In this document: positions 1 through 64,000 of the stretch, piece after piece
How positions within the stretch are numbered: position 1 is the first letter of the stretch
Layout: every line of letters starts with the position of its first letter
Source: Polaribacter sp. NJDZ03
GTDB taxonomy: Bacteria > Bacteroidota > Bacteroidia > Flavobacteriales > Flavobacteriaceae
Direction: 5' to 3'
DNA: 64,000 nucleotides
NCBI RefSeq assembly: GCF_019263805.1
Contig: NZ_CP079195.1
Span: forward strand, 1,529,001 to 1,593,000
Position numbers and translations under genes: made by a program
Notes under the pieces: model-generated
Told to the model about the DNA's origin: nothing
Database searches by the model: none
Seen by the model: only the letters and a program-made list of their open reading frames with translations

Positions 1-2448
1 TTTTTCAGTAGGTATAATTTCGTTTGCAGGAAACTTTTGAAGCGGTAAATACGTGGTTCTATTAGCGCCCAAAGATTGGTAAAACTCTTCATCTACCAAG
101 GTATTTAAAGGTTTTTGATACGTTTTTTCTATAGCTTCTTGTAGTAAATAATATCCTAAATCGCTGTATTTATAGCCTGGAGTTGTTCTTTGGTCTGCAT
201 CTCTAATATATTTATAAATACTGTCTTTATAACTCTTGTTTATATATAAGTTTTTTGCCACATTTAGAGAAAATCTTTCCGATTGTTTATTACTATAAAA
301 AGCAGGTAAATTTTCATGTGTTATACTATCTTGAGTTGCCACATAAAAGGGAATCCACGCTTTTAAACGTCCGTAATGTGAAAGGATTTCTCTAACAGAA
401 ACCGATGCTTTATTAGAGCCTTTAAAACCTGGTAAAAGATCTTGAAGTTTTTCATTTAAAGAAATTTTATTTTCTTCTTCTGCTTTCATCACCAAAGGTA
501 AAGAGGCTAAAATTTTAGTAAGCGAAGCCAAATCGTAAACGTCAGAATTTTTTACTTTTCTAGACGTATCATCTGTGTGATGTCCGTAACTTTTCTCTAA
601 AACAATTTTACCGTGCCTTGCTACCACAACCTGAAAACCTGGTGCCATTTTTTCCTTTAAAATAATCTTAGCTAAAGAATCTATCTTCTTTAATTTGATA
701 GATGATAATTGGGCAGCTTCTGGTATAGTATACTCAAATCTACTTAAGTTTGAGGTAAAAAAACCACTCCCTTCAGAAAAATCTTCTTTAATAGAAACAG
801 GCAACTTTCCTTTTGCTCCAAAAGCTCCAAAAATTAATTGAGCAGAGAGTTCTTGGGCCAATTTACTATTTTGGTAAGACACAATAATGCCTTCTATATT
901 TGTAAAAGATTTTACTTGTAATAAACTATAAGGACTCGCAAAAACATCTAAAATTACATTATTCTCTCTAGAGATTTCTTGCAACCAAACCAATTCTTTA
1001 TTTGTAAACTTATAACTTTTCCATGGGTTCGCGTTGGATTTATGAAAACCAACAATTACCAAGTTATAAGGTTTCAATTTTGTTATAAGTCCGTCTAAAT
1101 TTTCACTATAAACCTCATCTACTTGCCCATAATTTTGAAGCATATCAATAAAAGGATATCCAGAATCGTCGCCTAATTTTACATATGCAATTTTTCTTTC
1201 TTCTAAATTGGTAATAGGTATATTGTAGTTTTTATTTTTGACAACCGTTAAAGAATTCTTCACCAATTCTCTATGTAATAATTCATCATCAATTGAATTT
1301 AAGTCTTCATGCAAATTATTTAAGACAACTGGTTTATACTCATTTAAACCTGCCCAATATTTAGCTTTTAATATTTTACGAACAGAAAAATTGACTCTTT
1401 CTTCCGTTAGTGTCTTTAACTCAATAGCCTTTTTAATCATGTTTACCGTAGCAGGAATTTCTTGCGGAATTAACAATAAATCATTCCCTGCTTGTATGGC
1501 TGCCAAATTAATTTCTGCCGAAGTAGCATAATTTGCAGCACCTTTCATATTTAATCCATCGGTAATTACCAAGCCTAAAAAACCTAATTTTTGCTGTAAT
1601 AAATTAGTCACCACATTTTTAGATAAAGAAGTAGGCAATCTACTATCTGGCTCTAAACTAGCAATACTTAAATGTGCCGTCATAACACTTGCCATACCAG
1701 CATCAAAAACCCTTTTATACGGATACAATTCAATAGAATCTAAGCGTGCCAAATCAAAATTTAAAACAGGTAATGTATGGTGAGAATCTGTTGCGGTATC
1801 TCCATGACCAGGAAAATGTTTTGCGTTTGCCAAAACGCCTTGACTTTGCATCCCTTTTGTAAACGCAATCGCTTTCTCGGTTACGTTTTCTTTATCTTCA
1901 CCAAAAGACCTGTTTCCTATAATTGGGTTTTCTGGATTTGTATTAATATCTACAACCGGCGCAAAGTTTACATGAATGCCCAATCGCTTACAATGCATCC
2001 CCAAATGCTTACCAAATTCAGTAATTAAAGAATCTTTTTCAATAGCACCCAAAGTCATGTTCCAAGGAAATCTGTACGTATTTTTCAAACGCATATCTAA
2101 GCCCCATTCTCCATCAAAACCAATTAACAAAGGCACTTTTGCCGCATCTTGAAATGTATTAGTAAGTACTGCTTGCTTTTCTGGAGTACCTTGCATAAAA
2201 ATTAAATTACCTACATGATATTTTTGAATCATATTGGTTATATAAGCTTCGTGCTTTTGGTCTTTATTAGAATAGGCTTGTATCATAAAAAGCTGACCAA
2301 TTTTTTCATCAATCGACATATTTTTCATAATACTATCTACCCAAACATCTTGCGCCTCGGCATCTTTTGTTAATAAAGGATCTACACTTTGTGCAGATAA
2401 ATTAAAAACAAAACCTATAAAAAGGATAATCAGTAACTCTTTCTTCAT
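1..2448 (-). CDS. GH3 N-acetylhexosaminidase (NagZ-like) fused to a serine beta-lactamase-type hydrolase; 3' end outside window
   Basis: The reading frame is open for 816 codons from the ATG at 2446-2448 to the window edge, so the C-terminus is missing. A signal peptide (residues 1-20, ending LSAQ) implies export. The N-terminal half is a glycoside hydrolase family 3 domain with the NagZ signature KHFPGHGDT followed by DSHH (from K210), the loop carrying the catalytic histidine in this family. The second half is a class C beta-lactamase/transpeptidase-like domain with an SxxK motif (S642, SLTK) and a YSD triad element. This fusion is common in Bacteroidetes and probably acts on periplasmic peptidoglycan fragments. 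Full-length relatives are roughly 950-1000 residues, so perhaps 150-180 are missing. Substrate is inferred only. Confidence 0.93.
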   Translation of the reverse strand, partial: MKKELLIILFIGFVFNLSAQSVDPLLTKDAEAQDVWVDSIMKNMSIDEKIGQLFMIQAYSNKDQKHEAYITNMIQKYHVGNLIFMQGTPEKQAVLTNTFQDAAKVPLLIGFDGEWGLDMRLKNTYRFPWNMTLGAIEKDSLITEFGKHLGMHCKRLGIHVNFAPVVDINTNPENPIIGNRSFGEDKENVTEKAIAFTKGMQSQGVLANAKHFPGHGDTATDSHHTLPVLNFDLARLDSIELYPYKRVFDAGMASVMTAHLSIASLEPDSRLPTSLSKNVVTNLLQQKLGFLGLVITDGLNMKGAANYATSAEINLAAIQAGNDLLLIPQEIPATVNMIKKAIELKTLTEERVNFSVRKILKAKYWAGLNEYKPVVLNNLHEDLNSIDDELLHRELVKNSLTVVKNKNYNIPITNLEERKIAYVKLGDDSGYPFIDMLQNYGQVDEVYSENLDGLITKLKPYNLVIVGFHKSNANPWKSYKFTNKELVWLQEISRENNVILDVFASPYSLLQVKSFTNIEGIIVSYQNSKLAQELSAQLIFGAFGAKGKLPVSIKEDFSEGSGFFTSNLSRFEYTIPEAAQLSSIKLKKIDSLAKIILKEKMAPGFQVVVARHGKIVLEKSYGHHTDDTSRKVKNSDVYDLASLTKILASLPLVMKAEEENKISLNEKLQDLLPGFKGSNKASVSVREILSHYGRLKAWIPFYVATQDSITHENLPAFYSNKQSERFSLNVAKNLYINKSYKDSIYKYIRDADQRTTPGYKYSDLGYYLLQEAIEKTYQKPLNTLVDEEFYQSLGANRTTYLPLQKFPANEIIPTEK

Positions 2449-2470
2449 CTTATTTTCGAACCTATTTTTT

Positions 2471-2597
2471 GGGCGTTTTAACAGGCTTTCGCTACTCGCT
2501 TTTTCTAGGTTTGTTCTCGGTACAATTACGCAAAAAAGCGTAATCACTCTAACCGCACCTAAAAAAGAGCTCAAACAGACCGCTCTATCCTTAACGC
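2471..2597. repeat. Structured REP-like intergenic element (nested hairpins)
   Basis: This stretch between two minus-strand genes is relatively GC-rich and folds on itself. The outer ends GCGTT and AACGC are complementary, TAGGT (about 2506-2510) can pair with ACCTA (2557-2561), CGGT (2518-2521) with ACCG (2552-2555), and the tip is a perfect 7-bp stem ATTACGC/GCGTAAT around a six-A loop (2525-2544). From memory, sequences beginning GGGCGTT, containing CTTTCGCTACTCGC and ending TTAACGC recur between genes in many Flavobacteriaceae; this was not checked. Only one copy was noticed in the window. Confidence 0.65.
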
Positions 2598-2637
2598 AAT
2601 AATTTGCTAACTTAATTTACTAATTTAAAAACAACTT

Positions 2638-3123
2638 TTATACCAAAAATCTTTTGTGCCAGCTATCTTCTGCCTTAATTTCCCAATTGTTTTCAAAATC
2701 TTCTTTGGTAGCTACCATATTATTAAAAACAATGGTTTCTGCGGTTACTTTTTGTACTTCTGCAAACTTCTGAAAATCGAACAATTTTACTAGATTAATA
2801 TTGTCATTATCTTTAAACGTAACATTCATCTTATCCATTAAGTCTAGTTTTAATTCGTTTTCTAACTCTTTAATAAAACGAACCGAACTATCTATAGAAC
2901 ATCCAGAAACATTGTTAAAACTCTCATCTACCGCCAACACCAAAAACTGATTGTATTTTATAGTAAAAGAACCTTTTAAATCGTCTCCATGACGTGTCCA
3001 TTGGTTGATAAAATCTTCTGCCTTTGCTGCAATAAATTCAATTTCTTTTGTAGTAAATTCTCTGTCGGATTGGTAAATCCAAACGCGAGAATTATTTGGT
3101 AAATTTTTATATTCTGTAAACAT
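2638..3123 (-). CDS. Conserved hypothetical protein of Bacteroidetes, 161 aa
   Basis: A cytosolic 161-residue protein with no signal peptide, membrane segment or nucleotide-binding motif. From memory, close relatives are conserved in flavobacteria and are often labelled 'ABC transporter ATPase'. That label is not supported here because no Walker A or LSGGQ signature is present. Recognisable stretches are the N-terminal SRVWIYQSDREFT and a middle block with a cysteine (SGCSIDSSVRF). The ATG is preceded by a 180-bp gap, so the gene is probably transcribed alone or with the GH3 gene downstream across the structured element. Function unknown. Confidence 0.8.
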   Translation of the reverse strand: MFTEYKNLPNNSRVWIYQSDREFTTKEIEFIAAKAEDFINQWTRHGDDLKGSFTIKYNQFLVLAVDESFNNVSGCSIDSSVRFIKELENELKLDLMDKMNVTFKDNDNINLVKLFDFQKFAEVQKVTAETIVFNNMVATKEDFENNWEIKAEDSWHKRFLV

Positions 3124-3224
3124 AATTGTTGTGTGTAACTGTTTATGTGTTTAACTGTGTAATTGTCAGTTTGGTTTAACCTATTTAAATTACAAGAGTA
3201 AAAATTAAGTTCTTAATTAATTAT

Positions 3225-3266
3225 GAGATTTCTCAATCACCTAAAAAGGCTCATTTCGAAATGACA
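3225..3266. repeat. Short dispersed intergenic repeat (GAGATTTCTC...GAAATGACA type)
   Basis: The sequence runs from GAGATTTCTC to TTTCGAAATGACA. It resembles a short repeat found dispersed between genes in many bacterial genomes, with ends of the form GAGAT and AATGACA. Related stretches (ATTTCTCCTTAAAGTTGAAATGACA-like) occur inside the tandem region at 18225-19139. Confidence 0.45.
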
Positions 3267-3304
3267 AAAAAAACCAATACTTTAGATATCTAATAATATT
3301 AAAC

Positions 3305-4132
3305 CTAACGTAAATTAAACTTCTGCTGTAAAGCTTCCAATTTTTCTTTGTCAGACATTTGCTTTTTGGGAGCAGTCATTCTTTCTTTAATTTCTTTTAA
3401 CACCTTTTTGGTGTATAAAGGAAAATCGGCATTCTGCATCCAGTTATTATACCCTGGGTTTTCTTTAAAAACCTCTTCTACCGTTCTACCTTTGTATTTT
3501 CCGAAAGAAAAAATCTCTTGTTTTTCATCATTCATTAAAATAAAACCAGCAAAATCTGCTCTTTCTCCGTGTGTAGAATATTCACTTAATGCATCTACAG
3601 AGTTTTCTATATCGTCGTATTTATCTAACTGAGCTAACAAAATTTCGTAGGTTGCATTGGTATCTGCTTCTGCTCCGTGTGCTCCTTCTAATTCTTTACC
3701 ACAGTAAAACTGATAACCAGCACTTAAGGTTCTTTGTTCTTTTTTATGAAAAATAACTTGCACATCAATGGCTTTTCTATTTTTCATATCAAAATCGATA
3801 CCAGCTCTCATTAATTCTTCTGCTAAAAGCGGAATGTCAAAACGGTTAGAGTTAAAACCTGCCAAATCAGAATCTGCAATCATTTCATTAATTTGTGGTG
3901 CTAATTCTTTAAAAGTTGGTTCCGAAGCTACTTTTTCATTGGTAATTCCGTGTACATCTATAGATCCTTGTGGAATCTCCATTTCCGGATTTACCAACCA
4001 AGTTTTACTTTCCTTATTTCCGTTTGGAAAAACTTTTAATATAGCTATTTCAACAACTTTATCTGTTGCAATATTTACTCCTGTTGTTTCTAAATCGAAA
4101 AATACGATTGGCTTCTTTAAATCTAAATTCAT
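3305..4132 (-). CDS. DnaQ-like 3'-5' exonuclease with ExoX-type C-terminal domain
   Basis: A DEDD-superfamily exonuclease of 275 residues. Motif I is FFDLETTG (residues 11-18, DxE metal ligands), motif II lies around GFNSNRFDIPLL, and motif III is the H-G-A-E-A-D segment, giving a DEDDh arrangement. After the nuclease domain (about residues 1-175) there is a short module with FGKYKGRT and YNNWM, which resembles the C-terminal domain of exodeoxyribonuclease X-like proteins. It probably degrades 3' ends of DNA in repair or proofreading. It stands alone rather than fused to a polymerase. The ATG start gives the usual N-terminus just before the first beta strand. Confidence 0.88.
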   Translation of the reverse strand: MNLDLKKPIVFFDLETTGVNIATDKVVEIAILKVFPNGNKESKTWLVNPEMEIPQGSIDVHGITNEKVASEPTFKELAPQINEMIADSDLAGFNSNRFDIPLLAEELMRAGIDFDMKNRKAIDVQVIFHKKEQRTLSAGYQFYCGKELEGAHGAEADTNATYEILLAQLDKYDDIENSVDALSEYSTHGERADFAGFILMNDEKQEIFSFGKYKGRTVEEVFKENPGYNNWMQNADFPLYTKKVLKEIKERMTAPKKQMSDKEKLEALQQKFNLR

Positions 4133-4223
4133 TTTTATTTTTTATCAATCTTGCAAAAGCAAGAAGCTATTTTTAATTTATTTCGTTAGAGTGTACTTAC
4201 TGACTTCACAGAAAAGACAACTC

Positions 4224-5081
4224 TTACTCGTTATTTAATTGTGTTTTAAATTCGGCTACCTGATCCTGAATTTTTACAGGCAATGTAGGTTCTTTAAAGT
4301 TATATTTTTCTAATTCTTCTAATACAATATCTGCTAAAATTAATCTAGCAGATGGCTTATCATCCGCAGGAATTACAAACCAAGGTGCGTTTTCTTTAGA
4401 CGTTCTGTTTAGTAAATCCTCATAACAAAACTGATATTTATCCCACAGTTTGCGTTCTTTTAAATCGCCTGCAGAAAACTTCCAATTCTTTTCAGGAAGA
4501 TTTAATCTTCTTAATAATCTATTCTTTTGTTCGTCTTTAGATAAATTTAAAAAGAACTTTAATATGATGGTTCCACTATCTACAATATGTTTTTCAAAAT
4601 TATTGATTCTTTCCATTCTTTCATGGAAAAAAGCATCATTGATATCCTCTAACGTATGTATAGTCGGAATATTTTCTCCAAAAACATAACTAGGATGCAC
4701 TCTTGTTACCAAAACGTTTTCGTAATGTGTTCTATTAAAAACACCAATTTTCCCTTTTGCAGGAAGCGCAATATAATGACGCCATAAAAAATCGTGTTTT
4801 AATTCCAACTCTGTTGGTACTTTAAAACTATGCACCTCTACTCCACGTGCATTTACATCTTTAAAAACCTCTCTAATTAAGCTATCCTTACCAGAAGTAT
4901 CCATTCCTTGCAAGCAAATAAGCATACTATATTTGCCTTCTGCATACATGGTATCCTGAATTTTACTTAGCTTTTTTCTAATTTTTTTTAGCTTTTTCTC
5001 TGCCTTTTCAACTACCTCTTTTGTATTAAAATCAGTAAGTTGAATGGTGTTTTTAACCTTATATTTCTCTTGATCTAGCAT
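4224..5081 (-). CDS. Polyphosphate kinase 2 family protein (PPK2)
   Basis: A single-domain PPK2 of 285 residues, the usual size. These enzymes transfer phosphate between polyphosphate and nucleotides, mostly regenerating NDP/NTP from NMP/NDP. The P-loop variant GMDTSGKDS (about residues 59-67), the Walker B region with NRTHYENVLVTRVHP, and the lid region with KERKLWDKY are all present. N-terminal helices rich in lysine precede the P-loop, as usual. The subclass, and thus whether NMP or NDP is preferred, cannot be assigned by eye. The neighbouring exonuclease is on the same strand 91 bp downstream; no functional link is evident. Confidence 0.9.
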   Translation of the reverse strand: MLDQEKYKVKNTIQLTDFNTKEVVEKAEKKLKKIRKKLSKIQDTMYAEGKYSMLICLQGMDTSGKDSLIREVFKDVNARGVEVHSFKVPTELELKHDFLWRHYIALPAKGKIGVFNRTHYENVLVTRVHPSYVFGENIPTIHTLEDINDAFFHERMERINNFEKHIVDSGTIILKFFLNLSKDEQKNRLLRRLNLPEKNWKFSAGDLKERKLWDKYQFCYEDLLNRTSKENAPWFVIPADDKPSARLILADIVLEELEKYNFKEPTLPVKIQDQVAEFKTQLNNE

Positions 5082-5254
5082 TCTTTTAAATATTTTTTAA
5101 AGATAGATAAAATCGTGATTTTTTCCTTTGATTTTCATTGCATTTTATGAGAATAATATTCACAATTATGTTATCACTTAAAATTATAAAAAATTAAATA
5201 TCTAATTCTTAATTTTAGCATAAAGTTATTTATTTATTAACCTTTAAATTTTGT

Positions 5255-5262
5255 TATTTTTG
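5255..5262 (+). promoter_or_regulatory. Putative Bacteroidetes -7 box (TATTTTTG) just before the ATG
   Basis: TATTTTTG fits the TAnnTTTG consensus and ends only 4 bp before the ATG at 5267. Transcription from it would start at or next to the start codon, so the mRNA may be leaderless. No clear -33 element is visible. Confidence 0.45.
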
Positions 5263-5266
5263 CAAC

Positions 5267-6823
5267 ATGGTAAAAGAAATTCAACTTCGAGTAAATTTAA
5301 TAGAAGAACGTAAAGAAAACATCTTATTATACAAAGCTTCTAAGCAATTAAGCCTTGATAAAAGTGAAATTTCTGCCGTAAAAGTTTTACGTAAATCTAT
5401 TGATGCACGTAAAAAAGACATCATTTTTAATTATAAAGTAGCCGTTTACATCAACGAAAATATTCCAGATAAATCTGATTATATTTTTGAATACAAAGAC
5501 GTTTCTAATGCAAAAGAAATTCATATTATTGGTTTTGGACCTGCAGGAATGTACGCTGCCTTGCGTTGTATAGAGTTAGGTTACAAACCAATTGTTTTAG
5601 AACGTGGAAAAAATGTACAAGATAGAAGGCGAGATTTAAAAGCCATTAATCAAGATCATTTTGTAAACGAAGATTCTAATTACTGTTTTGGAGAAGGTGG
5701 CGCAGGTACTTATTCTGATGGAAAATTATATACTCGCTCTTTAAAACGTGGCGATGTTAGAAGAATTTTTGAAAACTTGGTTTTTCATGGAGCAACAGAG
5801 CAAATTTTGGTAGATGCGCATCCGCACATAGGAACCAATAAGCTACCTAAAATTATCGAAAATGTTCGTGAGAATATTTTAAAGTATGGTGGAGAAATTC
5901 ATTTTGAAACTCGCGTTACAGATTTTACCATAAAAAATAATAAATTACAAGCTATTCAGCTGAAAAACGGAACAGAAATGGCTGTAAACTCCGTTATTTT
6001 GGCAACAGGTCATTCTGCAAGAGATATTTACGAATTGTTACATAAAAAAGAAATTGCTTTAAAGGCAAAGTCTTTTGCAATGGGCGTTCGTGTAGAACAT
6101 CCGCAAGAAATTATAGATCAAATTCAATATCATTGCTCAGGAGAAAGAGACGAATTGTTACCTGCTGCAGCGTATAGTTTGGTGCATCAAGTAAACAACA
6201 GAGGCGTGTATTCTTTTTGTATGTGTCCTGGAGGCTTTATTGTCCCTGCAGCCACAGCAAATGGTGAGGTTGTTGTAAACGGAATGTCGCCTTCTCGTAG
6301 AAATAATAGATTTGCAAACTCGGGAATTGTTGTTGAATTAGATATTGATAAAGATTTTAAAAAATACGAAGAATTTGGCCCTTTAAAAGGGTTAGAATTT
6401 CAAAAGGATTTAGAAAAAATAGCCTTTTTGGCAGGAGGAAGAACACAAACTGCACCCGCACAAAGATTGGTAGATTTTGTGGATGGAAGACTTTCTAACG
6501 ATTTAAATGATTGTTCGTATCAACCGGGATTAAAATCGGCTCCTTTACATTCTTTATTGCCAAAAATTATTGGCGGTAGATTAAGGAAAGGTTTTGCTGC
6601 ATTCGGACAAAAAATGCATGGTTATTATACCAACGAAGCGAATATTATTGGGGTAGAATCTAGAACTTCATCTCCAGTAAACATCCCAAGAAAAGAAAGT
6701 TTAGAACATACAGAAATAGAAGGTTTATACCCATGTGGAGAAGGTGGTGGTTATGCTGGTGGAATTGTTTCTGCTGCTATGGATGGAGAACGTTGTGCAG
6801 AAGCAGCCATTTCAAAATTATAA
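5267..6823 (+). CDS. FAD-dependent dehydrogenase/oxidoreductase (COG2509-like)
   Basis: 518 residues. An N-terminal extension of about 85 residues precedes a Rossmann dinucleotide-binding motif GFGPAG (from G89). Characteristic blocks of this flavoprotein family follow: CFGEGGAGTYSDGKL in the middle and PCGEGGGYAGGIVSAAMDG near the C-terminus, where the latter contacts FAD. The family is widespread and annotated as uncharacterised FAD-dependent dehydrogenase; substrate unknown. It is cytosolic. A 59-bp gap separates it from the RimB/RimK/AstE operon on the same strand, so co-transcription is possible. Confidence 0.87.
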   Translation: MVKEIQLRVNLIEERKENILLYKASKQLSLDKSEISAVKVLRKSIDARKKDIIFNYKVAVYINENIPDKSDYIFEYKDVSNAKEIHIIGFGPAGMYAALRCIELGYKPIVLERGKNVQDRRRDLKAINQDHFVNEDSNYCFGEGGAGTYSDGKLYTRSLKRGDVRRIFENLVFHGATEQILVDAHPHIGTNKLPKIIENVRENILKYGGEIHFETRVTDFTIKNNKLQAIQLKNGTEMAVNSVILATGHSARDIYELLHKKEIALKAKSFAMGVRVEHPQEIIDQIQYHCSGERDELLPAAAYSLVHQVNNRGVYSFCMCPGGFIVPAATANGEVVVNGMSPSRRNNRFANSGIVVELDIDKDFKKYEEFGPLKGLEFQKDLEKIAFLAGGRTQTAPAQRLVDFVDGRLSNDLNDCSYQPGLKSAPLHSLLPKIIGGRLRKGFAAFGQKMHGYYTNEANIIGVESRTSSPVNIPRKESLEHTEIEGLYPCGEGGGYAGGIVSAAMDGERCAEAAISKL

Positions 6824-6882
6824 AAGTTTTTCTTTTTTAATCAATAAGTATCTGTAATTTTACTTCTTAATATAATTTACAA

Positions 6883-7320
6883 ATGAAGATTACAATTGGT
6901 AGAATTGATAAAGCCGATTTTCCTGAATTAATTTTAGAAGATATTGACGTAAAAATTGACTCTGGCGCATATACATCATCAATTCATTGTTCTAATATTG
7001 AAGAAATTACTGTAGGTGATGAAAATTTTATTAGATTTACATTATTAGATCCAGAACACTCGTTTTACAACAACAAAGAGTTTTCTACAAAAAAGTATGC
7101 TTCTAAATTGGTTAAAAGCTCTAATGGTATTTCTGAAAAAAGATTTATGATTGAGACAGAAATCATCATGTTTGATATAAACTTTCCAATTCATTTAACA
7201 TTAAGTGAACGTAAAGACATGAAATATCCTGTATTATTGGGAAGAAAATTTTTAAACAAAAAATTTGTGATAGATACTGCTAAAGAAGATTTATCACACA
7301 AATTAAAAAATAAAATATAA
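6883..7320 (+). CDS. RimB-like retropepsin-type aspartic protease (COG4067)
   Basis: 145 residues with the aspartic-protease signature D26-S27-G28 in the context [13 protein letters not shown], plus a second conserved stretch near the end ([13 protein letters not shown]). This is the small retropepsin-like family encoded next to RimK. In Pseudomonas the equivalent RimB is reported to trim glutamate tails from ribosomal protein S6. Retropepsins act as homodimers, which fits one DSG motif per chain. The stop codon overlaps the rimK ATG by one base, indicating translational coupling. A role in reversing or limiting RimK-made tails is inferred from context. Confidence 0.85.
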
Positions 7321-8195
7321 TGAGAATTGTAATTCTGTCTAGAAATCCAAAATTGTATTCAACTAGAAGATTAGTAGAAGCCGCTGAAAAAAGAGGTCAT
7401 GAAGTAATGGTTGTAGACCATTTAAAATGTAACATTGAAATAGAAAGAAAATCTCCAAAAATATTTTATAAGGGTGAATACATAGAAAATATAGATGCTA
7501 TTATACCTAGAATTGGTGCTTCTGTAACTTTTTACGGAACTGCTGTTATTCGTCAGTTTGAAATGATGAAAGTATTTTCTGCAGTTTCTTCTCAAGCTTT
7601 AGTAAAATCTAGAGATAAATTAAGCAGTTTACAAATTTTAGCAAGAGCTGGTGTTGGTTTACCAAAAACAGTATTTGCTAATTACACTAAAGATGTAGAG
7701 CATGTTGTAGAATCTGTTGGTGGCGCTCCTTTAATTTTAAAATTATTAGAAGGTACACAAGGTTTAGGGGTTGTTTTAGCTGAAACTAAAAATGCTGCAA
7801 CTTCTGTTTTAGAAGCTTTTAATGGTTTAGGTGCAAGAGTAATTGCGCAAGAATTTATTAAAGAAGCTGGCGGTGCAGATATTAGAGCTTTTGTGGTAGA
7901 TGGTAAAGTCGTTGGAGCTATGAAACGTCAAGGTAAAGAAGGAGAATTCCGCTCTAACTTACACAGAGGTGGTAATGCTACTGTTATAGAATTAACAGAC
8001 GAAGAAGAAAAAACAGCTTTAAAAGCAACCAAAGCTTTAGGTTTAGGAGTTGCTGGTGTAGATATGTTACAATCCTCTAAAGGACCATTGGTTTTAGAAG
8101 TAAATTCTTCTCCTGGTTTAGAAGGTATTGAAGTAGCTACAGGTAAAAATATTGCAAAAGAAATAATCCGTTTTTTAGAAATTCATGTCGAGTAA
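7320..8195 (+). CDS. rimK: RimK-type ATP-grasp glutamate ligase (ribosomal protein S6 modification)
   Basis: 291 residues, the usual RimK length. The N-terminal pre-ATP-grasp domain begins [10 protein letters not shown]. The ATP-grasp domain shows [16 protein letters not shown] (ATP lid region), [18 protein letters not shown], and the metal/ATP site [15 protein letters not shown] near the C-terminus. RimK enzymes add glutamates to the C-terminus of ribosomal protein S6 and can make poly-glutamate. It sits between a retropepsin (1-base overlap) and an AstE/AspA-like hydrolase (11-base overlap), a tightly coupled trio. The acceptor in this organism is not shown by the sequence. Confidence 0.9.
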
Positions 8196-9135
8196 ACCTT
8201 TTATCCTTTTAGGAAAAGTAATTCCTGAAGGAAAACGTACTGTTTTAGATTTAGAAGTAGCAAAACTACATACCAGAACCACTGTAAAGGTGCCTATAAT
8301 TATAGAACGTTCTCAGAATCCTGGTCCCGTAGTTTTATTACTAGCGGGTATACATGGAGATGAAACAAATGGTGTTGGTATTATTAGAGAAATTATTAAT
8401 TTAAAGATTAATAAACCGAAAACCGGAACCATTATTTGTATTCCTGTTTTTAATATTTTTGGCTATTTAATTCAGACTAGAGAATTTCCTGACGGACGAG
8501 ATTTAAATAGAATGTTTCCTGGTTCTGCTAGTGGTTCTTTAGCAAGCCAGTTTGCTTATCAATTTACAAAAGAAATTGCACCACTTGTAGATTATGTCAT
8601 TGATTTTCATACCGGTGGTGGAGATCGTGACAATATTGCACAAATTAGATGTAGTAAAGATGATGAAAAAGCATTAGAATTGGCAAAGGTTTTTAACCCA
8701 CCAATGATTGTTTTTTCTGAAAACATTACAAAATCACTAAGAGATACGTTACATAAAATGGGTAAAACCGTGTTACTTTTTGAAGGTGGAAAATCTAAAG
8801 AACTAAACCCTACAATTATTAACGAAGGTGTTAACGGAACTAGAAATGTATTAATCCGTTTAGGTCTTATTGAAGGCGATATTACGGTTAGAGCAACTCC
8901 TGTTTTTGTGCATAAAGCAAAATGGTTAAGAGCCTCTGATTCTGGGATGTTTAAAATTAGAGTTGCCAACGGAAGCTTTGTAAAAAAGAGAGAAGTTTTA
9001 GGCGTAATACAAGATCCTTTTGGTGAGTTTAAAAAGAAAATTTATGCGCCATTTGATTGTAATATTTTCTGTATTAATAAAACTCCAATTGTAAATAAAG
9101 GTGATGCATTATTTCATGTTAGTATAGATGAATAA
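8185..9135 (+). CDS. Succinylglutamate desuccinylase/aspartoacylase family zinc hydrolase (AstE/AspA-like)
   Basis: 316 residues, M14-like zinc hydrolase fold. The zinc ligands are H57 and E60 in GIHGDETNG and H142 in DFHTGGGD; a biotinyl-like beta-hammerhead tail (about 240-316) ends the chain as in many family members. The gene begins inside the end of rimK (11-base overlap), so its product is very likely made together with it. Known relatives remove acyl groups from amino acids or N-acyl amides. In this setting it may deacylate or trim a glutamate-containing product, but that is inference. A strong terminator follows 80 bp later. Confidence 0.87.
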
Positions 9136-9215
9136 CGTACATGCTACAAGTACTATTCTAAACGAAGGTTTAACGATAGATTTCAAATAACAGATAGCAT
9201 TTTAAATAAAATAGT

Positions 9216-9248
9216 AAAAGAGAACCGGTTTTTAATCTGTTCTCTTTT
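9216..9248 (+). terminator. Rho-independent terminator after the rimK operon
   Basis: A perfect 10-bp stem AAAAGAGAAC/GTTCTCTTTT, 13-nt loop and a following T-run. It closes the retropepsin-rimK-AstE operon. Confidence 0.8.
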
Positions 9249-9284
9249 TTGTTTTGTAATTTAGTCTCCTAAACTTTCCTTCGG

Positions 9285-10610
9285 ATGAAAAAAATTACAC
9301 TCTTATTTTTATTGATGTCAATTTCTATTTCTGCACAAACAGATCTTAAAATTTACGATATCATAAATGCAGTTTCTGCAGACAATATTAAAGCAGACAT
9401 AAAAACCCTAACAGAATTCGGTACAAGAAATACTTTTTCAGATACCATTTCTACAACTAAAGGTATTGGTGCAGCTAGACGCTGGATAAAAGCCGCATTC
9501 GATAAAATATCTAGCAATTGTAACAACTGTATCAACACTTTTTATCAAAAGGATTTTGTAACAAAAAAAGGGAATAGAAGAGTACCTCACGATGCTTGGA
9601 TTGTAAATGTTGTGGCAGTTCAAAAAGGAACAAAATACCCAAACAAATATATTATTATGAGTGGTGATATTGATTCTCGTGCAAGCGATGCAATGGATTT
9701 TACCACAGATGCTCCTGGTGCTAATGACAATGCCTCCGGAATGGCAGGAACCATAGAAGCCGCAAGAGTTTTAAGTAAGTATCAATTTGAAAGCAGTATT
9801 ATTTATGTAGGTCTTTCTGGTGAAGAACAAGGTTTGTTTGGTGGTGCTGGTTTGGCCAACTATGCAAAAGAACAAGATTGGGAAATTATCGGAGTTTTAA
9901 ACAACGATATGATTGGTAATATTAAAGGTGTAGATGGTGTAATTGACAATCGTAGTTTTAGAATTTTCTCGGAACCGGTGCCTGCAAATGAAACGGAAAA
10001 ACAACGCAAAGCAAGACGTTTTTATGGCGGTGAGGTAGATGGGGTTTCTAGACAATTGGCAAGATATATTCATAAAAATGTAAAAACATATATGCCAGAA
10101 ATGAACCCAATGATGATTTATAGATTAGATAGATTTGGACGAGGAGGACACCACAGACCTTTTAACGATTTAGGTTTTGCAGGAATTAGAATTATGGAAG
10201 CGCATGAAAACTACACACAGCAACATCAAGATATTAGAACTGAAAAAGGTATTGCATACGGAGATACTTTTGAGCATGTAAATTTCGAATATGCAAAAAA
10301 ACTAACTGCCGTAAACGCCATTACTATGGCCAATTTAGCTTGGGCACCAGAAGCTCCTAAAAAAGTAGCTATTGGCGGAATTGTAGAAGCAGCTGTAAAA
10401 TTAAAATGGGATAAAGTTGACGGAGCCAAAGGTTATAAAATTTATTGGCGAGATACCACCTCTCCTACTTGGGACCATGCTAGGTATGTAGAAGCTACAG
10501 AATTTACTTTAGACGGAATTGTTATTGACAACTTCTTTTTTGGTGTGGCAGCTGTTGGAGAAAATGGACATGAAAGTGTTGTTGTTTTTCCTAATGAGAT
10601 AATGAGATAG
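9285..10610 (+). CDS. Secreted M28 family zinc peptidase with C-terminal fibronectin type III domain
   Basis: 441 residues with signal peptide MKKITLLFLLMSISISAQ. The M28 domain shows GANDNASG (bridging Asp), LSGEEQGLFG (catalytic Glu pair) and a later Asp in NNDMIGN, with a final His in the HENYTQQH region. The first metal ligand is normally a His in a GHxD motif; here the text is GDIDSR (D128 at the His position), so this ligand is replaced. From about residue 352 a fibronectin type III-like module follows (KLKWDKVDGAKGYKIYWRD). Probably a periplasmic or surface aminopeptidase, if the altered site still binds metal. It is flanked by terminators and is likely monocistronic. Confidence 0.88.
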   Translation: MKKITLLFLLMSISISAQTDLKIYDIINAVSADNIKADIKTLTEFGTRNTFSDTISTTKGIGAARRWIKAAFDKISSNCNNCINTFYQKDFVTKKGNRRVPHDAWIVNVVAVQKGTKYPNKYIIMSGDIDSRASDAMDFTTDAPGANDNASGMAGTIEAARVLSKYQFESSIIYVGLSGEEQGLFGGAGLANYAKEQDWEIIGVLNNDMIGNIKGVDGVIDNRSFRIFSEPVPANETEKQRKARRFYGGEVDGVSRQLARYIHKNVKTYMPEMNPMMIYRLDRFGRGGHHRPFNDLGFAGIRIMEAHENYTQQHQDIRTEKGIAYGDTFEHVNFEYAKKLTAVNAITMANLAWAPEAPKKVAIGGIVEAAVKLKWDKVDGAKGYKIYWRDTTSPTWDHARYVEATEFTLDGIVIDNFFFGVAAVGENGHESVVVFPNEIMR

Positions 10611-10660
10611 TAGTTATATGCTTAAAGTATTAACATTTGGCAATAATAAAAACTGAATCT

Positions 10661-10710
10661 AAGAATCACACCAATTATTAAATAATTTGGTATGATTCTT
10701 GATTTTTTTT
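10661..10710 (+). terminator. Rho-independent terminator after the M28 peptidase
   Basis: A long imperfect stem of AAGAATCA-C-ACCAA against TTGGT-A-TGATTCTT (10661-10700) followed by GATTTTTTTT. Confidence 0.75.
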
Positions 10711-10752
10711 CATTGAAAATCAATAATTTAAACCAATCTCAATAAAAAACTT

Positions 10753-11442
10753 ATGAAAACTAAATTATTCTTTGCTATATCAATAGGTTTTATATCCTTA
10801 AGTTATTCTCAAGCACTTCAAAGTATAGATGAGCTGAATCCAAATATTAAAAAACCAATAAATTATTATTTAGTAAATAAAAAGAATGATACAACACTAA
10901 TAAAAGGTGAAGTATTGCCGATTAAAACAATACAAAGAGGTTTTGTCTATATTACAGAAAAAGGAGATAAAAAAACAATAAACCCTGATAATTTCACATA
11001 TTTATTAATGAAAAATTCAGAAGGAAAAACTTTAACTTTAAAATCCTTACCATTTAAAATAAAAACATTTAGTCGTGCGGTAAAAAAAAATGCTTTTATG
11101 ACTGTTTTAATTGAAAACTCAGAAAATCAACTTAAAGAAGGGAAACTAAATTTATATTTACATGATTATATTTATCTAAAAAACAAAGTTTTATCTTTTG
11201 AAGAAAGTGTAGAGTGGCCATCACATATGGATCTGGAAAAAGATCAATTTATTGAATCCAAAACATTATACTTTCAAGATTTGGATGGATTGCATATAAT
11301 AGATTCTAAATCAGATTTCAAACAATTCCCAAAAATACTAGGAAAGCAACTTTACAAAGAAATGAAAAATTCTGATAAAGATAAAGTACAATTTATTCTT
11401 GATTATTTTACAAAATATAATATGAAGATCATAAAAATATAA
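10753..11442 (+). CDS. Exported hypothetical protein, 229 aa
   Basis: A 20-residue signal peptide (MKTKLFFAISIGFISLSYSQ) points to the periplasm or outer surface. The mature part is charged and lysine-rich, with no motif I recognise; a short segment KNDTTLIKGEVLPIKTIQRGF suggests a small beta domain. It is followed directly by an attC-like intergenic element at 11448-11581, so it may be the first member of a small cassette-like series of exported orphans. AT content is higher than in the housekeeping genes nearby. Function unknown. Confidence 0.72.
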   Translation: MKTKLFFAISIGFISLSYSQALQSIDELNPNIKKPINYYLVNKKNDTTLIKGEVLPIKTIQRGFVYITEKGDKKTINPDNFTYLLMKNSEGKTLTLKSLPFKIKTFSRAVKKNAFMTVLIENSENQLKEGKLNLYLHDYIYLKNKVLSFEESVEWPSHMDLEKDQFIESKTLYFQDLDGLHIIDSKSDFKQFPKILGKQLYKEMKNSDKDKVQFILDYFTKYNMKIIKI

Positions 11443-11447
11443 CTATT

Positions 11448-11581
11448 GCTAACAAAAAATAAATTTTATTACTGATTTTAGCTCACTTGTGAAATTTCCA
11501 TAGAATTTCGTAGTTCGTGTTTTATTTAGTAAATTCAGTACTTAAGCAACTCAGTAAAGTTTATACAACAACGTAGGTAAT
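11448..11581. repeat. attC-like intergenic element A (cassette-type repeat)
   Basis: Starts GCTAACAA six bases after a stop codon and ends TATACAACAACGTAGGTAAT just before the next gene. An internal hairpin (GAAATT/AATTTC, 11491-11509) lies in the middle. The left end and the reverse complement of the right end match only imperfectly. Element B at 12229-12350 has the same plan. From memory, elements starting GCTAACAACACC and ending ACAACGTTGT recur between small genes in flavobacteria and look like integron attC sites. Confidence 0.5.
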
Positions 11582-11595
11582 TAAATAATAATAAT

Positions 11596-12225
11596 TTGAG
11601 AGAAACTATACTTATTCTAACACTAATGATTTCGGTTAATTGTTTAGCTCAGAATTATAAATTTAACTTATTGACTAACTATAAATCAGAAAACGGTTTC
11701 TATAAGCAGAAAATTATTTATTCTAACAAAAACGACAATAGCTATTTCTTATATATATATAAATTTAAAGATAAAAACATTGGAGAAATTGTTGATTTAA
11801 AAAAATCAAAACATCACTTTTTTAAAGTAATTGAAAGTGAGGGATATGAAAAAGAGATTCATCATCAATTTAAATATGAAAATACCTCAAATGTATTTTA
11901 TAGAGATTTACCTAATACAGTCTTTGATTTTAAAGTTATAGCTAAAGACAGCTTATCAAAAACAGTAAAATTAATTAAATACAAGAACAAAAAAAAGAAA
12001 ATAATAACAAGTATTGCTGAATTGAAAATAAAAAATATTCCTTATAACTTATTCTCACTATTCCGGTTTAGCTGTTTACATCCTTATGAAAATTTTACAA
12101 ATTTAAGCTTTGGTGAAAATGGTATTGTGGAAAGTTATAAATTACTTGACACGAAAAATCCAATCTTTATTTACCTAGATTATTATTCTGAGAATATAGA
12201 TTTTGAAGTAAAAGTCAAACAATAA
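11596..12225 (+). CDS. Exported hypothetical protein, 209 aa (TTG start)
   Basis: The TTG at 11596 is chosen because only this start gives a full signal peptide (RETILILTLMISVNCLAQ). An in-frame stop lies six codons upstream, and the next ATG (11626) would cut the hydrophobic core. The mature protein is basic and lysine-rich (KYKNKKKKIITS) with no recognisable domain. It is bounded on both sides by attC-like elements (A before, B after), each within 15 bp, so gene plus element looks like a discrete unit. Possibly captured DNA; no function can be assigned. Confidence 0.65.
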   Translation: MRETILILTLMISVNCLAQNYKFNLLTNYKSENGFYKQKIIYSNKNDNSYFLYIYKFKDKNIGEIVDLKKSKHHFFKVIESEGYEKEIHHQFKYENTSNVFYRDLPNTVFDFKVIAKDSLSKTVKLIKYKNKKKKIITSIAELKIKNIPYNLFSLFRFSCLHPYENFTNLSFGENGIVESYKLLDTKNPIFIYLDYYSENIDFEVKVKQ

Positions 12226-12228
12226 AAT

Positions 12229-12350
12229 ACTAACAACACCATGTATTAAAATTGCTATTTTAGTGTTCTACCTAAAATTTCAATTTTCCTTCGGAAAATA
12301 GCCGTTCATTAAAAACGTAACTTCCAATACAGAAACACATTGTACGTAAG
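12229..12350. repeat. attC-like intergenic element B (cassette-type repeat)
   Basis: Starts CTAACAACACCATGTATTAA four bases after a stop codon and ends ACACATTGTACGTAAG. A perfect hairpin TTTTCC-TTC-GGAAAA (12284-12298) sits inside. The ends share AATACA and TTGT in inverted orientation with bulges, as in attC sites. It has the same layout as element A. Confidence 0.5.
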
Positions 12351-12370
12351 CCGAAAAAACAGGTAAACTA

Positions 12371-12928
12371 ATGAAACTCTCTATCGTATTTACTATATTT
12401 CTGTTCACAAATACAATAATAGGACAAAATTTTCATACCAAATTTGAATATAAAAATTCTATTAATAAGGATATTACAATTCAGAATAGTTATCCAAAAG
12501 GCGGACAAAGATTTACAACAACAAACGGAAAAGAATTTGTTTATGTAACATTTTGGACTTCTATATCTAATAATTCGGCTTCTAATTTGGAATTAGAAAT
12601 AGTTTTTTCTGCCAATTCATTTATAATACCTTCCGCACCTAACATAAACTTCAATTTGTATATACCAAATAACGAGATGACTCTTGAGAAAGAATCATTT
12701 CCGAATTATGGTTTGGATATAATAAATTTTCTTAAAGAAAATATGAATAAACCATCCAAATTGAGAACAATAATTAAACCTAATAGTTCGCATCTTTTTT
12801 ATACGGTTGCTATTTCTAACAAAGGTCTAAATGGAACAGTAAGAGCTCGATTTGAATTACAAAAAGAAGAACTAATTTACAAAATTAATGACCACGAAAT
12901 TAATTGTGGGAAAATTCTAATAAATTAA
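12371..12928 (+). CDS. Exported hypothetical protein, 185 aa
   Basis: Signal peptide MKLSIVFTIFLFTNTIIGQ, then a beta-rich mature domain with alternating hydrophobic residues (FVYVTFWTSISNNSASNLELEIVFSANSF) that could be an immunoglobulin-like or lipid-binding sandwich; no family is recognised. It begins 20 bp after element B and is the last member of this run of small exported orphans. No repeat follows it. Function unknown. Confidence 0.7.
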   Translation: MKLSIVFTIFLFTNTIIGQNFHTKFEYKNSINKDITIQNSYPKGGQRFTTTNGKEFVYVTFWTSISNNSASNLELEIVFSANSFIIPSAPNINFNLYIPNNEMTLEKESFPNYGLDIINFLKENMNKPSKLRTIIKPNSSHLFYTVAISNKGLNGTVRARFELQKEELIYKINDHEINCGKILIN

Positions 12929-13027
12929 TATTTTCTAAAATAATTTCTATTCATTATATTTTAGATTCTATTCCTTCTAAAAGATATAAAAAAAGGAAAT
13001 ACGCTTTTAATAATTAGAAAAAACACT

Positions 13028-13912
13028 CTACAAACCACTAAACTGAACAACTTCATTTTCTGTAATAATAGGATTTGCTCCTTCATTTTGAGCAACTAAG
13101 GCACCAACAGCACAAGCAAAATCAATTGCTTTTTGTGGAGCTGAACCATTAATTAATTGACTTATTAATGAGGCTAAAAAAGAATCTCCAGAACCAACAG
13201 TGTCTACTACTTTAATTTTATAACCACTATTGTAAAACAATGCATTGTTATATAATAAAACAGCACCATGTTCGCCTTTTGTAACGCAAATATGTGCTGT
13301 TTTTGTTTTTTGAGCTATAAAATGTATGTTTTGTTCTAAATTATGAAAAGGAGAACCTAAAAAATCACTTATTTCATACAACTCATCATCATTTAATTTT
13401 ATAAAATCTGCCCTATACATTAAATCTACCAATATTTCTTTTGTGTAAAAAGGTGCTCTTAAATTCACATCAAAAATGGCATATTTAGCAAGCTTTAAAA
13501 GTTGATACAATGTGTTTTTAGAAATAGCATCTCTTGTTATTAAACTTCCAAAAACAAAAGCATCAGCTTGTTTTACCAGTGTTGCAGCTGCTGCTGTAAG
13601 TGGAATTTTATCCCAAGCCCTTGGATGTACAATTTCATAGGTAGCAGCTCCTTTTTCATTTAATGTTACAGCAACTTCTCCTGTTGTATAATCTTCTAAA
13701 ATTACTACACCATCCGTATTTATTTTTAAATCGTTTATGTAATTTAAAATCAACTTTCCTAATTCATCATTACCAATGGCACTCACCATAGCAACATCAT
13801 TCTTAAAAGATTTTAAACGAACTGCAACATTTAAAGGCGCTCCTCCTATTTTTTTATGTGTAGGAAAAACATCCCACAAAACTTCACCAAAACAGACTAT
13901 TTTAGACATCAT
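13028..13912 (-). CDS. PfkB-family carbohydrate kinase, probable fructokinase
   Basis: 294 residues. The start shows the PfkB signature FGEVLWDVFP followed by IGGAPLNVAVRL (sugar-binding GG), and the end shows VVDTVGSGDSFLAS with catalytic base D243. The N-terminal 'GEVLWD' and 'GGAPLNVA' blocks are typical of bacterial fructokinases rather than ribokinases. It lies downstream of a sucrose-phosphate-synthase-like GT4 and a phosphatase/glycosidase fusion on the same strand (92-bp gap). A natural role is rephosphorylating fructose released from the disaccharide, returning fructose 6-phosphate to the synthase. Substrate is inferred from context. Confidence 0.88.
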   Translation of the reverse strand: MMSKIVCFGEVLWDVFPTHKKIGGAPLNVAVRLKSFKNDVAMVSAIGNDELGKLILNYINDLKINTDGVVILEDYTTGEVAVTLNEKGAATYEIVHPRAWDKIPLTAAAATLVKQADAFVFGSLITRDAISKNTLYQLLKLAKYAIFDVNLRAPFYTKEILVDLMYRADFIKLNDDELYEISDFLGSPFHNLEQNIHFIAQKTKTAHICVTKGEHGAVLLYNNALFYNSGYKIKVVDTVGSGDSFLASLISQLINGSAPQKAIDFACAVGALVAQNEGANPIITENEVVQFSGL

Positions 13913-14004
13913 TAACCAAGGATTTAGATCCCGATAAAAACCGGAATGTATTCAACTATAAAAAACTTACTATGTAACATAATACATTTACGTTATTAGC
14001 TTTA

Positions 14005-15279
14005 CTAATAAATATTAGATTCCATAGTGTTTTGATTTATAGAACTATTAAAAATGGTTAACATCCTTTTTGCAATTCCTGTCCAACCAAAATTTCTACG
14101 TGCAAAACGTGCGCCTTCTACAGACATTTCGTTTCTTAATTTAGGGTATAGTAAAGGCATTGCCATCATTGCTCCAAATTCTTTTGGCCTGTGTGGATCT
14201 GCAAATAAAGCTTGGTTTCCAAAATCAATTAAATCACACAAACCACCATGCACGGTAATTACACTTGGCGTTCCACATGCCATTGCTTCAATAGCAACCA
14301 TACCAAAAGGCTCATATCTAGATGGCATTACAAAGATACTTGCAGATCTATATACGTTTGCTAAATCTTCATCTGCAATATAATTTTTCCATTTAATTTT
14401 ATCCATAACACCTAACTCCTTCGCCAATACTTTTAAAGTTTCAATTCCGTCTCTATCTTGTTGAGAATCTCCACCAATAGCAGCAACCAATCTAGCTTCC
14501 GGACATAATTCAAAAACTGTTGGTAACGAACGTATTAATAAATCGTAGCCTTTATTATGCGCCATTCTACCCAACGCCAAGATATCGGTTGGTTTAATAT
14601 CATACTTTAATCTAATTTTATCGTTCTCTTTAGACGGTACCGGAAAAAACCTGTTTTCATCAATTCCTGGAGGAATCATGCTACAATTTCTAGACAATAC
14701 ATCGTATTGTTGTACTAATAAATCTACCTGCGGAAGTGTGGTTGCAATCACAAAATTACACATCTGATACACAAAATATTCCTTTCTAATACGTTCTTTA
14801 AAGCGATAGGTTTTTTCCATCACTTTCTCGTCCATATCACTTCCCATAGAATGTTGTTTCCACCAACCTAAAGAATGTGGCGTATGCACGTGACAAATAC
14901 CTAATTCTTCTGCAATTTTTTGTCCTGCCCAACCTGCATCCCAATAATGAGAATAAACAACGTCATACTTCTTATTTTCTTTTTTAATTGCTGCTAAAGT
15001 ATTAGTTACAAACTTTTTTAAATGATCGTGCATGTCTTCTTTTCTAATGAATTTTTTTCCACCGAAAGGAATTCTCCAAACACTAAAATTATCATCTACA
15101 ATATCATATTCTGGTTGCTCTTCAAACTGTCTTGTTAAAAGATCTACACGTTTACCCAATCTACTAAATCTATCTGCTAATTCTAAAACATATACAACTT
15201 GTCCTCCTGTATCTGGTTTTCCTAATTCTGCATGCGCCCCTACATATCCATGTAAAGAAATCATTAATATTGATTTCAT
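14005..15279 (-). CDS. GT4 glycosyltransferase of the sucrose-phosphate synthase / mannosylfructose-phosphate synthase type
   Basis: 424 residues, two Rossmann domains (GT-B fold). The N-terminus carries ISLHGYVG and ELGKPDTGGQVVYVLELA, the hallmark of sucrose-phosphate synthases and related enzymes that use fructose 6-phosphate as acceptor. The C-terminal nucleotide-sugar site has ALGRMAHNKGYDLLI and the E-x7-E motif in EPFGMVAIEAMACGTPSVIT. The donor (UDP-glucose, ADP-glucose or GDP-mannose) cannot be read from the sequence. It starts 4 bp after the phosphatase/glycosidase gene, so the two are almost certainly one operon; fructokinase follows. Lacks the extra domains of plant synthases. Confidence 0.87.
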   Translation of the reverse strand: MKSILMISLHGYVGAHAELGKPDTGGQVVYVLELADRFSRLGKRVDLLTRQFEEQPEYDIVDDNFSVWRIPFGGKKFIRKEDMHDHLKKFVTNTLAAIKKENKKYDVVYSHYWDAGWAGQKIAEELGICHVHTPHSLGWWKQHSMGSDMDEKVMEKTYRFKERIRKEYFVYQMCNFVIATTLPQVDLLVQQYDVLSRNCSMIPPGIDENRFFPVPSKENDKIRLKYDIKPTDILALGRMAHNKGYDLLIRSLPTVFELCPEARLVAAIGGDSQQDRDGIETLKVLAKELGVMDKIKWKNYIADEDLANVYRSASIFVMPSRYEPFGMVAIEAMACGTPSVITVHGGLCDLIDFGNQALFADPHRPKEFGAMMAMPLLYPKLRNEMSVEGARFARRNFGWTGIAKRMLTIFNSSINQNTMESNIY

Positions 15280-15283
15280 ATTT

Positions 15284-17383
15284 CTATTTTTTAGTTATAG
15301 TTTTAATTATTTTTAAATCGTTACAAGCTGATATATATTGAGCAGCAGACCAAGCTTGGTATGCTTTCCCCATTGGTTTCCCTGTGGTTCCATGTGCCCA
15401 TTCTGTAAACTCCCACTCTTCATTAATTCCTTCTTTATTGATTAAAGCTAGTTTGTGCAATTCTTCTATTGCAATGTCTTTAAACCCTAATTTATTTACA
15501 AACTTTACCCAAAAACCACCCACAAAAGGCCAAATTCCACCATTGTGATAATGGTTGGGTAAATTCAGAAGATTTACGGTGTAATAAGGTTTCCAATCTG
15601 GATCTCCAGGACTTACCACCGGATATACATTTGCAACCGGAAAAGGATCATTTACACCAACACCTAGCATAAATTTAAAAGTTTGATGTGCTTTTTCTGC
15701 ATCTATGGTTCCGTGTAAAAAAGCCAACACATTTCCTAAAACATCACAACGCCAGCTAAAATCGAAAGGTGTAGTTTGTGCTATTAAATAAGAAGTGTCT
15801 CCTAATGTAAATTGCTTTTCTGCAAATGAAACCGATTGAAATAATTTTTGCTGCGTAGAAGGCCAGAAGTTTTGTACAATCTCTTTTTTAATCACCTGAG
15901 ACCATCTAATATATTCCCCAGCATCCTCATGGCTTCCTAACATTTCTAACATACGTCCAAAACACACATTAGATCTATACCAAAGAATTTCATCATATAA
16001 AATATTATAACTTCTTCCAAATAAGTCTGTCCAATCTCCAGCTTCCGGAATTTCTAAAAGTGCATCATTATTACTATCATGGGCTCCTAACCATCGCATG
16101 GTTTCCTTAATATCTCCAATATATTTTCTTAAAAACTGAATATCTTTAGTAACATTTACATATTCATAGAAAGCAATTACTACCCAAATACCACTATCTA
16201 TAGAACAAATTCCTCCAACTCCAGAGTAATCTGGCTCACCATCTTTTAGTCTAACATTTGCAGGTATTTGTCCGTTTCTAGACATGTTTTCTATCAACGT
16301 AACCAATGTTTGTCTTTGACATTGATGAATTTCTTCATCATCTATTAAAGACAACGAACCTATAACAGTAATTGCGCCATCTCTGGCCCAAACACTATGA
16401 TAATTTTCATCGGTACCATTAGGTATATTATCCTTTATAGAACAAGCGGAAAAACCAAGCGGTGTAATATTTTTCTTAAGCGCTTCAATTGCTTTTACAT
16501 ATCCCTCTTTAATTAATGCAACTTTTTCATCTGTATCTTCTTGAGTAATATTTTCTTTTTCTTTTTTGATAAAAAAATCTTCCGAGTGATCGATGTTTGT
16601 ATCTTCAAGCGCTTCTTTTGGTAATATTTTATAGAAAATTAACCCTTCTATAATACCATCTCCTTTTTCTTTTTCTGTATGATAAACTTTTTTATGTTTT
16701 GTATACAAGTACAATTCGTCATGTGCATTTGCAACCACAATACCAGACACATCTTTTAAATCGAACATTGCAGAATCGTTACCACTATCTCCAGCAACTA
16801 AAACCTCATTAGATTTAAATTTTAATCTTCTTAATAGCCAACGTAAAGCATTTCCTTTATTGGCCCATTTTGGTAAAACATCTAAAAATTTATTACCCGA
16901 ATACACAATATTTACATCCATATCTGCATCTGCAAAATCTTGTTCTATACTTTCAATAAGCTCGTTACTGGCATCATGAAAGAAGTAACTTCTTTTATAA
17001 GAATGCTGAAATTTTGTTGGTTGATCACTAATAGGATGTTTTATTTTCTGAATGATATTTTCTACAGACTCTAAATTCCAACCATCATCTAAAACATCAT
17101 TAAACTCTTTTACTATTTCACCTTTTTTATAATTATAAATATGTGTACCTACGCCAGAAATAATATAATCTGGTTCTGGAAGCACCTTTTTATCTATTAA
17201 ATCTAAAACGTCATCTATTAAACGACCTGTATTATACGTTAAAATTACATCACTTTGATGATGATACTTTTCCCATATTTTTTTAAAGTTACTTTTATAG
17301 GTATGAAAATCAATTAAAGTGTTGTCAATATCAAATGATAATAATTTTATTTTATTTTCATTATTTAAGCTGTTTTCAGTCAT
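15284..17383 (-). CDS. Fusion of sucrose-phosphate-phosphatase-like HAD domain with a GH100/amylo-glucosidase-like (alpha/alpha)6 glycosidase
   Basis: 699 residues. Residues 1-250 are a HAD-IIB phosphatase with motif I DIDNT (D18, D20), NTGR (51-54) and GDSGND (198-203), the pattern of sucrose-6-phosphate phosphatase. A charged linker (about 260-300) leads to a glycosidase domain with WARDG (from W332), DSGIWVVIAFYEY, GDWTDLFG, NHYHNGGIWPFVGGFW and a terminal AYQAWSAAQYI. These resemble GH100 neutral invertases and proteins annotated as amylo-alpha-1,6-glucosidase. One chain thus seems to carry both the step that completes a disaccharide and a step that can split it. No signal peptide, so cytosolic. 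First gene of the sugar operon. Domain identities are by eye. Confidence 0.82.
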   Translation of the reverse strand: MTENSLNNENKIKLLSFDIDNTLIDFHTYKSNFKKIWEKYHHQSDVILTYNTGRLIDDVLDLIDKKVLPEPDYIISGVGTHIYNYKKGEIVKEFNDVLDDGWNLESVENIIQKIKHPISDQPTKFQHSYKRSYFFHDASNELIESIEQDFADADMDVNIVYSGNKFLDVLPKWANKGNALRWLLRRLKFKSNEVLVAGDSGNDSAMFDLKDVSGIVVANAHDELYLYTKHKKVYHTEKEKGDGIIEGLIFYKILPKEALEDTNIDHSEDFFIKKEKENITQEDTDEKVALIKEGYVKAIEALKKNITPLGFSACSIKDNIPNGTDENYHSVWARDGAITVIGSLSLIDDEEIHQCQRQTLVTLIENMSRNGQIPANVRLKDGEPDYSGVGGICSIDSGIWVVIAFYEYVNVTKDIQFLRKYIGDIKETMRWLGAHDSNNDALLEIPEAGDWTDLFGRSYNILYDEILWYRSNVCFGRMLEMLGSHEDAGEYIRWSQVIKKEIVQNFWPSTQQKLFQSVSFAEKQFTLGDTSYLIAQTTPFDFSWRCDVLGNVLAFLHGTIDAEKAHQTFKFMLGVGVNDPFPVANVYPVVSPGDPDWKPYYTVNLLNLPNHYHNGGIWPFVGGFWVKFVNKLGFKDIAIEELHKLALINKEGINEEWEFTEWAHGTTGKPMGKAYQAWSAAQYISACNDLKIIKTITKK

Positions 17384-17648
17384 TTCATTGTGTTTTTATG
17401 ATAGAATCATTAATAACACTGAATTTAATTAAAAAATATAGCGTAACCAAAACTTGAGCTATCTATCGTTATTTGTACCTCCATTTTTATGATTGTGATA
17501 ATTATGGCTATCAAAAAATAGTAAATAGAGAATGATAAAAATTATTTTCTTATTTAACCTCTCTTTATAAACAACTCTTTTTAATTATAAATTTTAATTA
17601 CTTATAATTGAATAAAAAACTGGCAAGTTGCTCTTAGTATTCTAAATT

Positions 17649-18224
17649 ATGAATGAAGTTGAAGAATTTTACTTTAAAAATGATGCTGAATGGCGCCTTT
17701 GGTTGTCTAAAAATTATAATTTATCAGAAGGAATTTATCTAATTTTTTATAAAGTAGAAAATAAAGAAGCATCTATGCGTTGGGAAGAAGCCGTTAAGAT
17801 TGCTTTATGTTTTGGCTGGATAGATGCAACTGTAAAAAGTTTAGGAGCAGGAAAACGCAGGCAATATTTCTGCCCAAGAAAACAAAAAAGTGTTTGGAGT
17901 GCTGTGAATAAAAATTATATTCAAAATTTAATTGCTGATAATTTAATGCATCAAAGTGGATTAGACATTATAGAAATTGCAAAACAAAATGGTTGTTGGA
18001 CCACCTTAGATGCTGTCGAAAAAGGAATTATTCCTGATGATTTACAAATTGCCTTTGCTAAAAACGAAACGGCTTTTAACAATTACAATAATTTTGCACC
18101 TAGTTATAAAAAGAGTTATTTGTATTGGATACATCAAGCAAAGAGAGAAACAACCCGACAAAAAAGAATTACTGAGATTATTCAATTATGTAAGGCAAAT
18201 AAAAAATCTAGAGGAAATAGGTAA
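17649..18224 (+). CDS. YdeI/OmpD-associated family protein
   Basis: 191 residues of the YdeI-like family, recognised by WRLWLSKNY near the N-terminus, RWEEAVKIALCFGWIDATVKSL and a YFCPRKQKSVWS block. Family members are linked to bacteriocin and cationic peptide resistance in other bacteria, but their biochemistry is unclear. It is cytosolic, with a conserved basic C-terminus (KRITEIIQLCKANKK). The 3' end of this gene has been copied twice into the repeat region just downstream (18627-18691, and more weakly 18895-18959). Confidence 0.85.
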   Translation: MNEVEEFYFKNDAEWRLWLSKNYNLSEGIYLIFYKVENKEASMRWEEAVKIALCFGWIDATVKSLGAGKRRQYFCPRKQKSVWSAVNKNYIQNLIADNLMHQSGLDIIEIAKQNGCWTTLDAVEKGIIPDDLQIAFAKNETAFNNYNNFAPSYKKSYLYWIHQAKRETTRQKRITEIIQLCKANKKSRGNR

Positions 18225-19139
18225 TTTTAGTCTTCGACAGGCTCAGACAGACATTTGTATTCTGAATTATTTTTTGCGAATACTTTTATATTCTTCATCT
18301 AAAAAGACAATTAAAACTAACGATGTCAAACTGAGCTTGTCGAAGTTTTATTTGAGCATAAGATTAAAATTCATATAGAAAACCAAATAATGTTGCTTTA
18401 TCTGATTTCTCCTTAAAGTTGAAATGACAAAACTGTGTAAAAACAGTACATATTATATGTTCAATTGTTTTTTAGAAATACATTAATTCTTCATCTAAAA
18501 AAAGACAATTAAAACTAACGATGTCAAACTGAGCTTGTCGAAGTTTTATTTTAGCACAAGATTAAAATTAATCTAGAAAACCAAAGGATGTTGATTTATA
18601 TGATCTCTCCTTAAACTCGAAAAGACAAAAAAGAATTACGGAGATTATTCAATTATGTGAAGCTAATAAAAAAGGTAGAGGAAATAGGTAGTTTTAGTCT
18701 TCGACAGGCTCAGACAGACATTTGTATGCTGAATTGTTTTTGCGAATACTTTTATATTATTCATCTAAAAAAACAATTAAACCTAAGAATGTCTAACTGA
18801 GCTTGTCGAAGTTTTATTTGAGCATAAGATTAAAATTCATTTAGAAAACCAAATAATGTTGCTTTATCTGATTTCTCCTTAAAGTTGAAATGACAAAAAA
18901 TAATTATAGAGATTATTCAATTATTTGAAGTAAATAAGTAAGCTATAGGTAATTTGTAGTTATGGTCTTCGACAAGCTCAGACTGACATCTATAGCTTCA
19001 ATTGTTTTTTAGGAATATCTTACTTCTTCATCTAAAAAACTAATTAAAATTAAGAATGTCAAACTAAGCTTGTCGAAGTTCTTTTTACAAAGTTTCCACA
19101 AGCTCAATTTGACATTCATATCTAAAGTGTATTTAAAAC
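18225..19139. repeat. Tandemly expanded intergenic repeat region with copies of the upstream gene's 3' end
   Basis: About 915 bp without a real gene. Units of about 196, 467 and 268 bp repeat. Each carries TCTTCGACAGGCTCAGACAG, a spacer with TTCATCTAAAAA, then ATGTCAAACTGAGCTTGTCG in the opposite sense, and a stretch ATTTCTCCTTAAAGTTGAAA. Fragments at 18627-18691 and 18895-18959 repeat the last codons of the YdeI-like gene (about 467 and 735 bp further on). The same TTCGACAAGCTCAG core recurs at 38660-39330. It is a widely dispersed bacterial repeat that has expanded here by duplication. Confidence 0.8.
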
Positions 19140-20597
19140 TTACAGTCCGCTTATAAAGTTTCCATAAGGATCTTTAAATTGAGTACCTTCTGCAAAACGA
19201 TACTTACTTAATTTTTTAAACTCCACCAATGCCCATAACACAAATTCTTTCATAAAATAAGCATCTGCTTCATTCATATCTGGTTGAAATTCTTTTATAA
19301 AAGCATCTAAAGGTTTTACTTTATCTAATTCTGCTTTGTATTGCGCTTCTGTATGTTCATCTAATAATTCGAAATCTTCATCAGCATTAAAAAACCAAGA
19401 AATAATAGCATCATAAGGAGATTCTTCTCCTTGTTTTTCTAACTTTTTTATCTCCGGAAAATAACTTGGAAACAACGTTTTAATTGCATTCTTTATTAAG
19501 GTTTCTGCCACAACTTGTGCGCCTTCTTGCTCTCCTTCATAAACTAACTCTACCTTTCCTGTTATTGCAGGAATAATTCCGTCGAAATCATTTAAACGGA
19601 TCATTGTTTTTTCATCACCAGAAAGCAATGCTCTTCTTTCTGCTGTGCTTAATAGATTTTCGAAAGCAGAAATACTTAAACGGGCACTCACACCACTTTT
19701 AGCATCTATATACTCACTTTCTCTCGCTTCAAAAACAATTTGTTCTAACAAGTCTTTTGCCAATTCTGGCACTGCTATAAAGTCTTTTTGAGAACCTACC
19801 TTATTTGCTTCTTGTTGTGTAATTGTTTTAGCTGTTTCAATATCCTCTGGGTAATGTGTTAAAATTTGCGAACCAATTCTATCTTTTAAAGGTGTAACAA
19901 TACTTCCTCTATTGGTATAATCTTCTGGGTTTGCTGTAAACACAAATTGCATATCTAAAGGCAAACGTAATTTAAATCCTCTAATTTGAATATCTCCTTC
20001 TTGTAAAATATTAAAAAGTGCAACCTGAATTCTTGCTTGTAAATCTGGTAATTCATTAATTACAAAAATACATCTGTTTGCACGTGGAATCATTCCGTAA
20101 TGAATTACTCTATCATCTGCATAACTTAATTTTAAATTGGCTGCTTTTATAGGATCTACATCACCAATAATATCGGCAACCGTTACATCTGGCGTTGCTA
20201 ATTTTTCTGCAAAACGTTCGTTTCTATGCAGCCAATAAATAGGTGTATCATCTCCCTTTTCTTTAATCAACTCAATAGCAAACCTAGAAATTGGCTGTAA
20301 AGGATCGTCATTAATCTCAGAACCTGCAACAACCGGAATGTATTCATCCAATAAATCTACCATCAATCTAGCCAAACGTGTTTTTGCTTGCCCTCTTAAT
20401 CCTAATAAATTAATATTATGTTTACTTAAAATAGCTCTTTCTAATTCCGGAATAACCGTATTCTCATATCCATGAACTCCTTTAAAAACGGTTTCTTTAT
20501 TTTTTATTTTGGTTATCAGGTTTTCTCTTAATTCGTCTTTAATTGACTTAGATTTGTATCCTGATGCTTTTAATTCTCCTAATGTATGTATATTCAT
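19140..20597 (-). CDS. BchI/ChlI-like AAA+ ATPase (MoxR-type), partner of the VWA protein
   Basis: 485 residues from the ATG at 20595-20597 (MNIHTLGELK). A longer frame to 20684 would run into the 3' end of a decayed gene and is not used. The AAA+ core has a variant P-loop GLRGQAKT (66-73), where the usual last Gly before Lys is Ala, and a Walker B-like FVINELP with Asn in place of Asp (N181, E182). Sensor regions around FTANPEDYTNRGS and the C-terminal lid follow. Such proteins act with a VWA-domain protein as a chaperone or metal-chelatase-like pair; the VWA gene is 479 bp upstream, separated by a pseudogene. ATPase activity is uncertain given the altered motifs. Confidence 0.85.
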   Translation of the reverse strand: MNIHTLGELKASGYKSKSIKDELRENLITKIKNKETVFKGVHGYENTVIPELERAILSKHNINLLGLRGQAKTRLARLMVDLLDEYIPVVAGSEINDDPLQPISRFAIELIKEKGDDTPIYWLHRNERFAEKLATPDVTVADIIGDVDPIKAANLKLSYADDRVIHYGMIPRANRCIFVINELPDLQARIQVALFNILQEGDIQIRGFKLRLPLDMQFVFTANPEDYTNRGSIVTPLKDRIGSQILTHYPEDIETAKTITQQEANKVGSQKDFIAVPELAKDLLEQIVFEARESEYIDAKSGVSARLSISAFENLLSTAERRALLSGDEKTMIRLNDFDGIIPAITGKVELVYEGEQEGAQVVAETLIKNAIKTLFPSYFPEIKKLEKQGEESPYDAIISWFFNADEDFELLDEHTEAQYKAELDKVKPLDAFIKEFQPDMNEADAYFMKEFVLWALVEFKKLSKYRFAEGTQFKDPYGNFISGL

Positions 20598-20638
20598 ATT
20601 ATGTGTGTGATAAGAGAGCAAAGAAAAAAGAGAAAAGA

Positions 20639-20996
20639 CTAATTTTTGAGTCCATTTTGGAACCCCATAGTCATTCTTTGCCATTCAGCAATTAAACTTT
20701 CTAACTCTTCTAATTGTTTTATGTTAATATATTTTTTATGATGTGCTATTAATATTTGTGTCCCTAACTCAAAACTAGAACCAAGAGAAATATCTATAAA
20801 GTGACTGAAAGACTTATCAGTTATTTAAGATCACTCTGAAATATTACTTGGAATAGAAATTGAACATCTGCTTATTTGAGAAGTCAAATCATATCGTTCA
20901 TTTTTAGGGAAATTTTCTAAAATATCAGAAATTAAAAAGGACAATTTTAAACCTATTTGCCAAATTTTTAGTTTTTTTATAATTATGTCTTTTTAT
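20639..20996 (-). pseudogene. Decayed four-helix-bundle protein gene (23S rRNA IVS-type)
   Basis: Reading the minus strand gives stretches clearly related to the intact gene at 42766-43143: KLKIWQIGLKLSFL, RYDLTSQISRCSISIPSNISE and HFIDISLGSSFELGTQILIA, then a terminal LEELESLIAEWQ. The start codon has become ATA (20994-20996), an extra A in an A-run shifts the frame in the first codons, and stops (TGA, then TAA) follow NISE. The protein therefore cannot be made. It interrupts the space between the AAA+ and VWA partner genes. Family members are found as intervening sequences in 23S rRNA genes and as orphan genes. Confidence 0.85.
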
Positions 20997-21076
20997 TTCT
21001 AATATTAATAAGTTCTTTGCAATCTATTCTTTCTTCTCTGTTCTATATTCTTTTTTCTAAAAAAACAGGATTTATT

Positions 21077-22204
21077 CTACCCTCTAATTCTCTTTTTTCT
21101 ATTGGTTTCGTAATCTTCAAAAATCATTTCTCCCAAACCTTTTAAACCTGTATAAAATGCTTTACCCTGATTTGCTTTTGTAAACGCCTTTATAAATTGC
21201 ATTAAATACGGATCTTGCGCAATCATAAAAGTAGTTATCGGAATGTGTAATTTTCTGGCTTGCTGTGCCATTCCATAACATTTGTCTACAATGTATTTGT
21301 CTAGACCATTACTATTCTTATAATATTGTCCGTCTGGCAAACGCAAGCAACTTGGCTTACCATCGGTAATCATAAAAATTTGTTTGTTGGTATTTCTTTT
21401 TCTTCGGAGTAAATCCATCGCTAACTGCAAACCTGCAACCGTATTTGTGTGATATGGTCCTACTTGTAAATAAGGCAAATCTTTAATTTTAATTGCCCAC
21501 GCATCATTTCCAAAAACAATAATATCTAAGGTATCTTTAGGATAACGAGTAGTAATTAATTCTGCCAACGCCATCGCTACTTTTTTAGCAGGAGTAATTC
21601 TGTCTTCTCCATATAAAATCATAGAGTGACTTATATCAATCATTAGAACCGTACTCATTTGGCTTTTGTGCATGGTTTCTTCCACCACCAAATCGTTTTC
21701 GGTAAGACTAAAATTATCTATTCCGTTATTTACCTGCGCATTTCTAATGCTTTCTGTCATAGAAACTTTGTCTAAGGCATCACCAAATTGATATTCTCTT
21801 AAATCTCCGGTATGTTCATCTCCTATTCCTGGAGATTTACTTTTATGATTACCAGCACCACTTCGTTTTATTTTTCCAAAAATATGATTCAATGCTTGCT
21901 GACGAATAGCACGTTCTGTTTTTGGAGTAATCTTATTAACTCCAGTCCCATCTCCTTTTACCTCTTCCTTTATGTAGCCTTTCTTCTTTAAATCTTCAAT
22001 AAAGTCATCAATAGTATAATTTTCATCCGTTAATTTATATTCTTTATCTAAAGAACGCAACCAATCTATGGCTTCATCAAAATCTCCAGAGGTATGTGTT
22101 ATCAATTCCTTAAAAATTTCGAATAATTTTTCGAAAGGAGATTGATTTTCTGCTTCATAGGTTTTAAAGACAAAACCTTTTCTTTTATTATTTTTTTTCA
22201 TCAC
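21077..22204 (-). CDS. VWA domain protein (BchD/ChlD-like), partner of the AAA+ ATPase
   Basis: 375 residues. The C-terminal half is a von Willebrand factor A domain with a complete metal-binding MIDAS motif, DISHS (D190), and the later FMITDGKPS segment. The N-terminal 170 residues are charged and helical and carry a basic stretch GAGNHKSKSPG. No signal peptide or membrane segment, so cytosolic. MoxR-type AAA+ plus VWA pairs usually work in maturation or metal insertion of target proteins; the target here is unknown. It lies on the same strand as the AAA+ gene but 479 bp away because a decayed gene sits between them. Confidence 0.86.
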   Translation of the reverse strand: MMKKNNKRKGFVFKTYEAENQSPFEKLFEIFKELITHTSGDFDEAIDWLRSLDKEYKLTDENYTIDDFIEDLKKKGYIKEEVKGDGTGVNKITPKTERAIRQQALNHIFGKIKRSGAGNHKSKSPGIGDEHTGDLREYQFGDALDKVSMTESIRNAQVNNGIDNFSLTENDLVVEETMHKSQMSTVLMIDISHSMILYGEDRITPAKKVAMALAELITTRYPKDTLDIIVFGNDAWAIKIKDLPYLQVGPYHTNTVAGLQLAMDLLRRKRNTNKQIFMITDGKPSCLRLPDGQYYKNSNGLDKYIVDKCYGMAQQARKLHIPITTFMIAQDPYLMQFIKAFTKANQGKAFYTGLKGLGEMIFEDYETNRKKRIRG

Positions 22205-22325
22205 TATAAAAGTACAATTTTATACGGATGAAAAATAAAAATTAACATTGGATTACTATATGTATGCATAAATTTGTTTTATAATATTCTAAAAACATTA
22301 GACAAAAATTAATTATATTTACCAT

Positions 22326-23201
22326 ATGGCAAAAATAATTATTACAGGTGGTACGGGTTTAGTCGGCAAAAGATTATCAAAATTACTGATTGATAAAAAT
22401 CATGAAGTTGTAATTTTAAGTAGAAATCCCAAAGAAGAAAATGAATTTAAATGGGATATTTCTTCTAATTACATTGATGAAATAGCACTTTTAGATACCG
22501 ATTATATTATTCATTTAGCCGGAGCAGGAATTGCAGACAAACGTTGGACTAAAGAAAGAAAGCAAATAATAATTGATAGCAGAGTAAAAAGCGCCAATTT
22601 ACTGTATGATAAAATTAATGAGCTTAAAATTAATTTAAAAGGTTTTATTTCTGCTTCTGGCGTTGGTTATTACGGCGCTGTTACTACAGATAAAATATAT
22701 GAAGAAACAGACAAAGCAGGTACTGATTTTTTAGGTGAAGTTTGCCAAAAATGGGAAAACGCCGCACAGCAATTTTCAACAAAAAACATTCCGGTAACAA
22801 TCTTAAGAACCGGCGTTGTTTTAACAGATAAAGGCGGTGCATTAGACAAAATGAAAACACCTATTATAACTCCTTTAGGTTCTGGAAAACAATTTTTACC
22901 TTGGATCCATTTAGATGATTTATGTGCCATCTATATAAAAGTTATTGATGATAATTTAGAAGGTGTATTTAATGCCGTTGCTCCAGAACACCACACTAGT
23001 AAAACATTCTCTAAGGAATTAGCAAAAAGCATAGGCAAACCTTATTTAGGAATTGGAGTTCCTAGTTTTATGTTGAAGCTTGTATTTGGCGATATGGCAA
23101 AAATATTATTAGAAGGAAGTAAAATTTCGGCAAAAAAAATCGAAAAGAACGGATATTCTTTTCGATTTAAAACACTTAAAAAAGCGTTGAATAATTTATA
23201 A
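22326..23201 (+). CDS. TIGR01777-type NAD-dependent epimerase/oxidoreductase (YfcH/SDR39U1-like)
   Basis: 291 residues, the usual length. Rossmann motif ITGGTGLVGKRLSKLL at the N-terminus, then ILRTGVVLTDKGGALDKM and FLPWIHLDDL, all typical of this extended SDR subfamily. A C-terminal DUF1731-like region includes GVPSFMLKLVFGDMA and EGSKISAKK. Its physiological substrate is unknown; in other bacteria it has been linked to cell-division defects. It is divergent from the VWA gene (121 bp) and converges on yceI with a 6-bp gap. Confidence 0.87.
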   Translation: MAKIIITGGTGLVGKRLSKLLIDKNHEVVILSRNPKEENEFKWDISSNYIDEIALLDTDYIIHLAGAGIADKRWTKERKQIIIDSRVKSANLLYDKINELKINLKGFISASGVGYYGAVTTDKIYEETDKAGTDFLGEVCQKWENAAQQFSTKNIPVTILRTGVVLTDKGGALDKMKTPIITPLGSGKQFLPWIHLDDLCAIYIKVIDDNLEGVFNAVAPEHHTSKTFSKELAKSIGKPYLGIGVPSFMLKLVFGDMAKILLEGSKISAKKIEKNGYSFRFKTLKKALNNL

Positions 23202-23207
23202 TGCTTC

Positions 23208-23837
23208 TTAGAAAGTAGAAGTAATATTTAAAGCCACATCACTCCATGTTTTAGAAACTCCGTCTGCACCTTTATGTAAATCACTACAAACTGTATTTAA
23301 TGATGCTAAAGCCTCAGAAGCATTCCATTTAGTGATATCCATAGTAGCTGTCATTTTAAAAACATTCTCTACAATAGTATACGTAAAAGCTACTTTTTCT
23401 GTAACTCCATTCATTTTAATTTCTGCTACACCATTAACGTCATCTGTTATCAATAATTTACCAGAAAGTAATTTTGTATTATCCATTACACCAAAGAAGA
23501 ATTTTTGAATTTTAAAATCTCTACTAGTGTCTTTTGTAAAAATACTACTTACAGGAATTGAAAACTCTGTATTATTAATAGCATCTTTAATAGAAGCTCC
23601 TTCTCCTCCAGAAATAATATCAACTTTATTAAATTGACCTCCTACTGGAATTTTATCTGTAGTTTTATACGCTACAAAGTTAATTTCATTTTTTGCCTTC
23701 TCTAAAGAAAAAGCTGCTGCACTCTTTTCTGTTTTAATTGTATCTTCTACTTTCTTATCAGATTTTTTATCTGATTTACAAGATGAAAAATTAAACGCTA
23801 CAATCATTAATAATGATAAAACTACTACTCTTTTCAT
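23208..23837 (-). CDS. YceI family lipoprotein
   Basis: 209 residues. The N-terminus is a lipoprotein signal (lipobox FSSC, Cys at about 20), followed by a lysine/serine/aspartate-rich tether and a YceI-like lipocalin fold domain that normally binds polyisoprenoids or other amphiphiles. Diagnostic features are the beta-strand pattern AEIKMNGVTEKVAFTYTI and the C-terminal WSDVALNITSTF. Last gene of the rsfS-ftsH-LUD-cdsA-psd-ACBP operon, 4 bp after the acyl-CoA-binding protein gene, which fits a membrane-lipid role. It is probably anchored in the outer or inner membrane facing the periplasm. Confidence 0.86.
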   Translation of the reverse strand: MKRVVVLSLLMIVAFNFSSCKSDKKSDKKVEDTIKTEKSAAAFSLEKAKNEINFVAYKTTDKIPVGGQFNKVDIISGGEGASIKDAINNTEFSIPVSSIFTKDTSRDFKIQKFFFGVMDNTKLLSGKLLITDDVNGVAEIKMNGVTEKVAFTYTIVENVFKMTATMDITKWNASEALASLNTVCSDLHKGADGVSKTWSDVALNITSTF

Positions 23838-23841
23838 AATG

Positions 23842-24108
23842 TTATTGTTTACTGTTTAAAACTATTTTTGCTAAATTAATATATTCTTGTTTTGCTACGT
23901 CAGATTTCATGCCGTTTAATTGCATCCATGCATTTAATTTAAATGCGCTTCTAACGTTATGCTCGTCATTAAAAGAAAACTTATTACCAAAATTGGCTTG
24001 CTTATTGTAAGCGTAAAATTTTAGCATAATGTCTGGAGCAATCACTTTTTCTAATTTAGAAATTCTATAGAAAGCTTCGTTAAAATCTTTGTCTAAATCA
24101 GATTCCAT
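23842..24108 (-). CDS. Acyl-CoA-binding protein (ACBP)
   Basis: 88 residues, the full length of a classic ACBP four-helix bundle. Helix 2 carries FYAYNKQANFG and helix 3 carries NAWMQLNGMKSDVAKQEYI, matching the conserved tyrosine, lysine and tryptophan positions that bind the CoA ester. Such proteins bind and buffer long-chain acyl-CoA in the cytosol; they are common in eukaryotes and patchy in bacteria. It sits 6 bp after psd and 4 bp before yceI within a phospholipid-synthesis operon, so a lipid-trafficking role is plausible. Confidence 0.88.
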   Translation of the reverse strand: MESDLDKDFNEAFYRISKLEKVIAPDIMLKFYAYNKQANFGNKFSFNDEHNVRSAFKLNAWMQLNGMKSDVAKQEYINLAKIVLNSKQ

Positions 24109-24114
24109 ATCTTA

Positions 24115-24771
24115 CTATTTTTCTGCAATTACTTGAACTCCTCCTTTTACTGTATCATTTAAAGATACATTTAGCTTTGTACCTAATGGAAGAAAAAGGT
24201 CTACTCTAGAACCAAATTTAATAAAACCTGCATCTGCTCCTTGTACAGCTGTATCACCAACTTTTGCATAATTAACAATTCTCTTTGCCAATGCACCTGC
24301 TATTTGCCTGTATAAAACATCTCCAAAAGCTGCATTATTAACAACTACCGTAGTTCTTTCGTTTTCTGTAGATGCTTTCGGGTGCCATGCAACCAAATAT
24401 TTTCCTGGATGATATTTACTATATTTTACAACTCCACTCATAGCGTATCTGGTAACATGCACGTTAATAGGAGACATAAAAATAGACACTTGTAATCTTT
24501 TTCCTTTAAAGTATTCTGGTTCTTCTACTTCTTCTATAACAACCACTTTACCGTCTACCGGTGCAACTAATACGTTGTCATTTAATGGAGCAACTCTTTT
24601 AGGGTTTCTAAAAAACTGTAGTACAATTACTAAAAAAGCAAGTAATAAAACTTGAATTGCTTTAACAAGCCAAGGTATACTAATTAAATTATCGGCTAGC
24701 AATACACCTACTATTGTTATTATAAAGGTAATAACAATTATTTTATACCCTTCTTTGTGAAAACGAATCAT
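24115..24771 (-). CDS. psd: Phosphatidylserine decarboxylase (archaeal-type short form)
   Basis: 218 residues with two N-terminal membrane segments (about 10-30 and 35-53). The catalytic pyruvoyl serine lies in FIKFGSRVD (S188), where self-cleavage between Gly and Ser makes the alpha and beta chains; the preceding RNPKR, VAPVDGKV and INVHVTRY blocks are family markers. It makes phosphatidylethanolamine, the main phospholipid of flavobacteria. It begins 2 bp after cdsA, which makes its CDP-diacylglycerol precursor. Confidence 0.92.
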   Translation of the reverse strand: MIRFHKEGYKIIVITFIITIVGVLLADNLISIPWLVKAIQVLLLAFLVIVLQFFRNPKRVAPLNDNVLVAPVDGKVVVIEEVEEPEYFKGKRLQVSIFMSPINVHVTRYAMSGVVKYSKYHPGKYLVAWHPKASTENERTTVVVNNAAFGDVLYRQIAGALAKRIVNYAKVGDTAVQGADAGFIKFGSRVDLFLPLGTKLNVSLNDTVKGGVQVIAEK

Positions 24772-24773
24772 AC

Positions 24774-25568
24774 TTAAATTATAAAATTAATATACAAATA
24801 TACAAATGGTGCTGCAAATAACAAACTATCCAATCTATCTAAAATACCACCATGCCCAGGCATAATAGTACCACTATCTTTAATATTGGCTTGTCTTTTA
24901 AATTTAGATTCTACTAAATCTCCAATAGTACCAATTACACTAACAATAACAGCTATAACTAACCAATTTACTACTGTAAAATCGGTATTTAATTTACTAA
25001 TTATAAAGGCCGCAATTAAAGCAAAAGCCAACCCACCTAAAAAACCTTCTTGTGTCTTTTTTGGAGAAACAGAAACAAATAATTTTCTTTTCCCAAAATT
25101 TTTACCCACTAAAAAAGCAAAACTATCATTTACCCATATCATAATTAAAATAGAAATTATTAAATACCGATTATATTCTCCGTTATAAATAGGTAGAAGG
25201 ATTAAAAAAATCATAGAAAAAATAGGGTACCTAATTAGTAAACCAGATTTAGATCTATCATTAGAGAAAGAAATTTCTTTTTTAGTAAATAAGTAATAGA
25301 TAAGAGATAAAGAAGAAACTATTGTAATTCCTAAAATAATAATTACGGCATAGCTTTCTGGCCTTTTTAACATTAAAAATAATGTTAAGCTAAAGAAAAT
25401 ATACCCTATCAATCCTTTAAATTTAATGAGTTTAGAAAATTCCCAAACGCACAACAACCCAAAAATAGTTGTTAGAACCACATACGATTCTTTTGAAAAA
25501 AGAATCGCTGATATAAAAATTAAAACGTAAATTATGCCTGAAAGACTCCTTTTTAAAAGGTTACTCAT
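24774..25568 (-). CDS. cdsA: Phosphatidate cytidylyltransferase (CdsA)
   Basis: 264 residues with about eight transmembrane segments. The C-terminal CDP-DAG synthase signature is clear: SKFKRQANIKDSG followed by PGHGGILDRLDSLLFAAP, with catalytic aspartates in the D-x-L-D stretch. It makes CDP-diacylglycerol from phosphatidate and CTP at the inner membrane. It is one base after the LUD-domain gene and 2 bp before psd, in the ftsH operon. Confidence 0.94.
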   Translation of the reverse strand: MSNLLKRSLSGIIYVLIFISAILFSKESYVVLTTIFGLLCVWEFSKLIKFKGLIGYIFFSLTLFLMLKRPESYAVIIILGITIVSSLSLIYYLFTKKEISFSNDRSKSGLLIRYPIFSMIFLILLPIYNGEYNRYLIISILIMIWVNDSFAFLVGKNFGKRKLFVSVSPKKTQEGFLGGLAFALIAAFIISKLNTDFTVVNWLVIAVIVSVIGTIGDLVESKFKRQANIKDSGTIMPGHGGILDRLDSLLFAAPFVYLYINFII

Positions 25569-25569
25569 A

Positions 25570-26154
25570 TTATAAATCTTCTAATAGCAGCAAATATAAG
25601 TTTTTTGAGTTACTGTTGCCGTAGTTTAAGAAATTATCATCATTTTTATGGATGTTATAATTTTTTATGGCAGAAATATTGGTAGGCAAATTATCTTTAT
25701 GATGAATTTTAATACCTGTTAACCCTTCTCCCATATCTTTAACCAACTGACTCGTAGTTGCGTAAACGATAAAGTTTTGAGGCATCTCTGATAACTTAAT
25801 ACTTTTTAATTGTTTTGATGAAAATAAAATATCTCCATTATCTGCAATTAAATGTTCGCAATTTAAGAAAACAGGAAAATTTGAATTGAAATTTCTATTC
25901 ATTGCTACCTCATGTCTATTTAAAAAGGAAGATAACTTGTCATCTAAAAGCGTTAATTGATTCCAATTATTCTCTTTTAAAATACTCTTTAAGTTCTCTA
26001 CAACTTCACTTTCTTTTAAACAATATAAAAACTTACCTCCTTTATCAAGAAAGTTATGTACAAAAAGATCATCCAAAGAAAGATCTACTTCTTGTCTTTG
26101 GATGTCCTTTTCTTCTTTATTGGGTATGTTGAATAGCTTTTTAAAAAAATTCAT
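25570..26154 (-). CDS. LUD-domain protein (LutC/YkgG family)
   Basis: 194 residues with a LUD (LutC-type) domain, recognised from the NR..AxLxDxG..layout: EHLIADNGDILFSSKQ, and near the end IKIHHKDNLPTNIS. LutC belongs to the L-lactate utilisation complex, but here there are no lutA/B neighbours. Instead the gene sits 3 bp after ftsH and one base before cdsA. Orthologues in this location are common in flavobacteria, so its role may differ from lactate oxidation. Cytosolic, no known cofactor site visible. Confidence 0.75.
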   Translation of the reverse strand: MNFFKKLFNIPNKEEKDIQRQEVDLSLDDLFVHNFLDKGGKFLYCLKESEVVENLKSILKENNWNQLTLLDDKLSSFLNRHEVAMNRNFNSNFPVFLNCEHLIADNGDILFSSKQLKSIKLSEMPQNFIVYATTSQLVKDMGEGLTGIKIHHKDNLPTNISAIKNYNIHKNDDNFLNYGNSNSKNLYLLLLEDL

Positions 26155-26157
26155 TTA

Positions 26158-28131
26158 TTATTCTTCAGTTTTTAATTCTACTGGAGGAATCTCTTTTTTA
26201 TCTTCAACGATTTCTACTTCAAGAGCTTCTTCAAAAGGTCTTTTACCGAATATCTTTTCTAAATCGTCTTTAAAAATAACTTCTTTTTCCAATAATAATT
26301 CTGCAAGAGTCGTTAATTTATCTTTATTTTCTTCTAAAATTTCTATTGCTCTTACATATTGAGCTTCAATAATTTTAGAAATTTCTTGATCTATTGTTTT
26401 ACCGGTCTCTTCACTATAAGGTTTAACAAAACCATCGTTTCCAGAAGAATCATAATACGTAACATTACCAACTGCTTCATTTAAACCATAAACAGTAACC
26501 ATTGCTTTTGCTTGCTTGGTCACTTTTTCTAAATCGCTTAAAGCTCCTGTAGATATTTTATTAAACATTACCTTTTCTGCAGCTCTACCACCCATGGTAG
26601 CACACATTTCATCTAACATTTGCTCTGTCTGCACAATCATTCTTTCTGCTGGTAAATACCAAGCAGCTCCTAAAGATTGTCCTCTAGGTACAATAGTAAC
26701 TTTAACCAATGGTGCAGCATGCTCTAACATCCAACTAATAGTTGCGTGACCTGCTTCATGAAAAGCAATTACTTTTTTCTCCTTTGGTGTAATTACTTTA
26801 TTTTTCTTCTCTAAACCACCAACAATTCTATCTACAGCATCTAAGAAATCTTGATGATGAATTGCTTTTTTACCATTTCTGGCAGCAATTAATGCAGATT
26901 CATTACACATATTAGCAATGTCTGCCCCAGAAAAACCAGGTGTTTGTTGTGCTAAGAAATCTATCTTAACATCTCCTGCTAATTTTAAAGGCTTAATATG
27001 TACTTCAAAAATTTCTTTTCTTTCGTTGATGTTTGGTAAATCTACATAGATCTGTCTATCAAAACGACCCGCACGCATTAACGCACTATCTAAAACATCT
27101 GCTCTGTTTGTTGCTGCTAGTACAATAACATTTACATCTGTACCAAAACCATCCATTTCTGTTAATAATTGATTCAACGTGTTTTCACGCTCGTCATTAC
27201 CACCAGTCATACTATTTTTACCACGAGCTCTACCAATAGCGTCTATCTCATCAATAAAGATAATAGAAGGAGATTTCTCTGCAGCTTTTTTAAATAAATC
27301 TCTTACACGAGAAGCACCCACACCTACAAACATTTCAACAAAATCTGAACCAGATAAAGAGAAAAAAGGAACATCTGCTTCACCTGCAACCGCTTTAGCT
27401 AGTAAGGTTTTACCTGTTCCTGGAGGTCCTACTAATAAAGCACCTTTTGGAATTTTACCTCCTAATGAAGTATATTTTTCTGGATTTTTTAAGAAGTCTA
27501 CAATTTCTTGTACCTCTTCTTTAGCACCTTCTAAACCGGCTACATTTTCAAACGTAGTTTTTACCTTTGTGTCTTTATCAAATAATTTTGCTTTAGATTT
27601 ACCAATGCTAAATATTTGACCTCCGCCACCAGCTCCAGCTCCACCGCCAGACATTCTTTTCATAAAAAACAACCAAACAGCAATTAATATTATAAAAGGT
27701 AAAAAACCTAGAATAGTATCAAAAATACTTGTTTTGTTTTCATTTTTTATATCAAAGTCTAGCTCGTTTGCTTGTCTTGCTTTTTCAACATTATTTTCGA
27801 AATTTTGTAAATCCCCAAAATTATAGTCATAAAAAGAAGATCCTTGCGTATAAAAAGCAGAGTTTATAATCTTACTATAACGTTGTTTTTTTTGTGCTTC
27901 TTCTTTAATATAAATCTGAGCTAAATTGTTATTTAAAACAACAATTCTAGAGATATCATTATCTTTTAAGATATCATTAAACTCATTTTTAGAAATACTT
28001 TTAGTAGCTAAATCTCCACTACTAAAAAACTGAAATGCCATTATTACAACAAATATTGCACCATATATCCAATACGCGTTAAACTTAAATTTAGGCATAT
28101 TAGAATTACTATCTTTTTTTGAATCACTCAT
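26158..28131 (-). CDS. ftsH: ATP-dependent zinc metalloprotease FtsH
   Basis: 657 residues, standard FtsH. Two N-terminal membrane helices (about 20-40 and 138-157) flank a periplasmic domain. The AAA+ module has P-loop GPPGTGKT (235-242), Walker [12 protein letters not shown] and the SRH with [11 protein letters not shown]. The protease domain has zinc motif HEAGH (H458). It degrades misfolded and regulatory membrane and cytosolic proteins as a membrane hexamer. Downstream of rsfS by 20 bp and followed by LUD, cdsA and psd, so it may be co-regulated with phospholipid synthesis, a link known functionally for FtsH in other bacteria (LpxC). Confidence 0.97.
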
Positions 28132-28151
28132 TTATTTAAAAAATAAAAAGA

Positions 28152-28520
28152 TTAAACTGATTTTATCTCTGTAATTTTAGCATCACCCCAAAGACTTTCA
28201 ATATCATAATAGTCACGAACCTGTTTTTGAAAAATGTGTACCACTACGTTTACATAATCCATTAAAACCCACTCAGAGTTTGTTTGGCCTTCTATATGCC
28301 AAGGTTTGTCTTTAAGTTCTTTGCTTACTATTTTTTGAATAGAACCAGAAATTGCATTTACTTGTGTATTTGAGTTTCCCGAGCAGATTACAAAATAATC
28401 GCATACAGTATTCTCTATATCTCGTAAGTCTAATAATTGAATATTTTCTCCTTTTACCTCATCAATCCCTTTAATAATTAAAGCAATTAAATCATCTGTA
28501 CTTACTTTTTTATTTGTCAT
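28152..28520 (-). CDS. rsfS: Ribosome silencing factor RsfS
   Basis: 122 residues, the usual size. Key family blocks are ICSGNSNTQVNAIS, WHIEGQTNSEWVLMDY and VVHIFQKQVRDYYDIESLWGDA. RsfS binds ribosomal protein L14 (uL14) on the 50S subunit and blocks subunit joining when nutrients are low. First gene of the minus-strand ftsH operon; it is divergent from birA across an 87-bp spacer. Confidence 0.95.
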   Translation of the reverse strand: MTNKKVSTDDLIALIIKGIDEVKGENIQLLDLRDIENTVCDYFVICSGNSNTQVNAISGSIQKIVSKELKDKPWHIEGQTNSEWVLMDYVNVVVHIFQKQVRDYYDIESLWGDAKITEIKSV

Positions 28521-28542
28521 TAACTTTTTTCTATATTTAACG

Positions 28543-28550
28543 CAAAGTTA
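28543..28550 (-). promoter_or_regulatory. Putative -7 box of the rsfS-ftsH operon (TAACTTTG)
   Basis: On the minus strand TAACTTTG fits TAnnTTTG and lies 22 bp before the rsfS start codon. No good -33 element at the expected spacing. Confidence 0.4.
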
Positions 28551-28607
28551 TTATTTTTTTGCGAGTATTTTGTGTATTATTACAGTAGTTTACACTTTAT
28601 TTAACAC

Positions 28608-29339
28608 TTGAAAACAATCAAACTTAGTGCCACCGATTCTACGAATTCTTTTTTAAAGGATTTAGCTCAAAATTCTACCCTAGAGAATTTTACAACTGTT
28701 GTTACTCAAAACCAAACAAAAGGGAGAGGTCAGCAACAAAATAAGTGGGTTTCCGAACCACATAAAAACCTAACATTCAGCGTATTCATAAGTTTTAAAG
28801 ATTTAAAGGTAGTTCAAAAAAAATATTTAAACTTTGCTATTTCCTTATCTATTTATACTGTTTTATTAGCTAAAAACTTACCTAAACCATCTATAAAATG
28901 GCCTAACGACATTCTGTCAGCAAACAAGAAAATTTGTGGCATTTTAATTGAAAACACCTTTTCTGGTGATCGTATTAAAAATTCTTTTGTAGGAATTGGC
29001 TTAAATGTAAACCAAGAAATTTTCCCTGAACACTTAAAGAACGCTACTTCTTTAAAATTAGAAACGGGTTTAGAGTCTAATTTAGATCTTTTATTATCTA
29101 ATATTTTAGAAGAAATTCAAAAAAACATAAAATGCTTAACTTCTCAAAAATTTAAACTTTTGGAAGAAAAATATTTAGATGTATTGTATAAAAAAAATAT
29201 CCCTACTATGTTTAAAAATAGTAAGGATGAAATTTTTATGGGAATGATTTCTGGAATTTCAGATTTCGGAAAACTACAAGTTCTATTAGAAGATGATATT
29301 ATCCAAGAATTTGGACTTAAAGAAATTTCTTTTCTTTAA
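28608..29339 (+). CDS. birA: Biotin--[acetyl-CoA-carboxylase] ligase (BirA, no DNA-binding domain)
   Basis: 243 residues. Start is TTG at 28608: an in-frame TAA lies one codon upstream, and the conserved N-terminal block (LSATDSTNSFLKDL) begins a few residues in, so no ATG fits. The ligase site GRGQQQNKW (biotinyl-AMP binding) and KWPNDI are present. There is no N-terminal helix-turn-helix, so it is a pure enzyme that biotinylates acetyl-CoA carboxylase rather than a bifunctional repressor. It converges with the SRPBCC gene, overlapping by 4 bp. Confidence 0.92.
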   Translation: MKTIKLSATDSTNSFLKDLAQNSTLENFTTVVTQNQTKGRGQQQNKWVSEPHKNLTFSVFISFKDLKVVQKKYLNFAISLSIYTVLLAKNLPKPSIKWPNDILSANKKICGILIENTFSGDRIKNSFVGIGLNVNQEIFPEHLKNATSLKLETGLESNLDLLLSNILEEIQKNIKCLTSQKFKLLEEKYLDVLYKKNIPTMFKNSKDEIFMGMISGISDFGKLQVLLEDDIIQEFGLKEISFL

Positions 29340-29725
29340 AGTTTTCCTATATTTTCTGTAAGCGTATCTACAAATTTTGTCAATGGTTTTTTAATCATCA
29401 TTGCCATCATTGCATTAAATTCTCCATCGAATTTTAAGCTTACCTCTGTTTTATTTTCTGCAATTTCGTTAATATCCGCAGCTAAAGTAAAAGGTAATTT
29501 ACTACTTGCAGCACCTAATGTAATATTAGTAAATGGTGTTTTTTCTTTTAAAACGAGTCTAATCTCTGGCATACCAGGCAAACCGAATATAAAAGATTCA
29601 CCATCAACTTCAAATTTTTGAATATTCTCTGGCATTAATTGCTCAAAGTTCTTTAAATCTGTAAAAAAAGTAAACACTTCTTCAGCAGATTTCTCTATAG
29701 TAACTGTATTTCCGTTAATATTCAT
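29336..29725 (-). CDS. SRPBCC (START-like) family protein
   Basis: 129 residues with a helix-grip fold signature: EEVFTFFTDLKNFEQLMPENI at the N-terminus, then a beta sheet with VDGESFIFGLPGM, and a long C-terminal helix. These small proteins bind hydrophobic ligands or act as cyclase/coenzyme Q-binding-like proteins; the ligand is unknown. It lies 9 bp downstream of pyrE on the same strand and converges with birA by 4 bp, so it probably shares the pyrE transcript. Confidence 0.8.
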   Translation of the reverse strand: MNINGNTVTIEKSAEEVFTFFTDLKNFEQLMPENIQKFEVDGESFIFGLPGMPEIRLVLKEKTPFTNITLGAASSKLPFTLAADINEIAENKTEVSLKFDGEFNAMMAMMIKKPLTKFVDTLTENIGKL

Positions 29726-29734
29726 GCTTCAATT

Positions 29735-30376
29735 TTATTGTTTCCACTCACTTGGGTTCTTTCTCCAATCATTTAATGTTGCCAACTCTTTATCTGTAAT
29801 ATAATTACTATCTAAAGCTTGTTCTAACAAGTTTTCGTAATTACTTAAAGTAGTTAATCCTACATTTTTTTCTTCAAAATTCTTCTTTGCAATATCAAAT
29901 CCATAAGAAAAAATAGCAACCATACCTTTTACAACACCACCCGCTTCTTTTAAAGCTTCCACTGCATTTAAGCTACTATTACCTGTACTTATTAAATCTT
30001 CAATTACAACAACATTTTGTCCGCTTTCTAAATGCCCTTCAATTTGGTTCTTTCTACCATGCTTTTTTGGCTCTGGCCTAACATAAATAAAAGGAACACC
30101 TAATTGTTGCGCTACTAAAACCCCAATAGCAATTGCACCTGTAGCAACACCAGCAATAACATCTGGCTTACCATATTCTAATTCTACAAGTTTTGATATT
30201 TCTTCTTTAAGAAAAACACGAACTGGAGGATAAGATAAAGTAACTCTATTATCACAATATATTGGAGACTTCCAACCTGACGCCCAATTAAAGGGATCAT
30301 TTGGGCTTAACTTTATTGCTTTTATTTGCAATAAAAGTTCAGCTGTTTTTTTTGCCGTATCTTTGTTTAAAATCAT
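29735..30376 (-). CDS. pyrE: Orotate phosphoribosyltransferase (PyrE)
   Basis: 213 residues from the ATG at 30374-30376 (MILNKDTAKKTAELLL), which is the start typical for flavobacterial PyrE; a longer frame to 30424 would overlap the divergent Nudix gene and is not used. The PRPP-binding motif VVVIEDLISTGNSS and the hood region FIYVRPEPKKHG are clear. It makes OMP from orotate and PRPP in pyrimidine synthesis. The start codon lies only 7 bp from that of the divergent Nudix gene. Confidence 0.94.
   Translation of the reverse strand: MILNKDTAKKTAELLLQIKAIKLSPNDPFNWASGWKSPIYCDNRVTLSYPPVRVFLKEEISKLVELEYGKPDVIAGVATGAIAIGVLVAQQLGVPFIYVRPEPKKHGRKNQIEGHLESGQNVVVIEDLISTGNSSLNAVEALKEAGGVVKGMVAIFSYGFDIAKKNFEEKNVGLTTLSNYENLLEQALDSNYITDKELATLNDWRKNPSEWKQ
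30358..30365 (+). promoter_or_regulatory. Putative -7 box for the Nudix gene, inside pyrE (TATCTTTG)
   Basis: TATCTTTG fits TAnnTTTG and lies 18 bp before the Nudix ATG at 30384, over the first codons of the divergent pyrE. No clear -33 element. Confidence 0.45.
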
Positions 30377-30380
30377 ATCG

Positions 30381-30388
30381 CAAATGTA
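30381..30388 (-). promoter_or_regulatory. Putative -7 box for pyrE, over the Nudix start codon (TACATTTG)
   Basis: On the minus strand TACATTTG fits TAnnTTTG and ends 4 bp before the pyrE ATG. It covers the Nudix ATG (30384-30386). The pyrE message would then be leaderless. Confidence 0.45.
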
Positions 30389-30986
30389 TAAAGTTTTTGT
30401 AAATGATACGCCAATAATTTTCACTTCTTCTTCACAAAAAGAAAATATTTTTCCTGTTTACAATTTTAAGAATGTTGTTTTTGATGAAATTATTCTGAAA
30501 CTAAAAAACAATGAACTTAAAGGAGTTATTTTTTACTCGACTGACTTAGAGAATGATTGGAAATCTTTTTTAACAAATATGAAAGTAATTCCCGCCGCTG
30601 GCGGATTAGTGCTAAACCCCAAAAAAGAAGTTTTATTTATTTTAAGAAACGGTGTTTGGGATTTACCTAAAGGATGGATTGAAAAAGAAGAAACAATAGA
30701 AACCGCAGCAATTAGGGAAGTAACAGAAGAATGTGGCATTTCTAACCTGCAACTTATCAAACCTTTAATTACTACTTATCATATTTATTTTCATAAAGGA
30801 GTTAAATTAAAACAGACTTATTGGTATTTAATGACTTCTAATTATTCAGAAAAATTAACACCTCAACTAGAAGAAGGCATTACCGAAGTTGTTTTTAAAA
30901 ATAAAACAGCCATTGAAGCTGCATTAGAAAATACGTACGCTAACATTCAATTAGTGTATAACACCTATTTAGAAACCACTAATTAG
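30384..30986 (+). CDS. Nudix hydrolase
   Basis: 200 residues. The ATG at 30384 is preferred over a TTG at 30363, which overlaps pyrE and a promoter-like box. The first 65 residues are a small N-terminal domain (MYKVFVNDTPIIF...), and the Nudix box runs GWIEKEETIETAAIREVTEECGI in the middle of the chain, complete with the GX5E and REVTEE residues. Substrate not predictable; the NUDIX fold here has a C-terminal tail ending near a conserved tyrosine-rich helix. Divergent from pyrE with 7 bp between start codons. Confidence 0.88.
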   Translation: MYKVFVNDTPIIFTSSSQKENIFPVYNFKNVVFDEIILKLKNNELKGVIFYSTDLENDWKSFLTNMKVIPAAGGLVLNPKKEVLFILRNGVWDLPKGWIEKEETIETAAIREVTEECGISNLQLIKPLITTYHIYFHKGVKLKQTYWYLMTSNYSEKLTPQLEEGITEVVFKNKTAIEAALENTYANIQLVYNTYLETTN

Positions 30987-31181
30987 TAAAGTACTGAAGA
31001 TTAATTTAGGTTAAATCTGAAAGTTAAGGTACTTTTTTATATTATTTTTTCTTCTTAACTCCGTTAAACACTTCTTTTTTAGTTAGTTCATATTTATGAA
31101 TTGGTAACCTACTTATCTGATAAATACATTTGTATGGATTAACAATCCTCACAAGAAAGGTCTTTTTTTAAAAAAACCGTC

Positions 31182-31189
31182 TATCTTTG
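31182..31189 (+). promoter_or_regulatory. Putative -7 box for the SulP gene (TATCTTTG)
   Basis: TATCTTTG fits TAnnTTTG and lies 23 bp before the ATG at 31213. No clear -33 element. Confidence 0.45.
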
Positions 31190-31212
31190 CCGACTTTAAA
31201 AATTACCAAATT

Positions 31213-33105
31213 ATGACTGAATTTATTAGAAAAATATTACCAAACGCAAAAGATGATGTACTTGCCGGAATAACCGTTTCCTTAGCAATGATACCAGAAG
31301 TTGTAGCTTTTGCCTTTGTAGCACAAATAAGTCCTATTGTGGCATTGTTCGGTGCTTTTGTAGTAGGAATTATTTCAGCAAGTTTTGGTGGAAGACCAGG
31401 TTTAATCTCTGGAGCCGCAGGTGCCGTAGCAGTAATTTTTGTACACATGATACAAGAAGGACATGCAAAAGGCTTGTTATTTGACAATCCGGTAGAAAAT
31501 ATGGGCTATTTTTATCTCTTAGCCGCCGTTGTTTTAATGGGGGTGATACAAATTTTTGCAGGACTCTTTAAGTTAGGTAAATTTGTACGTCTAATTCCGC
31601 ATCCCGTAATGATGGGGTTTGTAAACGGTTTGGCCATTGTTATTTTTATGGCACAATTGGGAATGTTTAAAGAAAATAAAAAAGATTTCTACGGACAAAA
31701 TATGCGTAAAACCGAATCTAAAGAATTGGTTTATAGCGTATCTAATAACCAAGTTAAAGATTTAGTTTCTAACACGGTAATATTTACTATTGATGATAAT
31801 ATCGTTAAAAATAGTACTACCAACGAAGAGTTATTTTTAATTTCTGAAGGTCAGGTTTTTGATCTTAACACTAAAAAAGTAGTTTTTAATGTTTCTGACG
31901 AAGGCTTTTATGCTGTAAAAGATTCTGGAGTTGTAAAATATAGCATGCAAGGCAACACCTTATATATAATGATTGGCTTGGTATTATTAACCATGTTAAT
32001 CGTTTGGGGTTTACCTAAAATTACAACAAAAATTCCGGCTGCATTAACAGCTATTTTAATAGTTACTTTAATCTCTATTTTTAGCGGATTAAACTCAATT
32101 AATGTTGGAGATTTTATTAGAGACGGTGGTGGAGCTGGTTTAAACGGAATTGCAGAACTTTCTAAAAACTTAAATGTTTTAGAATTATGGAGCAACCTTC
32201 CTTTTAATTTAGATACTTTAAAATTTATTGCTCCGTATGCATTTTTAGCAGCGTCAGTTGGTTTAATAGAAACCTTAATGACTATGAATCTAGTTGATGA
32301 GTTAACAGAAACTAGAGGAAACGGAAATAGAGAATGTATTGCGCAAGGTGCAGGAAATATTGTAAGTGGTGCCTTTGGAGGAACTGGTGGTTGTGGTATG
32401 ATTGGGCAAACGGTGATAAACATTAATGCTGGCGGACGTGGACGTTTATCTGGTATTATGATGGCCTTAACCCTACTTACCTTTATTTTATTTGCCGATA
32501 AATATATTGAGCAAGTACCTATTGCAGCGCTTGTTGGTGTAATGTTTATGATGGTGATAGAAACATTTGCTTGGTCTAGTTTTAGAATTTTAAAGAAAAT
32601 ACCAATGTCTGATGCTGCTGTATTAATTATAGTGTCTGCCGTAACAGTTTTCTTTGACCTAGCCATTGCAGTATTTGTTGGGGTTATTATTTCTGCTTTA
32701 TCTTTTGCATGGACAAGTGCTAAGAAAATTAGAGCTAGAAAACGTTTTAAAGCAGACGGAACAAAAATTTATGAAATTTGGGGACCACTTTTCTTTGGAA
32801 GTATCACTGAATTTAATGGGAAATTTGACATCAAAAATGATCCAGACGTTGTAGAAATAGATTTTGTAGAAGCTCGTGTAACCGACCATTCTGCCATAGA
32901 AGCTATCTTTAATTTGGTTGAAAAATACCAAGCTGCTGGAAAAAAAATTACACTAAAACACTTAAGTGAAGATTGTAAATTGTTGCTATTTAAATCGAGC
33001 CCTGTTTTTTCTGAGGTTATTTTAGAAGATATTGATGACCCTCGTTATCATTTAGCTGCAAATCCTGAAGATTTCCCTAAACCTTTGGGGGAATATAAGT
33101 TTTAG
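31213..33105 (+). CDS. SulP family anion transporter with STAS domain and a repeat-containing insert
   Basis: 630 residues. The transmembrane core (about 15-510) has the SulP pattern with FGGRPGLISGAAGAVAV early on and the ETRGNGNRECIAQGAGN block later; the C-terminal 110 residues are a STAS domain. It probably imports sulfate, bicarbonate or a related anion, likely with Na+ or H+. Residues about 170-250 form an insert between membrane helices made of roughly 17-residue repeats, not seen in typical SulP proteins. A 34-bp palindromic terminator follows. It is monocistronic. Confidence 0.92.
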   Translation: MTEFIRKILPNAKDDVLAGITVSLAMIPEVVAFAFVAQISPIVALFGAFVVGIISASFGGRPGLISGAAGAVAVIFVHMIQEGHAKGLLFDNPVENMGYFYLLAAVVLMGVIQIFAGLFKLGKFVRLIPHPVMMGFVNGLAIVIFMAQLGMFKENKKDFYGQNMRKTESKELVYSVSNNQVKDLVSNTVIFTIDDNIVKNSTTNEELFLISEGQVFDLNTKKVVFNVSDEGFYAVKDSGVVKYSMQGNTLYIMIGLVLLTMLIVWGLPKITTKIPAALTAILIVTLISIFSGLNSINVGDFIRDGGGAGLNGIAELSKNLNVLELWSNLPFNLDTLKFIAPYAFLAASVGLIETLMTMNLVDELTETRGNGNRECIAQGAGNIVSGAFGGTGGCGMIGQTVININAGGRGRLSGIMMALTLLTFILFADKYIEQVPIAALVGVMFMMVIETFAWSSFRILKKIPMSDAAVLIIVSAVTVFFDLAIAVFVGVIISALSFAWTSAKKIRARKRFKADGTKIYEIWGPLFFGSITEFNGKFDIKNDPDVVEIDFVEARVTDHSAIEAIFNLVEKYQAAGKKITLKHLSEDCKLLLFKSSPVFSEVILEDIDDPRYHLAANPEDFPKPLGEYKF

Positions 33106-33127
33106 AAGAAGGTATTTATAGATTGTT

Positions 33128-33161
33128 AAAAAAGCTCAACTTTTAAAAGTTGAGCTTTTTT
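33128..33161. terminator. Bidirectional Rho-independent terminator
   Basis: A perfect 34-bp palindrome with arms AAAAAAGCTCAACTTTT and its complement, ending in T-runs on both strands. It lies between convergent SulP (+) and helicase (-) genes. Confidence 0.9.
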
Positions 33162-33166
33162 GTTGT

Positions 33167-36100
33167 TTATCCTATTGCTAATTTTGCAGCATCTTTCCAT
33201 AAATAATGTGGCATTGGCTCATTTAATTCCCAATTGATACTCATTGGTTTAGAACCATAATAATCTTTTAGATTTCCTTCTCCAATAAAAACATATCCAT
33301 TAGTATTTCCGAATTCATTTTTTGCTTTTTCACGAACAAAAAGTAATATTCTTTTTTCGGTTATTTTATGATTTATATAAGACAATCCTTTTCCTGTATC
33401 TGGTCTAGCAGAATTTTGAGTTTGCCAGTGAAATAATAATTCATTTACAGCATAATCATCATACATCGTTGTTGGGGAGAAGTTTTCTTCTGATTTTATT
33501 AAATTGATAAATAAAAGTTCAGTATTTATATCCTTTTTTTCTGCTATTCCTTCTCTGATAGTAGATTTGTCATCAAAACTACTAAATTTAAAAGCTACTA
33601 ATATTTGGTCTCTAGTGTAACGGCTATGTAATTTTAAAGGTTGTAGATACGGAAGATTAATTGGTAATTCTTTAAAATCTATATTTTCAATTAAGAATTC
33701 AAGAACTTCTTTTATTTCTTCCACTAAAGTAGGATTGTTTCCAATTTGTTTGATACTCTCTTCTAAAGAATTAAAAGAACCTTTTTTTAACCAAATATCA
33801 TAATGAAGCATTAAAAGCATTGTTTTTTCATTTTCTTTTAATTCAGATAAAACCAATTTAAAATTCTGTTTTGCAATTTTTAAAATGAAAGTAAAATAAC
33901 TTAATGAGTTTGTAGATAACCATTTATTAGAAATAGCAGAAACAATAGCCTTTTCATTTTCGGTATTAAAATCTTCTATTTTTCCTGCAAGTTGACATAG
34001 TCTTTTCCAGCTACCTCTTTTGTAAATATCTTGTAAAGGAATCGAGTAGAGCTTGCTAAAGTTTCCAATAGTTAAAGGTAAGTTTGTATCATGCTGAAAA
34101 CTTTTAATTTTACTAATTAAATTCTTTTTATTTAGAGAAGTGGCAGCTGCTATATTTTCAAGAATAGTTTCTTTTGTCTTTTTCTCTAAAATAATAGAAC
34201 AACCTAAAGGAAGATGAGGGAAATCATCTTCAATTTCTTTAGAAACAGTAGTATTTGTTTTACCAATTAAAGCTCTAAATTTACTTTCAAAATTATATTC
34301 TGGTTTAGAGTTTCCAACAAAATCCAACACCGTTAAACAGTCTTTTTCTTCATGAAGTCTTAAACCTCTTCCTAGTTGTTGTAAAAATACCGTTAAGCTT
34401 TCTGTTGGTCTTAAAAAGAGTACTGTGTCTATTTCCGGAATATCAATTCCTTCATTAAACATGTCAACAACAAATAAATAATTAATCTCTTTTTTCTCTA
34501 ATTGCTGACGGATAAAAACTCTTTCATTACTATTATTACTTGTAAGATAAGCTGCTCTTAAACCTGCTAAAGTGAATTTTTGTGCCATGTATTTGGCATG
34601 TTCTATAGAAACACAATATCCTAATGTTCTTACATCATTTATGTCTTTTGAATATTTATCTAAAGCACCTATTATTTCTCTAACTCTTCTATCACTTCCT
34701 GTGTAAAGGTTTGTCAGTTCACTAGCTACATATTTACCTTTTACCCAACTTACGTTTGTTAAATCAATACTATCTGTAATTCCAAAGTATTGAAAAGGAC
34801 AAAGCAGTTTTCTATTCATTGCTTCAGGTAACCTAATTTCTGCGGCAATTTTATTATCAAAATCATCAAGAATATCCCCACCATCCATACGTTCTGGTGT
34901 TGCGGTTAAGCCAAGTAAAACTTTTGGTTTAAAATAGTTGATTATTTTTCGATAGCTATTTGCTGTTTGATGATGGCATTCATCAACAATAATAAAGTCA
35001 TAATAATCTGGTGATAAATTAGAATTTTCTAGTTGGTTATTTACTGATTGAACGGAAGCAAAAACAAATTCGAAATTATCAGGAACCATACCGTCCACCC
35101 ATAATTCGCCAATATTATTGTTTCTTAAAACTCCTTGAAAAGTAGATAATGATTTTTGTAGTATTTCTTTTCTATGCGCAAGGAATAAGAGTTTAGATGA
35201 TTTGTTATTTTGTTTAAAACGTTTGTAATCAAATGCGGAAATAACTGTTTTACCAGTTCCTGTTGCTGCAACTACAAGGTTTCTAAATCGGTTATGTACA
35301 GTTCTTTCTACTTCTAATTTTTCTAAAACTTCATTTTGATAAGGAAATGGTTTAATATCAAATAAAGCAGTTGTATTCACGTAAGGCTTGCTAAATTTAC
35401 TTTGTTTTAATGCATTTTGAAGTTTTTCTTTATGAATAGAATCATCAAACGTTTCAAAATCTTTACTTAGCCAATAAGCATCAAAAGTTTTTTGAAATTT
35501 ATCTATAATATGACCAACTTCTTTTGTTGTAATTTTTAGATTCCATTCTAAACCATCCGTAAGAGCAGATCTAGAAAAGTTAGAAGAACCTATGTATGCT
35601 GTATGAAAACCCGTGTTTCTGTAAAATAAATAAGCTTTAGCATGTAATCTTTCATTAGATGTGTTGTAAGATATTTTAACTTCTGTATTTGGTAGTTTAG
35701 AAAGTAATTGAATGGCTTTATAATCTGTAGCGCCAATATATGTGGTTGTTATTACCTTTAATTTTCCGCCACGTTCTGTAAACTCTCTTAATTCTTTTTC
35801 AAGAATTATAATGCCTTTAAATTTGATAAAAGATACTAATAGGTTTATTTGATTTGAAGAAAGGATTTCTTTTTTAAGTTCACTTTCTAAAGATAAACCG
35901 CCATTTCCTCCTGTAAATAATTCGCTTTGGGTTAACCTTGTATAGGGCGTTATTTCTTTAAGTCTTAAATCTAAATTAAAAAAATGTGCATCCGTTTTAG
36001 AAAAAACAGCTTTTAAAATTTCTCCTTCAATATTTATTAAATCTCCTTCAAACTCTTGTTTGTTAAGCTCTTCTTTTAGTAACTTAATTATTTTATTAGC

Positions 36101-36301
36101 AATTTCTATTTGTAGTTCTATTTTTCCTTTTATAAGCTGAAAAGCATGTTTTACCGTTAGTGCTAAATGTTTAGATAAAATACTCGAAGCCTCCTCTTTA
36201 TCAATTTTAATTTTCTTTAAATAGAATTTTTCTTTGTCTAGCTTATTTAAATTCGCAGAAACTAACTGTGTTATTAATTCTTCGTAAATTCCTTGATTCA
36301 T
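33167..36301 (-). CDS. PLD-nuclease / SF2 helicase / DUF3427 protein
   Basis: 1044 residues. After a helical N-terminus there is a phospholipase D-type nuclease domain with the HxK motif (H220, LHAKAYLF, then GSSNFS). A superfamily 2 helicase follows with P-loop AATGTGKT (about 345-352), DECHH (D440) and GLTATPERMDGG. The second RecA lobe contains QQLGRGLRLH. The last third ends in a DUF3427-like domain (KFSSFDDKSTIREG, FLFHWQTQNSARPDTGKGLSY-type region). No signal peptide. The start overlaps the stop of the Nudix gene by ATGA, so the two are translated together. This architecture is typical of nucleic-acid-processing proteins suspected of defence or repair; activity not shown. Confidence 0.88.
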   Translation of the reverse strand: MNQGIYEELITQLVSANLNKLDKEKFYLKKIKIDKEEASSILSKHLALTVKHAFQLIKGKIELQIEIANKIIKLLKEELNKQEFEGDLINIEGEILKAVFSKTDAHFFNLDLRLKEITPYTRLTQSELFTGGNGGLSLESELKKEILSSNQINLLVSFIKFKGIIILEKELREFTERGGKLKVITTTYIGATDYKAIQLLSKLPNTEVKISYNTSNERLHAKAYLFYRNTGFHTAYIGSSNFSRSALTDGLEWNLKITTKEVGHIIDKFQKTFDAYWLSKDFETFDDSIHKEKLQNALKQSKFSKPYVNTTALFDIKPFPYQNEVLEKLEVERTVHNRFRNLVVAATGTGKTVISAFDYKRFKQNNKSSKLLFLAHRKEILQKSLSTFQGVLRNNNIGELWVDGMVPDNFEFVFASVQSVNNQLENSNLSPDYYDFIIVDECHHQTANSYRKIINYFKPKVLLGLTATPERMDGGDILDDFDNKIAAEIRLPEAMNRKLLCPFQYFGITDSIDLTNVSWVKGKYVASELTNLYTGSDRRVREIIGALDKYSKDINDVRTLGYCVSIEHAKYMAQKFTLAGLRAAYLTSNNSNERVFIRQQLEKKEINYLFVVDMFNEGIDIPEIDTVLFLRPTESLTVFLQQLGRGLRLHEEKDCLTVLDFVGNSKPEYNFESKFRALIGKTNTTVSKEIEDDFPHLPLGCSIILEKKTKETILENIAAATSLNKKNLISKIKSFQHDTNLPLTIGNFSKLYSIPLQDIYKRGSWKRLCQLAGKIEDFNTENEKAIVSAISNKWLSTNSLSYFTFILKIAKQNFKLVLSELKENEKTMLLMLHYDIWLKKGSFNSLEESIKQIGNNPTLVEEIKEVLEFLIENIDFKELPINLPYLQPLKLHSRYTRDQILVAFKFSSFDDKSTIREGIAEKKDINTELLFINLIKSEENFSPTTMYDDYAVNELLFHWQTQNSARPDTGKGLSYINHKITEKRILLFVREKAKNEFGNTNGYVFIGEGNLKDYYGSKPMSINWELNEPMPHYLWKDAAKLAIG

Positions 36302-36690
36302 AATGCTAAAAATTCTTTTAAAATTGGTAAATCTGCATCAGCCCAATCTAAGTTAATTAATTCGTTTTTATTAACTAAAACAAAATCAGAATGCTCTTTA
36401 AATAACAATTCCCCTGAAACATAATCAGCAATAAATGGAATTAATTTAATTTTAAAATCAGAATATTGATGAATGACAGGAGTAAGTCTTTTCTTTACAT
36501 CAATAATAATGTTTAGCTCCTCAAATATTTCTCTTTTTATACAATCAATTTCAGTTTCACCTTTTTCAATCTTTCCACCTGCAAATTCCCATTTCAAAGG
36601 AAGTTTCATTGTATCGCTTCGTTGAACAGCTAAAATTTTGTCATCAAAATGGATGATTGCACAAGTAACAAGGGGTGTTTTTGTTTTCAA
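36298..36690 (-). CDS. MutT-like Nudix hydrolase coupled to the PLD-helicase
   Basis: 130 residues, a MutT-type Nudix protein. The Nudix box starts at G39 (GKIEKGETEIDCIKREIFEEL), with the catalytic E57-E58 pair, and the preceding WEFAGGKIE is typical of (d)NTP-cleaning MutT enzymes. It overlaps the PLD-helicase start by 4 bases (ATGA), which ties their synthesis. It could hydrolyse an oxidised or signalling nucleotide and so prevent or control action of the helicase partner; this is inference. Confidence 0.87.
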   Translation of the reverse strand: MKTKTPLVTCAIIHFDDKILAVQRSDTMKLPLKWEFAGGKIEKGETEIDCIKREIFEELNIIIDVKKRLTPVIHQYSDFKIKLIPFIADYVSGELLFKEHSDFVLVNKNELINLDWADADLPILKEFLAL

Positions 36691-36749
36691 TTTTATTTAA
36701 ACTATTTTCTAAAATAAATAATATTATCTTCTTTTCCTATAAAAATCCA

Positions 36750-38438
36750 CTATTCACTAACCAAACTCATAAAACCATCTCCAACATCCTCAGTTCTTAA
36801 ACTCGGAACAATTTTATAGTGCTTTTTTATAAAAGAAATTTGTTTGACATTCACTGCTGGTAAAGGCACAATACCAACCGTCCAGAAATAACTTTCTTTT
36901 GTGGGAGAATTGTAGTGAAACCCGTTTTCTATATGCTGCTCAAAGTCGGCACTCATGCTAGAATTTACATTTGGTTGTAAAATATTTTCAAGTTTTAAAA
37001 GGCTTGTTTTAGTATTCGTTTTTTTAATAGTGGTATAATTACTTAGCTTTAATTCTGTTAAAAAAGGAACCAAACTTAATAACAAACTCACAGCCATAAA
37101 AAATACAATTGTTTTTTCTTTTCTAAAAAACCAAACACAGATTTGCATGGCAAAGAATAACATATAAAAAAAGAAAAATCTGTATTGAGGAGAGAAAATC
37201 CAAGCCAATACAAAATTTAAAACACCTATTACATACAATATAAACACGGACTTTTCTTTACTTTTAAAATACCATAAAAAAGGGAAAGAGATTAAAAGCG
37301 ACATAAATATCATATTTATAATTCCGTTAAACTTAAACGAAGTTATCCAAGCAATAAATAATTGATAGGTAGAAAGATTTGCTAACTCTTGATAATCGAA
37401 AGCAGCATTATACGTACCTACTTTAAACAATTGAATGAGTGCTGTAGGTACTTTCCAGTCTACATTTAGAACATCTAAAATTTGCAAAGGATATAACAAG
37501 TAACCTGTAAGAATTACATTTTTCATTAAAAACAATCCCAATACAAAAAGTGAGAATACGATGGGGTTTACCAAACTACTTTTCAGTACTTTATAATGTT
37601 TTATAAATAAAATCAATGGTAATAAAACCAATATACAAGTAGTAATTTTAATAACACATAAAAAAATTGTGAGCAATAGAATAAGTATAAAATTAGAGTA
37701 TTCAATCTTCTTAAAATGCTTTAAAAAAAGATAAAATAACAACTGACTTATTAAAAAAACCGGTAAATCTGGAGATGGTGCGTTGATGAAAAAAATAATA
37801 AAAGGCAAACTAACCAACACACTTCCTATATATAATTGATGTATTTTTTTTGTTGTCTTAAATTGATGCAACTGCTGAAAGCTGTAAAAAGAAAAAATGA
37901 TTAAAAAGAAACCATTCAAATCGTTAAAATTCGTTTCTAAAAACGGAAAAGTAAACGCTGCTTGTAAAATATGCCAACTAGAAGTTTGCGCAAAAAAGAT
38001 GTGTAAATTACCTAATCCTTTTACAAAACCATATTCATTTAACCACTTAATGGTTTGCAGGTAATAACTCTCATTATCAAAAATAGAAGGTGTAACCGAA
38101 GACATTGCCAAAGCAATGATAAAAATAAAAAGAAGTCCAAATTTATAGGTTTTACTAAATGACAACCAACTCTTTTTAAACTGCGTTAACTGGATCTTAA
38201 TATAATTTCTGAAAAAATAAAGACAAAAAAGAGTGATGCTGCTCATTACCCCATAATAAACAAGGTCTAAGGCAAAGAAAAAAGCATATAACCAACTGAA
38301 TAATGTAATTGAAAATAGTCCTAAAATATGGTGGATGGTAAAATTTTGGGATTCAATTTTAAATAGTTTTTTTAATAAAAAACCAAAGCTTAAGCAGGAT
38401 ATAAAAATATAAATCCAATTAATTAAAATTAAAAGCAT
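36750..38438 (-). CDS. Multipass membrane protein, GT-C-like
   Basis: 562 residues with about 12-14 hydrophobic segments and a C-terminal soluble tail of about 90 residues. Motifs resemble the GT-C glycosyltransferase/LIC_10190-type family: SSVTPSIFDNESYYLQTIKWLNEYGFVKGLGNLH early on, where the DxE and acidic residues at the end of a helix are characteristic. It likely adds a sugar from a lipid carrier to an exported glycan or protein. No neighbouring glycan genes, so its pathway is unknown. Followed by a repeat-rich gap of about 950 bp. Confidence 0.75.
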   Translation of the reverse strand: MLLILINWIYIFISCLSFGFLLKKLFKIESQNFTIHHILGLFSITLFSWLYAFFFALDLVYYGVMSSITLFCLYFFRNYIKIQLTQFKKSWLSFSKTYKFGLLFIFIIALAMSSVTPSIFDNESYYLQTIKWLNEYGFVKGLGNLHIFFAQTSSWHILQAAFTFPFLETNFNDLNGFFLIIFSFYSFQQLHQFKTTKKIHQLYIGSVLVSLPFIIFFINAPSPDLPVFLISQLLFYLFLKHFKKIEYSNFILILLLTIFLCVIKITTCILVLLPLILFIKHYKVLKSSLVNPIVFSLFVLGLFLMKNVILTGYLLYPLQILDVLNVDWKVPTALIQLFKVGTYNAAFDYQELANLSTYQLFIAWITSFKFNGIINMIFMSLLISFPFLWYFKSKEKSVFILYVIGVLNFVLAWIFSPQYRFFFFYMLFFAMQICVWFFRKEKTIVFFMAVSLLLSLVPFLTELKLSNYTTIKKTNTKTSLLKLENILQPNVNSSMSADFEQHIENGFHYNSPTKESYFWTVGIVPLPAVNVKQISFIKKHYKIVPSLRTEDVGDGFMSLVSE

Positions 38439-38590
38439 GTGTTGTTTTAAAATTGATTTTAGAGATTACAAGTTACGAATAAAATAATTTTCTACTTCGT
38501 TAAATATTGAATTGTTCTCGACTGTGCTCGAACAGGCAACTCTTATAAAAATTGACCACATAGGTATATAGAAAACATAGATTTTATGTT

Positions 38591-39340
38591 ATAATATATC
38601 TAAACCCAATATAAACTCACATTGTCTTCCTAAGCTAATCGCAGAATATTTTATGCTCAAAAAAGTCTTCGACAAGCTCTGACTGACATGTCGTTATAAA
38701 ATTGACACATAGATTTTGTAATAATATACCTGAAACCAATTTAAATTCACAATGTCCTCCTGAGCTTGTCGAAGAATTTTTAACACACATAAAATCAAAC
38801 ACATAGACACATAGTAAACATAGGTTTTGTTTTATAAAATTGAAACCAATTAAACGTATTGACTCATTTATAAACATCTGCTAACAAGAGAGCACCTATC
38901 ATGTATACATGATAAAGTACGAGCGAGACGCTCGCACCAGCATTGCATTGCTTTTAAATTGATAACTCTTGAAAACAAAATCTTGCTAGTAATATATCTG
39001 AATCCAATTTAAACGCAAAATGTCTTCCTGAGCCTGTCGAAGGATTTTTACCACGCGCAAAATTGAAACCAATTTAAATACACAGACTCATATATAAATA
39101 TCTGCTAACGCGAGCGTCCCGCTCGTGACATCAACAATACTTCTCTGTTACCAATCCATACTATTTTTTTTTTGCAAATTGAATTAAGAAAGTACGAGCG
39201 AGACGCTCGCACTAGCATTGCATTGCTTTTAAACTGATAACTCTTGAAAACAAAATATAACTAATAATATATCTGAATCCAATTTAAAGGCAAAATGTCC
39301 TCCTGAGCTTGTCGAAGGATTTTTAACACGTACAAAGTCT
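38591..39340. repeat. Composite repeat region (TTCGACAAGC type and GAGCGAGACGCTC hairpins)
   Basis: A gap without genes. Four related sub-units begin near 38591, 38723, 38991 and 39268 (TAATATATCTGAATCCAATT, then AATGTCCTCCTGAGCTTGTC). A 135-bp direct repeat is offset by 275 bp (38916 and 39191). Short stems of GCGAGCG/CGCTCG type occur three times, at 38919, 39109 (inverted) and 39194. Two small open frames here are artefacts of the repeats. 38439-38590 shows nothing. Confidence 0.8.
38897..38914. other. Perfect 18-bp palindrome
   Basis: TATCATGTATACATGATA equals its own reverse complement. It lies at the start of the first complete REP-like unit. It could be a protein-binding or recombination site, or chance. 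Confidence 0.4.
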
Positions 39341-39391
39341 TTGACAGAATCAGACAGAAAACGCACTAACTGAATTGTAACTACTACAAAC

Positions 39392-40507
39392 CTAAAACAA
39401 AATACAAACCGGAGTTGGTGCAGCAATCTCACTTACAAAAGTTAATGTACCCGTAGCAATATCTCTTTTAAAAGAAACAATATTATCCGTATCTTGATTT
39501 GCAACTAATAAAAATTGTTCATCTGGAGATAAAGAAAAATTACGAGGATTTTTTCCTAAAACAGATTCGTAACCAATTGTGGTTAAGGTTCCATCTTCAG
39601 CATTTACCGCATAAATAACAATCGATTCGTGTCCGCGATTGGAAGCATATAAAAACTTTCCATCTTTAGAAATATGAATATCTGCTGCTTTGCTATAATC
39701 TGTGAAGTCTTTTGGCAAGGTAGAAATTGTAAAATCTACAAAATACGCTTCCTCTTTTTCTTTTACCAAAGAAACCGTATTGTCTAATTCATTTAAAACA
39801 TAAATCCACTTATTATTTGGATGAAACGTTACATGTCTTGGTCCTGCTCCTTCTGCCATTTTTAAAGACTTTTGTTTTGTATAAACAAGTTTATCTTCAT
39901 TGATGTTAGAAAACAATAATTCATTGGTTCCTAAATCTACAGAAATAACTTCTTTTTTTGTTGGATGAAACCACGCAGAATGTGCGTGTGGATGTTTTTG
40001 TCTGTCTGTTGTTCCTTTACCAACATGTTGCTGCACATTTAATAATTTCGATAACTTCCCAGAAGCAGATGCTTTTAGTAAACCAACACTTCCGCCGCCA
40101 TAATTTGCGGTTATCAAATAATTATCATCATTTATAGCAACAAAACAAGGACCTGCTCCACCAGACTCTTCGTTACTTATCAATTGTAAAGAATCTTTTT
40201 CAATTTTAAAAGATTTTACAAAACCTGTTCCGTTTACATTGGTTTCTCCAACTGCAAAAAGTATTTTACCATCTTTCGATTTTGCTAAAAAAGTAGGATT
40301 TACGGTTTCTGCAACCAAGCCTACTTTTCGTAACTCTCCTTTTTCAGAAAGTTCGTATTTATAAATTCCTTTAGAATCTTTATTGGTGTACGTACCAACA
40401 TAAAAGGAATTAGTCTTAACATCTGTGTTTGTTGTTGCTGTTTTAACTTTTTCAGATTTACATCCGAAGAAAAATATGGATAACAAAACGATTGGTAGTA
40501 CTTTCAT
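39392..40507 (-). CDS. Lactonase family beta-propeller lipoprotein (Pgl-like)
   Basis: 371 residues with lipobox FFGC (Cys at about 16), so a lipoprotein. The seven-bladed beta-propeller pattern of 6-phosphogluconolactonase/carboxymuconate cyclase-like proteins is clear: FYVGTYTNKDSKGIYKYELS, PHAHSAWFHPTKKEVISVDLG, GPRHVTFHPNNKWIYVLNELDN and PRNFSLSPDEQFLLVANQDTDNI. Cytosolic relatives hydrolyse 6-phosphogluconolactone; this exported one probably acts on another lactone or binds a cofactor. It follows the M14 peptidase gene by 3 bp. Confidence 0.88.
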   Translation of the reverse strand: MKVLPIVLLSIFFFGCKSEKVKTATTNTDVKTNSFYVGTYTNKDSKGIYKYELSEKGELRKVGLVAETVNPTFLAKSKDGKILFAVGETNVNGTGFVKSFKIEKDSLQLISNEESGGAGPCFVAINDDNYLITANYGGGSVGLLKASASGKLSKLLNVQQHVGKGTTDRQKHPHAHSAWFHPTKKEVISVDLGTNELLFSNINEDKLVYTKQKSLKMAEGAGPRHVTFHPNNKWIYVLNELDNTVSLVKEKEEAYFVDFTISTLPKDFTDYSKAADIHISKDGKFLYASNRGHESIVIYAVNAEDGTLTTIGYESVLGKNPRNFSLSPDEQFLLVANQDTDNIVSFKRDIATGTLTFVSEIAAPTPVCILF

Positions 40508-40510
40508 AAT

Positions 40511-42268
40511 TTAAAATATTTTAAAAATTGGCAAACGTAAATGTGCTGGTTCGTAATGAGGTGATTTTTTGTAGATAAAATCTAGTTGCGCTTTTGGATT
40601 ATTTGCAAACTCAGTATCTGTATTCAGTTTTTCTAAAAATTCTTTTTCTATTGAAGGGTTTTCAGCTAAAAAAGAAGCTGCAATATCTTCAAAAACATAG
40701 GCAGAATATCCTTCTTTTTGTTGTAAAATAGTATCGAAAAAATTCCAATTAAAAAAAGAATCTGTTGCTGCAGCTTCCAACGTTTCTAACAAATACCGAA
40801 CTCCGTTTTGATTTGTAGGAATGTAAATATCTCCTTTTCTAAATTGAAATTTTTGAATTGATGCATTTATCGTGGTATTATAATGTAAATAATGACCTTC
40901 GTAGGCTGTTTTTCGAGTTTCAAATTCAGCAATATGATTTACTTCCACTGCAATAATTGTATCATTTTTTAAACGAGTAAATTCAATTTTATTGTTTTTT
41001 AAGCGCTCTAAAACTTTATGCCAACCTTGTTCTAAAATATACCCTTTCGGAATTTTTACAGACTGCGTCGCTACAAAATTATTGTAATATTTTACGGGTT
41101 TTGTGTACGGCTTTGTAGTATCATAAAACAAACGTTTTCCTGTAGTTACTTTACTATCGATATACTCGGCCTCGTAGCCTTTAAATTGTAATTCTGTAAG
41201 TTTTTCTTTATCAACCTTAAATCTAATAGGATAGGTTTTCTTAGACAACACCTCATCAACAGCATTGGCTCTTAATTCTTTAATTTTATCAGAATGATCT
41301 TCTGTAAAATCTAACGCAGAAAACAACAATTCATACGTTTGCTCCACTCTTATTTTATAAGGTTTTAACATGTGAGTTTCTACCATTAATCCTAAAGTAT
41401 TAAACAAAGTTGTGTATCCTGTAGAGTATCTTGGAGAATCGAAAAACTGAGAAAACCCTGCTTCTGGCGTGGTGCCCCAAACATTTACATAAGGTGTAAT
41501 TGAAATTCCTTTTTGTTGCAATGATTTTTCTAAACCCGGACGCATCTGTGTCTCTAAAAAGTTACCTAACTTACCTCCTAGTTTATTGTGTTGTGTAAAT
41601 AAATGTGTAATTGCATATTGATAATCGGCACCATTACTTACATGATTATCTATAAAAACATCTGGATTTATAGTATGAAAAATTTCTGCAAAAGCTGCTG
41701 AATTTCTAGAGTCTTGTTTTATAAAATCTCTATTTAAATCATAATTCCTTGCATTTCCTCTAAATCCGTATTCTTTTGGACCATTTTGATTGGCTCTTGT
41801 ATGCGAATTTCTATTTAAAGAACCACCAACATTGTACACCGGAATTACACAAATAACAGTATTTTTATACTTTTCTATTAAAGAATCACTTTGTACAATA
41901 TCTCTAAGCAACAACATAGATGCATCAATTCCGTCTGATTCTCCTGGGTGAATACCGTTGTTGATAAGAATTCTATTTTTGGTTGATTTTTTTATTTCAT
42001 CTACATTAAAGACACCTTCTCTATTGTAAACAACGAGGTGCAAAGGTTCTCCCGAATCTGTTTGTCCGAATGAAAATAAAGCAACCGAAGTATGTGCTTC
42101 TGCAAGATCTTTATAATATGAAATGATCTCTTTGTATTCTGGCGTTTCGGTTCCATCAGACTTTTCGAAAAGTGTTGTAAAATCTTTTTTTTCTTTGGAT
42201 AAATTATCACAAGAAAACATCAAAAATAAAACAATAACTAAAAAGACTCCCTTAAAAAATTTATCCAT
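40511..42268 (-). CDS. M14 family zinc carboxypeptidase, secreted lipoprotein
   Basis: 585 residues; the N-terminus ending FSC (Cys at about 20) suggests a lipoprotein. Zinc ligands are in GIHPGESDGIDAS (HxxE) and a later His in DNHVSNGADYQYAITH; the RxNQNGPKEYGFRGNARNYDLNRDF region matches M14 substrate-binding residues. Probably cleaves C-terminal residues from peptides in the periplasm or at the surface. It begins 2 bp after coaD and precedes the lactonase gene by 3 bp, forming a short operon. Confidence 0.86.
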   Translation of the reverse strand: MDKFFKGVFLVIVLFLMFSCDNLSKEKKDFTTLFEKSDGTETPEYKEIISYYKDLAEAHTSVALFSFGQTDSGEPLHLVVYNREGVFNVDEIKKSTKNRILINNGIHPGESDGIDASMLLLRDIVQSDSLIEKYKNTVICVIPVYNVGGSLNRNSHTRANQNGPKEYGFRGNARNYDLNRDFIKQDSRNSAAFAEIFHTINPDVFIDNHVSNGADYQYAITHLFTQHNKLGGKLGNFLETQMRPGLEKSLQQKGISITPYVNVWGTTPEAGFSQFFDSPRYSTGYTTLFNTLGLMVETHMLKPYKIRVEQTYELLFSALDFTEDHSDKIKELRANAVDEVLSKKTYPIRFKVDKEKLTELQFKGYEAEYIDSKVTTGKRLFYDTTKPYTKPVKYYNNFVATQSVKIPKGYILEQGWHKVLERLKNNKIEFTRLKNDTIIAVEVNHIAEFETRKTAYEGHYLHYNTTINASIQKFQFRKGDIYIPTNQNGVRYLLETLEAAATDSFFNWNFFDTILQQKEGYSAYVFEDIAASFLAENPSIEKEFLEKLNTDTEFANNPKAQLDFIYKKSPHYEPAHLRLPIFKIF

Positions 42269-42270
42269 AT

Positions 42271-42726
42271 TTATTTAACTCTTACCGGTTCTGGAACCAA
42301 TTTTGTATAGTCTCCGTTGTTTCTAATTACATCTCTTACAATAGATGATGAAATATAAGAAGTACTTGCTGCTGTTAGTAAAAAAACGGTTTCAATGGGT
42401 GCTAAATCACGGTTTGTATGTGCAATTGCCTTCTCAAATTCAAAATCGGCAGGGTTTCTTAATCCTCTAAAAATAAAATCTACGTTATTTTTTTGACAAA
42501 AATGAACCGTCAAACCTTCGTAGGTTACTACTTTTATTTTCGGATTATCTTTAAAACAATCTTCAATAAATTTTTTACGCTCTTCTAAACTGAACATATA
42601 TTTTTTATCAGCATTTATACCAATGGCAATAATTAGTTCATCAAACAATTTTACACCTCTCTCTATGATATCAAAATGACCTAATGTTATTGGATCAAAG
42701 GATCCGGGGAAAATTGCTCTTTTCAT
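42271..42726 (-). CDS. coaD: Phosphopantetheine adenylyltransferase (CoaD)
   Basis: 151 residues, the usual length. N-terminal AIFPGSFDPITLGHFDII contains the nucleotidyltransferase T/HxGH motif; FRGLRNPADFEFEKAIAH and the C-terminal STSYISSSIVRDV are family markers. It makes dephospho-CoA from 4'-phosphopantetheine and ATP. Its start is 40 bp from the stop of the four-helix-bundle gene. Confidence 0.96.
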   Translation of the reverse strand: MKRAIFPGSFDPITLGHFDIIERGVKLFDELIIAIGINADKKYMFSLEERKKFIEDCFKDNPKIKVVTYEGLTVHFCQKNNVDFIFRGLRNPADFEFEKAIAHTNRDLAPIETVFLLTAASTSYISSSIVRDVIRNNGDYTKLVPEPVRVK

Positions 42727-42760
42727 TTTTTATTTAAAAATTTGATGTTATTAGATTTTT

Positions 42761-42783
42761 TTGAATCATGATGTTTTTGAACC
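42761..42783. repeat. Left inverted repeat flanking the four-helix-bundle gene
   Basis: TTGAATCATGATGTTTTTGA and three further bases match the reverse complement of 43222-43244 in 21 of 23 positions. The gene's stop codon lies inside it. A related direct copy is at 43158-43172. Confidence 0.65.
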
Positions 42784-43143
42784 ACGAACGAAGACTCTTG
42801 AAATAAAATTTGATATTTTTTGTTGTAATTTCTGAATTCTTTTTTCTAAATCGAGAAAAACTTCATGAGACATGAAGTTTAAATTATTACAAATTATAAT
42901 TTGAGTTTCCCATTCAAAAGCAGAACCTAAACTATGTTCTAAAAAAGAAACAAAATGTTTATTAGTCCTTTTACTTGTTCCTTCGGATATATTAGAAGGA
43001 ATAGAAACAGCACATCTGTTTAATTGACTCACCAAACCAAATTTTTCGAAATCAGGTAAAGTTGACGTAAATTTATAGTTTAAGGTAACTAACTCTATTG
43101 CTTCTTGCCAAATTTGTAACTTTTTAAAATTATGTCTTTTCAT
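42766..43143 (-). CDS. Four-helix-bundle protein (23S rRNA IVS-type/S23 family)
   Basis: 125 residues with the family layout: KKLQIWQEAIELVTLNYKFT at the N-terminus, the central QLNRCAVSIPSNISEGTSKR, and LEHSLGSAFEWETQIIICN. These small helical bundles occur as intervening sequences in 23S rRNA genes and as orphan genes; their function is unclear. It sits between coaD and ddl, enclosed in a 23-bp inverted-repeat pair and carrying a third partial repeat just upstream. A related decayed gene is at 20639-20996. No transposase is encoded nearby. Confidence 0.87.
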   Translation of the reverse strand: MKRHNFKKLQIWQEAIELVTLNYKFTSTLPDFEKFGLVSQLNRCAVSIPSNISEGTSKRTNKHFVSFLEHSLGSAFEWETQIIICNNLNFMSHEVFLDLEKRIQKLQQKISNFISRVFVRGSKTS

Positions 43144-43221
43144 AGCTTTGTATTTTTTGATGTTTTCGAACCAAGAATTATTCTGGTTTCTACAATATAC
43201 ATAAATTAGTTTTTACGTCTT

Positions 43222-43244
43222 GTTTCAAAAACATCCTGATTCAA
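43222..43244. repeat. Right inverted repeat flanking the four-helix-bundle gene
   Basis: GTTTCAAAAACATCCTGATT and three further bases. Inverted partner of 42761-42783 (21 of 23 bases). No target-site duplication is seen outside either end. Confidence 0.65.
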
Positions 43245-43269
43245 CGACACAACTGTGATAATCTTGCTT

Positions 43270-44244
43270 CTATAAAAAAGCCGATTCTATTGCGTTATCA
43301 AATAACTCTTCTAAAGAAATACCTGCTACTTTTGCTTGTTGCGGTAAAATACTATTTTCGGTTAAACCGGGCACTGTATTCATTTCTAAGAAATGCGGTT
43401 CTCCGTTCACTAAAATATATTCTGAACGTGAAAAACCAGACATATTTAAAATTTTATATACCTTTATAGCTATTTCTTCTACTTTAATTTTTTCTTCATC
43501 AGAAATTCTAGCAGGAGTAATCTCTTGAGATTTCCCTTCGTATTTAGCTTCATAATCAAAGAAATCATTTTCTGTAACAATTTCTGTAATTGGTAATACT
43601 TTTGTTTCTCCTTTATACTGAATAACCCCAACCGAAACTTCTGGTCCGTCTAAAAAAGATTCAATTAAAATTTCTGAATCTTCCTTGTAGGCTTTTTCTA
43701 GAGCAGGCAACATTTCTGCTTTTGTATGTGCTTTAGAAATTCCATAGCTAGAACCCGCATTATTTGGTTTTACAAAACAAGGCAACCCAACTTTGCTAAT
43801 TATAGCGTCTAAATCTACAACATCTCCTTTATTTAAATAAACAGAAAGTGCCGTTTTAACGCCATATTCTTTAACAACACTTAACGTGTCTCGTTTATTA
43901 AAAGTTAATGCCATTTGATAAAAAGGAGCAGAAGTGTGTTTTAAATTAATCAATTTTAAATACGCTAACAAGGTTCCGTTTTCTCCTGGCGCACCATGAA
44001 TTGCGTTAAAAACACAATCGAAAATAACAGGCGTACCATTAAGATTAAAAGAAAAATTACTTTTATTTATTAAATATTCTTTATTATCAGCATCTAATGC
44101 AACCCATTTATCTTTTAAAATATGGACTCTATACGGATTGTATTTCTCTTTATTTAAGTGGTTGTACACTACATTTCCGCTGGTTAGGGAAATATTAACT
44201 TCGGATGAATAACCACCCATTACAATAGCAATATTCTGTTTCAT
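43270..44244 (-). CDS. ddl: D-alanine--D-alanine ligase
   Basis: 324 residues, ATP-grasp fold. N-terminal AIVMGGYSSEVNISL (Ddl motif), the ATP loop PCFVKPNNAGSSYGISK, and the metal/substrate site FLEMNTVPGLTENSILP. It makes D-Ala-D-Ala for peptidoglycan precursors. It is divergent from the PASTA-domain gene across a 92-bp gap with a promoter box on each strand. Confidence 0.95.
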   Translation of the reverse strand: MKQNIAIVMGGYSSEVNISLTSGNVVYNHLNKEKYNPYRVHILKDKWVALDADNKEYLINKSNFSFNLNGTPVIFDCVFNAIHGAPGENGTLLAYLKLINLKHTSAPFYQMALTFNKRDTLSVVKEYGVKTALSVYLNKGDVVDLDAIISKVGLPCFVKPNNAGSSYGISKAHTKAEMLPALEKAYKEDSEILIESFLDGPEVSVGVIQYKGETKVLPITEIVTENDFFDYEAKYEGKSQEITPARISDEEKIKVEEIAIKVYKILNMSGFSRSEYILVNGEPHFLEMNTVPGLTENSILPQQAKVAGISLEELFDNAIESAFL

Positions 44245-44263
44245 GGATTCTAAAATAATAAAA

Positions 44264-44271
44264 CAAATTTA
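44264..44271 (-). promoter_or_regulatory. Putative -7 box of ddl (TAAATTTG)
   Basis: On the minus strand TAAATTTG fits TAnnTTTG, 19 bp before the ddl start; a TTG lies about 21 bp further upstream, roughly at the -33 distance. Confidence 0.5.
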
Positions 44272-44308
44272 TCAAAATAAATATAGAAATAGCAACGTTT
44301 AGTTTTTA

Positions 44309-44316
44309 TATCTTTG
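44309..44316 (+). promoter_or_regulatory. Putative -7 box of the PASTA gene (TATCTTTG)
   Basis: TATCTTTG fits TAnnTTTG, 20 bp before the ATG at 44337. It also covers the GTG at 44316, which argues against a start there. Confidence 0.5.
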
Positions 44317-44336
44317 TGCGTTCTAAAAATCAAAAA

Positions 44337-44894
44337 ATGAGTATTTTTCAATTTATTAAAAGTAAATCCTTTTTTATACAAGTTGCTATTGCAATTGTAG
44401 GTTTATTGGTATTTATTTTTGCCTTAAAATATTGGTTAGGCTATTCTACCAATCATCATCAAAAAATTCAAGTTCCTAACTTACATAAAATGTCTTTAGA
44501 AAATGTAAAACTAAAGTTAGAAGAATTAAATCTAGATTTTATTGTTATAGATAGCGCGAGTTACAATCCAGATTATCCAAAAAAATCTGTCATTGAGCAA
44601 TCTCCAGAAACAGGAGATTTTGTAAAAGAAAAACGTAAAATTTACTTAACATTAAACCCATCTAAATATAGAGATGTTACTGTTCCTGATTTAAACGGAA
44701 GAACTAAGAGACAAGCTACTTCTCATTTACGCTCAATTGGTTTTAATATTGGTACAAACCCAATTTCTGTTAGAGATATTGGTAAAGATGTTGTACGTGG
44801 ATTGCGCTACAAAGGAGAAATTCTAAATCACGGAGATAAATTACCCTTAAACTCTATTGTAGATTTAGTTTTAGGTGACGGAAACGGGAACTAG
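44337..44894 (+). CDS. PASTA-domain membrane protein
   Basis: 185 residues starting at the ATG of 44337 (MSIFQFIKSK). A cytosolic N-terminus leads to one membrane helix (about 15-32), then two PASTA domains (VPNLHKMSLENVKLKLEEL and VTVPDLNGRTKRQATSHL) that usually bind peptidoglycan or muropeptides. No kinase domain, so not a full PknB. Divergent from ddl, it fits the cell-wall setting. Its TAG stop codon overlaps the first base of the 7-bp repeat array that follows. Confidence 0.88.
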   Translation: MSIFQFIKSKSFFIQVAIAIVGLLVFIFALKYWLGYSTNHHQKIQVPNLHKMSLENVKLKLEELNLDFIVIDSASYNPDYPKKSVIEQSPETGDFVKEKRKIYLTLNPSKYRDVTVPDLNGRTKRQATSHLRSIGFNIGTNPISVRDIGKDVVRGLRYKGEILNHGDKLPLNSIVDLVLGDGNGN

Positions 44895-45019
44895 TATTCA
44901 GTATTCAGTATTCAGTATTCAGTATTCAGTATTCAGTATTCAGTATTCAGTATTCAGTATTCAGTATTCAGTATTCAGTATTCAGTATTCAGTATTCAGT
45001 ATTCAGTATTCAGTATTCA
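44894..45019. repeat. Exact 18-copy heptanucleotide tandem array (GTATTCA)
   Basis: 126 bp of GTATTCA repeated exactly 18 times, starting at the last base of the PASTA stop codon. Because 7 is not a multiple of 3, all three plus-strand frames read through the same seven codons (no stops), while the other strand has a TGA in every 21 bp. It lies 69 bp before rluD. Arrays like this mutate by slippage. Confidence 0.95.
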
Positions 45020-45087
45020 AAAATAAAAAATTAAACTGTTAAAGGTTGATATTCGATGAATATTTACTTCGACTTAAAAAATAAATT

Positions 45088-46128
45088 TTGCAAGAAAATC
45101 AACCTCAAGATATAGAAAACGACGATTTGTACGAACATCATAGATTTACAGCTAGTGAAGGACAAGAACCTTTAAGAGTAGATAAATTTTTAATGAATTT
45201 TGTAGAAAACGCTACCAGAAATAAAATTCAACAAGCAGCAAAAGCAGGTAATATTTTAGTGAATGATGCGGTTGTAAAATCGAATCATAAAGTAAAACCA
45301 AATGATGTTGTTAGAGTTGTTTTATCATATCCGCCAGCAGAAAACTTATTGGTGGCAGAAGACATTCCTTTAGACATTGTTTATGAAGATGACACGGTAA
45401 TTGTAGTAAACAAACCTGCAGGTATGGTAGTGCATCCTGGTCACGGAAATTATTCTGGGACTTTAGTGAATGGCTTAATTCATCATATAGAAAACTTACC
45501 AACCAATTCTAACGAAAGACCAGGTTTGGTGCACAGAATTGATAAAGATACTAGTGGATTATTAGTAGTTGCAAAAACAGAATTTGCAATGGCACATTTA
45601 TCGAAACAGTTTTTTGACAGAACTACAGAGCGTTTGTATTATGCTTTAGTTTGGGGAAATGTAGAGGATAATGAAGGTACTATTATTGGAAATATAGGAC
45701 GTAGTTTAAAAAACCGTTTGCAAATGGCTGTTTTTCCTGATGGTGATTTTGGAAAACATGCTGTTACACATTACAAAGTTTTAGAGCGTTTAACGTATGT
45801 TACTTTGGTACAATGTAAACTAGAAACTGGTAGAACACACCAAATTAGAGCGCATTTTAAACATATTGGACATACCCTTTTTAATGATGAGCGTTATGGT
45901 GGAGATGATATTTTAAAAGGTACAACGTTTACCAAATACAAGCAATTTGTAAACAACTGTTTTAAAGTATTACCAAGACAAGCGTTGCATGCAAAAACAT
46001 TAGGATTTACGCACCCTAAAACGGGTGAGTTTATGCGTTTTAATTCTGAAGTACCGTCAGATATTACAGAGTGTTTAGAAAAATGGAGAACCTACTCTGA
46101 GAATTCTAAGGATATAGATTTAGATTAA
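45088..46128 (+). CDS. rluD: Ribosomal large subunit pseudouridine synthase RluD
   Basis: 346 residues. TTG start at 45088: an in-frame TAA sits one codon upstream, and no ATG precedes the S4 domain. S4 RNA-binding domain (about 28-90, LRVDKFLMNFVEN), then the catalytic HRIDKDTSGLLVVAKTE with the conserved Asp, and RTHQIRAHFKHIGH. It makes pseudouridines in helix 69 of 23S rRNA (positions 1911, 1915, 1917 in E. coli), which helps 50S assembly. Its leader contains the repeat array. Confidence 0.92.
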   Translation: MQENQPQDIENDDLYEHHRFTASEGQEPLRVDKFLMNFVENATRNKIQQAAKAGNILVNDAVVKSNHKVKPNDVVRVVLSYPPAENLLVAEDIPLDIVYEDDTVIVVNKPAGMVVHPGHGNYSGTLVNGLIHHIENLPTNSNERPGLVHRIDKDTSGLLVVAKTEFAMAHLSKQFFDRTTERLYYALVWGNVEDNEGTIIGNIGRSLKNRLQMAVFPDGDFGKHAVTHYKVLERLTYVTLVQCKLETGRTHQIRAHFKHIGHTLFNDERYGGDDILKGTTFTKYKQFVNNCFKVLPRQALHAKTLGFTHPKTGEFMRFNSEVPSDITECLEKWRTYSENSKDIDLD

Positions 46129-46275
46129 CTAATTTTAAAAAAGAAATTACTTATCAAAAAACACTATAACTATTACAAATAATTATAACAGTATTAAATA
46201 TTACTCTTAAAATACATTTAAGAAATCTATAAACATTTGTATTTTTATACTTTAATTATTTCTGAATTACATTAT

Positions 46276-47034
46276 ATGAAAATCATAATATCACCAGCAA
46301 AATCTTTAGATTTCGAAAGTAAAGTACCTACAAGTTTACATACGCAACCTCGTTTTTTAGACCAATCTGAAAAGTTAAATAAGAAACTAAAAACACTTTC
46401 TAAAAAAAACTTATCTGAGTTGATGAAAATTTCTGATGATTTGTCTGCTTTAAATTATGATAGAAATCAAACTTGGGCAACTCCTTTTACCAAAGACAAT
46501 GCAAAGCAAGCTATTTACTCTTTTACAGGTGCTGTTTTTAAAGGGATTGATGTAAACTCTATTGAAGAAGAAAAAATACCTTTACTTCAAAACAACTTAA
46601 GAATTTTATCTGGTTTATACGGTTTATTAAAACCTTTAGATTTAATTCAGCCGTATCGTTTAGAAATGGGAACTCGTTTAAAAGTAGGTACTAAAGAAAA
46701 TTTGTACAAGTTTTGGGGTGATACTGTTGCCAATGCATTAAATGAAGAATTAGAAGACGGAGAATTATTAGTAAATTTAGCAAGTACAGAATACTTTAAA
46801 GTAATTCCTAAAAAGGTTTTAAAAGTACCAATGGTTACACCTATTTTTAAAGATTATAAAAACGGAGAATATAAAATTGTAATGACCTACGCTAAAATGG
46901 CTCGTGGTTTAATGGTGCGTTATATTATTGACAATAACGTTAAAACTATAGAAGATTTAAAAGGTTTTAATGTTGATAAATACCGTTTTTCTGAAGAGTT
47001 ATCTTCTGGAAATGATTTGGTTTTTACACGTTAA
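46276..47034 (+). CDS. yaaA: Peroxide stress protein YaaA (DUF328/UPF0246)
   Basis: 252 residues from the ATG at 46276 (MKIIISPAKSLDFE); an upstream TTG-started frame is ignored because the family begins here. Blocks such as LSGLYGLLKPLDLIQPYRLEMGTRL and MVTPIFKDYKNGEYKIVMTYAKMARG are diagnostic. In E. coli YaaA limits free iron and DNA damage during peroxide stress. Converges on sdaA with a stem-loop between them. Confidence 0.92.
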   Translation: MKIIISPAKSLDFESKVPTSLHTQPRFLDQSEKLNKKLKTLSKKNLSELMKISDDLSALNYDRNQTWATPFTKDNAKQAIYSFTGAVFKGIDVNSIEEEKIPLLQNNLRILSGLYGLLKPLDLIQPYRLEMGTRLKVGTKENLYKFWGDTVANALNEELEDGELLVNLASTEYFKVIPKKVLKVPMVTPIFKDYKNGEYKIVMTYAKMARGLMVRYIIDNNVKTIEDLKGFNVDKYRFSEELSSGNDLVFTR

Positions 47035-47038
47035 AAAA

Positions 47039-47095
47039 AGTTAGCAGTCTTCAGTACGCAGTTTGCTGTCACAAACTGACTGACGACTGCTAACT
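47039..47095. terminator. Stem-loop between convergent yaaA and sdaA
   Basis: A perfect 11-bp stem AGTTAGCAGTC/GACTGCTAACT with an inner stem CAGTTTG/CAAACTG (47059-47078). Likely a bidirectional terminator, possibly derived from a dispersed repeat. Confidence 0.6.
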
Positions 47096-47104
47096 GAAGA
47101 CTGA

Positions 47105-48529
47105 TTAACAATCTACAATTCTCACGGTAACTGCCAAACCACCTTCTGAGGTTTCTTTGTAATTTTTATTCATGTCTTTTGCGGTTTCCCACATGGTATC
47201 TATTACACTGTCTAAATGCACCAAAGCTTCTTTAGGATCTGTTTCTAAAGCAATTTCAGCGGCATGAATCGCTTTTATTGCGCCCATAGAATTACGTTCT
47301 ATGCAAGGCACCTGTACCAAACCAGCAATAGGATCGCAGGTTAAACCTAAATGATGTTCCATAGCAATTTCTGCAGCCGACAAACATTGTGCTGCTGTAC
47401 CGCCTAATAATTCTGTTAAAGCTGCTGCTGCCATTGCAGAAGAAACACCTATTTCTGCCTGACAACCTCCCATTGCTGCTGAGATTGTAGCATTTTTCTT
47501 AAAAACACTCCCAATTTCACCAGCCGTTAATAAGAATTTTTTAACGTGACTAAAATCGGCTTCATGATTTTCTATCACCATATAATACATTAAAACTGCC
47601 GGAATAACACCTGCACTTCCGTTTGTTGGTGCGGTAACTACTCTACCCAAAGCGGCGTTTACCTCATTTACAGACAATGCAAAACAACTAACCCATTTTA
47701 AAATTTCTCTAAATTTTACTTCTGTGCTTCTTATGGCAGTTAACCATTCTTTTGGGTTTGTATAACTGGTATCTTTTATTAATTTTTTATGTGTATCAAA
47801 AGCACGTCTTTTTACATTTAAACCTCCAGGAAGCCTTCCTTCTGTATGACAGCCTGTAAACATACATTCTAGCATCGTATCCCAAATTCTGTGCAATTCT
47901 TTATCTATATGTTCTGCAGAATTTAATTCTAATTCATTTAGAAGAACGATATCAGAAATTAATAAATTTTCTTTTTCACAATACTCTTCTAGTTGTAAAG
48001 CCCTATTGATTGGAAAAGGAAAATTCTTTTTATTGATTTCTATTTCTTCTTCTAAATGATCATTTTCTTGCACAATAAAACCTCCTCCAATAGAAAAATA
48101 GGTTTGTGTAGAAATTTCATCACCTTTAAAAAAACCTCTAAAAGTAATTCCGTTTGCATGAAATGGTAAAAATGCTCTATTAAATACAATAGATTCTTTA
48201 TAGAAAGGCACTTCTTTTTCTCCGTTTAAAGAAAGTATTTTTAATTCCTTAATGTCATCAATAATAGTAGCAATGTTTTCAATAGGCAGGTATTCTGGAT
48301 CTGCTCCTGTTAACCCTAATTGAATTGCCAAATCGGTAGCGTGCCCCTTACCTGTTAAAGATAGAGAACCATATAAATCTACCTGAATTGCATCAACTAA
48401 ATGAAAATTTTCATTTTCTTTTAATTGACGGATCCATTGTTCGGCAGCTCGCCAAGGCCCAAGTGTATGAGAACTTGAGGGACCAACACCTATTTTGAGC
48501 ATATCAAAAACACTAATAAATTGCGACAT
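47105..48529 (-). CDS. sdaA: L-serine ammonia-lyase (serine dehydratase), single-chain
   Basis: 474 residues with both beta- and alpha-type regions in one chain: GPSSSHTLGPWRAA at the N-terminus, and ATISAAMGGCQAEIGVSSAMAA, GLTCDPIAGLVQVPCIERN with the 4Fe-4S cysteines in the second half. It deaminates L-serine to pyruvate and ammonia. ATG start at the usual position. Preceded by the DUF2853 gene and its terminator; probably its own transcript. Confidence 0.94.
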   Translation of the reverse strand: MSQFISVFDMLKIGVGPSSSHTLGPWRAAEQWIRQLKENENFHLVDAIQVDLYGSLSLTGKGHATDLAIQLGLTGADPEYLPIENIATIIDDIKELKILSLNGEKEVPFYKESIVFNRAFLPFHANGITFRGFFKGDEISTQTYFSIGGGFIVQENDHLEEEIEINKKNFPFPINRALQLEEYCEKENLLISDIVLLNELELNSAEHIDKELHRIWDTMLECMFTGCHTEGRLPGGLNVKRRAFDTHKKLIKDTSYTNPKEWLTAIRSTEVKFREILKWVSCFALSVNEVNAALGRVVTAPTNGSAGVIPAVLMYYMVIENHEADFSHVKKFLLTAGEIGSVFKKNATISAAMGGCQAEIGVSSAMAAAALTELLGGTAAQCLSAAEIAMEHHLGLTCDPIAGLVQVPCIERNSMGAIKAIHAAEIALETDPKEALVHLDSVIDTMWETAKDMNKNYKETSEGGLAVTVRIVDC

Positions 48530-48562
48530 TCGTAAGATTTAATTAAGAATTGTGGTAAATGT

Positions 48563-48593
48563 AAAAAATCCAACTCAATGAGTTGGATTTTTT
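48563..48593 (-). terminator. Terminator of the DUF2853 gene
   Basis: A perfect 15-bp stem (AAATCCAACTCA/TGAGTTGGATTT and flanking A/T pairs) with a single-base spacer and T-run on the minus strand, between the DUF2853 gene and sdaA. Confidence 0.85.
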
Positions 48594-48613
48594 TATTAAA
48601 ATTATATTTTATA

Positions 48614-48952
48614 TTAGTTGTATATCGATTCCTTTCCAAATTCTACAGCTAACATATAATAAAAGACTGCTCTGTATTTATTTCTTTCAGATTTACCAAT
48701 TGCCTCCACTACTTTATTGATCGCTTCATCTAATTTTGGACCATCTGCTAAACCTAACTTTTTAATTAAAAAATTATTTTTAACCGTTAACAATTCTTTT
48801 GCATCTGAACCAGACACGGTTTCAGCATCTTTTTTATAAATAGATGGACCTAATCCCTTTGTTACAGCCTTTAATAAGTCTGCATCATATTTTAGACCTT
48901 TATCGTCCATAAACTTAGAATACTGCGCTACTTTTTCGTCAAATTTACTCAT
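48614..48952 (-). CDS. DUF2853 family protein
   Basis: 112 residues, a small soluble helical protein of the DUF2853 family: LKYDADLLKAVTKGLGPSIYKKD, VKNNFLIKKLGL and RAVFYYMLAVEFGK. Function unknown. It has the best -33/-7 promoter pair in the window and its own terminator, so it is probably a strongly expressed single gene. Divergent from dnaK. Confidence 0.85.
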   Translation of the reverse strand: MSKFDEKVAQYSKFMDDKGLKYDADLLKAVTKGLGPSIYKKDAETVSGSDAKELLTVKNNFLIKKLGLADGPKLDEAINKVVEAIGKSERNKYRAVFYYMLAVEFGKESIYN

Positions 48953-49014
48953 GATTTTTTTTTAGAATTTTAGATTATAACTTATAGATTTACTTTATCT
49001 CAAATAGAACTATC

Positions 49015-49045
49015 CAAATATAAGGAATTAAAAATTATATTCAAA
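49015..49045 (-). promoter_or_regulatory. Bacteroidetes-type promoter of the DUF2853 gene (TTTG-N19-TATATTTG)
   Basis: On the minus strand TTTG is followed after exactly 19 bp by TATATTTG, matching both boxes and spacing of the Bacteroidetes housekeeping promoter. It gives a leader of about 55-60 nt. Confidence 0.75.
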
Positions 49046-49147
49046 TATTCTTCCTATCCAATCTATTAGATACATTTTGTGTCATTATGTCACATTAATT
49101 TAAAATTTTTTTTTAAAATAACTGACATTTGCTAGTATAAAAGCGGT

Positions 49148-49162
49148 TGGCACAGCATTTGC
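49148..49162 (+). promoter_or_regulatory. Sigma-54-like promoter upstream of dnaK (TGGCACAGCATTTGC)
   Basis: TGGCAC-N5-TTGC matches the sigma-54 -24/-12 consensus (TGGCACG-N4-TTGC) in all but one base. Transcription would start near 49174, giving a leader of about 36 nt to the dnaK ATG at 49210. No activator site is visible. Confidence 0.6.
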
Positions 49163-49209
49163 CTAATAGAAAATGTAAAATTGAATTAAAATTTATTAAA
49201 ATAAATATT

Positions 49210-51111
49210 ATGAGTAAAATTATTGGAATTGATTTAGGTACAACAAACTCTTGTGTTTCTGTAATGGAAGGAAACGAGCCAGTTGTAATCCCTAACGCAG
49301 AAGGAAAAAGAACTACACCATCTATCGTTGCCTTTGTAGAAGGAGGAGAACGTAAAATTGGTGACCCAGCTAAAAGACAAGCTGTAACAAACCCAACAAA
49401 AACTGTTTATTCTATTAAACGTTTTATGGGTAACAAATTTTCTGAATCTACAAAAGAAGCAGGAAGAGTACCTTATAAAGTTGTAAGAGGAGATAATGAT
49501 ACACCTAGAGTAGATATTGATGGTCGTTTATATACACCTCAAGAAATTTCTGCAATGGTGTTACAGAAAATGAAAAAAACTGCTGAAGATTATTTAGGAA
49601 CTGAGGTTACTGAAGCAGTTATTACTGTACCAGCATATTTTAACGATGCACAAAGACAAGCTACAAAAGAAGCTGGTGAAATTGCAGGTTTAACTGTAAA
49701 AAGAATGATAAACGAACCAACAGCTGCAGCATTAGCTTATGGTTTAGACAAGTCTAACGACGATAAAAAAATTGCTGTTTTTGATTTTGGTGGTGGAACA
49801 CATGATGTTTCTATCTTAGAATTAGGAGATGGTGTTTTTGAAGTATTAGCTACAGCTGGTGATACACATTTAGGTGGTGATGATGTTGATGAAAAAATCA
49901 TTAACTGGTTAGCAGATGAGTTTAAAGCGGATGAAGATTTAGACTTACGTAAAGACCCAATGTCTTTACAACGTTTAAAAGAAGCTGCAGAAAAAGCGAA
50001 GATTGAATTATCTTCTTCTGCTTCTACAGAAGTTAACTTACCTTATGTTACTGCTACTGCTAGTGGACCAAAACACTTGGTAAGAACTTTATCTAGATCT
50101 AAATTTGAGCAATTAATTGACGATTTAGTAAAAAGAACTATCGAGCCTTGTCAAACTGCATTAAAAAATGCTGATTTAACTATTTCTGATATTGATGAAG
50201 TTATTTTAGTTGGTGGTTCTACAAGAATACCTGCTGTACAAGAAGCTGTTGAAAAATTCTTTGGAAAAGCACCAAGTAAAGGTGTAAACCCTGATGAAGT
50301 TGTTGCTTTAGGAGCTGCTATTCAAGGTGGAGTTTTATCTGGAGATGTTAAAGATGTATTGTTATTAGACGTTACACCTTTATCTTTAGGTATTGAAACT
50401 ATGGGGAATGTTTTCACAAAATTAATTGATGCAAACACAACAATTCCTACAAAAAAATCTCAAGTATTCTCTACAGCAGTAGACAACCAACCATCAGTAG
50501 AAATTCACGTATTACAAGGTGAAAGAGCTATGGCTGCAGATAACAATACTATTGGTCGTTTCCATTTAGATGGTTTACCTCCTGCACAAAGAGGTGTACC
50601 TCAAGTAGAAGTAACTTTTGATATTGATGCAAATGGTATTATTAAAGTTTCTGCTTTAGACAAAGGAACAAACAAATCTCACGAGATTAGAATTGAAGCT
50701 TCTTCTGGTTTATCTGAAGATGAAATTGCAAAAATGAAGCAAGATGCAGAAGAAAATGCTGATGCGGATAAAAAAGCAAAAGAAACTGCAGAAAAAATCA
50801 ATGAAGCAGATTCTATGATTTTTCAAACAGAAAAGCAATTAACTGAATTTGGTGATAAATTATCTGCGGATAAAAAAGCACCAATCGAAGCTGCTTTAGT
50901 AGAATTAAAAGCTGCTCACTTATCTCAAGATTTAACTTTAATTGATACTGCTTTAGCAACTATCAATGAAGCTTGGAAGGTTGCATCTGAAGAGATGTAT
51001 GCTGCTCAAGGTGGTGCTGCAGGAGCTGATGCTGGTGCACAACAAGGTCAACCAGAAGCTGATGCTCAGGGAGACAATGTTGAAGATGTAGATTTCGAAG
51101 AAGTAAAGTAA
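49210..51111 (+). CDS. dnaK: Molecular chaperone DnaK (Hsp70)
   Basis: 633 residues from the ATG at 49210 ([21 protein letters not shown]); the longer frame overlaps the promoter-like site and is not used. Nucleotide-binding domain motifs [14 protein letters not shown] and [13 protein letters not shown], then the substrate-binding domain and a flexible Gly/Ala/Gln-rich tail ending [10 protein letters not shown], as in bacterial DnaK. Works with DnaJ/GrpE (not in this window). It has a sigma-54-like promoter and a strong terminator, and no dnaJ beside it. Confidence 0.98.
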
Positions 51112-51209
51112 GTGAAATAGAATTTTGATAAATCAAAATTCGTTATTGAACTTATCCCGATAAAAGAGAGATCTTCTAAAAAGAAAAACATTTTTTCTTA
51201 AAATAACTA

Positions 51210-51240
51210 AAACGCAATCATTAATTTGATTGCGTTTTTT
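51210..51240 (+). terminator. Rho-independent terminator of dnaK
   Basis: Stem AACGCAATCA/TGATTGCGTT with a short loop and a T-run. Confidence 0.9.
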
Positions 51241-51243
51241 TAT

Positions 51244-51267
51244 GCGTCATTGCGAGGAACGAAGCAA
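51244..51267. repeat. Dispersed bacterial repeat (GTCATTGCGAGGAACGAAGC)
   Basis: A known type of short interspersed sequence seen between genes in many bacteria (from memory). One copy, just after the dnaK terminator. Confidence 0.6.
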
Positions 51268-51315
51268 ACTCTATACGATAATTCAGATTCCTTTATTAAA
51301 TTTGCCACAAAAAAA

Positions 51316-51348
51316 AGACCCTTCAGGTTTTAAAAACCTGAAGGGTCT
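51316..51348. repeat. Perfect 16-bp inverted repeat before the 174-aa gene
   Basis: Arms AGACCCTTCAGGTTTT and its complement, one base apart, ending 21 bp before the TTG start at 51370. Could be a terminator-like repeat or a regulatory hairpin in the leader; similar CCTGAAGGG-type palindromes occur in related genomes (from memory). Confidence 0.55.
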
Positions 51349-51369
51349 AAATTATTAAAAAGAAAATTT

Positions 51370-51894
51370 TTGAAAACCTACAACAAAACCAACTTCTTTA
51401 AACATACCTTCTGCGAATTTAACCAAGTTGATAATTTTCAATTTCCAGAAAACACCAATTATAAAAGCAAATCAGAAAGTATGTATTTCTATACAGATGA
51501 AGGTGTGTATAGAAAATCTAATCATTGGGGACGTGTGGCAAATTGCAGATGGAAATTAATTGCTAACGAAGATTATAAAAACCAACAAATAGTGATTGGT
51601 TTTGCAAAATGGAAGGACTTTTACCCTATCAATTCTACTGAAAAAATATTTTTTATTGATGTCAATTTTGAAGAAAAAACAGCGAGAATTCAACCTAAAG
51701 AAACAGGTGCCAATAACTTACTTTTTACTTTAAATGAAGCACAACAAAAAACAAAACAAATCTCAATTTTATTTAAAGAAACAAAATGGGCAAACTATTT
51801 TGAAGATGATATAGACACTATTCGATTTAAAGTGATTACAGAATTTATAAGTTCAAAGAAATCACTTCCAGAAATAAAAAGAAGTTTCAAATAA
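51370..51894 (+). CDS. Conserved hypothetical protein, 174 aa (TTG start)
   Basis: A soluble protein without signal peptide or membrane segment, rich in aromatic residues. TTG at 51370 is preferred because the next ATG (residue 38) would lose the conserved N-terminus. Features are DEGVYRKSNHWGRVANCRW and VIGFAKWKDFYPINS, which look like a small beta domain, then a helical end. Family seems restricted to Bacteroidetes; function unknown. A perfect inverted repeat lies just upstream. Confidence 0.7.
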   Translation: MKTYNKTNFFKHTFCEFNQVDNFQFPENTNYKSKSESMYFYTDEGVYRKSNHWGRVANCRWKLIANEDYKNQQIVIGFAKWKDFYPINSTEKIFFIDVNFEEKTARIQPKETGANNLLFTLNEAQQKTKQISILFKETKWANYFEDDIDTIRFKVITEFISSKKSLPEIKRSFK

Positions 51895-51967
51895 GAAACC
51901 ATCACTTTTCAGTAAATTTGCTTTTCTAAAAATCTAATAACACCACTTTTTAAACATCTAATAAGAA

Positions 51968-53263
51968 ATGAACATTCCACAAACAAGTTTCCCTAGAGTT
52001 GTAATTATTGGTGGCGGATTTGCTGGTTTGGCAGCAGCCAGAGGGTTAGAAGAACAAGAACTACAGGTTGTTTTAATAGACAAACATAATTATCACACGT
52101 TTCAACCTTTGTTATATCAAGTTGCAACAGGTGGTTTAGAACCAGATTCTATTGCTTTTCCGTTAAGAAAGCGTTTTAACGATGTAGATAATTTTTATTT
52201 TAGACTAACAGAAGTAGTAAAAATAAACCCTGAAAATAATACCATTGAAACTTCTATAGGAAACTTAGAATACGATGAATTAATTATTGCTACAGGTTCT
52301 ACAACCAACTTTTTTGGAAATACAAACATCCAAAAACACACGATGGAAATGAAATCCATTCCGCAATCTTTAAATATTAGAAGTTTAATTTTAGAAAATT
52401 TTGAAGAAGCTTTATTAACTTCAAATATTGAAGAAAGAAATGCTTTAATGAATTTTGTAATTGTTGGTGGTGGACCAACAGGTGTAGAATTAGCTGGTGC
52501 TTTGGCCGAAATGAAAAAAGGAATCTTACCTAAAGATTACCCTGATTTAGATATCCGACAAATGCAGATAAACTTAATTCAAAGTTCTGAATGTATTTTA
52601 AAAGGAATGAGCGCAAAAGCTTCTGAAAAAGCAGAAGATTTTCTAATAAAACTAGGCGTTCATGTTTGGAAAAACTTGCGTGTTTTAGATTATGATGGAA
52701 AAACAGTAACGACAAATGGTGTAGATCATTTTAGAGCAGAAACTGTTATTTGGGCTGCAGGTGTAAAAGGTGAAATGATTGATGGCCTGAACACAGAATG
52801 TGTTATAGAAAGAGCCGCAAGAATAAAAGTAAATGAATACAATCAAGTCTTAGGGCACCCAAACGTATATGCAATTGGTGATGTTGCTTGTATGTCTTCA
52901 GAGAAAAATCCTTACGGACACCCAATGATGGCACAACCTGCAATTCAGCAAGGTAGATTAGTTGCAAAAAACATATTGGCAAAACTCTTCAATAAAAAAC
53001 AAGAAGCATTTGTTTATAAAGACAAAGGCTCCATGGCAACTATTGGACGTAATAAAGCGGTTGTAGATTTAAAAAACTGGAAATTTCAAGGAGTTTTTGC
53101 TTGGTTTGTTTGGATGTTTGTCCACTTATTTTCTTTAATTGGTTTTAGAAATAAAGCCATTGTTTTTCTAAATTGGGTGTATAATTACATTCGTTTTGAT
53201 AGAGAAACACGTTTAATTATTAGGCCTTATAAGAATAAAAACAGCTTTAGTTTTAGAAAATAA
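51968..53263 (+). CDS. NADH dehydrogenase type II-like FAD oxidoreductase (Ndh)
   Basis: 431 residues. FAD motif VVIIGGGFAGLAAARGL and NAD motif VIVGGGPTGVELAGALAE at standard positions; the substrate-binding YxxPLLYQVATGGL region and the C-terminal amphipathic membrane anchor (WFVWMFVHLFSLIGFRNK) are typical of alternative NADH:quinone oxidoreductases. It reduces quinone (menaquinone in flavobacteria) from NADH without proton pumping. It is followed directly by two small genes. Confidence 0.9.
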   Translation: MNIPQTSFPRVVIIGGGFAGLAAARGLEEQELQVVLIDKHNYHTFQPLLYQVATGGLEPDSIAFPLRKRFNDVDNFYFRLTEVVKINPENNTIETSIGNLEYDELIIATGSTTNFFGNTNIQKHTMEMKSIPQSLNIRSLILENFEEALLTSNIEERNALMNFVIVGGGPTGVELAGALAEMKKGILPKDYPDLDIRQMQINLIQSSECILKGMSAKASEKAEDFLIKLGVHVWKNLRVLDYDGKTVTTNGVDHFRAETVIWAAGVKGEMIDGLNTECVIERAARIKVNEYNQVLGHPNVYAIGDVACMSSEKNPYGHPMMAQPAIQQGRLVAKNILAKLFNKKQEAFVYKDKGSMATIGRNKAVVDLKNWKFQGVFAWFVWMFVHLFSLIGFRNKAIVFLNWVYNYIRFDRETRLIIRPYKNKNSFSFRK

Positions 53264-53572
53264 ATGGCTGAAAAAAGAATTATAAAATGTCCGAACTGTG
53301 GGGTTTTCAATACTAATAAAGAGTATTGCACAAACTGCAACACCCTAATTTCTCATCAAAAGAAAAGAGAATTCAAAGCCAACATTGTAAAGCAAAAAGA
53401 AATTGATAAGGTTATTTATGAAAGAGAAAATCCTAATTTAACGGAAAGATTAAAAAACCATTCTAATATTTTTTATAAAATTATTGGATGGATTTTATAT
53501 TCTGCCTTTACAATTGTTAGTATTATTGGTGCTGGTTTAGCTTGGTTAGTTGCAATGGTTGCTGCGGGTTAA
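53264..53572 (+). CDS. Small zinc-ribbon membrane protein, 102 aa
   Basis: Starts the base after the Ndh gene ends. N-terminal zinc ribbon CPNCG...CTNC (four Cys), a basic middle, and a hydrophobic tail (about 75-100) with one or two helices. It could anchor a metal-binding domain at the inner membrane. Probably co-transcribed with ndh; function unknown. Confidence 0.7.
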   Translation: MAEKRIIKCPNCGVFNTNKEYCTNCNTLISHQKKREFKANIVKQKEIDKVIYERENPNLTERLKNHSNIFYKIIGWILYSAFTIVSIIGAGLAWLVAMVAAG

Positions 53573-53574
53573 AT

Positions 53575-53928
53575 ATGAAAAAAACACTTTTTTACTATTT
53601 TATATTTTCAATAAGTACAGGTACTTTTATCTATTTCTGTTCCTTTTTTAATGTTCAATTACCAAGAATTGTTCGTCATTATGTAAATGATTTTTTAATT
53701 ATTCCCATTGTACTTTATATCTGTTTGTATGTTTTAAAATGGTCTAAAAATGATAAAAAATATACTTTGAGTTTACCTATCATTTTATATGTCTGCTTTT
53801 TATATAGCTTATTGTTTGAGTTTATTTTCTCTACATATTTAGCAAGATATACCAAAGACTTTATTGATATTATTCTTTATTTTACAAGCGGTTTTATATT
53901 CTACTATTTTCAAAAAACTAAAAAATGA
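53575..53928 (+). CDS. Small multipass membrane protein, 117 aa
   Basis: From the ATG at 53575 (MKKTLFYYFIF); the longer frame overlaps the preceding gene. Four hydrophobic segments, little loop sequence, a terminal YYFQKTKK tail. No recognised family. Third gene of the ndh group. Confidence 0.6.
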   Translation: MKKTLFYYFIFSISTGTFIYFCSFFNVQLPRIVRHYVNDFLIIPIVLYICLYVLKWSKNDKKYTLSLPIILYVCFLYSLLFEFIFSTYLARYTKDFIDIILYFTSGFIFYYFQKTKK

Positions 53929-54051
53929 ATTCTGATAAAGTTGAAATGTATGAAGTATTACAGATTTTTATCCATAGAAAAAAGGATACGTTTTAATACT
54001 TTATCTACCTTTTAAAACATTTTACTTAAAACCACGTAGTATAGAAAAAGA

Positions 54052-54107
54052 ATATCTTCTTTAAAATGTTAATTTGATCAATCAAAAAATCACTCTAAAG
54101 AAGATAT
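54052..54107. terminator. Bidirectional terminator between the ndh group and the peroxidase gene
   Basis: 12-bp arms ATATCTTCTTTA and its complement, with an inner stem TTTGAT/ATCAAA (54073-54086). Confidence 0.75.
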
Positions 54108-54132
54108 CAAAAAATAAAATACGATGAATTAG

Positions 54133-55956
54133 CTATTCATGCTCATCATAATTTTCATCAAGCGTTTCCGTCAAAGTTTTCATAAAAGCTACAATAGCAT
54201 TTTGTTCTTCTGCAGTTAAATTCAATTCATCAAAAGGTAAGGTTTGGTGCTCCAAATCAAAACCTAATCCACCTCCACCGCCAAGGTTATAAAACTCTAC
54301 TACTTGCTCTAAAGTATTGTAAACACCGTTGTGCATATACGGAGCAGTTAATTCAATATTTCTTATAGAAGGTGTTTTAAACATTCCCTTATGCAGTTCT
54401 TCTTTAAAGCTCCAATAAAATCCTAAATCATCATCTAATTTTTTATTTTCTGCTGTTTCCGGAACTCCAATAACTTCTTTTTCTGTCTCCGTAAAAAATG
54501 GAGGTACTGTACCATTTGTTAACGGCATAAAATGGCAAGTGGCACATAAAGCTTTTCCCATAAATAAGTTATACCCAAGTTTTTCTTCATCAGAAAAATT
54601 ATTTTCTTCTCCTCTAATATTTTTATCAAATTTAGAATTGAAACCATTTAAAGTGGAAACATAAGATGAAATTGCTTTTATAACATCTGTATTATTAGAG
54701 GATACTTTACCAAAAGCATCTTTAAAAAGAGATGTATACGTTGAATCTTTTAAAATAGCATTAGAAAATTTATGAACGTTAGAATTAAACTCTTTATCGT
54801 TTGTAAAAACAGCTGAAATTTGATCTATTAATGTATTTGACCTTCCATCTAAAAAGAAACTTTGTTGAAAAGCAGTATTGATAAGTGTTGGTGTATTTCT
54901 TTGCAAAGGATTCCCCTGATTATCTGAATTAAAATCGACATTATCTGCATAACCTTTGTCTTCTAAATGACAGCTAACACAAGCCATTTTTCCATTTTCG
55001 GAAAGTTTAGGATCTGAAAATAATTTTCTTCCTAAAGCTATTTGTTTATCGGTTGGATTTTGGTTGATCGCTGGCGTAAAATAATTTAGATTAAAGCTAT
55101 TATCTTCAAAAAAGGTAGGCGCATCAAAATTAAAAGGCGTTGTATTTATGGGTTTCCAAAGCGCACTCACTTTTCTTATTTCAACCCAATTTCTAGTAAT
55201 TGAATTCATATAATCTCTTGTAAATGTAAAACGGTCGAACGTATCAAAATCTTCATTTGTTTTAATAAACGAAATAGCGTTTTCAATATTACTGTTAAAA
55301 GCAGCGTCTAACTCCTTATTTTTCTCTTTTACAACACCCTGTATTGTTTCCTTATAAACATTTTGTAAACTTTCTAAGGAAATAATCGTTTCCTTAATTC
55401 CTAAATGACTTACGGGTGTATCAAAACCAGAAATAGCCAAACTTACAATTCTTAAAAGCTGCTGATGTGTTGCTATAAAAAAACGTTGCGGATTTAATGG
55501 TCGTTTTAGAATCCCTTTTTTTAGGTTTGAAAGCAAGCCCTTTTGCACATACAATTCTTGTTTAAAATCTGCTTCTGTAGTTTCATCATCAAAAACACTT
55601 TCTTCTATTTTTTGATACCCTACTGGTTTTATTATTTTACCAGTATCATCCTTATAAATTGATAAAGCAGGTCCGTTAGCTCTGTGACCAACTTCTGGGT
55701 TTAAGTAAGAGGCATAAGGTTCTGCTTTTTTAAATGCGGCTCTAGATAACGCAAAATACTTTTTTGATTTTTGGCCATGCATTCCTTCAACTTCTAAGCT
55801 ATCTATATACAGCAAAGCAATATCTAAATTTTGAGCATAGTACTCTTGAGCAAAAGACCAATTAACAATAGGAATCATTTCTTTTTTATCCTGATTACAG
55901 GATATTAAAAGAATACCAGTTAATAAAAAAAATAACGATTTAAAATATCTAAACAT
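54133..55956 (-). CDS. Diheme cytochrome c peroxidase-family lipoprotein with long N-terminal domain
   Basis: 607 residues; the N-terminus ends LLISC (Cys at about 20), so a lipoprotein. Residues about 30-290 are a helical domain of uncertain type (possibly imelysin-like, but I do not see the GxHxxE motif). The C-terminal half is a MauG/CcpA-type peroxidase with heme motifs CVSCH (C326) and CATCH (C471). Such diheme proteins reduce peroxide or oxidise protein-bound substrates. It follows the PhoX-like gene by 72 bp. Confidence 0.85.
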   Translation of the reverse strand: MFRYFKSLFFLLTGILLISCNQDKKEMIPIVNWSFAQEYYAQNLDIALLYIDSLEVEGMHGQKSKKYFALSRAAFKKAEPYASYLNPEVGHRANGPALSIYKDDTGKIIKPVGYQKIEESVFDDETTEADFKQELYVQKGLLSNLKKGILKRPLNPQRFFIATHQQLLRIVSLAISGFDTPVSHLGIKETIISLESLQNVYKETIQGVVKEKNKELDAAFNSNIENAISFIKTNEDFDTFDRFTFTRDYMNSITRNWVEIRKVSALWKPINTTPFNFDAPTFFEDNSFNLNYFTPAINQNPTDKQIALGRKLFSDPKLSENGKMACVSCHLEDKGYADNVDFNSDNQGNPLQRNTPTLINTAFQQSFFLDGRSNTLIDQISAVFTNDKEFNSNVHKFSNAILKDSTYTSLFKDAFGKVSSNNTDVIKAISSYVSTLNGFNSKFDKNIRGEENNFSDEEKLGYNLFMGKALCATCHFMPLTNGTVPPFFTETEKEVIGVPETAENKKLDDDLGFYWSFKEELHKGMFKTPSIRNIELTAPYMHNGVYNTLEQVVEFYNLGGGGGLGFDLEHQTLPFDELNLTAEEQNAIVAFMKTLTETLDENYDEHE

Positions 55957-56028
55957 GTTGAAAGTTATAAAATGAAAGAATCTTCATTATAAAAATGAAG
56001 ATTCTTACTATTTAAAATATGGTCTATA

Positions 56029-57555
56029 TTATCTATCTAATCCTTTTAACAACACAATTTGCCCACCTTCATTATGTGGTAAACTGCTTGAAACAAAATC
56101 ATCACTTTTCCAATAATGTGGTTGTAGGTTTAACATAAAAGTACCTGGTACTCCTACTTTATCAGAAATATCCGTTAATGCACCAAACTCACCAGAAAAA
56201 CCTGTAGAACCTTTTGGGTCTAAGTTGCTTTCAATTTTTAATGATAAAACAACTTTAGTGTTGTTACCATTTAAATCACTTTGATAAATTTGAGCAGCAT
56301 GATTTCTAGAAAAAGAGTTTGGATCTTCTTGCGTATAAATATAGTTTTCTGTTACACAAAGATTATCTGGACTTTGTAATTCTGATAGATTACCATCCAT
56401 ATTATTAGTATCTGTATTACCGCTAATAATTTGCGTTAATTTACCTTCTAATGGATTGGTTGCATCTAATTCAATTTTGTAAACTGTACCCCAATCATTA
56501 TAAGTTCCTCTTCCTGGACCTCTACCAGTTACTGCAAAAAACACCTCTCTTGCATTGGCATCGCTACCTTTTCTATAATCTACATCTTCTACTCGCATAA
56601 ACTGAGAAGCAAACACATTTGTACAAGCTGTTTCCATTTCACCTTTAGTTAAACTAGCTCCATCAACAATTTCAACAAATTCTATATCATACGATTTAGA
56701 AAAATCTAAACTTCCTTCATTATAAACAGTATTAGCAGCAACATCCATTGCTCCACCTGCCCCGTTAGACACTTGTTTAAATCTTAAAACATATACTTTT
56801 CCGTTTTCTAAATCGGCATCTCCATTTTCAGAAACATACATAATAACCTGTCCTTCAGACCCATCAGAATCATCATCGCCTCCAACAATTACTGTTTTAC
56901 CAGCATACGCTCCTTGTGGTAAAGGCACTGCATTTTCCCAAGAAAATTCACCTAAAGCATCTAAACCAAAATCTGCTGTAGGTGTAGGTGTTTCAACCCA
57001 AGGGTCTATACCTTTTACATCATTAGCATAACTCTCTGAAGCAGATAAAAAGATATCTTTATCTCCACCGTGAACTGCCGCTTCCCACATAGTTCCAGAG
57101 CATTGTCTTGCATAATCTGCAACACCACTATTTAATAACCAATCTCCTTCTATAGGATTTAGGTCTTTGTCAAAACGAATTCTAGAAACTGCGTAATCAT
57201 CTTCTGCATTTACCACATAGATGTACTCATCTCCATCTTTTAAAAATCCAGCACCATCTTGTGCACCAACTAAACGGAAACCGTTAGAAAGTACATCTGT
57301 AGAACTTAATAACGAAAAAGCTTCAACAGAACTAAAATCTGGATTTAATGTTACTAAAGGAGCTAAAGAAGATTTGTTAGAAAACATTTCTGGAGAAGGT
57401 GTAAAATCTTTACCGTCTGAACCGTCCGATCCATTAACGCCATCAACTCCGTCAATACCATCCACACCATCTTCGGGATTACAACTAGTTAAAACTGTAC
57501 TTACAGAAGTTGTAACAAAAAGGAATAAAAATAATTTAATGTACTTGTTCATCAT
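56029..57555 (-). CDS. PhoX-like (DUF839) lipoprotein with collagen-like Gly-X-X linker
   Basis: 508 residues. Lipobox LTSC (C25), followed by a triplet series with Gly at every third residue (30-48). The rest is a beta-propeller of the PhoX/DUF839 family with LQSPDNLCVTENYIYTQEDP near the middle, the segment that binds calcium in known PhoX phosphatases. Probably a surface phosphatase or phosphate/iron-sensing lipoprotein. It precedes the peroxidase gene by 72 bp and has a promoter box; alternative start three bases later (MNKY). Confidence 0.8.
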   Translation of the reverse strand: MMNKYIKLFLFLFVTTSVSTVLTSCNPEDGVDGIDGVDGVNGSDGSDGKDFTPSPEMFSNKSSLAPLVTLNPDFSSVEAFSLLSSTDVLSNGFRLVGAQDGAGFLKDGDEYIYVVNAEDDYAVSRIRFDKDLNPIEGDWLLNSGVADYARQCSGTMWEAAVHGGDKDIFLSASESYANDVKGIDPWVETPTPTADFGLDALGEFSWENAVPLPQGAYAGKTVIVGGDDDSDGSEGQVIMYVSENGDADLENGKVYVLRFKQVSNGAGGAMDVAANTVYNEGSLDFSKSYDIEFVEIVDGASLTKGEMETACTNVFASQFMRVEDVDYRKGSDANAREVFFAVTGRGPGRGTYNDWGTVYKIELDATNPLEGKLTQIISGNTDTNNMDGNLSELQSPDNLCVTENYIYTQEDPNSFSRNHAAQIYQSDLNGNNTKVVLSLKIESNLDPKGSTGFSGEFGALTDISDKVGVPGTFMLNLQPHYWKSDDFVSSSLPHNEGGQIVLLKGLDR

Positions 57556-58004
57556 TTAATTTATTATGGTTAATTAATTGGTTACAAAAATATCTTTTGA
57601 AGCCTTATTAAATATTAACTAAGTATTACTGTTCCTTTAATCTTGAGTAACCTTACTGTTAAAAACGTTAAATAAATATTAACGGATAGGTAAAATTCTA
57701 GCTACAACATTAAGTAAACATAAAGAAAAGAAGGATGATACTCTTTTCTTTACAAAGACAACCTACGGTGGATTACTCATTTTCAACAAACTAAAAAAAC
57801 TTAGATAAGATAAATTTATAGGCTTACTGAAATTTGTAAAAAAAGATATTCATCACATTCAAAAACGTTCATTTAGAAAATTAAAAACAGTTTTTCTTAT
57901 TATATAAAAGTTTTACAACTCATCATTTAAAAAATACAACTCAGTATTTGTTTTTATTTTTAGCATGAATAACATCACATCTTTGTAGCACCAAACCAAA
58001 CAAG
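57556..58004. promoter_or_regulatory. 449-bp divergent regulatory region
   Basis: No gene. It lies between PhoX-like (-) and TonB receptor (+). AT-rich with runs of AACAT, TTAAAAA. A promoter box for PhoX is at 57585-57592. Nothing else convincing was seen; a partial box CATCTTTG is at 57978-57985 before the receptor. Confidence 0.4.
57585..57592 (-). promoter_or_regulatory. Putative -7 box of the PhoX-like gene (TATTTTTG)
   Basis: On the minus strand TATTTTTG fits TAnnTTTG, about 30 bp before the start. No clear -33 element. Confidence 0.45.
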
Positions 58005-60161
58005 ATGAAACATATTCTACTTTTTATATTTTTAAGCTGCCAATTATCTACAATTGCACAAAACACCATCTCAGGAAATGTAACCGATGCTAAAAACAAT
58101 CCTATCAATGGAGCGAATGTTTATTTAGATGGAACGTATGATGGAACTTCGACCAACGATAAAGGAGAATTCTCTTTCAAAACTGATGAGAAAGGAACTC
58201 AAAACTTAGTCATTTCTTTTATTTCTTTTGAACCTTTTATAAAAACTGCGGATGTTTCATCACTTAAAAATTTAAAAATAAAATTAAGAGATGATGTAAG
58301 CTCTCTAGGCGCTGTAGTTATTAATGCAGGAACTTTTGAAGCCAACGAAAAAGCAAAAGTGACTGTTCTTAAACCCTTAGACATTGTTACCACGGCAAGT
58401 GCTTTGGGTGATGTTATGGGTGCTTTGCAAACACTTCCTGGAACTTCTACGGTAGATGAAGATGGACGATTATTTGTGCGTGGTGGTGAAGCAGAAGAAA
58501 CTCAGATTTTTGTGGATGGAATTCGTGTTTTTACACCGTATACGCCAAGTGCAAATAACATTCCTAGTCGTGGACGCTTTTCTCCTTTCTTATTTAAAGG
58601 AATTTCATTTTCTACTGGAGGATATTCTGCAGAATACGGACAAGCATTGTCTGGTGTTTTACAGTTAAATACTATTGATGAACCTACAGAAGAAAAAACA
58701 GACGTTTCTTTTATGACTTTAGGTTTAGGCGTTGGAAATACACAAATTTGGGAAAACAACTCATTTAGTATAAATACATCTTACATTAATCTGGCGCCTT
58801 ATCAAGAAGCTTTTCCTGATAGAAATACATGGAAAAATCCGGTACAGTCTTTAAGTGGAGAAATGGTGTATAGACATAAATTTAAAAATGAATCTTTGTT
58901 AAAATTGTATGGCGCATTTAGTTATACAGATTTTGATGTTATACAGGATAATATTAATTATGATGAAGGTTTTTACTTCGGATTAAAAAACAGAAACCTC
59001 TATTTTAATACCTCTTATAAGAATAAGTTTGGAGATAATTGGAGAATAGAAACGGGGTTTAGTTTTACAAACGATCATTCTAACCTTAAAATTATTGACG
59101 ATTTAGTAACAGACAATGAAAACTCGATGCACTTTAAAGTGAAGCTTAAAAAACAGTTTTCTAACCGATTTAAAGTTAGTTTTGGTTCAGAATATTTTAT
59201 GGCCAATTTTAATGAAGCTTACACCGCTAATAATAGTAATGAAATAGAATATGGATTTCAAAATAACATCTTTGCTTCCTTTGTAGAAACAGATATTTTC
59301 TTCTCTAAAAACTTGGCAACAAAAATAGGAGTTCGTGCAGAACATTCTGAGTTATTAAAGGAGTCTACCATTTCACCAAGAGTCTCTTTAGCTTATAAAG
59401 TAAACAAAAACGCGCAATTTTCATTGGCATACGGACAATTTTATCAGAATCCAAAAAACGAATATTTAAAATTCAATACAGATTTTAAAGCCGAAAACAC
59501 CTCACATTTAATCGCCAATTACCAACATACTAAACAAGGGCAAATTTTTAGAATTGAAGCCTATTTAAAAGAATACAAAGACTTGGTGAAATTTGATAAT
59601 AACCGACCAATATTTACAAGCAACTTTAATAATAACGGAACTGGTTTTGCTAAAGGTCTCGATATTTTCTGGAGACAAAATGGTAAAATTAAAAACACCG
59701 ATTATTGGGTTTCTTACTCTTATTTAGACACCGAAAGAGATTATAAAAATTATCCAACTACTGCAAGACCCAATTTTGCTTCTAAACATAATTTATCTTT
59801 GGTGGCTAAACATTGGATAGCAGATTGGAAAAGTCAAATTGGTTTCAGTTATAACTTTGCTTCTGGCAGAAATTATACAAATCCTAACGAAGCGGGATTC
59901 TTAAATAATCAAACAAAAAACTACAATTCATTAAGTTTAAATTGGGCATATTTAATAGATCAGCAAAAGATTTTATATTTCTCTGTAAATAACGTTTTAG
60001 GAACTCAGAATGTGTTTGGTTACAACTATAAAAACTCCGCAGAACCGAATGGAAATTTCGAGCGACAAGCAATTACTCCAAATGCAGATCGCTTCTTTTT
60101 TGTAGGTTTCTTTTGGACTATAAGTAACCATAAAAAAACTAATCAGCTAGATAATTTGTAA
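58005..60161 (+). CDS. TonB-dependent receptor with carboxypeptidase-regulatory-like domain
   Basis: 718 residues. Signal peptide ends STIAQ; residues about 22-95 are a carboxypeptidase-regulatory-like domain (ISGNVTDAKNNPINGANVYL), then a plug (FVRGGEAEETQIFVDGIRVF) and a beta-barrel ending in aromatic FFVGFFWTI. It imports an unknown ligand across the outer membrane. No STN domain, so no FecR signalling. It faces the PhoX-like gene and converges with the second receptor (12-bp gap). Confidence 0.9.
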   Translation: MKHILLFIFLSCQLSTIAQNTISGNVTDAKNNPINGANVYLDGTYDGTSTNDKGEFSFKTDEKGTQNLVISFISFEPFIKTADVSSLKNLKIKLRDDVSSLGAVVINAGTFEANEKAKVTVLKPLDIVTTASALGDVMGALQTLPGTSTVDEDGRLFVRGGEAEETQIFVDGIRVFTPYTPSANNIPSRGRFSPFLFKGISFSTGGYSAEYGQALSGVLQLNTIDEPTEEKTDVSFMTLGLGVGNTQIWENNSFSINTSYINLAPYQEAFPDRNTWKNPVQSLSGEMVYRHKFKNESLLKLYGAFSYTDFDVIQDNINYDEGFYFGLKNRNLYFNTSYKNKFGDNWRIETGFSFTNDHSNLKIIDDLVTDNENSMHFKVKLKKQFSNRFKVSFGSEYFMANFNEAYTANNSNEIEYGFQNNIFASFVETDIFFSKNLATKIGVRAEHSELLKESTISPRVSLAYKVNKNAQFSLAYGQFYQNPKNEYLKFNTDFKAENTSHLIANYQHTKQGQIFRIEAYLKEYKDLVKFDNNRPIFTSNFNNNGTGFAKGLDIFWRQNGKIKNTDYWVSYSYLDTERDYKNYPTTARPNFASKHNLSLVAKHWIADWKSQIGFSYNFASGRNYTNPNEAGFLNNQTKNYNSLSLNWAYLIDQQKILYFSVNNVLGTQNVFGYNYKNSAEPNGNFERQAITPNADRFFFVGFFWTISNHKKTNQLDNL

Positions 60162-60173
60162 ACGAAAGGTTTA

Positions 60174-62723
60174 TTAAAAAGAAACTCTAAAAAAGAAATT
60201 TGGAGTAAAACCTTGAGATTTTGTGTCGTTTTTGACTAAGACATCGTTAAAACCAGTAGTTCTTTTACTTTCATATTCTCTTTTTAATATGTTTTCTTGA
60301 TTGTAAATATTTAATAGTGATAGACCAATTTTGGCCTTTACTTTTTTATTCAACCTAAAATCATAGGTACTAGAAAAATCTAATCTATGGTAATTAGGTA
60401 ATCGATCATCATTTATTCCATTTCTAATAATACCAAAATTATCATCTTGTCCGCCAGATGAAGAAAACGGAATACCAACTCTATAACTAAAACCTGTAGA
60501 AAAAGTAAAGCTTTTATATTTAAAATTATTAGACCAATAAAAAGAATGAGAGACATCAAAATTACCGCTAAATTCTTCTCCTTCATTAAGTTCACTAAAT
60601 GTAAAACTAGAACTCCCTGTGTTGTAACTTACCCAAGTATCAAAATTATGCCACGTTTTTTTTATCAACAAATCTAAACCAATCGTTACAGCTTCACCTG
60701 TATAAATTTCTTGAATAAAGCTATCGAACCCCGTTGTTAAAGTAGTTAATCCTTTTATTTTTCTTCGATATAAGTCTACATCAATAGTAAAATTATTTGC
60801 TGAATATAGAGCCCCAAAAGTTAACTGATTACTTTCTAATAAAGGGATTTCTTCATTGTTAGACAATGCCCAAAGCTGATTTTCTAAACCAAAATCTATG
60901 GTATCGAATTCTAATAATTTACTTATATTTTGTTGTTTTACTTCAAAAGAACTGTTTAACCAGAATTTAGGTAAAACGTTTATTTGCATAAAAATTCTTG
61001 GCTCTAAAGTATAGGTATCTATAGATGAAAAATAGTTGCCACGAACTCCAATTTTTAACGCATACTTTTTCTTAAAGTTATATGAATACTCACTAAACAA
61101 GGTATGAATATTATTACTATTGGTATCTAACGTTAATTTAGTTCCAGAAAATTGGTTGCTATTTTCTCTTTCCAAAAAGTAAGAAATATCTTGATATCCG
61201 TATTGATATCCATATTTCATTTGTTGAAACTCACCTATTGTTTGTAAAAAATCTAATTTCACTTCAAAATTAGCAACTTCATTTCTCTTTTCTATTTCAG
61301 CATATTCTAAATCATTAGAAGTCTTTAAATTATTGTAATTCAAATTATATTTAGAATAACTAACATTTAAGTTTTGAGAAAACTTTTCTGTCCATTTTCT
61401 GTTCCAATGAGTACTATAACCAAGGTTTTTCAATTTTAAATGATCAGATCTTTTTTCTTCTAAATCTAAGTTTAGAAAATTATAATCGAAGTTATTTAAA
61501 ATTCCGATCTGACTTATAGAAAGTAAATCATTTTCTGTTGGTTTGTAATTTATTTTAAGATTATAGTCTATAAATTTAAAATCATTATCACTAATAACAT
61601 TGTACTCTTCTGCATCTTTAGCGTCTTCTGTTACAGAAGAATGCTGAAAAGCTTTGTTAGATAATTTATCTATTGTTGGTGTTCTTACAATATCTGCAAT
61701 AGACCTTCTTACAGAAAGAATTGCACTTACCTTTTTATCAATTGGTACTTTAAGATTTGCATCTACATGCGTAAAATTAAAACCAGCAGAACCAGATATT
61801 TTAGTTGCAATGTCAGACGATGTTTCTACATCTACAACACCTGCAATATGATTTCCGTATTTGCTATTTGAGGCTGTTCTGTACACCGTTACTTTATCAA
61901 TTATATATGGATTTAACGCAGAAATTGCACCGAAAAAATGACCGGTGTTAAACAATTTAATTCCATCGAAAAGTATTAAATTTTGATCTGGTGTTCCTCC
62001 ACGAACATGCAAACCAGAAGCAGTTTCATCAACATTTAAAATACCTGGTAATTGTTGTACACTTTGCAAAACATCTGGTTCTGTAAGCCCTGGAAGTACA
62101 TTTTGATTTTTAGGCCTAAATACAATAGCGCCATCAATTGTTTTAGAAATTGAATTTGTTAAATAATTAGTAATAATTATTTCTTCTAAAAAAGTAGCTT
62201 CTTCTTGCATTGGTATTAATAAGCAGTCTTCAAAAATAAATGCATGAAGGCTAATATCTATCGTCTTAAAACCAATAAAAGAGACTTCTAAAACAGCAGA
62301 AGTTTCTATGTTACTAAAACTAAACTTACCTTCATTATTTGAAAGTACACCAATATTTGTCCCTTTTATTTTTATAGAAGCTCCTCTTAATTTTTCTGTA
62401 ATGTTATTCGCATTTTGTAATTGTCCACAAATAGTAATCTCCTTTGGTGGTAAAACAATTAAAAACCTGTTATCACTTACTTCTTTAATATCTAAATGAA
62501 TTGCTCTTTTTAATTCTAAAATTATAGCTGCTATTTTTTTATCATCAATATTAAAAACAATACTTTTCCCTTTTATTAAATGATTTGCATACGCAAACTT
62601 TATATGAAACTTTGTTTCAATGGTTGTTAATACTTTTTTTAGGGAAGTCTCTTTTAGTTTATCCTCTTGCGAAAAAATATTTAAGGATAAAATTAAAAAG
62701 AAAAAGAAGATCTGTTTTTGCAA
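60174..62723 (-). CDS. TonB-dependent receptor with STN (FecA-type signalling) domain
   Basis: 849 residues. After the signal peptide (ending NIFS) there is an STN domain (about 24-85; LKKVLTTIETKFHIKFAY, PPKEITI end), the part that contacts FecR-type anti-sigma factors. Then a carboxypeptidase-regulatory-like domain (QLQNANNITEKLRGASIKIKG), a plug (VRGGTPDQNLILFDGIKLF) and a beta-barrel ending in FFRVSF. Ligand unknown (siderophore, heme or vitamin). It follows the FecR gene by 5 bp, giving a classic surface-signalling trio. Confidence 0.92.
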   Translation of the reverse strand: MQKQIFFFFLILSLNIFSQEDKLKETSLKKVLTTIETKFHIKFAYANHLIKGKSIVFNIDDKKIAAIILELKRAIHLDIKEVSDNRFLIVLPPKEITICGQLQNANNITEKLRGASIKIKGTNIGVLSNNEGKFSFSNIETSAVLEVSFIGFKTIDISLHAFIFEDCLLIPMQEEATFLEEIIITNYLTNSISKTIDGAIVFRPKNQNVLPGLTEPDVLQSVQQLPGILNVDETASGLHVRGGTPDQNLILFDGIKLFNTGHFFGAISALNPYIIDKVTVYRTASNSKYGNHIAGVVDVETSSDIATKISGSAGFNFTHVDANLKVPIDKKVSAILSVRRSIADIVRTPTIDKLSNKAFQHSSVTEDAKDAEEYNVISDNDFKFIDYNLKINYKPTENDLLSISQIGILNNFDYNFLNLDLEEKRSDHLKLKNLGYSTHWNRKWTEKFSQNLNVSYSKYNLNYNNLKTSNDLEYAEIEKRNEVANFEVKLDFLQTIGEFQQMKYGYQYGYQDISYFLERENSNQFSGTKLTLDTNSNNIHTLFSEYSYNFKKKYALKIGVRGNYFSSIDTYTLEPRIFMQINVLPKFWLNSSFEVKQQNISKLLEFDTIDFGLENQLWALSNNEEIPLLESNQLTFGALYSANNFTIDVDLYRRKIKGLTTLTTGFDSFIQEIYTGEAVTIGLDLLIKKTWHNFDTWVSYNTGSSSFTFSELNEGEEFSGNFDVSHSFYWSNNFKYKSFTFSTGFSYRVGIPFSSSGGQDDNFGIIRNGINDDRLPNYHRLDFSSTYDFRLNKKVKAKIGLSLLNIYNQENILKREYESKRTTGFNDVLVKNDTKSQGFTPNFFFRVSF

Positions 62724-62728
62724 AATGT

Positions 62729-63661
62729 TTATTTTAAAGTAACAATTTTTTTATCGTTAGAAATGGTATAACTTATATTCATAGGTAATAAAACAGCATC
62801 TAAGGCTTGTTTTAAGTTTGTATGCACAAAACTACCTGTATAAAGTTTGTCCTTTTTTAATTCTAAATTTATCATTTTAATATGGTATTGTTTCTCTATA
62901 GATTTTAAAACAACCAACAAAGGCGCACTCACAAAAGAGCTTTCTTGTTTTAACCAATCCGGATTCACTTTCTTAGTCCCTATTTTTAAAGGAACAGTAT
63001 CTTTATATTGTGAAAACGTTTGTCCTTTAGTCAATATAACTACAATATCCTTTCTTTCTACTTTTACTTTTCCTTCAAAACAAGTAACAGTTAAAAAATC
63101 TTCTTCTTCAAAGACAGTAAACTGAGTACCTAAAACACTAATAATTCCTTCGGTAGTCTTTACTTGAAACTTGCTTCCTTTTGCTACTTTAAAATACCCT
63201 TCTCCTTCTAATTCTAACGTTCTATCTTGTTTCCAATTTTTCTTATTATAAGATAAACTAGATTTTGCGTTTAAAATAACGGTAGAATTATCTGGTAACA
63301 TAATTGTTCTTTTTTCCCCAAAACCAGTATTTATATCTGTATTAAAATTTAAAAAATAAAAAGTACTTACCAACAATAACAAAGTTGCAGCAACACTCAT
63401 TATATTTTTTAAACTAAAAACTTTACTTTTTTTATCAGCCTTTAAAGAAATTACCTTTTTGTTTTCTGTAATTTCATTTACTATTTTTGAGAATACTTCT
63501 TCTTTATTAAACTTTGGTCTTTTAAACAAAGTAGCTTCTTCTTTTATTCTAACAAATAATTTATAATCTTCAGATTTTTTAAACGCACTAAGTTCTTCTT
63601 TAGTCATTTCTCCAGAAACCCATTTAGCCAACAATGTTTCAGACTTTTCTATAGCTTCCAT
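62729..63661 (-). CDS. FecR-family anti-sigma factor
   Basis: 310 residues. Cytosolic N-terminal anti-sigma segment (TLLAKWVSGEMTKEELSAF), one membrane helix (about 90-108), a FecR domain (GFGEKRTIMLPDNSTVILNAKS ... LTVTCFEGKVKV), and a C-terminal DUF4974-like domain (SLVVLKSIEKQYHIKMINLEL-type stretch). It relays the signal from the STN-type receptor to the sigma factor. It starts one base after the sigma factor gene. Confidence 0.93.
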   Translation of the reverse strand: MEAIEKSETLLAKWVSGEMTKEELSAFKKSEDYKLFVRIKEEATLFKRPKFNKEEVFSKIVNEITENKKVISLKADKKSKVFSLKNIMSVAATLLLLVSTFYFLNFNTDINTGFGEKRTIMLPDNSTVILNAKSSLSYNKKNWKQDRTLELEGEGYFKVAKGSKFQVKTTEGIISVLGTQFTVFEEEDFLTVTCFEGKVKVERKDIVVILTKGQTFSQYKDTVPLKIGTKKVNPDWLKQESSFVSAPLLVVLKSIEKQYHIKMINLELKKDKLYTGSFVHTNLKQALDAVLLPMNISYTISNDKKIVTLK

Positions 63662-63662
63662 A

Positions 63663-64000
63663 TTAAATTCCTTTTATATACGTTCTTATTTCTTTTAAAG
63701 CTGCACTCATTCTTTTTTCTACTGTTTTTACAGAAATATCTAATTCTAAGGCAATTTCTTTGTACTTTTTTTTATCAATTCTGTTCATCAAAAAAACTAC
63801 TCTTTGTTTTTCTGATAAATTACCAATAACCGTTTGTAGTTTTTTTAAAAACTCTTGTTCTTCTAACACATATTCTGGTGTTTCTGAAGTAACAGCATTT
63901 GGTATTATTTTTTGATGTTCTAAAACCACTTTTTGATGTCTATAATCACTTATAAATAAATTATTAGCTACCATAAATAGATAGGCTTTTGCTTTCTCGA
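63663..64000 (-). CDS. ECF sigma factor (FecI-like), 5' end outside window
   Basis: Partial: the frame is open to the window edge and the upstream residues KAKAYLFMVANNLFISDYRH match region 2.4 of ECF sigma factors, so the ATG at 63974 is internal. Region 4 follows with LSEKQRVVFLMNRIDKKKYKEIALELDISVKTVEKRM (helix-turn-helix). It should drive the receptor cluster downstream of it, once FecR is relieved. Last gene of the window. Confidence 0.9.
   Translation of the reverse strand, partial: EKAKAYLFMVANNLFISDYRHQKVVLEHQKIIPNAVTSETPEYVLEEQEFLKKLQTVIGNLSEKQRVVFLMNRIDKKKYKEIALELDISVKTVEKRMSAALKEIRTYIKGI

Follow-up and report, generated by a model that had tools for sequence, protein, structure and literature searches.

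SauUSI, a Type IV restriction enzyme of Staphylococcus aureus (PDB 7CLG), cuts DNA bearing 5-methylcytosine (m5C) or 5-hydroxymethylcytosine (hm5C) (PMC3874153; PMC7913695). The enzyme requires ATP or dATP, and one polypeptide is enough for activity in vitro and as an E. coli clone (PMC3874153). Among Nudix hydrolases, the Bacteroides fragilis protein Q5LBB1 (PDB 3GWY) hydrolyses 5-Me-dCTP and 5-MeOH-dCTP with kcat/Km values of 4.8e6 and 4.4e6 per M per s, and is equally active on the ribonucleotide 5-Me-CTP (6.7e6; PMC5158307). NudG of E. coli is likewise a 5-methyl-dCTP pyrophosphatase, and MutT2 of M. smegmatis, solved with 5mdCTP (5ZRO), digests dCTP as well (PMC10742078). The adjacency of a SauUSI-family gene and a Nudix gene has been recorded once in print, where the neighbour was labelled 'DNA repair' (BMC Biology 2020, PMC7641849). 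No functional proposal for the pairing was found in the literature searched.

To our knowledge, modification-dependent restriction enzymes act without a methyltransferase partner, which raises the question of how a host escapes cutting of its own DNA once modified nucleotides get into its pool. In the window analysed here (a stretch of 64,000 nucleotides from Polaribacter sp. NJDZ03), two overlapping genes encode a SauUSI-type enzyme and a Nudix hydrolase (Table 1). We put at slightly below an even chance the proposal that they constitute a two-gene Type IV restriction module.

Table 1. Features of the SauUSI-Nudix locus (positions are those of the window)
Feature	Position	Strand	Basis
Terminator-like hairpin, perfect palindrome with T-run, shared by the SulP gene (+) and the pair (-)	33128..33161	.	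sequence
Variable cargo segment of restriction hotspot	33162..36750	.	flanks conserved in three closest congeners, cargo varies
SauUSI-type Type IV restriction enzyme, 1044 aa	33167..36301	-	Pfam; PADLOC mREase_IV PDLC03659 759 bits; PDB 7clg 275 bits
C-terminal base-reading domain, residues 858-1044, predicted SRA fold	33170..33730	-	
SF2 helicase-like ATPase, residues 316-649, P-loop K351, DE 440-441, R645, R648	34355..35356	-	ResIII, Helicase_C (Pfam)
PLD-like nuclease domain, residues 168-277, HxK at 220-222	35471..35800	-	Pfam
NudG/MutT2-like Nudix hydrolase, 130 aa, TTG start	36298..36690	-	NUDIX, NUDIX_4 matches
Nudix box, residues 39-61, with E57/E58	36508..36576	-	sequence

The large protein is a SauUSI-type enzyme

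The large protein comprises, in this order, a PLD nuclease, an SF2 ATPase, a coupler and an SRA-type DUF3427 end, with Pfam matches far above chance (ResIII 2.8e-41, DUF3427 5.9e-27 and PLDc_2 6.6e-12). An earlier sequence-only reading of this DNA had pointed to four motifs in the protein and to an ATGA overlap of the two genes. All of these are present: H220/K222, the P-loop ATGTGKT at 346-352, D440-E-C-H-H, a DUF3427 end covering residues 833-1037 (95 bits), and the overlap at 36298-36301. The C-terminal part was predicted to adopt the SRA fold of a target recognition domain. The PLD residues H220, K222, G238, S239, N241 and E252 are conserved in all 147 relatives and in SauUSI, and the ATPase residues K351, D440, E441, R645 and R648 in all 147 relatives. 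The HxK(x)4E glutamate is absent from most of the family (E in 3/21 clade A and 0/126 clade B members).

DISARM combines a PLD protein with a helicase, and the same reading had named that system for comparison. The likeness did not survive comparison of the scores, since 759 bits to mREase_IV as against 29.6 bits to DrmC identify the protein as a SauUSI-type Type IV restriction enzyme; unlike in DISARM, PLD and helicase parts lie here in one chain with a DUF3427 end. A RadD-type repair helicase (116 bits against a cut-off of 720 bits) and a Type I HsdR were also considered and rejected. PADLOC keeps separate models for the two proteins, mREase_IV and PDC-S07, and one gene of the pair fits each.

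Domain order, catalytic residues and the predicted SRA end are common to SauUSI and the window's enzyme, which would accordingly be expected, by homology, to cleave m5C- and hm5C-bearing DNA. The two differ in that the latter falls into a different clade, with 25-27% identity to clade A sequences, and carries about 100 extra N-terminal residues. In the 5-methylcytosine-reading pocket, F841, I842, D858 and W868 of SauUSI correspond to F931, I932, D949 and W959, whereas Y831 and M829 are replaced by I919 and E917.

The Nudix family points to modified dCTP as a possible substrate

The NUDIX Pfam match of the 130-aa protein (6.4e-13) is far above chance, and the predicted structure (pLDDT 94.9) has a Nudix fold. 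E57, singled out for mutation in the sequence-only reading, does lie inside the Nudix box; together with E58 it is invariant in the 25 linked Nudix sequences aligned. The box deviates from the consensus at one position, N60, where glycine is the usual residue. Q5LBB1/3GWY and NudG, which share with the protein the Nudix fold and the end motif A-D, are among its nearest solved relatives (36% and 34% identity when the folds were compared), and MutT2 shows 26% identity. The nearest folds include MutT2-5mdCTP, with cytidine and 8-oxo-dGTP enzymes less than 2 Z apart. The best PDB matches were nearly tied (3gwy, 80.9 bits; 5x1x, 80.3 bits). The SauUSI-linked Nudix proteins of the congener L216 and of locus L121 scored 137 bits to 3GWY as against 58 and 47 bits to MutT (1mut). 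The PADLOC profile PDC-S07 does not discriminate, giving 147.6 bits for the window's Nudix, 147.3 for E. coli NudG and 130.7 for MutT. Judged from its homologues, the family points to modified dCTP as a possible substrate.

The pair occupies a restriction hotspot

The slot holding the pair is bounded by the SulP gene and a 562-aa gene, and similarity to the congener G381 has its left limit at 33161. In congeners this locus is a hotspot for restriction genes: the slot of close ones is filled by other restriction cargo, either a SauUSI-Nudix pair (of one clade or the other) or a C5-methyltransferase that weakly matches Type II, and in more distant ones the same SulP gene is followed by DrmA or by another C5-methyltransferase. 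The sequence-only reading had found the pair away from other defence genes and a repair role equally open, which is not supported, given the restriction cargo in the same slot of the congeners. The window's own genome has no match to the C5-methyltransferase family PF00145 at E<=0.001, which is compatible with m5C-dependent restriction and is not proof of it; it also carries McrC- and HsdR-family genes.

Nudix genes recur beside SauUSI-family genes

A Nudix gene lies within 3 kb of 62 of the 147 SauUSI-family genes, in three arrangements (either side, either strand), and Nudix is the most recurrent neighbour family (59/147 loci; 10 for the runner-up). The other 85 genes, 14 of them near a contig or fetch edge, are unpaired within 3 kb. 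The conserved co-occurrence that had been suggested as a check was thus found, with that reservation. The earlier proposal stands in so far as a PLD nuclease-helicase and a nucleotide-cleaving partner do form a recurrent pair of defence type; its wording was too vague, the enzyme being SauUSI-type and the Nudix family pointing to modified dCTP.

The paired share was 19/43 among the DUF3427 genomes of a 296-genome phylum sample and 26/80 among named loci. In clade A, 19 of 21 genes are paired; its 14 Bacillota loci have an adjacent Nudix in 11 cases, one at 1.6 kb where the gene is cut by the contig start, and none in two. On a rough tree, the arrangement of the paired genes has changed at least 12 times; in paired Bacteroidota loci the overlap is tight and the order fixed with few exceptions. 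SauUSI itself has an upstream Nudix on the S. aureus contig seen, where a 953-aa protein (2066 bits to 7CLG) is encoded 1 nt downstream of a Nudix (280 bits to 5X1X). In controls judged from gene coordinates alone, a Nudix was adjacent to HsdR in 0/59 genomes and to McrC, another m5C-dependent system, in 0/41. No weight is placed on Fisher values (4e-9 and 3e-7) or on a binomial value, as these take no account of kinship.

No Nudix was found within 3 kb at any of the 18 gammaproteobacterial loci; at one of them, L152, a weak 28.6-bit match lies 4 kb away. Among the 24 unpaired DUF3427 genomes of the phylum sample, only G276 has a match to the window's Nudix anywhere at E<=1e-10, so the Nudix is not strictly needed; on the same count, the idea that a NudG elsewhere serves the unpaired enzymes is not supported. 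NF007834 matched at E<=1e-8 in 42 of 50 genomes behind named loci and in none above its cut-off, so that MutT and NudG are indistinguishable in these genomes. The base-reading Asp of clade A is kept in 19/19 paired enzymes and is Asn in only the two unpaired ones; these are sisters and represent one event. In clade B the pocket residues are the same in unpaired and paired enzymes, and the pocket therefore offers no explanation of partner presence there.

No Nudix-restriction fusion occurred among 120 listed of 7999 scored homologues, and ten genes lying next to unpaired or unusually arranged ones shared no common family. A MazG-like partner, which would be an alternative pyrophosphatase, was seen once, on an L. 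plantarum plasmid, with no MazG-like relatives among the ORFs of the window and of loci L033-L192 and L215-L272. The possibility that unlinked Nudix relatives keep company with McrBC or another Type IV enzyme is not supported: the nine loci scanned show ordinary contexts (neighbours such as TonB-plug, DUF5074, YrdC, WbqC, ClpB-type, AhpC/TSA and MFS), and the McrC genomes gave no adjacency. In the single near case, G223, about 5 kb separate the Nudix from McrC, which is found past the SauUSI gene.

Discussion

Because the pairing recurs in many bacteria, the Nudix may serve to prevent the cell's own DNA from being marked for attack. Self-protection of the restriction host is the best mechanism that we can offer, with a likelihood approaching one half, and it builds on the domains, the catalytic residues, the recurrent linkage, the pair at SauUSI itself and the hotspot, all observed here. 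As for SauUSI, the SRA-type end would recognise 5-modified cytosine in incoming DNA, the ATPase would drive the protein along the DNA, and dimerised PLD domains would cut. Modified dCTPs, possibly derived from salvage of shredded foreign DNA, from imported nucleosides or from phage synthesis, would be removed by the Nudix before incorporation, and host DNA would be kept free of the marks that its own restriction enzyme would attack. The Nudix would thus be an antidote acting on the precursor pool rather than on DNA. In favour of self-protection we count the match between the substrates of SauUSI (m5C/hm5C) and of 3GWY (5-Me-/5-MeOH-dCTP), which suggests that the window's proteins may cleave and hydrolyse the corresponding DNA and 5-Me-/5-hm-dCTP. 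Against it count the 85 unpaired genes, McrC without a Nudix link, the tied 3GWY and 5X1X scores of the window's Nudix, the activities of 3GWY on ribo-5-Me-CTP and of MutT2 on dCTP, and the replacement of pocket residues Y831 and M829.

The same substrate match would also suit a pincer on modified phages, in which the Nudix destroys phage 5-hm-dCTP (or 5-Me-dCTP) and the phage is either cut by the SauUSI-type enzyme or, with plain cytosine, left open to ordinary restriction. The McrC- and HsdR-family genes of the own genome and the C5-methyltransferase, weakly matching Type II, in the slot of a congener agree with such a role, and according to a 2025 review phages might be detected at the step where the CTP pool is converted to 5hmdCTP (PMC12707154). 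However, a phage with less modified cytosine in its DNA would be shielded from the partner enzyme, so that a fixed pairing with this enzyme is odd, and an HsdR link is absent from all 59 control genomes; we consider this role unlikely. Equally unlikely, in our judgement, is that the Nudix is a general MutT/NudG cleaner, for example of oxidative damage, that limits collateral damage or hitch-hikes with the restriction gene. The near-equal PDC-S07 scores, the published 'DNA repair' label and the ordinary contexts of the nine unlinked relatives would fit a cleaner, but linkage on either side and either strand, and its absence beside HsdR and McrC, are not readily accounted for by hitch-hiking. 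A regulatory partner, which would hydrolyse a gating nucleotide (ATP/dATP level or a signal) to switch the enzyme on during infection, or bind the enzyme directly, seems improbable: the tight overlap and mostly fixed order in Bacteroidota and the ATP or dATP need of SauUSI (PMC3874153) are in line with it, yet a single SauUSI polypeptide is sufficient (PMC3874153) and many homologues have no partner.

If self-protection holds, a dedicated 5-modified-dCTP pyrophosphatase would answer for the SauUSI family how the host is spared. The Nudix partner would then represent a novel type of antidote, and a physiological role would be at hand for some of the 'mutator' Nudix proteins whose structures have been solved. 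We tentatively suggest, at somewhat less than even likelihood, that SauUSI-family restriction is often two-component (in clade A nearly always), SauUSI included, the Nudix policing the dNTP pool in such a way that the cell never writes the mark its enzyme reads. With the same reserve, an anti-modification partner acting before DNA synthesis might be regarded as the reverse of a restriction-modification pair. The two parts of SauUSI appear to have been crystallised separately, as 7CLG and 5X1X.

The SauUSI-type and Nudix genes occupy a variable site

The small Nudix ORF (Pfam NUDIX) is joined by an ATGA overlap to the large SauUSI-type ORF, in which the Pfam domains PLDc_2, ResIII, Helicase_C and DUF3427 were found. 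The residues that the sequence-only reading had named for this proposed PLD-nuclease/SF2-helicase/DUF3427 and Nudix operon were all correct. A 562-aa gene with no Pfam match lies 59 nt upstream of the pair, and the plus-strand neighbor is a gene that we take to be SulP-like from its sequence. The second Nudix gene of the window was not matched when the paired Nudix served as query (E≤1e-10).

Coordinates of the paired genes and of other features in the window and at related loci
Feature	Locus	Position	Strand	Remark
Large ORF, SauUSI-type	window	33167-36301	-	1044 aa
Small ORF, Nudix	window	36298-36690	-	130 aa, TTG start
Perfect palindrome with T-run	window	33128-33161		between pair (-) and SulP-like gene (+)
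Second Nudix gene	window	30363-30986	+	207 aa, 2.2 kb past pair
Same-family Nudix fused to Schlafen-group-3-type helicase	L052 (genome G130)	3125-5497	-	PADLOC PDC-S41, 951 bits
Reverse-transcriptase-like ORF (by eye from sequence)	L155	9198-10580		separates SauUSI gene and Nudix
SauUSI-type protein, longer N-terminal part	L067	179-4018		1279 aa
MazG-like pyrophosphohydrolase	L286 (L. plantarum plasmid)	6368-6688		follows Nudix-SauUSI pair
GIY-YIG/SLFN-g3 helicase protein	L286	6706-8448		follows MazG-like gene

For comparison, 18 loci around the SulP gene were read in other Polaribacter. The right flank was also kept in the three closest congeners, and the cargo (about 33161 to 36751 in the window) differed: G382 carries a Nudix-SauUSI pair of clade B, the clade of the window's enzyme, together with a 1333-aa protein with a secretion-tail domain; G378 carries a pair of clade A, the clade of SauUSI itself, in opposite orientation; and G381 carries a C5-methyltransferase (392.7 bits) and a 270-aa protein weakly matching REase_II. 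After the same SulP gene, further congeners encode a C5-methyltransferase (G365), DrmA (G346) or a Helicase_II-type protein (G373). PADLOC matched 5 of the 18 cargo proteins outside SauUSI pairs and left 13 unmatched. The slot is a variable site with restriction genes often in residence.

Linkage of Nudix and SauUSI-family genes

In a phylum sample of 296 genomes, matches to the window's Nudix (E≤1e-10) were found in 102 and DUF3427 matches in 43 (40 over the cut-off). Nudix was the directly upstream gene in 19 of these 43, including G177 and G094, where the contig stops past the Nudix and cuts the restriction gene short. Neighborhood DNA was read in 38 of the 43; the remaining five (G102, G105, G179, G216 and G295) had no Nudix match in the 296-genome search at this threshold. 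As controls, HsdR (PF12008) and McrC (PF10117) were found in 59 and 41 of the same genomes, and by printed coordinates none adjoins a Nudix match at E≤1e-10; in G223, McrC and the Nudix are about 5 kb apart, with the SauUSI gene between them.

Among 80 named loci, the best of 579 confirmed and nearest to clade B, Nudix was found beside 26: it immediately precedes the restriction gene at 16, follows it on the same strand at 8 (at L158 after a small intervening ORF) and lies no more than 2.3 kb away at 2. All 18 gammaproteobacterial loci were without it. DUF3427 occurred in 44 of 348 Bacillota genomes, and 40 of 46 places were fetched, the omitted ones being two already-seen loci, the second G616 place and three that were weak or short. 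Here Nudix was adjacent at 11 of 14 clade-A loci (4 upstream, 2 downstream, 5 convergent), 1.6 kb away at one and absent from two, and at 6 of 26 clade-B loci, fragments included, with one more at 2.3 kb.

In the pooled samples plus two congener loci, which are not an even draw, 62 of 147 SauUSI-family proteins longer than 850 aa had a Nudix within 3 kb, 59 of them within 300 nt; the other 85 were unpaired within 3 kb, 14 being near an edge. Counting proteins of ≥90 aa within two genes, with an ORF caller that favored Nudix matches where ORFs overlapped, Nudix was the commonest neighbor family (59 loci), the next having 10. A second recurrent family, of about 320 aa, occurs at 10 of the 147 loci (L119, L130, L132, L171, L183 and five others).

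A FastTree phylogeny, in which 32 of 144 branches are open, requires at least 21 changes of the paired or unpaired state and, within the paired rows, at least 12 changes of arrangement. In the weakly resolved Nudix tree, linked rows occur at several positions, and those with clade-A and clade-B partners are intermixed. The S. aureus Nudix shares 61% identity with its counterpart at L160, which accompanies a clade-B enzyme. Partner distances correlate (rho 0.34, 59 pairs; 0.68 in clade A and 0.49 in clade B), a pooled value reached by none of 999 permutations.

Prototype SauUSI and plasmid loci

A phage-collection search returned 512 records, most with a partial match only. Among them, the S. 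aureus contig OR845003.1 (55.6 kb) encodes a 953-aa protein scoring 2066 bits to the SauUSI structure 7CLG, with a 133-aa Nudix 1 nt upstream that scores 280 bits to the 'Mutator mutT protein' structure 5X1X. Phosphoglucomutase and Csa1-family ORFs on the contig suggest that it is chromosomal DNA. In six plasmid records inspected out of a longer list, a '(deoxy)nucleoside triphosphate pyrophosphohydrolase' was annotated directly upstream at all three clade-A loci (Hymenobacter, Latilactobacillus and Lactiplantibacillus) and at none of the three clade-B loci.

Proposed role of the pairing

No functional proposal for the pairing was found in the open-licence literature, including that on 5X1X, DUF3427 and PDC-S07, or in passages of PMC7913695, PMC12707154 and one of the PDC-S07 papers (PMC11514479); passages of PMC7159879 mention SauUSI and Nudix in separate contexts. 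We propose that the large enzyme would read 5-modified cytosine in DNA and that the Nudix, by analogy with its family's activity, would destroy 5-modified dCTP. If both activities hold, the Nudix would take away the precursor whose incorporation makes host DNA a substrate. SauUSI shreds DNA between its sites (PMC7913695), which could free modified nucleotides for salvage; such feeding of salvage might explain why SauUSI, and not McrBC, has a Nudix partner.

In clade A, the base-reading Asp is kept in 19 of 19 paired enzymes and replaced by Asn solely in the two unpaired ones (L243 and L245), which fits precursor removal; these are sister sequences, so the replacement counts as one event. The pocket Trp is missing in the same two enzymes (Ala/Ile) and also in 2 of the 19 paired ones. 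L243 and L245 may read a different modified base. In clade B, the pocket is the same in unpaired and paired enzymes.

Several observations count against precursor removal. Unpaired members are the majority of clade B, 23 of the 24 unpaired DUF3427 genomes of the phylum sample lack any match to this Nudix at E≤1e-10, and McrC shows no Nudix link in its 41 genomes. Moreover, the paired Nudix, whose substrate is predicted, is a member of a family accepting unmodified nucleotides as well, and two pocket residues of the window's enzyme differ from SauUSI.

Variant proteins

The Nudix-helicase fusion of G130 is a candidate for another defence use of this Nudix family. Clade-A SauUSI proteins of L062, L064 and L065 (1125-1155 aa) are extended at the C terminus, in L064 by a Peptidase_S24 domain; the extension perhaps provides damage-linked control. 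The genome that encodes the 1279-aa protein of L067 also has a clade-A Nudix-SauUSI pair, at a distance of about 12 kb.
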